35,778 bases of DNA from Eubacteriales bacterium OttesenSCG-928-N13 (lineage in GTDB: Bacteria; Bacillota; Clostridia; Christensenellales; Aristaeellaceae): NCBI GenBank assembly GCA_030265545.1, contig JAJDGF010000005.1, positions 1-35,778 of the forward strand, written 5' to 3'. The first letter of the stretch is position 1, and every line of letters starts with the position of its first letter. Positions 1-35,778 of the stretch are shown piece after piece. The notes under the pieces are model-generated. The model was not told the DNA's origin. It did not search any database and worked only from the letters and a program-made list of their open reading frames with translations. Made by a program: the position numbers and the translations under genes.

Positions 1-98
1 AGGGTGTAGAGAAAGCCGTCCAGATCCCCGAAAAACCAGCCCAAGAAACCGCCGATAGCGGTAAGGATAACCTGAATTACATGCCATACATTTTTCAT
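1..98 (-). CDS. Holin-like small membrane protein (3' part outside window)
   Basis: A leftward ORF starts at ATG 98-96 behind a GGAGG at 110-106 with 7-base spacing, and runs off the left edge. The visible residues begin MKNVWHVIQV and continue with a hydrophobic ILTAIGGFLGWFFG stretch followed by DLDGFLYTL. This resembles the first membrane segment of the phage-type holins (Phage_holin_4 group) that are carried in many clostridial integrative and conjugative elements. The family forms inner-membrane pores that release a lysin; in conjugative elements the role is less clear. It is the last visible member of a tight leftward set with the SHOCT-like and zinc-finger ORFs. Only about 32 residues are visible, so the assignment rests on the start of the protein. 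Confidence 0.55.
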   Translation of the reverse strand, partial: MKNVWHVIQVILTAIGGFLGWFFGDLDGFLYT

Positions 99-112
99 AG
101 AAAAACCTCCGT

Positions 113-310
113 TCAATTATTGGTGTCGAGCGATTCGTCAAAGCAGGAGCCGAGAAAGGGCTTGTATTTGTCCGAAAGATTCTGGCGCAGGCGCCTGTAT
201 TCGCCCTTGGTGAGAAGTCCCTTCTCGCGCAGGGAGTTGAGCGCCGCCAGCGACATGCTGAATTTTTTCTCCTTGTCAAACTGCTCCGGGGACATTACGC
301 TGTATTGCAT
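113..310 (-). CDS. SHOCT-like small protein
   Basis: This 65-residue ORF (MQYSVMSPEQ...) ends 14 bases before the holin-like start and overlaps the 3' end of the zinc-finger ORF, so the three look co-transcribed. The central LNSLREKGLLTKGEYRRLRQNL has the spacing of a SHOCT motif (short C-terminal helical segment: Leu-x-x-Leu, a Gly, an Ile/Leu-Thr turn, then Glu-Tyr/Phe). Stand-alone SHOCT-like proteins of this size occur in clostridial mobile elements next to recombinases and holins. Their function is unknown. The start at 308-310 is supported by the GGAGG in CGGGAAGGAGGCGCAGCC about 6-8 bases upstream. No catalytic residue can be pointed to. Confidence 0.6.
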   Translation of the reverse strand: MQYSVMSPEQFDKEKKFSMSLAALNSLREKGLLTKGEYRRLRQNLSDKYKPFLGSCFDESLDTNN

Positions 311-558
311 GGCTGCGCCTCCTTCCCGTAGCGATCCTTGATGTAGCAGGCGTGGCAGCAGTATTTTCGTCCCTTGCCGCCGTCAAATTCCTTTTGGCAG
401 CAGGCGCAGACCGCCGGATTAGGCACCCGCCGCTTCATCTCAGAGCGGTGGGCGTTCCACCACTTATGGCGGCAACGGTCAGAGCAGAACGACCTCGGCT
501 TTCCTTTTTCGCGATGTGTCAGAGCATTTTTGCATTGCTTGCATTGATCTTTGCTCCT
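295..558 (-). CDS. Cysteine-rich zinc-finger ORF, start not identifiable
   Basis: An open frame ending at TAA 295-297 reads CKQCKNAL, FCSDRCRHKWW, VCACCQKEF and KYCCHACYI in order, which is two pairs of four-cysteine knuckles. The FCSDxCRxKWW motif is typical of small zinc-ribbon proteins in clostridial conjugative elements. The only in-frame ATG, at 438-436, would give 47 residues and lose the first knuckle. Upstream of about 558 the frame stays open through a hairpin with no ATG and no clear ribosome site. The gene is therefore either N-terminally truncated or uses a non-ATG start. It overlaps the SHOCT-like gene by 16 bases. Zinc binding is inferred from the cysteines; the ligand and role are unknown. 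Confidence 0.5.
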   Translation of the reverse strand, partial: RSKDQCKQCKNALTHREKGKPRSFCSDRCRHKWWNAHRSEMKRRVPNPAVCACCQKEFDGGKGRKYCCHACYIKDRYGKEAQPCNTA

Positions 559-562
559 TGTT

Positions 563-601
563 CCTTTCAGTTTTTTTGTGGGGATGCGAAAAACTGAAAG
601 G
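563..601. repeat. Inverted repeat, 13-bp perfect arms
   Basis: CCTTTCAGTTTTT at 563-575 is the exact reverse complement of 589-601, with a 13-base loop. It lies just upstream of the recognisable part of the leftward zinc-finger ORF, so on the leftward transcript it forms a leader hairpin. The short A/T stretches belong to the stem rather than forming a U-tail. Attenuator, protein-binding site or scar of a rearrangement are all possible. Confidence 0.6.
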
Positions 602-651
602 GTATGGAGGAGAGCGGCAGCGGGGCTGCGGCTTGTCCGCTACGGGCGCAC

Positions 652-697
652 AAAAAAAGCCGCGTTCATCACTGCGCAGGGCAGCCTTGAACGCGGC
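652..697 (-). terminator. Rho-independent terminator, leftward
   Basis: GCCGCGTTCA at 659-668 pairs with TGAACGCGGC at 688-697 (10 perfect pairs). On the minus strand the stem is followed at once by seven U residues (A-run 652-658 on the given strand). It lies more than 250 bases downstream of the response regulator's own terminator, so it seems to stop a separate short transcript. Confidence 0.75.
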
Positions 698-723
698 AGG
701 AAAAGTGTCGAACCTTGTCGGGA

Positions 724-759
724 ATAAAAAGACCGCAATCCACCATTCTGGAATTGCGG
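724..759 (-). terminator. Rho-independent terminator, leftward
   Basis: CCGCAAT at 733-739 pairs with ATTGCGG at 753-759, followed on the minus strand by UCUUUUUAUU (726-732 on the given strand). It is the second of two leftward terminators within 110 bases. AT-rich promoter-like sequence (TATACATAAT on the minus strand) lies only about 15-20 bases upstream, so a very short RNA is conceivable. Confidence 0.6.
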
Positions 760-857
760 CTGTGCTTATTATGTATATGTAAAATATGCTTGTTCGTTTT
801 CGGGCGGTCACGGTTTTTCACTTCCTTTGCGTGTTTGAGGAAATGATACAAACCGTA

Positions 858-901
858 ACCGTTTTCTGACCGTTTTCTGACCGTTTTTTCACCGTTTTTT
901 A
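858..901. repeat. Four tandem 11-bp repeats (ACCGTTTTYTS-like)
   Basis: ACCG begins at 858, 869, 880 and 891, exactly 11 bases apart, giving two identical copies of ACCGTTTTCTG and two variants, ACCGTTTTTTC and ACCGTTTTTTA. An extra ACCGTA sits at 852. Direct repeats spaced by one helical turn are the usual target of OmpR/PhoB-type winged-helix regulators, and such a regulator is encoded immediately to the right (968-1,666). Direct binding is inference. Confidence 0.7.
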
Positions 902-924
902 TCGCAGTATCCGCAGATAAGCAC

Positions 925-951
925 AAAAAAAGACGGGGTTTTACGCCCGCC
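925..951 (-). terminator. Terminator of the response regulator gene
   Basis: On the minus strand GGCGGG (951-946) pairs with CCCGUC (37-32 of the 900s, one G-U), followed by seven U residues from 931 to 925. It starts 17 bases after the response regulator stop, as expected for its transcript end. Confidence 0.65.
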
Positions 952-967
952 TTTAAAATTTCACAGC

Positions 968-1666
968 TTATGACACGAATCGGTATCCCACACCGCGCAC
1001 GCTCTCAATATGGCTTATGTCCGGGGACACGCTGACCTTTTTGCGCAGGCTCCGGACATGGTTGCAGATAACGTCCGAGGAGCCTTCCTCAAAATAGTCG
1101 TTGCCCCATACATGATTATATATCTGCCTCTGCGAGAGCACCTGCCCCTTGTGGAGCATCAGGCAGTAAAGGATATCAAATTCAATTTTTGTCATGGGAA
1201 CTTCCATGTCGTTCAGATAACACCGGTGGTTATCAACGGAAAGCAGGATGCCGCCATACACCAGCGTTCTCCGCTCCTTTTTGTCCGCATCGCGAGTGCG
1301 TCCCTGAAAGCGTGTCATGAACGCAAAAACTCGCTCCGGTGTCTGATCGACGAAGCCCTTTTCCCATGGAGCATAGATGTCCGCTCCGTTATCATAGGCG
1401 GCGATTTCATCCGCACAGTTAAAATTCGATGTAAGGATAATAATCGGAACCGGTGTAAGACTCCGCATGATAAGCGCCTGCGGAAGATAATTCACCGTGT
1501 CGGCGCTGATATCTATATACCAGAAGTCACGCCTCGACAGATAATCAATCGCCTTCGTCATGCTTTCTGCTGTGACCAATTCGATGTCGTAATGCTTGTC
1601 GCTCCAAAATGCTTCCGAATCCTCCCGCAATCGGGGAGAGGAATCTACCACTAAAATCCTGAACAT
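968..1666 (-). CDS. OmpR/PhoB-family response regulator with atypical receiver
   Basis: A 232-residue protein starting MFRILVVDSS; this start is chosen because AGGAGG lies 7 bases upstream, whereas the longer MQIGGV start has none. Residues 1-118 form a receiver domain and 135-230 a winged-helix DNA-binding domain (MTKIEFDILYCLM, QIYNHVWG, VICNHVRSLRKK, VRGVGYRF). The receiver is unusual: the acidic pair is D8-S9 instead of two acids, D52 is in the phospho-acceptor position and T79 is conserved, but the KP motif is replaced by PWEKG (98-104). Phosphorylation may be weak or dispensable. No partner kinase is adjacent. Its 5' leader is interrupted by the IS at 1,711. Candidate targets are the 11-bp repeats at 858-901. 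Family assignment is secure; role unknown. Confidence 0.85.
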   Translation of the reverse strand: MFRILVVDSSPRLREDSEAFWSDKHYDIELVTAESMTKAIDYLSRRDFWYIDISADTVNYLPQALIMRSLTPVPIIILTSNFNCADEIAAYDNGADIYAPWEKGFVDQTPERVFAFMTRFQGRTRDADKKERRTLVYGGILLSVDNHRCYLNDMEVPMTKIEFDILYCLMLHKGQVLSQRQIYNHVWGNDYFEEGSSDVICNHVRSLRKKVSVSPDISHIESVRGVGYRFVS

Positions 1667-1690
1667 GCGCACACCTCCTATTTGCACATA

Positions 1691-1710
1691 AAACTGCCCA
1701 AGGGCAGTAA
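1691..1710. repeat. Left copy of 20-bp direct repeat flanking the IS
   Basis: AAACTGCCCAAGGGCAGTAA is repeated exactly at 3,214-3,233. Its core is a palindrome with 7-bp arms (ACTGCCC / GGGCAGT). IS1182-family elements are known to insert at palindromes and to leave direct repeats of variable length, so this is read as the duplicated target. Confidence 0.85.
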
Positions 1711-3213
1711 CAGCCTGTCAAAAAAGGGTCGCAAAAGGCGGCCTTTTTTGGTATAATGAATCTGGGTGATAAAGATGTTGGAAAAAGCACCGGACTTACG
1801 AGGAAATATAAAAATCATAGATATAGAAGGACTTGTACCGTCAGACCATTTACTGAGAAAAGTGGACAAAGTGGTTGACTTTGAACGGATATATGAGATG
1901 GTAGAGCATCTGTACAGCGAGGATAATGGCCGGCCTGCAGCCGATCCGGTGGTGCTTGTAAAGATGGCGTTTATCCAACATATTTATGGGATAAAGTCGC
2001 TGCGCCAAACGGTAAAAGAAATCGATATGAACATAGCGTACCGATGGTTTCTGCATTATGACATAGATACGCCGATCCCGCATTTCGCAACGGTGAGCTA
2101 CGCATTCGCCACACGATTTCCAAACGAACTGTTTGAAAAGATATTTGCATGGATACTTGAATCGGCGGTTGAACGGCGGCTGGTGAACGCACAGACCGTG
2201 TTTATTGATGCGACACACATCAAAGCCAGCGCCAACAAAAAGAAGAACAGAAAGGTTTTAGCAGAAAAAACGGCTCGCGTATATGACGAACAGCTTAGGA
2301 CTGAAATTGAAGCCGATCGTGAAGCTCACGGCAAAAAGCCGCTTAAGGATAAAGATGATGAGCCGCCGAAAAGCGGCGGACAAACGGTAACCGAATCCAC
2401 AACCGACCCAGACTGCGGACTGTTCCACAAGGGTGAACACAAGGTTGAATTTGCGTATACCGCTCATGTGGCGTGTGATGAACACAATTTCATTTTGGGA
2501 TGTGAGGTAACGCCAGGAAATATTCACGATTCAAAAGTCTTTGACACCGTTTATGACGATGTGACGGAGAAGTTTGAAGAAGTGAAAACCGTAGCGGTGG
2601 ACGCCGGATACAAAACACCATGGATATGCAAAAAGGTACAGGATGACGGCAAAAATATTTCAACGGCATACAAGCGACCGATGACAAAACGAGGTTTTTT
2701 CAGGAGTTATTCGTTTGTATATGACGAGTATTACGACTGTGTGATATGTCCGAACAATCAGGTTTTGAAGTATTCCACCACCAATCGCGACGGTTACCGT
2801 GAATTTAAAAGCAATCCGAAAATATGCGCAGGTTGCCCACAGCTCAGTAAGTGCACCGAAAGTCGTTCTTGTCAAAAGCTTGTGCAAAAGCATATCTGGG
2901 AAGAGTACATAGACCGCGCAGAGGATTTTCGGCATTCGCCGGCAGGCAAAATAAGCTACGGATTGCGAAGTCAGACAATTGAACGTGTATTTGCCGACGC
3001 AAAAGAGAAACACGGCATGAGATACACGATGCTGCGAGGGCTTGACCGGGTACGAAACTGGGTCAGGCTTAAGTTTGCTGCCATGAATCTCAAAAAACTG
3101 GCAATGTGGGCGTAGAAACGCTCTTTTTTATTACTGTTTTTACCGTTTTTAACCCCAAATACGAAAAATATCCACTCTTTGCTTACGCAACAACCGCCTT
3201 CTTTGACAGGCTG
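1711..3213 (+). mobile_element. Complete IS1182-family insertion sequence (1,503 bp)
   Basis: The ends are inverted repeats: CAGCCTGTCAAAAAAGG at 1,711-1,727 matches the reverse complement of the right end (CAGCCTGTCAAAGAAGG, up to 3,213) in 16 of 17 positions. The element carries one full-length transposase gene and is bounded by an exact 20-bp direct repeat of a palindromic target. Identical flanks and an uninterrupted transposase suggest a recent insertion. It separates the leftward response regulator (start 1,666) from the leader and promoter region to the right. Whether transcription from inside the IS reads into either neighbour is not visible. Confidence 0.92.
1766..3115 (+). CDS. IS1182-family DDE transposase
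   Basis: A 449-residue transposase begins at GTG 1,766 (MIKMLEKAPD), or at ATG 1,775 three codons later; neither has a strong ribosome site. A TATAAT at about 1,751 follows the left end. The N-terminal part (LVPSDHLLRKVDKVVDF, RPAADPVVLVKMAFIQHIYGI) is the IS1182-type DUF772 region. Catalytic residues are likely D148 (VFIDATHIKA), D279 (AVDAGYKT) and E406 (SQTIERVFADAKEKHG). Cysteines at about 325, 328, 354, 357 and 363 make a zinc-binding insert common in this group. The length fits a complete IS1182 transposase and there is no frameshift, so the element is probably active. Confidence 0.93.
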   Translation: MIKMLEKAPDLRGNIKIIDIEGLVPSDHLLRKVDKVVDFERIYEMVEHLYSEDNGRPAADPVVLVKMAFIQHIYGIKSLRQTVKEIDMNIAYRWFLHYDIDTPIPHFATVSYAFATRFPNELFEKIFAWILESAVERRLVNAQTVFIDATHIKASANKKKNRKVLAEKTARVYDEQLRTEIEADREAHGKKPLKDKDDEPPKSGGQTVTESTTDPDCGLFHKGEHKVEFAYTAHVACDEHNFILGCEVTPGNIHDSKVFDTVYDDVTEKFEEVKTVAVDAGYKTPWICKKVQDDGKNISTAYKRPMTKRGFFRSYSFVYDEYYDCVICPNNQVLKYSTTNRDGYREFKSNPKICAGCPQLSKCTESRSCQKLVQKHIWEEYIDRAEDFRHSPAGKISYGLRSQTIERVFADAKEKHGMRYTMLRGLDRVRNWVRLKFAAMNLKKLAMWA

Positions 3214-3233
3214 AAACTGCCCAAGGGCAGTAA
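3214..3233. repeat. Right copy of 20-bp direct repeat flanking the IS
   Basis: This copy is identical to 1,691-1,710. Joining the two flanks at this repeat restores a continuous leftward leader from the region at 3,234-3,488 into the response regulator, with the palindrome as a hairpin about 45 bases upstream of its start. Confidence 0.85.
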
Positions 3234-3258
3234 CGTCCGTTTAACTGATTTATTGGCA

Positions 3259-3305
3259 GGAAGCCATATGTAATTGAGCGCTTGACCTTTTTACATTCGG
3301 CTTCC
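3259..3305 (-). promoter_or_regulatory. Leader hairpin overlapping a 10-codon ORF
   Basis: On the leftward strand GGAAGCCGAATGTAA (3,305-3,291) pairs with TTACATATGGCTTCC (3,273-3,259) with 13 of 15 matches and a 17-base loop. The first arm is exactly the last four sense codons and the stop of the small ORF at 3,323-3,291. The second arm contains an ATG (3,267-3,265). This geometry, in which a ribosome on the small ORF would open the stem, is that of translational attenuators. The regulated gene would be downstream (leftward) but is now split off by the IS. Confidence 0.5.
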
Positions 3306-3323
3306 TTGATTAAAAGAAACCAT
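3291..3323 (-). CDS. Possible leader peptide or 5' stub of a lost gene (10 aa)
   Basis: ATG 3,323-3,321 follows a strong GGAGG (3,336-3,332) with 8-base spacing and reads MVSFNQGSRM before TAA. It lies downstream of a consensus leftward promoter and two TetR-type operator copies. Two readings fit. It may be a true leader peptide, because its 3' half forms the arm of the hairpin at 3,259-3,305. Alternatively it is the first codons of a TetR-controlled gene whose remainder was lost by recombination. No sequence similarity supports either; the strong ribosome site is the main evidence for translation. Confidence 0.4.
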   Translation of the reverse strand: MVSFNQGSRM

Positions 3324-3352
3324 CGGAACCACCTCCGTTCTGATTTGAGTTT

Positions 3353-3370
3353 CTACCGACTACTCGATAG
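3353..3370. promoter_or_regulatory. TetR-type operator copy 1
   Basis: CTACCGACTACTCGATAG is one of three copies of an imperfect palindrome, CTAYYGA-N4-TCRRTAG. It lies in the leftward leader, between the promoter at 3,460-3,488 and the small ORF. Confidence 0.65.
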
Positions 3371-3431
3371 GTGAAATGTCAAAAAAATATATGCCGGGGC
3401 TTGCGTTCGCTTGAACCGGATAGAATCAACA

Positions 3432-3449
3432 CTACCGACCATTCAATAG
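3432..3449. promoter_or_regulatory. TetR-type operator copy 2
   Basis: CTACCGACCATTCAATAG matches the other two copies and lies directly downstream of the leftward -10 (3,460-3,465), covering the expected start of transcription. Bound repressor would block leftward initiation. Confidence 0.7.
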
Positions 3450-3459
3450 GTATGGATAT

Positions 3460-3488
3460 ATTATATTCACGCATACACAGCTTGTCAA
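3460..3488 (-). promoter_or_regulatory. Consensus leftward sigma-70-type promoter
   Basis: On the minus strand, TTGACA (3,488-3,483), a 17-base spacer and TATAAT (3,465-3,460) match the housekeeping consensus exactly. It points at the small ORF at 3,323 and, without the IS, at the response regulator. Operators 1 and 2 lie just downstream. Confidence 0.8.
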
Positions 3489-3535
3489 TAGCGAAGAAAG
3501 TCGAATAAAACTTTTTTCATCGACACAATTCGCTC

Positions 3536-3564
3536 TTGTATTTTTCGATGCTTTTCGATATAAT
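3536..3564 (+). promoter_or_regulatory. tetR promoter
   Basis: TTGTAT (3,536-3,541), 17-base spacer and TATAAT (3,559-3,564) precede the tetR gene. Operator copy 3 starts three bases after the -10, so the regulator very likely represses itself. Confidence 0.75.
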
Positions 3565-3566
3565 AT

Positions 3567-3584
3567 CTATTGAATAGTCGGTAG
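3567..3584. promoter_or_regulatory. TetR-type operator copy 3
   Basis: CTATTGAATAGTCGGTAG is the reverse orientation of copies 1 and 2 and covers the tetR transcription start region. Copy 2 and copy 3 share the half-sites CTACCGA and TCAATAG exactly. Confidence 0.75.
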
Positions 3585-3621
3585 GATATCCTGCCGAACG
3601 AACGACAAAGGAGTATGCCTT

Positions 3622-4263
3622 ATGAAGCCGTCAGTTACGGAGCAATTCAAGGCTCAGAATACAAAGGAAAGAATCGTCCTCGAGTCCGCCATCCTTTTTG
3701 CCAAGAGGGGCTTTCGGGACGTGACCATCAAGGATATTGCGGCGGCGGTCGGGATTCAGACCTCCTCGCTGTATTATTATTTTGACAAAAAGGAGTCCAT
3801 TTTCGAGGAAATCATAAGCAACACGTGCGATATGTACCGTGCCTATTTCAAACGGCTCGATAAGGATATGGATAAGGCAACCTGCTTTCAGGATGTGCTG
3901 GACGGGCTGTTTGCCGAGCTGCTTGAGGTGTATGAGATATACATATATTACTGCCTGTGCCTGATAACGACCGAGCAGTTCCGTGACGAGACTGCCCGGA
4001 GCACCTTCAACAACGATGTCATGCGCATCGGCATTGAAAACACAAAAAGGGTGCTTGACCAGTGCGTCGAGCGCGGCTGGGTCAAGCCCTTCAATACGGA
4101 AATACACGCCATCTCTCTTATGAACAACGTTATTGTCGGAAACATCATGCGCACTCACGAGGACATGAAGCAGGAGACGGTGTATGAGCCGGGCAAAATG
4201 TACGCCGATTTGAAGGAAATGATCCTGAATTCGGTGGAGGTTGTGGAGGAGGAAGCATATTGA
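3622..4263 (+). CDS. TetR/AcrR-family transcriptional repressor
   Basis: The 213-residue protein starts at ATG 3,622 with AGGAG 8 bases upstream. Residues 15-62 are a canonical TetR helix-turn-helix (RIVLESAILFAKRGFRDVTIKDIAAAVGIQ, then SSLYYYFDKKESIFEEII). The C-terminal all-helical part is the ligand pocket, which gives no clue to the ligand. Three matching palindromes in the preceding 270 bases and their position over both promoters argue for autorepression plus control of a leftward transcript. The stop overlaps the TTG start of the KdpD-like gene, so the regulator also heads that operon. The divergent target appears lost or interrupted, which leaves its present target uncertain. Confidence 0.88.
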   Translation: MKPSVTEQFKAQNTKERIVLESAILFAKRGFRDVTIKDIAAAVGIQTSSLYYYFDKKESIFEEIISNTCDMYRAYFKRLDKDMDKATCFQDVLDGLFAELLEVYEIYIYYCLCLITTEQFRDETARSTFNNDVMRIGIENTKRVLDQCVERGWVKPFNTEIHAISLMNNVIVGNIMRTHEDMKQETVYEPGKMYADLKEMILNSVEVVEEEAY

Positions 4264-5777
4264 GCTTAAAGAAAAAGCACACTTTATCTGTAATTGGGAA
4301 AAGCTTATTAATGATGTTCATATTTACACTTACTTCCGGTATTTGCTATTCATTTATGTATTCGGGCTTTTCAGAGACAAATATTGTGGTTATATACTTG
4401 CTCGCCGTCCTTGTAACGGTCTGGCTTACCGAAAGTACTGCGTTTGGAATTATTTCTTCTGTTTTAGCGACATTTCTTTTTAACTATCTCTTTACTGATC
4501 CGTATTATGGATTTTCCGTTAGCGACCCCAGCTACATAATTACATTCATAATTATGATGATTTCAGCACTGATTACAAGTACATTACTCTCTCATGCAAA
4601 GCGAAGCGAGAAGCAGGCGCAGGAAAAAGAACGGGAGACTAAAGGTATCTATGATTTAACAAATCATTTAACAGACGCTGCAGATATATATGATATCGCT
4701 AAATTATCAGTTTCTGCCATAAGCGCATGTTTTAACTGTCAAGCCGGATGTCTGTGCTTTGATGAACAGGGCAACCCCGAACCTACTTTTATTCAACAAA
4801 CAACCGATGATAGACAGGTGCGGCGAAAAATTGACGATGTAGATTTTTATAAACGCCAAATTGAGGGGCTTCGCACGCCCTTTGCCGAAGGAGAAGAGTT
4901 TTGCGATTGGCCAATATACGGCAACGAAAGTACGCTGGGCATTATACGCATACCGAACAGCTCGGCTCTTACGATGGATGATTCGCAAACCCGACTACTG
5001 CATTCGATGATTGAAAGCACCGCTCTTGCTATGGACCGATTCCGTTCGACCGAGCAGCGCATGAAAACACGGGAAGATATTGTGAAGGAGAGGTATCGCG
5101 CCAATCTTCTGCGTGCAATTTCACACGATCTGCGTACACCGCTTTCCGGCATTATTGGAACATCCGAAATGTTAACCGAGATGCTTGAGCCAGAGGATAC
5201 GCGTCATGTGTTGGCGCAGGATATCCGTAACGAAGCAGAATGGCTTCATTCGCTTGTCGAAAACATTTTGAACCTTACGCGTTTGCAGGACGGTAGTCTT
5301 GCCATTAATAAACAGATGGAGGCGGTAGAGGAAGTAATAGGAGGAGCAATAGGCCATATTTCCAAGCGCTCGCCGAAGCACGAGATTGTGGTGAATATGC
5401 CTGAGGATTTGATTCTTGTCCCAATGGATGCTAAGCTTGTGCAGCAGGTGCTGATCAATCTGTTGGATAACGCTGTTCGGCACACCCATACAGAGGACGA
5501 AATTGAAATACTTGTCCAGGTAGTCGAGCAAAATGTAAGGATAGCAGTAAGAGACAGAGGCGCAGGAATTTCTGATTCGGATTTGCCTCATGTTTTTCAG
5601 ATGTTTTTCACTTCGCGAGGCAGCCGGACAGATTCGGAGCTCGGCATTGGGTTGGGGCTGGCAATTTGCGAAGCTATCATAGCGTCACATGGTGGCGAAA
5701 TTGCGGCAGCGAATCGCACCGACGGAGCGGGTGCGGAGTTTATATTTACCCTACCAATGGAGGAAGATGAAAAATGA
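4260..5777 (+). CDS. KdpD-like sensor histidine kinase lacking the KdpD N-terminal domain
   Basis: The 505-residue protein starts at TTG 4,260, overlapping the tetR stop, with GGAGGAGG just upstream; translational coupling is likely. Four membrane segments lie at about 12-34, 41-58, 60-78 and 91-111 (the DUF4118 region of KdpD), followed by a GAF-like segment (about 130-265). HisKA carries H289 in the motif ISHDLRTPL, and the ATPase has N404 (LLDNAVRH), DRGAGIS (432-438) and GIGLGLAI (462-469). Standard KdpD is about 900 residues with an ATP-binding and USP-like cytoplasmic region first; that whole part is absent here. Known KdpD senses potassium limitation or turgor. With KdpE and a Trk operon next door, a potassium-related signal is the best inference. 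Confidence 0.88.
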   Translation: MSLKKKHTLSVIGKSLLMMFIFTLTSGICYSFMYSGFSETNIVVIYLLAVLVTVWLTESTAFGIISSVLATFLFNYLFTDPYYGFSVSDPSYIITFIIMMISALITSTLLSHAKRSEKQAQEKERETKGIYDLTNHLTDAADIYDIAKLSVSAISACFNCQAGCLCFDEQGNPEPTFIQQTTDDRQVRRKIDDVDFYKRQIEGLRTPFAEGEEFCDWPIYGNESTLGIIRIPNSSALTMDDSQTRLLHSMIESTALAMDRFRSTEQRMKTREDIVKERYRANLLRAISHDLRTPLSGIIGTSEMLTEMLEPEDTRHVLAQDIRNEAEWLHSLVENILNLTRLQDGSLAINKQMEAVEEVIGGAIGHISKRSPKHEIVVNMPEDLILVPMDAKLVQQVLINLLDNAVRHTHTEDEIEILVQVVEQNVRIAVRDRGAGISDSDLPHVFQMFFTSRGSRTDSELGIGLGLAICEAIIASHGGEIAAANRTDGAGAEFIFTLPMEEDEK

Positions 5778-6472
5778 GTCAAATTAACTATAAAATACTT
5801 ATTGTTGAAGATGATCCGCAAATACAAAAATTTATTTGTCACGCCTTAAAAGGCGAAGGATTTGCTTATATCGCCGTAAATAGCGGGCAGAGTGCGATGA
5901 GCATATTGGTTTCAGAGCAAATAGATATTATGCTGCTTGATTTGGGGTTACCGGATTTTGATGGAATGGACATCATACTTAAAGTGCGTGAATGGTCTGA
6001 GGTTCCCATCATTGTTGTATCTGCACGGGATCAAGACAAGGAGAAGGTTGCCGCATTGGACAACGGAGCTGATGACTACCTGACCAAGCCGTTTTCCACC
6101 TTAGAGCTTCTCGCCCGCGTTCGTGTAGTGGTGCGTCATTTGGAAAAAATGGGTAACCAATCTTCAACAGCGTGTTTGGCAGTCGGAGGGCTCAAGATTG
6201 ATTTAGAGAAGCGGCGAGTCATTCTTGATGAAATTGAAATACATATAACGCCTATGGAGTACAATTTGCTTGCATTGCTGTTTAAAAACATCGGCAAGGT
6301 ACTTACTACCGCTTTTATCCTGCGAGAAATTTGGGGTGTAGGGTATGGAACGGACACACAAGCGCTTCGGGCTTTGATGGCAGGGCTGCGACGAAAAATA
6401 GAGAAAAATCCTGCAAAGCCACGCTACATAACAACAGAGATTGGCGTTGGATACAGACTGGCAGATGAATAA
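5774..6472 (+). CDS. kdpE: KdpE-like OmpR-family response regulator
   Basis: The 232-residue regulator overlaps the kinase by four bases (ATGA), so the pair is translated together. The receiver is complete: D13/D14 acidic pocket, D56 phospho-acceptor (LLDLGLPD), S83 and K105 (YLTKPF). The winged helix (about 130-230) has ITPMEYNLLALLF, REIWGVGYGTDTQALRALMAGLRRKIE and YITTEIGVGYRL, the KdpE-type arrangement. Its targets are probably the paired CTCACA repeats at 6,538-6,585 ahead of the TPR-trk operon, since no kdpFABC genes are in the window. A strong terminator follows the gene, so the trk operon needs its own promoter. Confidence 0.9.
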   Translation: MSQINYKILIVEDDPQIQKFICHALKGEGFAYIAVNSGQSAMSILVSEQIDIMLLDLGLPDFDGMDIILKVREWSEVPIIVVSARDQDKEKVAALDNGADDYLTKPFSTLELLARVRVVVRHLEKMGNQSSTACLAVGGLKIDLEKRRVILDEIEIHITPMEYNLLALLFKNIGKVLTTAFILREIWGVGYGTDTQALRALMAGLRRKIEKNPAKPRYITTEIGVGYRLADE

Positions 6473-6492
6473 AACACTATATATGTTGGTTC

Positions 6493-6522
6493 AAAGCACC
6501 TCGTTTTTGAGGTGCTTTTTTA
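6493..6522 (+). terminator. Terminator after kdpE
   Basis: AAAGCACCTC (6,493-6,502) pairs with GAGGTGCTTT (6,509-6,518), followed by a T-run to 6,521. It closes the tetR-kdpD-kdpE transcript. Confidence 0.88.
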
Positions 6523-6537
6523 TAAACATATTTAAAT

Positions 6538-6601
6538 CTCACAGCATTCTCACAAAGAACTGAGCTTCCTCACAGCACACTCACATCTTTTTTGCTATCC
6601 T
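6538..6601 (+). promoter_or_regulatory. Paired CTCACA direct repeats and putative trk promoter
   Basis: CTCACA occurs at 6,538, 6,549, 6,569 and 6,580: two pairs with 11-base period, 20 bases between the inner copies, all on one face of the helix. A possible -10 TATCCT (6,596-6,601) follows 10 bases after the last copy, with the repeats replacing a good -35. This is the layout of an activator site for an OmpR-type regulator; KdpE encoded just upstream is the natural candidate. The -10 leaves a very short leader to ATG 6,621, so its exact position is uncertain. Confidence 0.6.
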
Positions 6602-6620
6602 ATGGTCAGAGGTGAGAATA

Positions 6621-7025
6621 ATGACTCAACAGAAAATCAATGATCCGCTCGCACTTGAATCTCTATGTAATAAAGTCAGAGAACTCATAAAAAATCGAGA
6701 TTTTGACGAGTGCAAGCAACTGATATGTGACGCAATGCGCGAATATCCTCATGCGCCACATCCACACAATTTGATGGGTATCATATTGGAGAGAGAAGAT
6801 TGTCATATTGAGGCTATGAAGCATTTTCGCGCGGCATGGGCGCTTGACCCTACATATATGCCTGCGCGCCATAACCTCGACCACTACGGAACTTTCTACT
6901 CGAAAGGCTCTTGTGCCTTTGATGAGAGCGAGTGTAAAACAGAAGCAATAAAGGCGGCTCATATCCACTTTGATGAGAATAGAGTTGGACACATAACACG
7001 GGGAGGTAACTATGGGACTGTTTAA
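6621..7025 (+). CDS. TPR-containing protein of the trk operon
   Basis: I use ATG 6,621 (MTQQKINDPL, 134 residues), which has AGAGGTG nearby; an upstream GTG at 6,612 is in frame. About residues 12-45 and 46-85 form helical pairs with TPR spacing (FDECKQLICDAMREYPHAPHPHNLMGIIL and CHIEAMKHFRAAWALDPTYMPARHNL), ending in the typical ALDPTY-P-ARHNL. No membrane segment or enzyme motif is present. Its 3' end overlaps the next trkA gene by 14 bases, so it belongs to the potassium operon, perhaps as an assembly or interaction partner of the RCK proteins. That role is inference from position only. Confidence 0.75.
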   Translation: MTQQKINDPLALESLCNKVRELIKNRDFDECKQLICDAMREYPHAPHPHNLMGIILEREDCHIEAMKHFRAAWALDPTYMPARHNLDHYGTFYSKGSCAFDESECKTEAIKAAHIHFDENRVGHITRGGNYGTV

Positions 7026-7464
7026 GACGATTAAAAAGCAAAATTATACCATCATTATCGGTTGTAGCCGGATGGGGGCAAACCTCGCTGATACACTGTC
7101 GAGCGCAGGGAGAAGCGTTCTCATCATTGATAGAACTGAAGAGGCATTCAAAAAGCTGTCTCCTTTCTTTGGCGGCATTTCCCTTGTGGGCGACGGCACG
7201 GAAATTTTAGTGTTAAATGAAGCGGATATAAAACACGCCACAGAAGTGGTTGCTGTTACGAATAGCGACAATACAAATATTTTGTTGGCGCTGCTTGCAA
7301 AAGAGCATTTTGGCGTTGGGCATGTCATTGCGCGATTATCTGACCCGGAGCGCGAATGTGTTTATCAGGAATTTGGCATTGAAACAATCTGCCCGGCAGA
7401 GCTTTCGGCAAAGGAGATTAACAGGCTGTTAAGCGTGGAAGAGGTTGTGGAGGAAGATGAATGA
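7012..7464 (+). CDS. TrkA-type RCK protein, N domain only
   Basis: The 150-residue protein starts at ATG 7,012 behind GGGGAGGTAACT. It is a single Rossmann RCK_N domain: YTIIIGCSRMGANLA (nucleotide-binding turn), VLIIDRTEE (acidic residue for ribose), GDGTEILVLNEADI and VVAVTNSDNTNILLALLAKEHF. The C-terminal TrkA_C (RCK_C) domain of full TrkA is missing; the protein ends soon after CPAELSAKEINRLL. It overlaps the next RCK gene by four bases. TrkA-type proteins form a cytoplasmic gating ring on TrkH and bind NAD(H) or ATP/ADP. Here the ring may be built from two different chains. Confidence 0.85.
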   Translation: MGLFKTIKKQNYTIIIGCSRMGANLADTLSSAGRSVLIIDRTEEAFKKLSPFFGGISLVGDGTEILVLNEADIKHATEVVAVTNSDNTNILLALLAKEHFGVGHVIARLSDPERECVYQEFGIETICPAELSAKEINRLLSVEEVVEEDE

Positions 7465-8126
7465 AAACAAAAATATTGCTTATCGGCGGATTCAACAAAG
7501 CAAAATCACTTGCAAAATCTTTGATCAAAAAAGGATATAAAGTTACTGCAATCAACAAGGATATGGAATGCTGCCAATTATTAGCGCAAATTGAGCATTT
7601 AACTGTTTTCGTGGGGGACGGCACAAAGCCCTTTGTTTTGGAAGATGCCAATGCGCACAATGCCGACATTGCCATTGCGCTGACTGACAGCGATGCGGAT
7701 AATCTTGTTATTTGCAAGCTGTGCAAAAATAAGTACAATGTGAAGAAAACTGTCGCACTCATTTCTGACCCCAAAAAAACTGACTTTTTTTATCACATGG
7801 GCATTGACTCCGTTGTGTGTGCTATTTCCGTTATTTCCAATGTTATAGAACAGCAGGCCTTTCTTGATGAAATGGCCACCTTGGTTCCGATTGGCGAAGG
7901 GCGTATCAGCATCGCTCAAATCCCAATAAGCCAAGCAGCTCCGGTAGTGGATAAAAAGCTTTGGGAGATTAAGCTTCCGAAGGAAGTGATTATCGGCTGT
8001 ATTATGCGTGGAGAAAAAAATATCGTACCTCGCGGTGATACGAGAATTCTTGCAGGTGATGTGCTGGTGCTTATATCCTCTAATGAGCATGAGGTAGCTG
8101 CAATTCAGGAGCTGACGGGGCGATGA
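7461..8126 (+). CDS. trkA: TrkA-type RCK protein, N and C domains
   Basis: The 221-residue protein starts at ATG 7,461 inside the previous stop region. RCK_N covers about 1-130 (ILLIGGFNKAKSLAKSL, GDGTKPFVLEDANAH, IALTDSDADNLVICKLCK), and RCK_C about 140-220 (ISIAQIPISQAAPVVDKKLWEIKLP, GDTRILAGDVLVLISS). The glycine turn is non-canonical: GGFNKAK lacks the last glycine of GxGxxG, and the acidic ribose residue is replaced (AINKD), so nucleotide binding may be altered. Together with the canonical N-domain partner at 7,012 this suggests division of labour in a heteromeric gating ring. It overlaps trkH by four bases. Confidence 0.87.
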   Translation: MKTKILLIGGFNKAKSLAKSLIKKGYKVTAINKDMECCQLLAQIEHLTVFVGDGTKPFVLEDANAHNADIAIALTDSDADNLVICKLCKNKYNVKKTVALISDPKKTDFFYHMGIDSVVCAISVISNVIEQQAFLDEMATLVPIGEGRISIAQIPISQAAPVVDKKLWEIKLPKEVIIGCIMRGEKNIVPRGDTRILAGDVLVLISSNEHEVAAIQELTGR

Positions 8127-9607
8127 GGGAGGCGCTAAAATACATATTTCAAGGCAGTATATATGGAAAACTTATGCTGATGATAGGCTGCCTGATGCTT
8201 GTTCCAATCCTTCTAATACCGTTTTATCCGGAGGAATTGCCGCATATCATCTCATTTATTATCCCCTCATTGCTCGCAATTGTGTCAGGGCTTTTAGCGT
8301 GTCGCATTAAGTCAAAAAGACCAAACAAAAATCTGCCTCTTTATCAGTCCACAATTCAAGAGAGCAGTCTTCCGGTTTTCTTTGCTTGGTGCTTTGGTTT
8401 TATAACGGGCGCTATTCCATTTATGATTACGGGGAAAATGAGCTTTATCCATGCATTATTTGAATCTGTAAGCGGTTGGACGACCACAGGACTTACCGTA
8501 GTTGATGTTACAACAATGCCCCACATTTTTCTTTTCCACCGCAGCTTCATGCAATTTTGTGGCGGTCTCGGTTTTATCTTAATGGCACTTATGCTCGTTG
8601 GGGGTAAAAAAGCCGTGAGCCTATACAACGCAGAAGGACATCCGGACAGGCTAATGCCAAATCTGAAACGCACGGTACATACGATTTTTATGATTTATAG
8701 CGGCTTTCTTGTGGTTGGCACAGTGGCGTATTGTTTTTTTGGGATGCAGCCATTTGACGCAATATGCCACACAATGAGTGCGTTGTCTACAGCTGGCTTT
8801 ACGACGCAGGCAAACAGCATCGCAGGCTACGGTAGCTTCCCTATAGAGGCAACTACAATTGTGTTAATGATTATTGGTTCAACAAATTTTGCGGTTCTGC
8901 TTCTGCTGACAAGGTTTAAGTTTCGAAAGCTGTTGAAAGTAAGTGAGTTAAGGTTCATGTTTGCTCTTCTCGCTGTTTTTGTGCCACTCGCTGGATTTTC
9001 TCTTATGGCGGAAAGAGGGATGGGTTTTTTCGAGAGTATGCATCATGCGCTATTTGGAATGGTTACCACCTTTTCGACGACCGGATATGCAACAATGGAT
9101 TATGCTCAGTGGCCCGCATTTGCGCTTGGACTCATAATGGTGTTGATGATTATTGGTGGAAGCAGCGGGTCGACTGCAGGAGGAATCAAGCTGTCAAGAA
9201 CTTATTTTTTGTTGCGTACCGCGTATTCAAACATTAAAAAACGTATGATACCATCACGGAATGTAACGGTCATGAACTACTACAACATTCGTGGCAAAGC
9301 TCAAATAAACCACGCATTAATTGTTGATACTCTGGGATTTGTGGTGGCGTATGTTGCTATCGTTATTGTTGGTACGTTACTCATCACGCTTACAGAAGGC
9401 TGCACATTATTTGATGCTGCATTTGAATTCGCATCAGCATTTGGTACAGTCGGAATCTCAAACGGCTTGACGAATGAGGCCACAGGTACGCTTACCCTTA
9501 TTATTGAAATGATTGCCATGATTCTCGGACGTTTAGAAATATTTATCGTTTTTGTTGGTTTAGGTACATGCGTCTCGAGAGTAAAAGGTAAGATATTCAA
9601 GGCGTAA
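8123..9607 (+). CDS. trkH: TrkH/KtrB-family potassium uptake channel subunit
   Basis: The 494-residue integral membrane protein starts at ATG 8,123, overlapping trkA. It shows the four pore repeats of the superfamily of K+ transporters, each with a selectivity-filter glycine: SGWTTTGLTV, STAGFTTQAN, FSTTGYATMD and FGTVGISNGL, in order along the chain. There are two extra N-terminal membrane helices, as in TrkH rather than KtrB. It moves K+ (possibly with Na+ or H+) across the cytoplasmic membrane, gated by the RCK proteins encoded just upstream. The length matches complete TrkH. It ends the operon, followed by a weak hairpin. Confidence 0.92.
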   Translation: MREALKYIFQGSIYGKLMLMIGCLMLVPILLIPFYPEELPHIISFIIPSLLAIVSGLLACRIKSKRPNKNLPLYQSTIQESSLPVFFAWCFGFITGAIPFMITGKMSFIHALFESVSGWTTTGLTVVDVTTMPHIFLFHRSFMQFCGGLGFILMALMLVGGKKAVSLYNAEGHPDRLMPNLKRTVHTIFMIYSGFLVVGTVAYCFFGMQPFDAICHTMSALSTAGFTTQANSIAGYGSFPIEATTIVLMIIGSTNFAVLLLLTRFKFRKLLKVSELRFMFALLAVFVPLAGFSLMAERGMGFFESMHHALFGMVTTFSTTGYATMDYAQWPAFALGLIMVLMIIGGSSGSTAGGIKLSRTYFLLRTAYSNIKKRMIPSRNVTVMNYYNIRGKAQINHALIVDTLGFVVAYVAIVIVGTLLITLTEGCTLFDAAFEFASAFGTVGISNGLTNEATGTLTLIIEMIAMILGRLEIFIVFVGLGTCVSRVKGKIFKA

Positions 9608-9622
9608 GCTTTAAAACGCCTT
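9599..9622 (+). terminator. Weak hairpin at the end of trkH
   Basis: AAGGCGT (9,599-9,605) pairs with ACGCCTT (9,616-9,622) over the trkH stop. There is no U-tract, so it may stabilise the 3' end rather than terminate. Confidence 0.4.
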
Positions 9623-9693
9623 ATAATGGAACAATATGAAAAAGGTACCATTGGCTGCTTACTCATCTCCCCTCCCGAAAAAAACGTGTAAAA

Positions 9694-9779
9694 GTGCACC
9701 CAAAATGAAAAAAGGTGCACTACTCACACGATTCTCAAGTCAAAAAGTTTTCGGGTGCACCATTACACGATAGGTGCAC
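9694..9779. repeat. Four phased GTGCAC motifs
   Basis: The palindrome GTGCAC occurs at 9,694, 9,715, 9,755 and 9,774, spaced 21, 40 and 19 bases, close to whole numbers of helical turns. Copies 2 and 3 lie in a longer related unit, GGTGCACYAYT followed by ACACGAT. Such arrays near an element end resemble arm-type sites for a tyrosine recombinase or its accessory factor. That is inference. Confidence 0.55.
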
Positions 9780-9797
9780 TACAATTTTACTACAAAA

Positions 9798-9813
9798 CCG
9801 CCTCAAAAGGCGG
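9798..9813 (-). terminator. Small GC hairpin with leftward U-tract
   Basis: CCGCCT (9,798-9,803) pairs with AGGCGG (9,808-9,813). On the minus strand the stem is followed by UUUUG, so it could end leftward transcription from the tRNA genes before it enters trkH. Confidence 0.5.
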
Positions 9814-9843
9814 CAAAATCGCAGGTCAGAAGACACTATAAAT

Positions 9844-9877
9844 GCGTGAAACCCCTTGAAATCAAGGGGTTTCACGC
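9844..9877. repeat. Inverted repeat with 16-bp perfect arms beside tRNA-Ser
   Basis: GCGTGAAACCCCTTGA at 9,844-9,859 is the exact reverse complement of 9,862-9,877, with only AA between. A second, smaller inverted repeat (TACAACAA / TTGTTGTA, 9,878-9,885 and 9,899-9,906) follows. They lie 7-70 bases from the 3' end of tRNA-Ser(GCU) and just where base composition changes, so an element end or attachment-region structure is likely. Confidence 0.6.
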
Positions 9878-9912
9878 TACAACAACATGGTAGCAATATT
9901 GTTGTACGGTTA

Positions 9913-10005
9913 TGGCGGAGAAGGAGGGATTTGAACCCTCGCGGCAGTTATCCCGCCCTACTCCCTTAGCAGGGGAGCCCCTTCGGCCTCTTGGGTACTT
10001 CTCCA
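9913..10005 (-). tRNA. tRNA-Ser (anticodon GCU)
   Basis: Read leftward, the gene begins GGAGAAGTAC within TGGAGAAGT and ends with the encoded CCA at 9,913. The anticodon arm CTCCC-CTGCTAA-GGGAG gives GCU. A long variable arm, as in class II serine tRNAs, and a T-arm with GGTTCAAAT are present. The 3' end faces the AT-rich left region, the usual insertion side of tRNA-targeting elements. Confidence 0.93.
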
Positions 10006-10043
10006 CGTCTATGAAATTGTCAACGTCGATCATGATATCGAAT

Positions 10044-10133
10044 TGGCGGAGAGAGAGGGATTCGAACCCCCGGTGCCTTTCGACATCACTGGTTTTCAAG
10101 ACCAGCGCCTTCAACCACTCGGCCATCTCTCCA
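10044..10133 (-). tRNA. tRNA-Ser (anticodon UGA)
   Basis: Read leftward it begins GGAGAGATGGCCGAG and ends CCA at 10,044. The anticodon arm CTGGT-CTTGAAA-ACCAG gives UGA. It has a long variable arm and GGTTCGAAT in the T-arm. It is co-transcribed with the GCU gene 38 bases downstream. Confidence 0.95.
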
Positions 10134-10155
10134 TCTCTCAAAACCAGCGAAATAC

Positions 10156-10185
10156 ATTATACCAGTTCTTCCATCGGTTTGTCAA
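10156..10185 (-). promoter_or_regulatory. Promoter of the two tRNA-Ser genes
   Basis: On the minus strand TTGACA (10,185-10,180), an 18-base spacer and TATAAT (10,161-10,156) lie 22 bases upstream of the UGA gene. Both hexamers are perfect consensus. Confidence 0.85.
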
Positions 10186-10189
10186 TGCT

Positions 10190-10689
10190 TCGGCCACATT
10201 TTTACAGGGCGACAGCAATGAAAAATCAAGAGATAAGGGCCAAAGCGAAGTCATTATCCCAACCGATGATTTTTTGCTTGGCCTTGATGCCGATCTTTTT
10301 AGAGATGTGCAGCAGAAGTGTGCGGCATTGCCTTGGTTTCTTGCCCTATCTCCCCCTTATTCACCTCAAAGCGTATTTCGATATCTTCACCTCGATTCCA
10401 TTTGGTCCGTTTGCAGGGTTTTGATGCTGTGTATTTGTGCGGTGTTAAGTGTTGCTGCCCAACACATTTTTCAGATGGTGGCGCAAGCCCGCAATGAATA
10501 CTGGATAGCAGGAAAGAAGACATGAAGGATCAAAACCAATCGCTCATAGCGAAATCGCGACACCGCAAAGGCCGAAGAGAGAACACCATCCTCCATGAAT
10601 CGTATAACACATGATATGCGGCATTGCCCGCAAAAACCGGTCGGCCAATGGGGCAATCGGTTCGATTTCCTATGGTCTTATCAAACCTG
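10190..10689. other. Gene-free stretch
   Basis: About 500 bases with no convincing gene. Open frames here have no ribosome site and no family-like motifs, and those to the left run through the tRNA genes. No tRNA, repeat array or strong terminator was seen. Confidence 0.5.
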
Positions 10690-10730
10690 ATCGTTTTTCG
10701 ACATAATCTGCCCGTTTGTGAGCATACCGA

Positions 10731-10759
10731 TTGACGAAACGATATTGCGGTGCTATAAT
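10731..10759 (+). promoter_or_regulatory. Promoter of the sugar-acid operon
   Basis: TTGACG (10,731-10,736), a 17-base spacer and TATAAT (10,754-10,759) precede the regulator gene. ATCGTTT at 10,690-10,696 and AAACGAT at 10,737-10,743 form widely spaced inverted half-sites around the -35, a possible but weak operator. No second promoter is seen before the binding-protein gene, so the regulator seems to head the operon. Confidence 0.7.
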
Positions 10760-10811
10760 CACAATCAAAAGCAACTTATATGGCGCATAGCACAATTTAC
10801 GAGGGGTAATT

Positions 10812-11915
10812 ATGTACATATATGAGAAAATCAGGAATGAATTGATTCTTAAAGTTAACGTTTTGCCGCCACATGAGCGGATTCCGTCTAGAAATGCGCT
10901 ATGTCAGGAGTTTTTGGTCACGCGCACGACGATCGACCGGGCAATCGATGAATTGGTAAAATCCGGATACCTATATTCGGTAATGGGCAGCGGTACGTTT
11001 GTGGCGGATCTATCGGCCAACGACATGAAGCTGGGCGTGGGTGACAAAAACTTCGGTGTGTTGCTCCCGGACATTACGGCGGATACCTATCCGGAAATAC
11101 TGCGCGGCATCCAGGACATGGCGGATCGGTATGGAATCAGCATTGTGGCCTGCAACACGGACAATAAGTCAGAGAAGCAAGCGTCGATCGTCCGCCGGCT
11201 GATCAATTCCAAGGTGGACGGCTTGATCATCATTCCAGCCATCAACAGCAATGCCGATTACGCACTCTGCCACCTGCTCGAAGAATCAAATGTCCCCTAT
11301 GTGTTCTGCAATCGGAACATTGGCGGCGCCAACAGTCCCTGCATCTGCTCCAACGATTTTTATGGCAGCTTCCTGGCCACCTCCCATCTGATCAAGCAAG
11401 GATACCGCCGAATCGCTTATCTATCGGCCATGTTCTACAAAACCAGCATGGATCGGTATCAGGGATATATTGCCGCACTCAATCAGAACGGACGAGAGAT
11501 TGATGAGACGCTGATTCTGATCGGCGAGGCGATCGACCCCTCCAAGCAAGAGGGCGTTGGGCAACTTCTGAAGACACTTTTGCGCGAGGACAGGAGCGTA
11601 GATGCGGTGGTCTGCTTCAATGACCGCGTTGCGTGCGACGCGATGGAAGCGATTCAGAGCATCGGTTTGCGCGTATCGGATGACATAGGCCTCATCGGAT
11701 ATGACAATACCAGCGTCTGCAATCTGCTCCCGATAAAGCTGACCAGCATGGATTATCGCAACTATGAGATCGGCCAGTCCGCCGCCACAACGTTGCATCG
11801 GATGATCAGCGAGCCGGACTATACGGCCAGGCGCATTACCACATTTGAGCCCCGAATCGTGGTACGGGATTCATGTCGGGGCGCCACTACACAAGCGGTT
11901 TGGGCGCAAGCCTGA
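10812..11915 (+). CDS. GntR-type winged helix fused to LacI-type sugar-binding domain
   Basis: The 367-residue regulator starts at ATG 10,812 behind GAGGGG. Residues 1-65 are a GntR winged helix (YEKIRNELILKV, PSRNALCQEFLVTRTTIDRAIDELVKSGYLY, GSGTFV). Residues 80-355 are a periplasmic-binding-protein-like effector domain (FGVLLPDI, DGLIIIPAI, PYVFCNR, HLIKQGYRRIAYLS, DAVVCFNDRVACDAM, DIGLIGYDN). This is the AraR-like architecture, normally a repressor released by a sugar. It is the first gene of the operon, 24 bases before the binding protein, and probably senses the imported sugar or an early intermediate. The effector cannot be read from the sequence. Confidence 0.9.
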   Translation: MYIYEKIRNELILKVNVLPPHERIPSRNALCQEFLVTRTTIDRAIDELVKSGYLYSVMGSGTFVADLSANDMKLGVGDKNFGVLLPDITADTYPEILRGIQDMADRYGISIVACNTDNKSEKQASIVRRLINSKVDGLIIIPAINSNADYALCHLLEESNVPYVFCNRNIGGANSPCICSNDFYGSFLATSHLIKQGYRRIAYLSAMFYKTSMDRYQGYIAALNQNGREIDETLILIGEAIDPSKQEGVGQLLKTLLREDRSVDAVVCFNDRVACDAMEAIQSIGLRVSDDIGLIGYDNTSVCNLLPIKLTSMDYRNYEIGQSAATTLHRMISEPDYTARRITTFEPRIVVRDSCRGATTQAVWAQA

Positions 11916-11939
11916 ATATATTTTAAGGAGGTTCCCGAA

Positions 11940-13235
11940 ATGAGACGAGTTCTATCCCTGGTTTTGTGTCTGCTCCTAATGATGAGCATCGTGTCCGTTG
12001 GTGCCATGGCCGAGGCGAAGCCGGAGTCCATCACGTTCTGGATGGGCTACAGCCAGCAGTCGCGCGTGGATGCAATGGAGGCCATCGGGCAAAAGTACTA
12101 TGAACAGACCGGCGTCAAGGTCAATTTCGAGGTCGTCACCTGGCCCAACACCGCTGAGAAATGGCGCGCTGCGTACAGCGCGGGACAGATGCCGGACATC
12201 ATCATCTGCCTGCCCGACCAGGCGGTTGCCATGTTCGTTGCGGGCGCAACAATTCCGGTGGACGATGTGATCGAAGCCATCGGCGGCACCGAGAAATTTC
12301 TGGATTCCGTGCTCACCGAGCAATTCTACGACGGCTCGTATATGGCGGTGCCGCACTACGCACATGACCGCCTGCTGATTTACCGCAAGGACGCCCTGGA
12401 GGCGGCCGGCCAGAGCGTGCCGACCACGCCGGAGGAATATCTGGCCGTCACGAAGGCCATCAATGATCCGCCGTCCTATGCCTTCCAACAGCTGTTCAAT
12501 GCATCGGACTATGGCTCCGCCTTTATGCTGGATATCTTCATGCGCACGTTTGGCGCGCAGTACTTTGACGAATCCTATCGCATCGTGTTCGATTCCGAGG
12601 AGACCGTCAAGGCGGTCGAGTTCTTGATTGACATGTACGAGGCCGGCTCGCAGCCGGACGCGATGGACTTCATCATCAACGACCAGTTCACCCTGCTCAA
12701 TACCGGCGCAACATTGATGACGCTCGACAGCGCATTCACCATCAAGAGCGCGCTGGACTCCGCGCCTGAAGTCGCGGAAAAGATGGATGTCGCGCTGGCA
12801 CCGGCCAACTACATCACCACCTTCCCCGTCTGCGTTTGCGATGGCGAAAACGCAGAAACCGCGAAGGACTTTGTGCGGTTTATGTTTGAGGAAGACAACT
12901 ACGTGGATTTCTTGGCCAGCTACCAGCCCGGCATGAACCCCACAATGAAAGCGACCGCAGCGGCGGACAGCGCCTTCTGGAAACTGCCCGTGTTTGAAAA
13001 CGCACTCGCGCTCAAGGCATCCCAGACCCAGGCAGAGGGCATCGAGCAGGGCGGCTACTCCATCGGCAATCAATTTGGCGCGAATCCGTTCTCGGGCGTT
13101 CTGACCAGCGGATATGTGGAGGAGATGTTCCAGGATATCATCGTCAACAACGTTCCAGTGGTCGATGCGGTGAAGGTATGTGCAGAACGCATGCAGGAAG
13201 CCGTGGACGAGCAGAAGGACGCGCTCGGCTGGTAA
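11940..13235 (+). CDS. Family 1 sugar ABC transporter binding protein
   Basis: The 431-residue exported protein starts at ATG 11,940 with AAGGAGG 8 bases upstream. Residues 1-24 form a signal peptide ending GAMA before EAKPE, with no lipobox cysteine. The mature part has the family 1 (SBP_bac_1) features: ITFWMGYSQQSRVDAMEAI, MPDIIICLPDQAVAMFV, YMAVPHYAHDRLLIYRKDALEAAGQSVPTTPEEYLAV and a long helical C-terminal lobe. It would deliver a carbohydrate to the two permeases encoded downstream. The ligand is not visible; the enzymes after it suggest an acidic or keto sugar. A stable hairpin separates it from the permeases and may raise its relative amount. Confidence 0.9.
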   Translation: MRRVLSLVLCLLLMMSIVSVGAMAEAKPESITFWMGYSQQSRVDAMEAIGQKYYEQTGVKVNFEVVTWPNTAEKWRAAYSAGQMPDIIICLPDQAVAMFVAGATIPVDDVIEAIGGTEKFLDSVLTEQFYDGSYMAVPHYAHDRLLIYRKDALEAAGQSVPTTPEEYLAVTKAINDPPSYAFQQLFNASDYGSAFMLDIFMRTFGAQYFDESYRIVFDSEETVKAVEFLIDMYEAGSQPDAMDFIINDQFTLLNTGATLMTLDSAFTIKSALDSAPEVAEKMDVALAPANYITTFPVCVCDGENAETAKDFVRFMFEEDNYVDFLASYQPGMNPTMKATAAADSAFWKLPVFENALALKASQTQAEGIEQGGYSIGNQFGANPFSGVLTSGYVEEMFQDIIVNNVPVVDAVKVCAERMQEAVDEQKDALGW

Positions 13236-13267
13236 CCAGCATTCCCGCCATATCACACAGGTAAGGT

Positions 13268-13295
13268 GTCAGCCCGGCGTGCGTGCCGGGCTGAC
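13268..13295 (+). promoter_or_regulatory. Intercistronic hairpin without U-tract
   Basis: GTCAGCCCGGC (13,268-13,278) pairs with GCCGGGCTGAC (13,285-13,295), 11 perfect pairs and a 6-base loop, in the 97-base gap between binding protein and permease. With no U-run it is probably a 3'-stabilising or partial-attenuation structure, as in mal and msm operons. Confidence 0.65.
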
Positions 13296-13332
13296 GCGCG
13301 GAGATGCTACGGACAAAAAGGAGGCGGGCTGC

Positions 13333-14256
13333 ATGATGCGGCAACAGAAAAAACCCAATCTGGGCAGGAGCCCCGGGGTGTGGCTTGACGATCATCTGGC
13401 GCAGATTTTTTTGATCCCTGCGCTCATCCTGATTGCCGGACTGATCGCGTATCCCGCTGCGCTCACAATCTACAACAGCTTTACGAACCTGTCTATGCTG
13501 ACGATGAAGGCCACCAAGTTTGTCGGCTTTCAGAATTACGCGACGGTTCTGGGTGGGAGCGAGTTTTGGGTCAGCCTGAGAAACAGCTTGGTATTCACCG
13601 TGGGGTCCATCTCCGGTCAGCTGATACTTGGGATGATTGGGGCGCTTGCCCTGCAAAGAATCCCCTTTGGCCGCACGGCTTTTCGCGTTGGTCTATTGGT
13701 GCCCTGGACGTTCCCTTCCGTCGCGATGACGTTTGTATGGGACTGGATGCTGGATTCCGGATTCGGCATAATCAACTTTGCCCTCATGGGTCTTGGGATC
13801 ATCGGCGAACCGATTGCCTGGTTCGGATCGAGGACGTGGGCCATGTTTTCGGTCATTATCATGAACATATGGTTTGGCGCGCCGTTTATGATGCTGGCGC
13901 TAAACGCTGGACTGCAGACCATCCCATCGGATTACTATGAGGTGGGAAAAATCGAGGGCGCGAACTTCTTTCAGCGGCTCCGCTATATCATCCTTCCATC
14001 GCTCAAGAAAATCGTGGGGGTTCTGCTGATTCTGCGTACAATATGGGTGTTCAACAATTACGATTTCATCTTCCTGACCACCGGCGGCGGCCCCGCGAAA
14101 GCCACGCAAACGGTATCGATCATGGCCTATTTCACGGCATGGAAGCGCAGCGCCATGGGCAGAGGTTCGGCGATTACGATTCTGCTGCTCGTGTTTGTGG
14201 CGGTCATGATCGCACTATATTTCAAATTCTTCAAGATTGACTCGGAGGAGGCATAG
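13333..14256 (+). CDS. Sugar ABC transporter permease (UgpA/MalF type)
   Basis: The start at ATG 13,333 (MMRQQKKPNL) is chosen because AGGAGG lies 8 bases upstream; a longer frame would run back into the binding-protein gene. The 307-residue protein has six predicted membrane helices, from about 25-47 to about 280-300. The ATPase-coupling loop is YYEVGKIEGANFFQRLRYIILP, matching the EAA motif with the G and LP conserved. It forms the membrane channel with the permease encoded 3 bases downstream. The first helix region LIPALILIAGLIAYPAALTIYNSF is typical of the MalF/UgpA subunit of CUT1 importers. Confidence 0.92.
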   Translation: MMRQQKKPNLGRSPGVWLDDHLAQIFLIPALILIAGLIAYPAALTIYNSFTNLSMLTMKATKFVGFQNYATVLGGSEFWVSLRNSLVFTVGSISGQLILGMIGALALQRIPFGRTAFRVGLLVPWTFPSVAMTFVWDWMLDSGFGIINFALMGLGIIGEPIAWFGSRTWAMFSVIIMNIWFGAPFMMLALNAGLQTIPSDYYEVGKIEGANFFQRLRYIILPSLKKIVGVLLILRTIWVFNNYDFIFLTTGGGPAKATQTVSIMAYFTAWKRSAMGRGSAITILLLVFVAVMIALYFKFFKIDSEEA

Positions 14257-14259
14257 CGT

Positions 14260-15105
14260 ATGGGAAAATCGCTCAACCGGGCTGAAAACACTGCCAGGGG
14301 CGGTGCCTATGTCATCCTGCTCCTGATGTTGGTGGCAGCGGTGTTCCCGTTGTTCTGGATGATCTCCTCCGCGCTGCGCCCCTATTCGGAGTTGTTCACG
14401 CGCCCGCCGATGCTGCTGCCCAATACATATACACTGGAGTGGTTCAGAAAGGTCTTGAATTATTCCAACTTTGCGCAGAGCCTTCTCAACAGCCTGATTG
14501 TGGCGCTTGGGACGACTGTTGTCAGCGTAGTGGTCGGTTGCATGACCGCCTACAGCCTGTCCAGGCCGAAGCTGCGCGGAAAAAACCTGTTCTCTCGGGT
14601 GATTCTGATTGCCTACATGTTTCCGCCGATCATTCTGGTTATCCCGCTGTTTCAGATCATCTGCGGAATGAACCTAGCCAACACGCATCTGGGGCTAATC
14701 CTAACGCACATTACCTTTTCGTTCCCCTTCTCCGCGTGGATGCTTCTGAGCTATTTCAAGACGATCCCGCGAGACATTGAGGAGGCCTCACGCGTCGATG
14801 GCGCGACCAATTTGAGAACGTTTGTTCAGATCATCCTCCCGCTCACGGCGCCGTCCATCGTCACGGCGGCCACCTTCACATTCATCAATTCCTGGAACGA
14901 GTTCTTGTATGCGTTCGTGCTGGCAAACTCCAACGCGACCAAAACGTTGACCGTATCGCTTCAGGCAGTGAAGGGCGGAGAGATGATGGAATGGGGCGTG
15001 GTATTGGCATGGTCAGCCATGCTTGTGATCCCCTCGCTGATATTCTTTGCCTGCCTATCCAAATACATTGTGGCCGGGTTGACGGCGGGCGCCGTCAAAG
15101 GATAA
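14260..15105 (+). CDS. Sugar ABC transporter permease (UgpE/MalG type)
   Basis: The 281-residue second permease starts at ATG 14,260, three bases after the first, with GGAGG in the end of that gene. Six membrane helices are visible. The EAA loop DIEEASRVDGATNLRTFVQIILP is canonical (EA---DGA---I-LP). The N-terminal FPLFWMISSALRPYSELF is a CUT1 MalG/UgpE signature. No ATPase gene is in this operon, as often in Firmicutes, where one shared MsmX/UgpC-type ATPase serves several importers. That ATPase must be outside the window. Confidence 0.92.
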   Translation: MGKSLNRAENTARGGAYVILLLMLVAAVFPLFWMISSALRPYSELFTRPPMLLPNTYTLEWFRKVLNYSNFAQSLLNSLIVALGTTVVSVVVGCMTAYSLSRPKLRGKNLFSRVILIAYMFPPIILVIPLFQIICGMNLANTHLGLILTHITFSFPFSAWMLLSYFKTIPRDIEEASRVDGATNLRTFVQIILPLTAPSIVTAATFTFINSWNEFLYAFVLANSNATKTLTVSLQAVKGGEMMEWGVVLAWSAMLVIPSLIFFACLSKYIVAGLTAGAVKG

Positions 15106-15131
15106 ACCGACTAAAAACGGAGGAATTTACG

Positions 15132-16094
15132 ATGAATGCGGCAATTTTGGGGTGCGGCGCCATGGGTGCCGCTCATGCGGGCGCGTATGCCAGCCTGGGC
15201 GTCTGCGTTGCGGCGGTATGTGATCAGGACAAAAACCGCGCCGAGAACCTGGCAAAGTCCACCGGAGGACGTGCCTATTTAGATCTCACTGAGATGCTGG
15301 ATACAGAGCGCCCCGACGTGGTATCCATCTGCACGCCCGCGTTCAACCATCTGGACGCCATTCGCGTTCTTGCATCGCGCGGCGTGGCGACGCTGTGCGA
15401 AAAGCCCTTTGCACCGGATATGGCGCAGGCGCAAGAAGCATACGCCGCCGTCAAGCAGGCGGGCATCCCGTTCAGACTGGGGTTCAAGATGCGCTATGAG
15501 AGCGCTTACGCCGCCGCACGAAAGATTGTGGAATCTGGGGAGATCGGCGCGCTTCGGTATGTGTTCATTAGCCACTTCCAGCCGCTGTCTGAACAAGCAT
15601 GGTATATGGATATCGGCGTGGGCAGCGAGCTTCTGGTGCACGCGATGGACATCAGCTGCTGGATGTTCGATGAAACCCCCGCCGAGGTGCGGATGCACAG
15701 CGAATACCGCCTTGGCAAGACCGGCGAAGATCAGGCTCGCATTGAGCTGCGATTCGGGGATGGCCGTCAGGCGCTCATCGCAGGCGGATACATGCCCGGC
15801 TATCCGCCGGTTCGCGGAAAGCACGATTTTGTGTTTCAGTTCATCGGCGAAAAAGGATATGTGTGCGGCAAGCGCAACAGTGCCATTGAGGTCTTTTCGC
15901 CTGAGCGGGTGGAGATTCTCCATCCGGATGATGTCAACGCGTTTCAGGATGAGATTCGGGATTTTTTGGCCGCGACGGAGGGAATTCTATCAGGCGGTGC
16001 GACGCTTGAGGATGCGCTTCGCTCTCAGCGCGTGCTGGCGGCTGCCAAGGCTTCGGAAAACACAGGCACGTTTGCGTGCGTGGAGAGGATGTAG
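15132..16094 (+). CDS. Gfo/Idh/MocA-family NAD(P)-dependent oxidoreductase
   Basis: ATG 15,132 with GGAGG 8-9 bases upstream gives 320 residues; an earlier in-frame start would lie inside the permease gene. The N-terminal Rossmann fold has the turn ILGCGAMGAAHAGAY (5-19) and an acidic residue after the second strand (VCDQD, 29-33). The family signature CEKPF is at 89-93 with catalytic K91, and H170 in GVGSELLVHAMDIS is the usual active-site histidine. The family oxidises or epimerises sugars, inositols and their acids. Here it probably oxidises a ring or chain hydroxyl of the imported sugar. Substrate specificity cannot be read from motifs alone. Confidence 0.9.
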   Translation: MNAAILGCGAMGAAHAGAYASLGVCVAAVCDQDKNRAENLAKSTGGRAYLDLTEMLDTERPDVVSICTPAFNHLDAIRVLASRGVATLCEKPFAPDMAQAQEAYAAVKQAGIPFRLGFKMRYESAYAAARKIVESGEIGALRYVFISHFQPLSEQAWYMDIGVGSELLVHAMDISCWMFDETPAEVRMHSEYRLGKTGEDQARIELRFGDGRQALIAGGYMPGYPPVRGKHDFVFQFIGEKGYVCGKRNSAIEVFSPERVEILHPDDVNAFQDEIRDFLAATEGILSGGATLEDALRSQRVLAAAKASENTGTFACVERM

Positions 16095-16097
16095 ATC

Positions 16098-17453
16098 ATG
16101 AAGGAGAGATATGATGTCATCGTTGCGGGCGGAGGCCCCGCCGGCATCGCCGCCGCGCTCTCTGCGGCACGCAACGGCGCGCACACACTGCTTGTGGAGC
16201 GCTATGGCTTTCTGGGCGGCATGCTCACGGCCGGTCTCGTTGCGCACTACGACCCCATCGAGCAGATGGAGGCCACCGGGATTCCGCTTGAACTATACTC
16301 GGAAATGAAGCAGCGCGGCGGCGTTGTGGAATACGACATGACCGGCATTGAGATGCCGTTTCGGTATTGGCAGGGCGGATGCGGTTTGGATGCGGAAATA
16401 TACAAGCAGATGGCGCTCGATCTGTTGAAAAGCGCTGGCGCGGATGTGCTCTTGCACGCCTTCGTCAGCGATGCGTCCGTGCGAGACGGAAAGCTTGAAT
16501 CCATCGGTGTTGCGGCAAAAGGCGGGCACCTTCGCCTCCATGCGGACGTGTTTGTGGACGCCACTGGCGATGGGGATCTGTGCGTGGCTGCGGGCGTCCC
16601 GTTTGAGCTGGGTGACGGCCAGGGGCATTGCATGGGTTCCACGCTATGCTTCAATCTGGGTGGAGTGGACACGGAAACGCTGTTTCGGTATCTGGAAGAA
16701 AATCCTGACGAGCTGGGAAACCATCCCCGACTGGGCAAGTACATTCGAGATCCACGGGCGACAGCCATTGTTCAGGGGTTCTACAGTCTGATTGCTGAGG
16801 CGCATGCAAAGGGCGATTTGGCCTTCGAGCTCCCGGAATCCGGCCTTGGCATGTGTCCCCTGCCCACAAAAGGCACATTCCATGTCAACGCCATCCGCTT
16901 GCCGGGCAAAAACCCGGTGGATCCGTCCGATCTCACGGAACTGGAGATCGTGGAGCGCGGATACCTGATGAACCTGTTCGCATTCATCAAAAAATACGTC
17001 CCTGGCTGCGCGGAAGCCTTCATCATGACCAGCGGCGTTCAGGTGGGTGTGCGGGAGTCCCGCCACATCAAGGGCGAACACCGGATGATACTGAAAGACA
17101 TTGAGGCAGGCACGCGCTTTCCCGATGCGGTGGTGCGCACCAAATGGGGCCATACGGACGTCCATTCCGGCAGCGGCATGCAGTGGTCGTTCAGCTTTAT
17201 TGAAGGCCCGTATTACATTCCATACCGCGCACTGGTGCCGATGCAGGTGGATGGCCTTCTTGCGGCGGGTCGGCTGATCTCAGCGGAACAGGCAGCGATG
17301 GCCTCGTTCAGAATCATGCCCGTGTGCTCATCCATCGGCGAAGCGGCCGGTGCCGCCGCCGCGCTCTGCGCCAAGAACAAGCAGTTGCCCAGGCGGCTGG
17401 ATGCCGCCCTCCTTCAGGATGCGCTCATTCGAGCGGGTGTCAGGCTGGACTGA
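16098..17453 (+). CDS. FAD-dependent oxidoreductase (FAD_oxidored family)
   Basis: The 451-residue protein starts at ATG 16,098, 3 bases after the Gfo gene. Residues 5-50 are a GR2-type FAD-binding fold: DVIVAGGGPAGIAAALSAARNGAHTLLVERYGFLGGMLTAG, with G11, G13 and G16 and E34 for ribose. VFVDATGDGDLCVAAG and, near the C terminus, GLLAAGRLISAEQAAMASFRIMPVCSSIGEAAGAAAALC complete the FAD site. This PF12831-type family appears in many carbohydrate and secondary-metabolism operons and has few characterised members. It has no membrane segment or Fe-S cluster motif. A second oxidation of the same substrate, or a reduction linked to the dehydrogenases around it, is the likely role. Confidence 0.85.
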   Translation: MKERYDVIVAGGGPAGIAAALSAARNGAHTLLVERYGFLGGMLTAGLVAHYDPIEQMEATGIPLELYSEMKQRGGVVEYDMTGIEMPFRYWQGGCGLDAEIYKQMALDLLKSAGADVLLHAFVSDASVRDGKLESIGVAAKGGHLRLHADVFVDATGDGDLCVAAGVPFELGDGQGHCMGSTLCFNLGGVDTETLFRYLEENPDELGNHPRLGKYIRDPRATAIVQGFYSLIAEAHAKGDLAFELPESGLGMCPLPTKGTFHVNAIRLPGKNPVDPSDLTELEIVERGYLMNLFAFIKKYVPGCAEAFIMTSGVQVGVRESRHIKGEHRMILKDIEAGTRFPDAVVRTKWGHTDVHSGSGMQWSFSFIEGPYYIPYRALVPMQVDGLLAAGRLISAEQAAMASFRIMPVCSSIGEAAGAAAALCAKNKQLPRRLDAALLQDALIRAGVRLD

Positions 17454-17494
17454 CACGCCGATACATAGGAATTTATTGAAGAGGATGAACAAAG

Positions 17495-18406
17495 ATGGCC
17501 AAAAGTGCGAAGGGCTCGGAAAAACTGTTTTCGGGGGTCATACCGCCCATCATCACGCCGCTGACACAAGAGCGGTCGCTGGATGTGGAAGCGCTGGATG
17601 CGCTGATTGATTTTCTCATCGGGCAGGGCGTTTCCGGCATTTTCGTGGGTGGAACCTCCGGTGAGGCTTGCTACCTTTCGGCGCCGGATCAGAAAAGGCT
17701 GTACGAGCGGTGCATAGAGCGGACGGCTGGGCGCATTCCGGTTCTCTGCGGCGTGATCGAGCCCAGTACGACGCGCGTGGTGGAGCGAATCAAAGCATTG
17801 GAGCAGATCGGCGCGACGATCTTCGTTGCCACCCCCGCCTTCTATCTGCAAAACTCCTGCCAGGACGAGATACTGCGGCATTACGAAGCCGTATCCCGCG
17901 CGACAAAGCACTGGGTCGCCGCCTACAACATTCCCGCGACCACCCATGTGAACATTCTGCCTGAGACGGCGGCGAAACTGAACCGCTACGACAACCTCGT
18001 GCTCTACAAGGACAGCTGCGCCAGCTTTGAGCAGATCCAGCGCAACATCTATCTGCTGCGCGATACCCACATCAGCCTTTTCAACGGTGCGGAGGAGATC
18101 TGCGCTGCCAGCATGGCGTTTGGTGCACAGGGTTGTGTGCCTGGGCTCGCCAACTTTTTTCCCAAGCTGTTTATCGACTGCTGTGAAAGCGCACGGCTGG
18201 GCAACCTGGCAGAGGCGGCATTGCTCCAGGAAAAGATTTATAGGATTCGCAAGAGTCTGAACATCGGCAGTCACTGGATGTCCTGCATGAAATATCTCGC
18301 AAGCAAATACGGATTCGGAGAGGGCGGCGTGTCGCTGCCGCTGGAACAGCTCACCCAAAGCCAGAAGAACGAGATCGACAGGATCCTGATCGAAGAACAG
18401 CTGTAA
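17495..18406 (+). CDS. DapA/NanA-family class I aldolase (DHDPS/NAL superfamily)
   Basis: The 303-residue TIM-barrel protein starts at ATG 17,495. Key family residues are present: GGTSGEACYLS at 52-62 (carboxylate-binding GTTGE-type turn), Y144 in AAYNIP and Schiff-base K172 in LYKDSCASF. The family forms or splits pyruvate adducts: DapA, N-acetylneuraminate lyase and 2-keto-3-deoxy sugar acid aldolases or dehydratases. In an operon of sugar uptake and oxidation a catabolic pyruvate-releasing aldolase or a dehydratase fits better than lysine synthesis. The neighbouring YhcH-like gene points to sialate-like or other keto-deoxy acids. Exact substrate is open. Confidence 0.88.
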   Translation: MAKSAKGSEKLFSGVIPPIITPLTQERSLDVEALDALIDFLIGQGVSGIFVGGTSGEACYLSAPDQKRLYERCIERTAGRIPVLCGVIEPSTTRVVERIKALEQIGATIFVATPAFYLQNSCQDEILRHYEAVSRATKHWVAAYNIPATTHVNILPETAAKLNRYDNLVLYKDSCASFEQIQRNIYLLRDTHISLFNGAEEICAASMAFGAQGCVPGLANFFPKLFIDCCESARLGNLAEAALLQEKIYRIRKSLNIGSHWMSCMKYLASKYGFGEGGVSLPLEQLTQSQKNEIDRILIEEQL

Positions 18407-18426
18407 GCGCGAAAAAGGGGAGAAAT

Positions 18427-19428
18427 ATGGTGCCAAACGTTTTGTTTGCGATACCGGACGGTCCGCTAAAGAGCCACATGTTTTCGGCGGAATGGCGGGC
18501 GCGGCTGGAGGGTCTTACCCAGGTGGAATGGAACGACACAGGCCGAGAACTAACCAGCGCCGAATTGGCGGAGAGAATCACTGATAAGGACATCCTCATT
18601 ACGGGATGGGGCTCTCCCCGTGTCACAGATGCGGTGCTGAACGCTGCGCCGCGCCTCAAAATGATCGCGCACAGCGCGGGGACAGTTCGGTGGTTGGTGG
18701 AGGAATCCTTTTTTGACCGCGGCATCGTGCTGACCAACGCCAACCTGGCGCTTGCGCCCTCCGTGGCGGAATACTGCCTGATGACCATTCTCATGGCGCG
18801 ATGGCGGATCTTGGATTCAATCAAGCGCGTGCGAGACGGCCTCTGGCAATCCAACAACGACATCGTGCCTGGGCTGAACGGCGCGAAGATAGGCTTGATC
18901 GGCTATGGCGCTATCGCGGAGGAACTGATCCGGCTCTTGCGCCAGTTTGACGTGAGAATCGCGATCCACTCCGAGCACCTCAGCGAGGAACAGGCGCGAC
19001 AAATGGGCGTGAGGCGCTGCTCGATGGAGGAGGCGCTGCACTCGGACGTGGTGTCTCTGCACAAGACATTGACAGAGTCAACGCGCCATATGATCGGCAA
19101 ACGGGAGCTCGACATGATCCCGGACGGCGGCATTCTCATCAACACCTCTCGTGGCGCGCTCATCGATGAAGCGGAGCTCATCCATCAACTGGAGCGCGGC
19201 AGAATTCATGCGGTGCTGGATGTCTTTGAGGAGGAGCCGCTGCCGCATGGACACCCGCTGAGAACCATGCCGGGCGCGATTGTCACGCCTCACTGCGCTG
19301 GCACGTCTGCCTATTTCAGGCAGGCAATGGCCGAATTGGTGCTGAGCGACATTGAGTGTGTGCTCAATGACATGCGCCCGCGCGGTGCGATCTCCAAAGC
19401 GAAATATATGAGCATGACGCCCATGTGA
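18427..19428 (+). CDS. D-2-hydroxyacid dehydrogenase family protein
   Basis: The 333-residue protein starts at ATG 18,427 behind AAAAAGGGGAG. The catalytic triad is in place: R242 (NTSRGALIDE), E270 (LDVFEEEPLP) and H289 (VTPHCAG). The NAD-binding turn IGLIGYGAIAEEL (155-167) has alanine where the last glycine of GxGxxG is usual, a common variation. The family reversibly reduces 2-keto acids to D-2-hydroxyacids (glyoxylate, hydroxypyruvate, phosphoglycerate and others). After an aldolase it could reduce the small keto or hydroxy-keto product and recycle NADH made by the upstream oxidoreductases. That ordering is inference. Confidence 0.9.
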   Translation: MVPNVLFAIPDGPLKSHMFSAEWRARLEGLTQVEWNDTGRELTSAELAERITDKDILITGWGSPRVTDAVLNAAPRLKMIAHSAGTVRWLVEESFFDRGIVLTNANLALAPSVAEYCLMTILMARWRILDSIKRVRDGLWQSNNDIVPGLNGAKIGLIGYGAIAEELIRLLRQFDVRIAIHSEHLSEEQARQMGVRRCSMEEALHSDVVSLHKTLTESTRHMIGKRELDMIPDGGILINTSRGALIDEAELIHQLERGRIHAVLDVFEEEPLPHGHPLRTMPGAIVTPHCAGTSAYFRQAMAELVLSDIECVLNDMRPRGAISKAKYMSMTPM

Positions 19429-19499
19429 GGCTTGCGCGGCGCACGGAAAATCTCGGACATATCACAATCTATGCTCAGTTGAAGAGAAAGGGAGACGTA

Positions 19500-19964
19500 A
19501 TGATTCTTGATCAATGGAGCAATCTTGGCAGATACGCCGCGATGGGCTCTGGGTTCGAAACCGCAGCCAGGTTCCTGGCAGGCAAGAAGCCGGAGGACTT
19601 TGCTCCGGGAAAGATGGCCGTGGATGGGGAGCGCGTTTACCTCTCTGTGCGCGAAGCCGACTTGACCGATCAGCCAGAGCGATGGGAAGCGCATCGGCGC
19701 TATGCGGACATTCAGATCCTATTGGATGGCAGTGAAGCCATTATGTACGCGCCCGCGACACAAGCAGCACCTTCCATTGTCTACGTAAAAGGCGATGACA
19801 TCGAATTCTATGAAGGCATCCAGGGCTTGCGCTGCGCGCTAAAGCCGGGCGATTTCATGATCCTCTTCCCTGGCGAGCTGCACGCGCCCGATCGACCCGA
19901 AGGACCGAATGGGCATTCCAAGAAATTGATCGTCAAGGTGCTGATGGAGAAAGATGACGCATGA
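19500..19964 (+). CDS. YhcH/YjgK/YiaL (NanQ-like) family protein
   Basis: I start at ATG 19,500 (MILDQWSNLG, 154 residues), which has AAAGGGAG upstream. The cupin-like family is recognised from EAHRRYADIQILLDGSEAIMYAP, YVKGDDIEFYEGI and FMILFPGELHAPDRP, including the conserved histidine and acidic residues of the putative active site (H and D in EAHRRYADIQ, H in GELHAP). Family members sit in sialic acid (YhcH/NanQ), YiaK-S and EbgC contexts; NanQ is reported to speed anomerisation of sialic acid. As last gene of the operon it may be an anomerase or mutarotase for the keto or acidic sugar handled here. Confidence 0.88.
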   Translation: MILDQWSNLGRYAAMGSGFETAARFLAGKKPEDFAPGKMAVDGERVYLSVREADLTDQPERWEAHRRYADIQILLDGSEAIMYAPATQAAPSIVYVKGDDIEFYEGIQGLRCALKPGDFMILFPGELHAPDRPEGPNGHSKKLIVKVLMEKDDA

Positions 19965-19981
19965 ATGATTCAGACGTCAAA

Positions 19982-20007
19982 GCAGCTGAGCGTCTTTTCT
20001 CAGCTGC
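19982..20007. repeat. Hairpin between convergent operons
   Basis: GCAGCTGAG (19,982-19,990) pairs with CTCAGCTGC (19,999-20,007). It follows the last gene of the rightward operon but has no U-tract in that direction. Confidence 0.5.
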
Positions 20008-20049
20008 AAAAAACGAGCGCGCCGCCATTTGGGTATGGGCGGCGCGCTC
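20008..20049 (-). terminator. Terminator of the leftward beta-glucoside operon
   Basis: GAGCGCGCCGCC (20,015-20,026) pairs with GGCGGCGCGCTC (20,038-20,049), 12 perfect pairs. On the minus strand the stem is followed by GUUUUUU (20,014-20,008). It is ideally placed for the leftward GH3 gene ending at 20,091, and the strong stem probably also slows the rightward operon. Confidence 0.88.
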
Positions 20050-20090
20050 TTGATTATGATGGCTCTGCATCTGCGTTTCTATGCGGAGTG

Positions 20091-22370
20091 CTATTGGTTC
20101 AGCACCTTAAGCAGCTCGTCCAGCTGTTCAAAGTTCATCTGGCCGCCCGAGAAGCTGACCGCACTGCGCAGCGGCGCATATTGCAGCATCGCCTGCAGCA
20201 TGTCCTTTGAGACGGCGCTCTCAGCTGCGTCGCCCACCTGCTGCTCCTCTTGCCCGATGGTGCCCAGCATACCCATCATGTTGCTGCCCATCTGCGCCAA
20301 TATCACCTTTGCCCTGGGGTTCGCCATCAGGTCGCCGAAGGGCGTGTTGACGGTATAGACCTCGGGCACCTCGACGGTGCTTTGCACCTGCACGGTGTCC
20401 TCCAGCAGCATCTCGTGGCTGTTCTTTCCGATCTGGATGGCAAACTCGCCCGTCTCCACATGCCAATCATGCAGCTGCACATTCCAGTAGGCGAACGCAG
20501 ACTTATCTAGCACGAACGTCACCGTCTTGCTCTCGCCCGGCGCGAGCAGGATCTTTTGGAACCCCTTCAATTCGCGAATGGGACGGAACACCGTGCTCTG
20601 CTTGTCCGAGACATATAGCTGCACCACTTCCTTGCCTGCCACCTGACCGATGTTCTTCACATCGACAGAGACGGTCATGCTGTCCGTGTCATTCATGCTG
20701 CTGGCGCTCAGGCTGAGATTGCTATAATCAAAGCTGGTATAGCTCAGCCCATGCCCAAACGGGAACAGCGGGGCGATCTTCTTCTTTTCATAGTAGCGAT
20801 AGCCCACGAACACACCCTCATTATAGACCGCGTGATCCTTCTCGCCGCCATAGGTCAGGAAGCAGGGTGTGTCCTCGATCTTTTGGGGGAAGCTTTCAGG
20901 CAACCTGCCGCTCGGGCAGACATCGCCAAACAGCACGTCCTTGGTCGCGCCGCCCACCGCCTGGCCGCCCAGATAGGCCTCCAGCACCGCCTTGACGGAA
21001 CCAAGCCAGGGCATCTCAACGGGTGAGCCGTTGTAGAGCACCACCACGGTATTCGGGTTGGCGGCTGCCACGCGTGCGATCAGCTCATTCTGGCATGCGG
21101 GCATGCCCAGATGCGCGCGGTCATAGCCCTCCGATTCGAACTGATCGGGCAGTCCCGCCACGATGATTACCGTCTTCTTGCTGCCTGCCAGCTTCACCGC
21201 CTCATCAATCAAGGCCTCATCGGGCTGCTCCGACTCGATGTCATAGCCCTGCGCATAGCTGACGTTAGCATGCCCTTCGAGCACGTCCATCAGGCTGGTG
21301 GTCTTGAAGCTGTTAATGTGGGAGCTGCCGCCGCCTTGATAGCGGGGCTGCATGGCGAACTTGCCGATGACGGCGATCTCGTCGCTCTCATCGAGCGGTA
21401 AGATCGCGTCCTCATTCTTGAGCAGCACCATGCAATCGGCCGCGATGCGGCGCGCCAGCGCATGCTGCGCTTCCAGATCCCACACGGTGTCCGGCTTGGC
21501 ATTGTCCAAATAGCGATAGGTGATCTTGAGGATGCGCTCTACCGCCTGATCCAGCAGCTTCTCGTCCAGCTTGCCATCTTGCACGGCCTTCACGATCCGC
21601 TTGTCATTCACGCCGCCCGAGGCGGGCATCTCCAGATCCATCCCGGCCTGTAGGCACACAACGCGGTCACTCGTCGCGCCCCAATCGCTCATCACATAGC
21701 CATCAAAGCCCCATTCATCCCGAAGGATCTCGGTCAGCAGCTCGTGGCTCTCGCAGGCGTAGGTGCCGTTGATGTGGTTATAGGAGCTCATGACCGTCCA
21801 GGGCTTGGCGCGCTTGACGGCGTCCTCGAAGGCAGGGAAATAGATCTCACGCATGGTGCGCTCATCAACCACCGAATCGCTCGTCATGCGGCGATGCTCC
21901 TGATTGTTCAGCGCGAAATGCTTGATGCTGGCGCCGATGTTCTTGCTCTGCAGCGCCTTTATATAGGACGTGGACAGCTCCTTTGTCAGATACGGATCCT
22001 CGGAGAAGTATTCAAAGTTGCGCCCACACAGCGGGGAACGTTTGATGTTCACCGCCGGCCCAAGCGCCACGCTCACCTGCTCATGCTGGCAGGTATCTCC
22101 GATCGCAAGGCCGATCTCATGCACGGTTTCCACATCGAAGCTGGCCGCCGTGGCGGACGCTGTCGGGAAACAGACTGCCTTGAGACTGTCATTGATGCCC
22201 AGATGATCCGATTGTTCGTTCTGTTTACGAAGGCCGTGCGGGCCATCGCTCACCATCACGGACGGGATGCCCAGTCGGTCGATCGGTTTCGTGCGCCAGA
22301 AATCAAGCCCTGAACATAGCGACGCCTTCTCCTCCAGCGTCAGCTGAGAAACCAACTTCTGAATGTCCAT
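20091..22370 (-). CDS. Glycoside hydrolase family 3 beta-glucosidase-type enzyme
   Basis: The 759-residue enzyme starts at ATG 22,370 with GAGGAG 6 bases upstream and lacks a signal peptide, so it acts in the cytoplasm. The GH3 N domain contains SDGPHGLRK (41-49), CGRNFEYFSEDPYL, SIKHFALNNQEHRR (K150-H151 substrate contacts) and the nucleophile D229 in YVMSDWGATSD. The C domain and a fibronectin-III-like domain (about 560-650) follow. The last 85 residues are a Met-rich helical segment (VNTPFGDLMANP ... LDELLKVLN) seen in some clostridial GH3 enzymes. It is the last gene behind a Dpp/Opp-type importer, 10 bases after its ATPase gene, so it probably hydrolyses imported beta-glucosides or short beta-glucans. 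Confidence 0.93.
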   Translation of the reverse strand: MDIQKLVSQLTLEEKASLCSGLDFWRTKPIDRLGIPSVMVSDGPHGLRKQNEQSDHLGINDSLKAVCFPTASATAASFDVETVHEIGLAIGDTCQHEQVSVALGPAVNIKRSPLCGRNFEYFSEDPYLTKELSTSYIKALQSKNIGASIKHFALNNQEHRRMTSDSVVDERTMREIYFPAFEDAVKRAKPWTVMSSYNHINGTYACESHELLTEILRDEWGFDGYVMSDWGATSDRVVCLQAGMDLEMPASGGVNDKRIVKAVQDGKLDEKLLDQAVERILKITYRYLDNAKPDTVWDLEAQHALARRIAADCMVLLKNEDAILPLDESDEIAVIGKFAMQPRYQGGGSSHINSFKTTSLMDVLEGHANVSYAQGYDIESEQPDEALIDEAVKLAGSKKTVIIVAGLPDQFESEGYDRAHLGMPACQNELIARVAAANPNTVVVLYNGSPVEMPWLGSVKAVLEAYLGGQAVGGATKDVLFGDVCPSGRLPESFPQKIEDTPCFLTYGGEKDHAVYNEGVFVGYRYYEKKKIAPLFPFGHGLSYTSFDYSNLSLSASSMNDTDSMTVSVDVKNIGQVAGKEVVQLYVSDKQSTVFRPIRELKGFQKILLAPGESKTVTFVLDKSAFAYWNVQLHDWHVETGEFAIQIGKNSHEMLLEDTVQVQSTVEVPEVYTVNTPFGDLMANPRAKVILAQMGSNMMGMLGTIGQEEQQVGDAAESAVSKDMLQAMLQYAPLRSAVSFSGGQMNFEQLDELLKVLNQ

Positions 22371-22380
22371 AATTCTCCTC

Positions 22381-23220
22381 TCACCCGACAGTGCTCAAGT
22401 CCCACGCCTCATAGATCTTCGGAACGTCGTTGATGAGACGCTTGGTGTATTCCGCCTGCGGCCTCAATATCACGTCGTCGGCTGTGCCACGTTCCACGAA
22501 CTTGCCGTGCTCCATGATATAGACGCTGTCGGAAATGTAATACGCAAGGCCAATGTCATGCGTGATGAAGATGACCGTCATGCCGACCTCATCGCGCAGC
22601 TGCAATAGCATGTCCAGGATCGTGGCGCGAGAGCACGCATCGATCATGGACGTGGGCTCGTCTGCCAGCAGGATCTTGGGCTTCAGCAGGAAGATGCGCG
22701 CGATCATTAGCCGCTGCATCTGGCCGCCCGAAAGCTCAAATGGGTATTTGTTGGTCAGTTCAGCATATTTCAGGTTCACGAAGCTGCATGCCTCGGTCAT
22801 CAGGCGGATCTTCTCCTCCTTCGGGAGGTTCCTGCCGCCGCGCATGGCGATGCAGTCCAGCAGCACCGCGTCGATCTTATGGAACACATTGAACGAAGAA
22901 AATGGATCCTGGAAGATGGCCTGAATCCCCTTCCAATACTCGTTCTTCTTGCTGCGCGAGCTGATGTCGCGCGGCTTGCCCTGAAAATCGATTTGCCCCT
23001 CCGTCACGTTCAGCAGCCCCAGCAGCATTTTGGACAGCGTGGTCTTGCCGCTGCCGCTCTCGCCCACGATGGAGACGAATTCGCCCTCATGGAACTCAAA
23101 GTCCACATGATCCACCGCAACGTTCGCCTTGTTGCCTGTGCCGAACACCTTGGTCACGCCCTTGCCGCTCAAGCACAGCGGACGAGTATCCAGTTTTTTG
23201 TTCTCACTGCTCATCTGCAT
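22381..23220 (-). CDS. Opp/Dpp-type ABC transporter ATPase (second subunit)
   Basis: The 279-residue ATPase has Walker A GESGSGKT (53-60), Q-loop IFQDPFSS, signature LSGGQ (163-167), Walker B ILLADEP (183-189) and switch histidine in FITHDIG. The D-loop reads SMIDA rather than SALD. The start may be ATG 23,220 or ATG 23,214 (MSSENKK); one GGAG serves both. It overlaps the first ATPase gene by 17 bases. The C-terminal extension is short, ending soon after [12 protein letters not shown], and lacks the cysteine-rich oligopeptide-transporter tail of its partner. It pairs with the ATPase at 23,204 to energise the importer. Confidence 0.92.
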
Positions 23221-24214
23221 ACATCTCCTTCAAATGCTCATGCGAGTGCCCGCAACGATACTGATGGCCATCGCCCAGATTGATCATGGGCATCTCGTTG
23301 AACCGGCATTGCGGCATGACATATTTGCACCTTTCCGCGAATCGGCAGCCCTTGGGCGGGTTCTTCAGATTTGGCGGCGTGCCCGGAATGGCGGTCAATT
23401 TCTGATCCCTGACGCCCTCCTCCGGCACGATGATCGAGCCCATCAAGCCCTTGGAATAGGGATGCAGCGGGTTGAACACCATGTCGTGCGAGTTATTGGT
23501 CTCCACGATCTGCCCGGCGTACATGACCATGATATCATCGGTCACGTTGTACAGCAGCGGCAACTCATGCGTGATGAAGATCATGGACTTGATAAAGCCC
23601 GAATCCATCATGTCACGCAACATCTTGATGACCATCTTTTGGCTGGTCACGTCCAGCGCGGAGCTGGGTTCGTCCGCGATCAGTACCTTGGGCTGAAGGA
23701 TGGTGGAAATCGCGATGACCGTGCGCTGTTTCATGCCGCCCGACAGCTCCACCGCGTGCTTATCCAGCGTTTCCACCGGCAAGCCCAGCCTGGAGAAGCG
23801 CTCCCTGGCCATCTCGAAGATGTCCTTCTTGTCCGCCTTCGAATCATGCGCCAGCACCACGTCCTCAATGAACTTATAGATCTTGCGCGTGGGGTTCAGT
23901 GCGTTCATGGCCGCCTGCGGGATGTAGGCGATCTCACTGCCCAGGATGTTCTTTCTGACATCGTCCGGCTTCATGCCGGAGATGTTCTTTCCATCGATGA
24001 TGATATCCCCGCTCTGATAGTGCAGCGGCGCAAAATAGTAACCCATCAGGCTCAGCGCCAGTGTGGATTTGCCGCAGCCGCTCTCGCCGGCGATACCCAG
24101 GCTCTTGCCCTCCTCAATCTTGAGGGAGACATGATCCACGGCATACACATCCTCGTGAAAGCGGGTGATATATTTCGTCGTCAACTCATTGACTTCCAGC
24201 ATAATTTTGCTCAT
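23204..24214 (-). CDS. Opp/Dpp-type ABC transporter ATPase (first subunit)
   Basis: The 336-residue protein starts at ATG 24,214 behind TAGGAGG. Motifs in order: Walker [10 protein letters not shown]-loop [12 protein letters not shown], signature LSGGMKQ, Walker [13 protein letters not shown] and switch FITHELP. The C-terminal oligo/dipeptide-transporter region has the cysteine cluster [14 protein letters not shown] and YRCG, known in this group to bind an Fe-S cluster in some members. It is flanked by the permease (12-base gap) and the second ATPase (overlap), so assembly of one heterodimer is expected. Confidence 0.93.
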
Positions 24215-24226
24215 CTTGTCCGCCTC

Positions 24227-25477
24227 CTAATCTCTCAAAGTGGGATTGAACACCTGATCCAGACCCGTATTCATCAGGTTCATCGAGAACGAGATGCCCG
24301 CGATGGTCAGGATCACGGGGAAATATGCCCACCAAGAGCCGTTGAGGTGTGCAGAGTACAGCATCGCCCAGTTCATCATCAGGCCCAGCGTGGGGACCTC
24401 GGTGGTCTTCGGACCCAGGCCGAGCAGGCTCAGCTGCGCCTCGGCCAGGATGCCGGAGCTGACCTGCAGGATGAACGCCATCACAACATAGCTTGCGATA
24501 TAGGGCAAGATGTCCGTCATGACGATGCGCATCAGGCTATGTCCGGATAGCTTGGACAGATTGACGTGGTCTCGGTTGCGCAGACTGATGACCTGGGAAC
24601 GCACCGAACGCGTCGTCCAGACCCAGGACGTCAGACCGATGACAACCGCGACCGTGGTCGCGCCGCGTTGATCCTGCCCCAGCGAATAGGTGATCAGTAT
24701 CAGCAGCACGAAACTCGGGATGACGGTGAAGATGTTGGTAACAAACATGATGATGTCGTCCACGATGCCGCCCAGATAGCCGGCCAGCAGACCCAGCAAT
24801 AGGCCGATCAGCGTAGCAACGATGCCCGCGATAAAACCGATCCAGATGGATGTGCCGCAGGCGGAAACCAGCTCTTTGAGCACGTCGCGACCGAAGTTGT
24901 CCGTACCCAGCGGGAGCGTCTTGACGTTTGCGACATCTCCCACGTTGACATAATCTGTCTTATCGATTTTGCCCTTGTCGACCACCTCGCCCGTGGCGGA
25001 ATTCGTCTCCGTCACACTGAGCACCTCAGCGGTGTTGGCAGATGTGATGGAGTTGTTGAGCCGCACGTAGAAGTTGCGCTGCGCCTTGGTCATGCCGGCC
25101 GGGCGCGCTTTTTCATCATAGTTCTCGCGCCACATCGTCAGCAGCGCATCCGTGTCATTCATGTCCACGCCTTCCACGCTGATGTCCATGGCCGTAAACC
25201 ATGCCACCATGCTGACGCGATCCTCCATGCTCATCATGCTCTTGATGCGGTTTTCGTCCGCATCGGCCAGGCGCAGGGTTTCGCGGTCAGAGGAGACGCT
25301 GTCATACAGCGAAACATAGGTGCCCGGTTTGGCGAATGTGCCCACCCCGATGCGCTCCAGCGGATTGCCCGGATTGATGAGCGGATAGATGATCATCATG
25401 AGCAGGATAAATACGAAGATCGAGAAGCCCGCCACGAATTTGCCCGAGTGGAATACTTGCCTCAATGTATTTTTCAT
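24227..25477 (-). CDS. Opp/Dpp-type permease with large extracytoplasmic insert (DppC-like)
   Basis: I start at ATG 25,477 ([10 protein letters not shown], 416 residues); the frame extends to a TTG at 25,501 inside the preceding stop region. The first helix (about 14-34) is followed by an insert of roughly 150 residues ([16 protein letters not shown] through [17 protein letters not shown]) before [15 protein letters not shown], which is the usual entry to the permease domain. The EAA-type loop ([23 protein letters not shown]) and five further helices follow. Typical DppC is about 300 residues, so the insert is the notable feature; it would lie outside the membrane and may contact the binding protein. 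Confidence 0.9.
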
Positions 25478-25493
25478 TCTGTCCTGCCCCCCT

Positions 25494-26498
25494 TCAATCA
25501 AACTGTGCAGCCTTGACGCGCGGATCGATCAAAGCATACACAATGTCCAAAATAAAGGTGACGATCAGCACCATCAACGTGATGATCAATGTGGTGGCGG
25601 AAATCAGCGGATAGTCCGCGGCCGTGACCGCAGAATACATGACCGAGCCGAGCCCCGGATAGCTGAAAATGATCTCAGCCACCAGCGCGCCGCCGATCAT
25701 CGTGCCGATCGAAAGCGCAAGCCCCGTCACCTGCGGGAGCATGGCGTTTCTGAACACGTAGCCAACGATTTTTTTGTCCTTGATGCCAAGGAAACGAGCA
25801 TATTTTACATAATCGGCGTTCAGTTCATAGATGGACATGGAACGCATACCAATCGCCTGGCCACCGATCGAAACCAAAACGATCGACCAGAACGGCAATT
25901 GATAATGCGTGATCACCGACCAGACAAATGACCAACTGAAGTTTGGTATCATATCAAATCCATACGCGCCTGATACCGGGGCGATCTTGAAATTCACGGC
26001 GAATAATACCAGTAGGATAACCGCCATTCCAAATGCTGGAATGCTGCTCAAAAATAGCGATAGTGGCATGAGGACTTTATCAAAGCCCTTTCTGATGTAG
26101 GCAGCCAATGCGCCTAGGATGTTGCCCAATAGCCATCCCACAATGATGGCGGGCAGCTGCAAGCCAATCGTCCACCAAATGGCGGATGCAATGATGTCAT
26201 TCACCTTGCGCGGATATTGGCTGAAGGATGTGCCCAAGTCTCCCTTGAACAGGTTCCCGATATAGGTGAAGAATTGTTCCCACATGGGTTTATTGGTGCC
26301 AAATTCCTCTTGATACCTTTCATAGATGCGCGCCGATGCCGTGGCGTCCGTCGTGCTGCCGACCAGCTTGCCCGTGATGGCCGCAACAGGATCGGCGGGC
26401 ATGAGCCTGGGCAGAATGAAGTTCAAAATCAGTGCAGCAACGAAGGTGATTAAAAACCAGACAACCTTCTTGGTAAAATACTTCCGGTATCCTTTCAT
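25494..26498 (-). CDS. Opp/Dpp-type permease (DppB-like)
   Basis: I choose ATG 26,498 ([12 protein letters not shown], 334 residues), which begins right before the first helix; the longer frame reads through a hairpin. The protein shows the family pattern: helix 1 with [17 protein letters not shown], periplasmic loop ending [20 protein letters not shown], then five helices and the coupling loop [26 protein letters not shown]. It forms the channel with the DppC-like partner 16 bases downstream. In carbohydrate versions of this family the substrate is an oligosaccharide rather than a peptide, which suits the GH3 gene at the operon's end. Confidence 0.92.
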
Positions 26499-26537
26499 AT
26501 GCACCAAATCCTTCCCCGTGAGCGTTAGGAATAACTT

Positions 26538-26573
26538 GCGGTCATGCGCCGAGAGAAAACGACGCATGACCGC
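26538..26573 (-). promoter_or_regulatory. Intercistronic hairpin between binding protein and permease
   Basis: GCGGTCATGCG (26,538-26,548) is the exact reverse complement of 26,563-26,573, with a 14-base loop, in the 95-base gap after the binding-protein gene. No U-tract follows leftward. It mirrors the hairpin at 13,268-13,295 in the other importer operon and probably protects the upstream message. Confidence 0.65.
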
Positions 26574-26593
26574 TGATCCAATTCAGGATGTGA

Positions 26594-28393
26594 TTACGGG
26601 TTGACGAGCTCCAGCTCATACAGCGCCGCAATGCCATAACCGTCGGTGCAGTCCGCCGGCGGGATGTTCCTGCCGTCTTCCGCATCGGGGTAGTTGGTCC
26701 AAACGCTCTCGTTCACTTCGTGGAACACGGCGGGACGATACATCAGCGAGAAGCTGGGCACCTCGGTCAGATAGATCTCAACCGCTTCGGTGTACAGCGC
26801 ATTCAGCTCGGCTTCATCGGTGGTCTGCGGGATGGCAGCCAGGATTTCGTCGACGCGCGCATTGGTGTACTGGCCATAGTTGCCGGTCCAGTTGTTCTCG
26901 ATGCCGATCAGGTCTCCGCCCATGAACTGACGGACACGGCCCCAGGGCTGCGCCGGGCCTGCGCTGTCGGGCGAATACATGAAGATCTGATACTCGGTCT
27001 GGTTGGGGTTGGTGAACACGGTCTGATAGATCGACCATTCCGGGAACAGGGTGGTGATCTCAACGCCGATGTTCTTGCCTGCGTCGGCAACGATTTCCAT
27101 TGCGGCCTGCCAGTCGGTCCAGCCATTCGGGCAGCAAGCGTTCAGGGCGATCTTCTCGCCGTTCAGCTCACGCCAGCCGTCGCCATCGGTGTCCACGATG
27201 CCTGCTTCGTCCAGCATGGCCTTCGCGCCTTCGATGTCGTTGCCGATCCACTGCAGATCCTTCACCTGGTCATGGTTGTAGAGCGCCTGCTCACCGGCGG
27301 TCGGGTTCATCATGGAACGCGGCACATCGGCGAAGGTCGGGCTCTGGTTGGTCATTGCGTTGGCGATGATGGAATCATAGTCAACGGCAATGGCGATCGC
27401 CTTGCGCAGCACGGGGTTCTGCAGCGCTTCGATCTTCATGTTGTACCACGCGGTGGGCATGGTCAAGCACACCTGATAGGGCGCATCTTCGATGTAGGTG
27501 GAAATCGGCAGCCCGTCTTTGAGCCACAGATCCTGGATGTTCGGGAGGAACTGCTGGCAAACGTCAACTTCGCCGGCTTTGAACGCGGTTTCGCCTGCGG
27601 GGTTGTCCGCGAAGATGGTGTGCACGATGTACTTCGGAACCGGCAGGCTGCCCCACATGGAAGCATCCTGGCCCCAGTAGTTGTCATCACGCACCAACAC
27701 GACCTGCTGGTCATTGGCGACATACTTGGTGTAGGGGCCCGACCAGACGACATCTTCAGCAGCATCGTTCAGGATGGCAGTCGCATCGTCGTTGTTGCGG
27801 GCGCACACGGTCTCGATCCAGGCCTTCTGCGCGACGAACGCATTGCCCAGATATTCCACGACCTTCAGCGGGTTGACCGGCGTGCCGGCCTCGGTCAGCG
27901 CGGATTTGATCAGAACAGTCTGCGCATCCACGGCTTCAACGCCATCAATATAGATGGAATAGTTGGTGGCGGTGTTGTTCTGAATCGTCGCGGCAACGTT
28001 CCAGGTGGCTGCAACGTCTTCCGCGGTGACAGCGGTGCCGTCCGACCATTTGGCGGCCGGGTTCAGCTTCACGGTCATCTCAGTCAGGCTGTCGTTCCAA
28101 ACATAGTCGCCTTCGGCGAGCAAGGGGGTCATGGAGCCGTCCATGAAGTTGTACATATAGAGGGTTTCAAACATGATGGTACGGCTGCCCTGCGGGCTGG
28201 TTGTGGTGGCCATGGCGTTGTTCTGGTTCACGCCGATGGGATTCCAGCTGTTGACCGGACCCCACTGCTGTCCGGCAAAGTACAGGGATTCGTTGCGCGG
28301 CAACTGCGTGACTTCATCTGCCATTGCGCTGCCTGCGACGCCCAGCACCATTACCAGCGCCAGCAACAAGGATAGGAACTTCTGTTTCGTCAT
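26594..28393 (-). CDS. Family 5 ABC transporter binding protein of the beta-glucoside importer
   Basis: The 599-residue exported protein starts at ATG 28,393 behind AGAGAGAGG. The signal peptide (1-25) ends GSAMA before DEVTQ, without a lipobox. Family 5 (SBP_bac_5) features follow: TIMFETLYMYNFMDGSMTPLLAEGDYVWNDSLTEMTVKLNPAAKWSDGTAVTAEDVA is the hallmark stretch near 75-130, then WYNMKIEALQNPVLRKAIAIAVDYDSI and YSPDSAGPAQPWGRVRQFM. It heads the operon. Family 5 proteins bind peptides, nickel or, in Thermotoga and other groups, cello- and other oligosaccharides. The GH3 enzyme makes the sugar reading preferable here. Aromatic residues are plentiful, as in oligosaccharide binders, but this is weak support. 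Confidence 0.92.
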   Translation of the reverse strand: MTKQKFLSLLLALVMVLGVAGSAMADEVTQLPRNESLYFAGQQWGPVNSWNPIGVNQNNAMATTTSPQGSRTIMFETLYMYNFMDGSMTPLLAEGDYVWNDSLTEMTVKLNPAAKWSDGTAVTAEDVAATWNVAATIQNNTATNYSIYIDGVEAVDAQTVLIKSALTEAGTPVNPLKVVEYLGNAFVAQKAWIETVCARNNDDATAILNDAAEDVVWSGPYTKYVANDQQVVLVRDDNYWGQDASMWGSLPVPKYIVHTIFADNPAGETAFKAGEVDVCQQFLPNIQDLWLKDGLPISTYIEDAPYQVCLTMPTAWYNMKIEALQNPVLRKAIAIAVDYDSIIANAMTNQSPTFADVPRSMMNPTAGEQALYNHDQVKDLQWIGNDIEGAKAMLDEAGIVDTDGDGWRELNGEKIALNACCPNGWTDWQAAMEIVADAGKNIGVEITTLFPEWSIYQTVFTNPNQTEYQIFMYSPDSAGPAQPWGRVRQFMGGDLIGIENNWTGNYGQYTNARVDEILAAIPQTTDEAELNALYTEAVEIYLTEVPSFSLMYRPAVFHEVNESVWTNYPDAEDGRNIPPADCTDGYGIAALYELELVNP

Positions 28394-28587
28394 GAATAAC
28401 CAACCTCTCTCTCATTGATTGTTCTGAAGGCCCTTTCTATGCATCGCCCAGCTCGCCTTCACAAGCGTAGGAGATGTGCTAAAACTCGGCAGACATCCAC
28501 CGAGGTTACGCCAGGAGCACCGCGCTCAATGCGCCTTTGTCGTATCACGTGAAAGTTAACCGCTTTATAACTCTATCGTTTTCGGGT
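28394..28587. other. Upstream region of the beta-glucoside operon
   Basis: This is the likely promoter and leader region of the leftward operon. No consensus promoter stands out. AAAG-N3-TTAACTTT-like partial dyad sequence around 28,550-28,566 could be an operator. Nothing coding is seen. Confidence 0.35.
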
Positions 28588-28827
28588 TTAGGCAAAAATT
28601 AGCCTTTTAGCGTAAAATATGGGGGTGGTCTTCGCGCCATCGACCGCCTTGAACTGGATATATATCTTCACCGTCTGATGGCCATATTTAACGGATCTAT
28701 ACACATATGCATCCAAACAGTGCACACAATTGTTCTCATTTACATAATAGTACGGCATTTTGCCTAATATGTCAAGCGTTTCATCTACTAAACATACTAA
28801 AACCTCTTCATTTTCGCTATATGACAT
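28588..28827 (-). CDS. Small hypothetical protein, doubtful
   Basis: A 79-residue frame (MSYSENEEVLVCLVDETLDIL ...) has protein-like amino acid order, with alternating hydrophobic strands in VYRSVKYGHQTVKIYIQFKAV, but no ribosome site at its ATG and no known motif. It is AT-rich compared with both neighbours and may be a decaying or horizontally acquired gene. An AT-rich promoter-like stretch and a cre-like site lie just upstream. I do not recognise it, and expression is uncertain. Confidence 0.35.
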   Translation of the reverse strand: MSYSENEEVLVCLVDETLDILGKMPYYYVNENNCVHCLDAYVYRSVKYGHQTVKIYIQFKAVDGAKTTPIFYAKRLIFA

Positions 28828-28839
28828 AATCTATATGCA

Positions 28840-28853
28840 AGTAAACGTTTTCT
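28840..28853. promoter_or_regulatory. cre-like (CcpA) site
   Basis: The minus-strand sequence AGAAAACGTTTACT agrees with the CcpA consensus TGWAANCGNTNWCA at 12 of 14 positions. It lies between the small leftward ORF and the rightward acetyltransferase, just ahead of the latter's promoter. Carbon catabolite control of one or both is possible. Confidence 0.4.
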
Positions 28854-28875
28854 TTTCAAACCACGCAATGTGTGA

Positions 28876-28881
28876 TATAAT
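28876..28881 (+). promoter_or_regulatory. -10 element ahead of the acetyltransferase gene
   Basis: TATAAT lies 82 bases before the ATG at 28,964. A matching -35 is weak (TTTTCA-like at about 28,853), so strength is uncertain. Confidence 0.5.
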
Positions 28882-28963
28882 CGGTTCACTTCAACAGGCC
28901 AATTCCAGCCTGTAACCGCGCAGATGACGATGATTAATACACAATGTAGAAAGGATGTAATTT

Positions 28964-29515
28964 ATGTTAACTACGCGGCGACTCGATCTGCGTCCCTGGC
29001 AACCGGAGGACGCGGAAGCGCTCTATCCCCTCGCGAAGGATCCGCGCATCGGCCCCATCTGCGGTTGGATGCCGCACACCAGCGTGGACAACAGCCGCCA
29101 GATCATCCGGGACGTGCTGATGGCGGATGAGACCTATGCCGTCACGTTCAAAGGAAAGAGCGATCCAATCGGCAGCATCGGGCTGGTCATTGGCGCAAAG
29201 AGCGGGCTTGGACTGACCCCCACAGAGGGCGAGATCGGCTATTGGATCGGCGTTCCATATTGGGGACAGGGCTTGATCCCGGAGGCAATGCGCGAACTGA
29301 TGCGGCACGGCTTTGAGGATCTGGGTCTGGACGGGATCTATTGTGGCTATTTTGATGGAAACGAGCAATCCCATCGCGTGCAGCAGAAATGTGGCATGCA
29401 CTACCTGCGCACGCTGGATGAGAAGGTCTATCCACTGATCAACCAATCCAAAGTGCAGCATGTGATGTATATCTCAAAGGCGGAATGGGAAACGCTTGCA
29501 CGCAACACACAATAA
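28964..29515 (+). CDS. GNAT-family N-acetyltransferase (RimJ/RimL type)
   Basis: The 183-residue protein starts at ATG 28,964 with AAAGGA 8 bases upstream. It has the RimJ/RimL layout: LTTRRLDLRPWQPEDAEALYPLAKDP at the N terminus, IGSIGLVIG, EGEIGYWIGVPYWGQGLIPEAMRELMRHGFEDLGLDGIYCGYFDGNEQSHRVQQKCGM. WGQGLIPEA is the acetyl-CoA pyrophosphate-binding Q/RxxGxA motif (motif A). It transfers acetyl from acetyl-CoA to an amine, possibly a protein N terminus, a small molecule or an antibiotic; the acceptor is not visible. It is a single-gene unit ended by a strong terminator. Confidence 0.88.
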   Translation: MLTTRRLDLRPWQPEDAEALYPLAKDPRIGPICGWMPHTSVDNSRQIIRDVLMADETYAVTFKGKSDPIGSIGLVIGAKSGLGLTPTEGEIGYWIGVPYWGQGLIPEAMRELMRHGFEDLGLDGIYCGYFDGNEQSHRVQQKCGMHYLRTLDEKVYPLINQSKVQHVMYISKAEWETLARNTQ

Positions 29516-29561
29516 GCATAGAGGCGAGCCGCCCGCGCGGCTCGCCTCTATGCTGTTTTAT
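29515..29561 (+). terminator. Very strong terminator after the acetyltransferase
   Basis: AGCATAGAGGCGAGCCGC (29,515-29,532) pairs perfectly over 18 bases with 29,537-29,554, with a 4-base loop, followed by GTTTTAT. It begins on the last base of the stop codon. Confidence 0.9.
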
Positions 29562-29563
29562 AA

Positions 29564-29581
29564 GCCACAGTATTCTGTGGC
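29564..29581. repeat. Small hairpin in the convergent gap
   Basis: GCCACAG and CTGTGGC flank a 4-base loop. Together with GACGG/CCGTC at about 29,616-29,634 it lies in the gap between the convergent acetyltransferase and small secreted gene. Neither has a clear U-tract. Confidence 0.4.
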
Positions 29582-29668
29582 ACGATACCTGCTCAAGCCC
29601 CGGGCAACGCAGAGGGACGGAAAAAGATCCGTCTCAAGCCCAAAGGGCAATTGTGTCAGGACACTCGC

Positions 29669-30145
29669 TTAGCCATTTTTGACAGTCGCCATGATCTGGG
29701 TCGCCAGATTGGTCATCGCTTCATCAGATGCCGGATAGAACGTGAACTGATAGAACCCATCGCTTGCGGCAGCGGCCGCCACCAGCACGTCATACTCGGT
29801 ATCCGTGAAGGTGACCCACTCGATCCCGTTGATCACAACATAGTTGGCTGCGCCATACTCGGCGATGATGTTTTCCGCCATCGATTCGATGGTGACTTCA
29901 CCCTCTCGGAACAGGATTACCATTCCGGCCGACTCATCCTCGGTGCCATACGTAACGCCATCTTCCGTTTCAAATTCCATCCAAGCGTCGGGCACTTTGA
30001 CGCTAAATCCATCCTCAAACGCAACATCGCTTCCATCAAAGTTGACTTCGATGGTGATCGGTTCCAACTCAGCTACCTCCGCGAACGCGGCCACGCCGGG
30101 AACCATCATCATCACACAAATCAGCAAAGCAATCCATTTCTTCAT
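29669..30145 (-). CDS. Small secreted protein of unknown function
   Basis: I start at ATG 30,145 (MKKWIALLIC, 158 residues) since GGGGGT lies 9 bases upstream; the longer frame has no ribosome site. Residues 1-22 are a signal peptide ending AAFA before EVAELEP, with no lipobox. The mature 136 residues are acidic and strand-rich (FSVKVPDAWMEFETEDGVTYGTED, MVILFREGEVTIESMAENII, GIEWVTFTDTEYDVLVAAA, YQFTFYPASDEAMTNLATQIMATV). This pattern resembles PsbP/DUF-type small exported domains but I cannot name a family. It lies 90 bases downstream of the clostripain-like gene and is probably co-expressed. Confidence 0.75.
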   Translation of the reverse strand: MKKWIALLICVMMMVPGVAAFAEVAELEPITIEVNFDGSDVAFEDGFSVKVPDAWMEFETEDGVTYGTEDESAGMVILFREGEVTIESMAENIIAEYGAANYVVINGIEWVTFTDTEYDVLVAAAAASDGFYQFTFYPASDEAMTNLATQIMATVKNG

Positions 30146-30235
30146 TCTCATTACCCCCAAATTCATTATTGCTGTATATTGCCCGATCCCAGCGCACGCG
30201 GGCACGCTGAAATACACAAAGTTATGCGGCGTCCA

Positions 30236-32251
30236 TCAGGCATCCTCCACCGATTGGAGGCTGATTTCGCCATTTTCGAAATTCATCAGCACAGAATCCG
30301 ACCAATAGTCGGCCCCGAAAACGTCCGTGAGATAGAACATATACAGGTATTCGCCATCGATCAGCTCCACCTCGTCCATCGTGACGGGTCCATTCACCGT
30401 GAACGTATCCAGCTCGTAGGTGATTTCCTCGCCGGTGTCCCAGTTGATCGCGGTGCATAGCGTCGTGACCACATCCCCATCAACCAGCTTGCGCAGATCG
30501 CGCGCGCTCATCCCAGTCGCGCTGTCGATGCCGTTCCATATGCCGTGCACCTCGTAATGTCCCTCGTCCTCGCTGTCCCAGATGTAGGCGCAGCGCAGAT
30601 GCGTGTCCTCGCCATTGAGCGTGATCGGCACGGAATACACGTTATACTTGTCGTTTTCCGCCACCAGCACCGGCGCGCACAGGCTATCATTGATCGCCAT
30701 GTTCATGCCGCGGAAATTGTCATGGAAGATGCCGTTTTCCCAGTCGTTCTCAATGTCGTTATCCAAGCCGAGCAGCACAAATTCATCATTGTCCACGTCC
30801 ATATAATACAGCGCGAACTGCACGGAATTGATGGTCTCCAGCCCCTGATCCACCTGCAGCGTGAAATAGTCGTCCTGGTCAATGTAGGTGTTATATTCCA
30901 GGGTGTAATCGTCCTTGCTGCTGACGACGCTATCCTCAACCGATACGGGCTCCTCATAATCGTCAGGCGCCTGCCAGTCGGTGGCCGCCTCCAGGAACCG
31001 CACGTATTTGCCGGACGGCGAGATCCGCGCATACTCGTCCAGCATCCCGTCCGCATAGCCCAGCGGGAAGAACACGGCGATGCCGTTTGCCGATGAACGC
31101 TCGTTTCCGTGCACCTCATAAATGACCGAATCAAACAATGCCGTCAGCACCGCGTCCGCCGTATCGGGCAACACGCTCTGGGTGTTCATGACCATGTCGC
31201 CCAGATCCACCATGTTGGTATAGCCCTCGCTGTCATTGTTGCCGCCATAGTTCTCCGCGCGGGTCGCGCCCTGAATGAAGGTCTGAAAGCTGCTGATCTC
31301 TTGCGTGGTGCCGGTCATCTCAAATGCCATGCTATCAAACGCGGCGATGAGCGGCTCAACCTTTTGAAGATCAACCACCGAGAGCGTCGCCATGGACTGA
31401 TTTTGGTCCCGCTCGCACTTCTGATAGTAGGTGTCGCAAATCGCCTTGCCGAAGTCCGCGCCATTTGCGCCCGGATTGTTGCCCAGATAGTTCATGAACG
31501 CCTCATAATCCCAGCCGCCGCCCGGCTCGTATTCCTCAGAGGCCACCATGTAATTCGCGTAGGGCGCAATCGCTGCCATGGTCTCAAGCGTGGCCATCAG
31601 GCAGGCGTCAAAGCCGATCAGCTCAAACTGCGCGCCCGAATACTTGAGCGCATCGGATAGCTCCATCAGCGTCAGGCTGTCATCGTCATACAGTTCATCA
31701 AACGCGATTCCGGTCAGCGAGCCGCCGCCATGATCCCACATGATGAGCATGTTCTTCTGCGCCGGGAAGGCCTGCGTGCCCCATGCCAGAAATTCGCCCA
31801 GCGTGTCCGTGTGCCCCATGCTGCTCAGCGGTTGCTCGTCCAGCAATATGATATCGCCCTCATGGAAAAGCCAGCGCTGCACCTTGTCGGGATCAATCGT
31901 GCCATTTTGCCAATTCTGTGTGCCGCCGGTCTGGATGATGAACTGCACATCGCTCGGCCACTGCGCGCGCCCCAGCTCAAGCAGGTTCTCTGTGGCTGCG
32001 CCGCCATCGCTCTCCAAATCCGTGCCGCATAGATAGAGAAAGATAGACCACTCCGCCAATTCAGCGCCTTGGGATGGCTGCCCATCCGCGCTATTACCCG
32101 GCGCGCTATCATTCGGCACACTCTCCTCCTGGCCTTGGTCAGTGTCCCAAATCGACCACGCGCGCGCACTCGGCGTGCCAACCATCTGAAATGGCATCAG
32201 GATCATAAACGCGACAAGCAGCGCTATCCCTTTATATAGAAAGTGCTTCAT
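30236..32251 (-). CDS. Clostripain-family (C11) secreted cysteine peptidase
   Basis: The 671-residue protein starts at ATG 32,251 with GGGGAGAAGC before it. An N-terminal hydrophobic segment (about 6-25, ending near PSARA) is a signal peptide. The C11 domain runs from WSIFLYLCGTDLESDGGAATENLLEL (68-93) through catalytic H174 in IMWDHGGGSLTGIAFDE and C217 in ELIGFDACLMATLETMA. Clostripain cleaves after arginine or lysine and matures by self-cleavage. About 300 C-terminal residues form an additional strand-rich region (DYTLEYNTYIDQDDYF ... VTMDEVELIDGEYLYMFYLTDVF). The protein probably digests or processes proteins outside the cell, close to a peptide-type binding protein encoded upstream. Confidence 0.92.
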   Translation of the reverse strand: MKHFLYKGIALLVAFMILMPFQMVGTPSARAWSIWDTDQGQEESVPNDSAPGNSADGQPSQGAELAEWSIFLYLCGTDLESDGGAATENLLELGRAQWPSDVQFIIQTGGTQNWQNGTIDPDKVQRWLFHEGDIILLDEQPLSSMGHTDTLGEFLAWGTQAFPAQKNMLIMWDHGGGSLTGIAFDELYDDDSLTLMELSDALKYSGAQFELIGFDACLMATLETMAAIAPYANYMVASEEYEPGGGWDYEAFMNYLGNNPGANGADFGKAICDTYYQKCERDQNQSMATLSVVDLQKVEPLIAAFDSMAFEMTGTTQEISSFQTFIQGATRAENYGGNNDSEGYTNMVDLGDMVMNTQSVLPDTADAVLTALFDSVIYEVHGNERSSANGIAVFFPLGYADGMLDEYARISPSGKYVRFLEAATDWQAPDDYEEPVSVEDSVVSSKDDYTLEYNTYIDQDDYFTLQVDQGLETINSVQFALYYMDVDNDEFVLLGLDNDIENDWENGIFHDNFRGMNMAINDSLCAPVLVAENDKYNVYSVPITLNGEDTHLRCAYIWDSEDEGHYEVHGIWNGIDSATGMSARDLRKLVDGDVVTTLCTAINWDTGEEITYELDTFTVNGPVTMDEVELIDGEYLYMFYLTDVFGADYWSDSVLMNFENGEISLQSVEDA

Positions 32252-32287
32252 CTTTTGCTTCTCCCCTCAGCCAATTGTCTCCCCCAT

Positions 32288-32293
32288 ATTATA
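32288..32293 (-). promoter_or_regulatory. Extended -10 promoter of the clostripain-like gene
   Basis: On the minus strand TGCTATAAT forms an extended -10 37 bases upstream of the gene. The -35 region is poor, which the TG extension can compensate. Confidence 0.6.
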
Positions 32294-32326
32294 GCACATA
32301 TTTGCAACAATGCGTAGCTATATAAT

Positions 32327-32368
32327 AAAAAAATCACCCGACCATACGACAATATGATCAGGTGATTT
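32327..32368 (-). terminator. Terminator of the orphan family 5 binding-protein gene
   Basis: On the minus strand a 16-bp stem (32,368-32,353 with 32,346-32,331, two G-U pairs, 6-base loop) ends in seven U residues. It follows the gene stop by 15 bases. Confidence 0.88.
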
Positions 32369-32383
32369 TCTAATGCCTGAGAC

Positions 32384-34267
32384 TCAGTAGTCAAGCGATT
32401 CTTCGACCGCTTCTTCGACCGCTTCGCCTGCCTCAACATCCTCCACAACAGCCGGCTCACCGATATAGGCGTCCACTACCGCGGTCGCCCAGCTCACATA
32501 GGCATTGGAGTGATAGTTCTGCAAATCATTTCGGAAGAAGTCAAAATAGATGTTGGAATACAGCGGAATCATCGGCTGCATCTCGTTCCAGCGTGCCTGG
32601 AATGCCAGCCACTTCTGCACATAGGCCTCGTCATCGTTGACCTTGGTGCTGATCATATCAAGCGCCAGGTTCATCAGTTCCTCGTCCTGCAGCCCTGTTT
32701 TGTTGGCCTCACCCTGGTATGCATCCCCAGTATGGAATGTCGGATAGGGATCATATGCCAGGTTGAAGTTGGTCGCGAGGCTGAACATGTTGTATTCGCG
32801 GTCAACCTGCCGATAATAGTGCTTGAGCAGCTCATCGAACGGCAGCTTCTCAATCAGCAGCTCAATGCCCGCCGACTGCGCATAGTCAATCATGTTCTTG
32901 CTGAGCACGTCCGACATCGCGGTGCCTTCGCTCTGCGCCCATTTCAGCGACAGCTTCACCAGCTGCCCATCCATCAGCTTATGGCGAATTCCGCCATTCT
33001 CATCATCGTATGGCTCGCCCACTTCATTCAGCGTCCAGCCATCCGCAACCAGCAGCTCAATGGCGAGATTGGGATCCAGCGTATACGCATACTGGGCCAG
33101 ATCGTCCTGGCTCCTGGCAACCATCCACTGTCCCACGCCATAATAGCCATACACCGGAACGCCGTATCCGCCGGTGAATTCATAGTTCACCGCGTTCACG
33201 TCCACGCAATGCGCCAGCGCCTTGCGCACATTCACCGACTGGGTCGGATTCATCTCACACGCGAAGGCAATGAAGCTCAGTCCGGTTCGCATATAGTCCA
33301 GCTTGCTGATCTTACCATCCAACGCAAGCTGCGTGCCGCGCTCAATGATGCTGCCATCAGAGATTTTGTTCACCACATCCAGCTCGCCATTGAGCACCGC
33401 ATCCAGCGCCTGCTCGGCCGGGATATACTGCATGGTGATCTTATCAATGGTGGGTTTCACGCCCTTAAAATTGCCTGCGAAATGCTCGTTTTTCGCGAAC
33501 TCCGCAATGCTCGTATCCGGATCATAAGACACATATTGATAGGCGCCCGCCGTGACATACGGCTTGTAGAGATAGCCCTCGCCATCCCCAATGATGGTCT
33601 GCTGCAGCAGTTCCTCGGTGAACGGCCCGTCGATGTACGCGCCTTCCCCATCGTCCTTGACCGCACAATCGGGGGCAAGCACATGGATCGGGTACGGCAC
33701 CACATTCAGCATCGTGATCTCATAATAGTTGGGCAGATACGCCTGATTGATGGTCAGCTGAAACGTCTCATCATCCATCACGCGCACGCCGGCAAACGGC
33801 TTGCCCTGCTGATAGTCCTCATAGCCCACGATATAGTCCATCCCTATGGGCGTGCTGCCCAGCGCATCGAACTGCGGGGACGACTGAAGCAGCACCGAGA
33901 ACGCATAATCATTGGCGTTGATCGGCGTGCCATCGTTATAGCTCAGACCCGGATTGATGGAAATGGTGTAGACCTGATCCCCATTCTCATCGACCGACGC
34001 TGCCAACTTTTGAACGACAGTCTGATTCAATACATGGTGACCATCCTGCTCCCACGACACCGTATTGAGACCGTGAATCAATTCACGAATGTCAATGTCC
34101 GATGTATTCGCGCCCCATCTTTCCGTGAAGAAATGGCCTCCGATTCGGGTCGTCACGCCAACGCGCAATTCCTGCGTTTCGACCGTCAATTGCTCTTCAG
34201 CAGATGCGACGCTTACCAAGCCCATCAGCAACGAAAATACCAGCATCAACGAAATCCATTTTTTCAT
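32384..34267 (-). CDS. Orphan family 5 peptide-type binding protein with acidic tail
   Basis: The 627-residue exported protein starts at ATG 34,267 with AGGAG 7 bases upstream. The signal peptide (1-23) ends VASA before EEQLTV, with no lipobox. Family 5 features: IRELIHGLNTVSWEQDGHHVLNQTVVQKLAASVDENGDQVYTISINPGLSYNDGTPINANDYAFSV near 60-130, NVRKALAHCVDVNAVNYEFTGGYGVPVYG in mid-protein and WNEMQPMIPLYSNIYFDFF near the end. The last 25 residues are Glu/Val/Ala-rich (VEDVEAGEAVEEAVEESLDY), which is unusual for the family. No permease or ATPase is adjacent, and it has its own terminator. It may feed peptides to a transporter encoded elsewhere, or work as a scavenger near the peptidase. Confidence 0.9.
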   Translation of the reverse strand: MKKWISLMLVFSLLMGLVSVASAEEQLTVETQELRVGVTTRIGGHFFTERWGANTSDIDIRELIHGLNTVSWEQDGHHVLNQTVVQKLAASVDENGDQVYTISINPGLSYNDGTPINANDYAFSVLLQSSPQFDALGSTPIGMDYIVGYEDYQQGKPFAGVRVMDDETFQLTINQAYLPNYYEITMLNVVPYPIHVLAPDCAVKDDGEGAYIDGPFTEELLQQTIIGDGEGYLYKPYVTAGAYQYVSYDPDTSIAEFAKNEHFAGNFKGVKPTIDKITMQYIPAEQALDAVLNGELDVVNKISDGSIIERGTQLALDGKISKLDYMRTGLSFIAFACEMNPTQSVNVRKALAHCVDVNAVNYEFTGGYGVPVYGYYGVGQWMVARSQDDLAQYAYTLDPNLAIELLVADGWTLNEVGEPYDDENGGIRHKLMDGQLVKLSLKWAQSEGTAMSDVLSKNMIDYAQSAGIELLIEKLPFDELLKHYYRQVDREYNMFSLATNFNLAYDPYPTFHTGDAYQGEANKTGLQDEELMNLALDMISTKVNDDEAYVQKWLAFQARWNEMQPMIPLYSNIYFDFFRNDLQNYHSNAYVSWATAVVDAYIGEPAVVEDVEAGEAVEEAVEESLDY

Positions 34268-34301
34268 GACCGATCTCCTGTCCCTTTTTAGCCAGATACC
34301 C

Positions 34302-34319
34302 GCCCCCGAAATCGGGGGC
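34302..34319. repeat. GC-rich hairpin between surface protein and binding protein
   Basis: GCCCCCGA (34,302-34,309) pairs with TCGGGGGC (34,312-34,319). No U-run follows leftward, so termination of the surface-protein gene is doubtful and read-through into the binding protein is possible. Confidence 0.5.
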
Positions 34320-34370
34320 AGGTGTTCTTGGCATGATTCGAAGTATGTTGTATCCGGGTCTATCTTGCGG

Positions 34371-35778
34371 TTACTCCATGCAATCGCCGTAGTTCACAAC
34401 AGAGCCTGCTGCCAGCGGGATTGCGCCATCCAGGATCTCAGAGCCTACCCAACCATCGGTATCAAATCCGACGAGTGAGTCATTGCTCGTGTAATGTGCA
34501 ACGACGATCTCATCTTTGGTCACGTTGGTGTACCTGCCGTCCCATCTGTCAAACACAAAGTTCTCACGGGTGGGCTCGACGGGCGGCTGCGCACTATCGC
34601 CATACAGCACTTCCACGCGCTCAATGATCGATCCGTTCCAATCGGTGAATGTCACCGTCAGCATACGCGCTGCATTGGTGATGACGAATCCATCCTGCAT
34701 GTTCCCTGTGATCCCGCTCAGCGTGAAGCTGCTCAGTGTATCCTCGGTCACAGTGTACATATACGTGTGGCCATCCGACGCCGCCGTCTGCGGAAGTCCG
34801 TTGAATTGGCCGCTCCAATTGCCGTTGCCCAGCGTCATGGTCACCAGCGAGCCATTCTTGCGATATGGCACGCCATCGCGGAGCAAGCGAATCGTTACGT
34901 TGGGCAGCTTGGTGTTTGCCGCCACGCCGGTCCATTCCTTGCTGACCGCCACGCTGGTCATGCCAGGCGTGTAGGCGTTGGTGATGTTGAATCCGTTGTA
35001 GGTGGGTGTGAAGCCATTGGGCACCACCTCGCGCACCTCATAGTGGTAATCAACACCGTCGGCATCCGCTCTCGGCACATCCGGGAAGCTGAAGTTCGTT
35101 GTCGTGCCGGAGATGGTCGTCTCGCGGAATGCCGTGCTTCCGCCATTCTGATACAGCTGAATGGTGATGGAAGGACGCACTTCGTCTTCCGGTACGCCAA
35201 CCCAGGTCTTCGTGCCACTGATCGTGATCAGCGGGGTCAGTTCAAAGTTCGCATAGTATGTCGTGCCATCGACCCATGTTTCGTTTGTCCGCTTGGTCGG
35301 CGCAAATGTTCTGTTCTTCGACTGCTCGCTACCACTTGCGTTTGTCCATCTGAGGAAGTGATATTCGCTTGCCGGGATCGCCTTCGCGCCCCTCGGCACA
35401 CCGATCTCAGGATTGATGCTCTCGCTGGATGTCGACACGCTGCCGCCCGCGTTTGCAACATACCTGATCGTCACATGGCTCAGCTCTTCAAACTGTGCAT
35501 AGTAGGTCGCTCTGGTGTAGATATCGTCGTCGTTCTTGATTGCGACAAGCTCCGTCTCATCCGTGATGAGTTCGCTACCATCAATATCATTGAACCAGCC
35601 AATGAAGCGATATCCAGGCTTCTGGGTCGCGATGGAGCCCTTGGACTGTTCCGTCACCGGTTTGAGGCTCTCATTATCAAGCGTGATTTCGCCACCCTGC
35701 TTGTTCGTCACATCCTTGTTGGTCACGATGATGTAGTCGATGTTCACAGGATCATTCTCCGTGAACTCGCCCGTCAGC
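34371..35778 (-). CDS. Cna-B/InlB-repeat surface protein, C-terminal part (5' end outside window)
   Basis: The frame is open to the right edge, so the true start and signal peptide lie outside. Visible domains, numbered from GTG 35,747: an InlB B-type repeat (about 28-90, YRFIGWFNDIDGS ... ATYYAQFEE), a second (about 92-170, VTIRYVANAGG ... YYANFELT), two Cna-B domains (about 172-263 and 266-360), and a last InlB-type repeat (363-428, LTVTFTDWNGSIIERVEVLYGD ... IVVAHY). Each Cna-B has the isopeptide-type set: Lys in SGTKTW or VSKEW, Glu in YEVRE or YTVTE, Asn in ITNAY or ITNAA. The protein ends GSVVNYGDCME with no LPxTG motif, helix or basic tail. It is adhesin-like; mode of surface attachment is unknown. 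Confidence 0.88.
   Translation of the reverse strand, partial: LTGEFTENDPVNIDYIIVTNKDVTNKQGGEITLDNESLKPVTEQSKGSIATQKPGYRFIGWFNDIDGSELITDETELVAIKNDDDIYTRATYYAQFEELSHVTIRYVANAGGSVSTSSESINPEIGVPRGAKAIPASEYHFLRWTNASGSEQSKNRTFAPTKRTNETWVDGTTYYANFELTPLITISGTKTWVGVPEDEVRPSITIQLYQNGGSTAFRETTISGTTTNFSFPDVPRADADGVDYHYEVREVVPNGFTPTYNGFNITNAYTPGMTSVAVSKEWTGVAANTKLPNVTIRLLRDGVPYRKNGSLVTMTLGNGNWSGQFNGLPQTAASDGHTYMYTVTEDTLSSFTLSGITGNMQDGFVITNAARMLTVTFTDWNGSIIERVEVLYGDSAQPPVEPTRENFVFDRWDGRYTNVTKDEIVVAHYTSNDSLVGFDTDGWVGSEILDGAIPLAAGSVVNYGDCME

Follow-up and report, generated by a model that had tools for sequence, protein, structure and literature searches.

Does a ten-codon open reading frame (ORF) that ends inside a hairpin act as a sensor beneath a TetR-controlled promoter, and what did the leader that carries it once serve? 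The original prediction described a TetR-controlled leftward leader with the geometry of the erm and cat attenuators, separated from an orphan response regulator by an insertion sequence (IS). The window, that is, the whole stretch of DNA analysed, comprises 35,778 nucleotides and corresponds to an entire contig (C139) of a draft genome at 75% completeness. The reading preferred here, held with evenly balanced confidence, is that of a divergent control region served by one TetR, whose leader to the regulator was severed by the IS and whose short ORF and hairpin probably have no sensing role.

Divergent promoters and operator-like sites

The leftward promoter (3460-3488, minus strand) matches the consensus at 12 of 12 positions, with TTGACA at 3488-3483, a spacer of 17 nt and TATAAT at 3465-3460, so that the perfect promoter of the original prediction stands. 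It was the only promoter-like match within 900-4300. Judged from the position of its -10 box, the leftward transcript would start near 3453. Two copies of an operator sequence, CCTATyGArTrGTCGGTAG, follow on the minus strand, and both match this degenerate consensus exactly, as had been claimed. Operator B occupies 3432-3450 (read leftward as 3450-3432, about +4 to +22 of the transcript), and operator C occupies 3353-3371 (3371-3353 read leftward, about +83 to +101), where it may serve as a roadblock site. A third copy that the original prediction did not list, operator A (3566-3584, plus strand), lies directly behind the -10 box (3559-3564) of the tetR promoter. Each of the three operators shares the orientation of the promoter that precedes it.

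The tetR gene (3622-4263, plus strand) encodes a TetR-family regulator with a TetR_N domain (PF00440, E 3.5e-13). The operator-like sites are common to its own promoter and to the divergent one, and it is from their position that the specificity of TetR for them is deduced. A genome-wide operator scan returned, beyond A, B and C, a single site with three mismatches, which is the level of the reversed-pattern control. Because the third operator stands on tetR's own promoter and none was found elsewhere in the genome, the sequence gives good support to autoregulation by TetR and to its control of the leftward promoter, in keeping with the TetR-type control first proposed. Looping between operators B and C was considered and rejected; their centres are 79 bp apart, or about 7.5 helical turns, which would place them on opposite faces of the DNA. 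A second perfect TTGACA occurs at 3377-3382 (minus strand), six bases ahead of operator C. It was dropped as a second promoter at 3382, having no -10 box at a usable distance.

Rightward, tetR heads an operon that continues through a KdpD-like kinase, a KdpE-like regulator, a TPR protein, two TrkA proteins and TrkH (4260-9607, plus strand), with a 4-nt overlap between the tetR stop and the kinase start. Among kinase relatives, the closest found, in genome G096 (46% identity), is followed by the same order of regulator, TPR, TrkA, TrkA and TrkH, without tetR. TetR relatives at 34-42% identity, on another contig of this genome (C141) and in G392 and G451, were set aside, as they occur in other contexts, as single genes beside ligA or other genes and without a Trk operon. 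The one on C141 is a second TetR of this genome, L004 (3793-4389, minus strand), 42% identical to that of the window and with different neighbours. Just past the Trk operon, tandem tRNA-Ser genes (GCT and TGA) lie at 9913-10132 on the minus strand.

The interrupted unit and its surroundings

The IS (1711-3213, plus strand, 1,503 bp) is bounded by the inverted ends CAGCCTGTCAAA and TTTGACAGGCTG and is present once in the genome. Its transposase (1766-3115) carries the domains DDE_Tnp_1_6 and DUF772, and the element is provisionally assigned, as in the original prediction, to the IS1182 family. It is flanked by two copies of a 20-bp palindromic target, AAACTGCCCAAGGGCAGTAA, one on the left (1691-1710) and one on the right (3214-3233). 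Read leftward, the palindrome resembles a weak intrinsic terminator (1708-1693 in the left copy, with a TTTTA tail). When one copy is kept and the IS is removed, the order runs continuously from the leader to the palindrome, to the ribosome site AGGAGGTG and to the ATG of the response regulator at 1666, with 104 nt from the stop of the 10-codon ORF to that ATG. The claim that the leader would reach the orphan regulator at the empty site was therefore correct.

The regulator (968-1666, minus strand), an orphan OmpR-family protein, has AGGAGGTG as its Shine-Dalgarno sequence and an atypical receiver. The receiver scores below the cut-off of PF00072 (E 0.0033), has a serine at the second position of the usual acidic pair, and reads WEKGF at the lysine motif KPF, with a two-residue insertion; the protein may work without phosphorylation. 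A strong terminator-like hairpin (929-954, minus strand) closes the unit. Since the regulator has its own strong ribosome site and terminator-like hairpin, the leader and the regulator gene form one complete unit. No alternative promoter-like site for the regulator was found in 900-4300, and neither the 347 genomes searched from the order nor the 391 from the class contained a match to the regulator at E < 1e-30.

The left end of the contig (1-600, minus strand) holds three genes matching PHROG families and probably represents a truncated prophage end of Heliusvirales-like type. The zinc-finger gene lacks the HTH half found in its relatives and has no ATG at its start; it is overlapped by a SHOCT gene, and a small hydrophobic protein is cut by the contig end. 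The zinc-finger and SHOCT genes are arranged as in phage NatCom_43819, which is assigned to Ca. Heliusvirales, and in related genomes the relatives of the left-end genes adjoin serine recombinases. A conjugative element was dropped as the setting, given the phage families and the NatCom_43819 gene order. The original prediction placed the regulator in a mobile element, which now appears doubtful, as these genes would be a prophage end and the regulator's own terminator-like hairpin stands between them and the regulator.

The 10-codon ORF, its hairpin and the rival explanations

The short ORF, MVSFNQGSRM (3291-3323, minus strand; 3323-3291 read leftward), is preceded by the Shine-Dalgarno sequence GGAGGTG, 8 nt upstream. 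Among ORFs of 6-18 codons in the window, no other has a Shine-Dalgarno match of at least 6 nt at a fitting distance, which makes a genuine translation start likely, and at the empty site the ORF with its strong ribosome site shares one unit with the regulator; translation of the ORF is accordingly a prediction from these signals. The leader hairpin (3259-3305, minus strand; -18.1 kcal/mol) has arms of 15 nt, at 3305-3291 and 3273-3259, in which two positions lack Watson-Crick pairing. Its first arm, GGA AGC CGA ATG TAA, is exactly codons 7-10 of the ORF plus the stop. Both the strong ribosome site with its 10-codon ORF and the overlap of the hairpin with the last codons had thus been described accurately. 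When the hairpin sequence itself was shuffled 2,000 times with dinucleotides preserved, its energy was never reached. Among 300 shuffled versions of the 228-nt leader, 25 (8%) contained a 47-mer of equal stability, and in the window some 250 places on the two strands together fold better than the hairpin or come within 1 kcal/mol of it, so the hairpin as such is just mildly unusual. No Rfam 15 family reached its gathering score in the leader.

A ribosome-stalling attenuator under TetR would add a second layer of control, either by translational means as in erm and cat or through the terminator-like palindrome. In outline, the sequence of promoter, mini-ORF with a strong translation start, hairpin at its last codons, terminator-like hairpin, ribosome site and gene is that of a stalling leader. 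The RNA of the empty site was folded with ViennaRNA, which leaves out pseudoknots, ligands, proteins and kinetics and can miss a switch, and a ribosome on the ORF was modelled by making the region up to the stop codon, or up to codon 5, unavailable. In these folds the regulator's ribosome site lies outside the leader hairpin. Of the six bases in the site's AGGAGG, five are unpaired at 0.84-0.95 and the last at about 0.3, whether the ORF is free or occupied, and the terminator-like hairpin of the palindrome has a probability of about 0.8-1.0 in either state. Hence neither the stem-loop sequestering the regulator's ribosome site that a translational attenuator of the erm and cat kind would have, nor the terminator and antiterminator switched by a leader ribosome that a transcription attenuator would have, is predicted, and no useful competing antiterminator was seen in the folds of the empty-site leader. 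The erm/cat-like attenuator of the original prediction is not supported by this modelling, in which translation of the ORF is coupled neither with the regulator's ribosome site nor with the terminator-like hairpin. The frequency of equally strong hairpins among shuffled leaders also weighs against attenuation. Moreover, we know of no stalling motif that can be recognised in MVSFNQGSRM. Attenuation is on this evidence a doubtful reading. Its fullest form, a two-layer switch in which TetR would gate transcription and translation of the ORF would gate read-through into, or translation of, the regulator, until the IS disabled it at its own terminator hairpin, is quite improbable.

Alternatively, the ten codons may be the stub of a longer TetR-controlled leftward gene that was deleted or overwritten, the regulator having come to lie downstream by chance of rearrangement. 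A very strong ribosome site behind a strong controlled promoter is what an ordinary first gene would have, past the stop the frame is uninterrupted for another 29 codons, up to a TAG just before the regulator's ribosome site, and no conserved leader function was found. Against this, a complete regulator unit follows directly after the leader, and the 40-codon read-through has no similarity in plasmids (none), in phages (E = 8) or in relatives (at least 0.06), 40 residues having little power in such a search. A lost gene is a possible but somewhat unlikely account. The inverted repeat could also be a feature of the DNA, either a protein-binding site or a scar, in which the ORF ends by coincidence. 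Its 15-nt arms, which depart from Watson-Crick pairing at two positions, and the rearranged surroundings (truncated prophage end, IS) speak for such a feature, while the leader has no second copy in the genome and its phage and plasmid matches are no better than chance; we consider this explanation very unlikely.

No locus of the same arrangement was found with the leader DNA, the TetR, the regulator, the leader-peptide pattern, the operator pattern or the 40-codon read-through as queries. Searched against 60 related genomes, the leader DNA gave one 31-nt match (E 1.5e-4), which was discarded as an AT-rich chance match between unrelated genes. The degenerate leader-peptide and operator patterns had no match in viral contigs.

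Preferred explanation and known systems

In the preferred explanation, TetR bound at operator A would repress its own operon, comprising tetR, the KdpD/KdpE-like pair and Trk potassium uptake. On operator B, just past the leftward start, it would repress the leftward transcript, and on operator C, some 80 nt further, it would probably act as a roadblock. Before the IS arrived, that transcript would have served as messenger for the orphan response regulator, its leader of about 260 nt containing the translated 10-codon ORF, the hairpin and the terminator-like palindrome. Because a terminator-like hairpin lies between the promoter and the regulator, read-through to the regulator is not assured. 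Most likely neither the ORF nor the hairpin senses anything; they would represent either an ordinary upstream ORF within a structured leader whose effect is to dampen or protect the messenger, or a vestige. The putative IS1182-family element would then have inserted at the palindrome and duplicated it; a duplicated 20-bp palindrome fits a member of that family that targets stem-loops (PMC5678879). Since this insertion, the regulator has no recognisable promoter and has presumably lost its expression, and RNA from the leftward promoter would enter the IS antisense.

The locus resembles the erm and cat leaders in having a short ORF with a strong ribosome site and a hairpin that starts in its last codons. 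In the erm model, the defining step is that a stem-loop hides the downstream ribosome site (PMC5118997), whereas here the hairpin does not sequester that site. Upstream ORFs in long leaders are also found at toiL-topAI and yxjB, where they are sensory, and yxjB shares a terminator in the leader as well. At toiL-topAI the ORF and the downstream ribosome site are linked through a hairpin (PMC12121999), and at yxjB a hairpin sequesters the ribosome site (PMC6851288); neither kind of hairpin is seen in the present leader. If attenuation were nevertheless true, this would be a translation sensor under a TetR switch ahead of a regulator unconnected to drug resistance, to be compared with toiL, a translation sensor ahead of a toxin-antitoxin pair. 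As it stands, the locus cautions that a short ORF beside a hairpin is insufficient for calling an attenuator.

Further parallels concern the promoters and the IS. The locus is like autoregulated divergent promoters of the TetR family in having operators at tetR's own promoter and at the divergent one; it differs in its divergent target, an orphan response regulator, and in the KdpDE-like/Trk potassium operon that tetR heads. IS1272, cited as a member of the IS1182 family, picks stem-loops or inverted repeats as targets, and its pathway b duplicates the whole stem-loop (Wan et al., 2017, PMC5678879). The present element has transposase domains of the same kind and is likewise inserted at a palindrome, but the palindrome remains on both sides of it, while the insertions described by Wan et al. 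replace the palindrome (PMC5678879). The locus offers a clear case of an IS severing a regulated leader from its gene.
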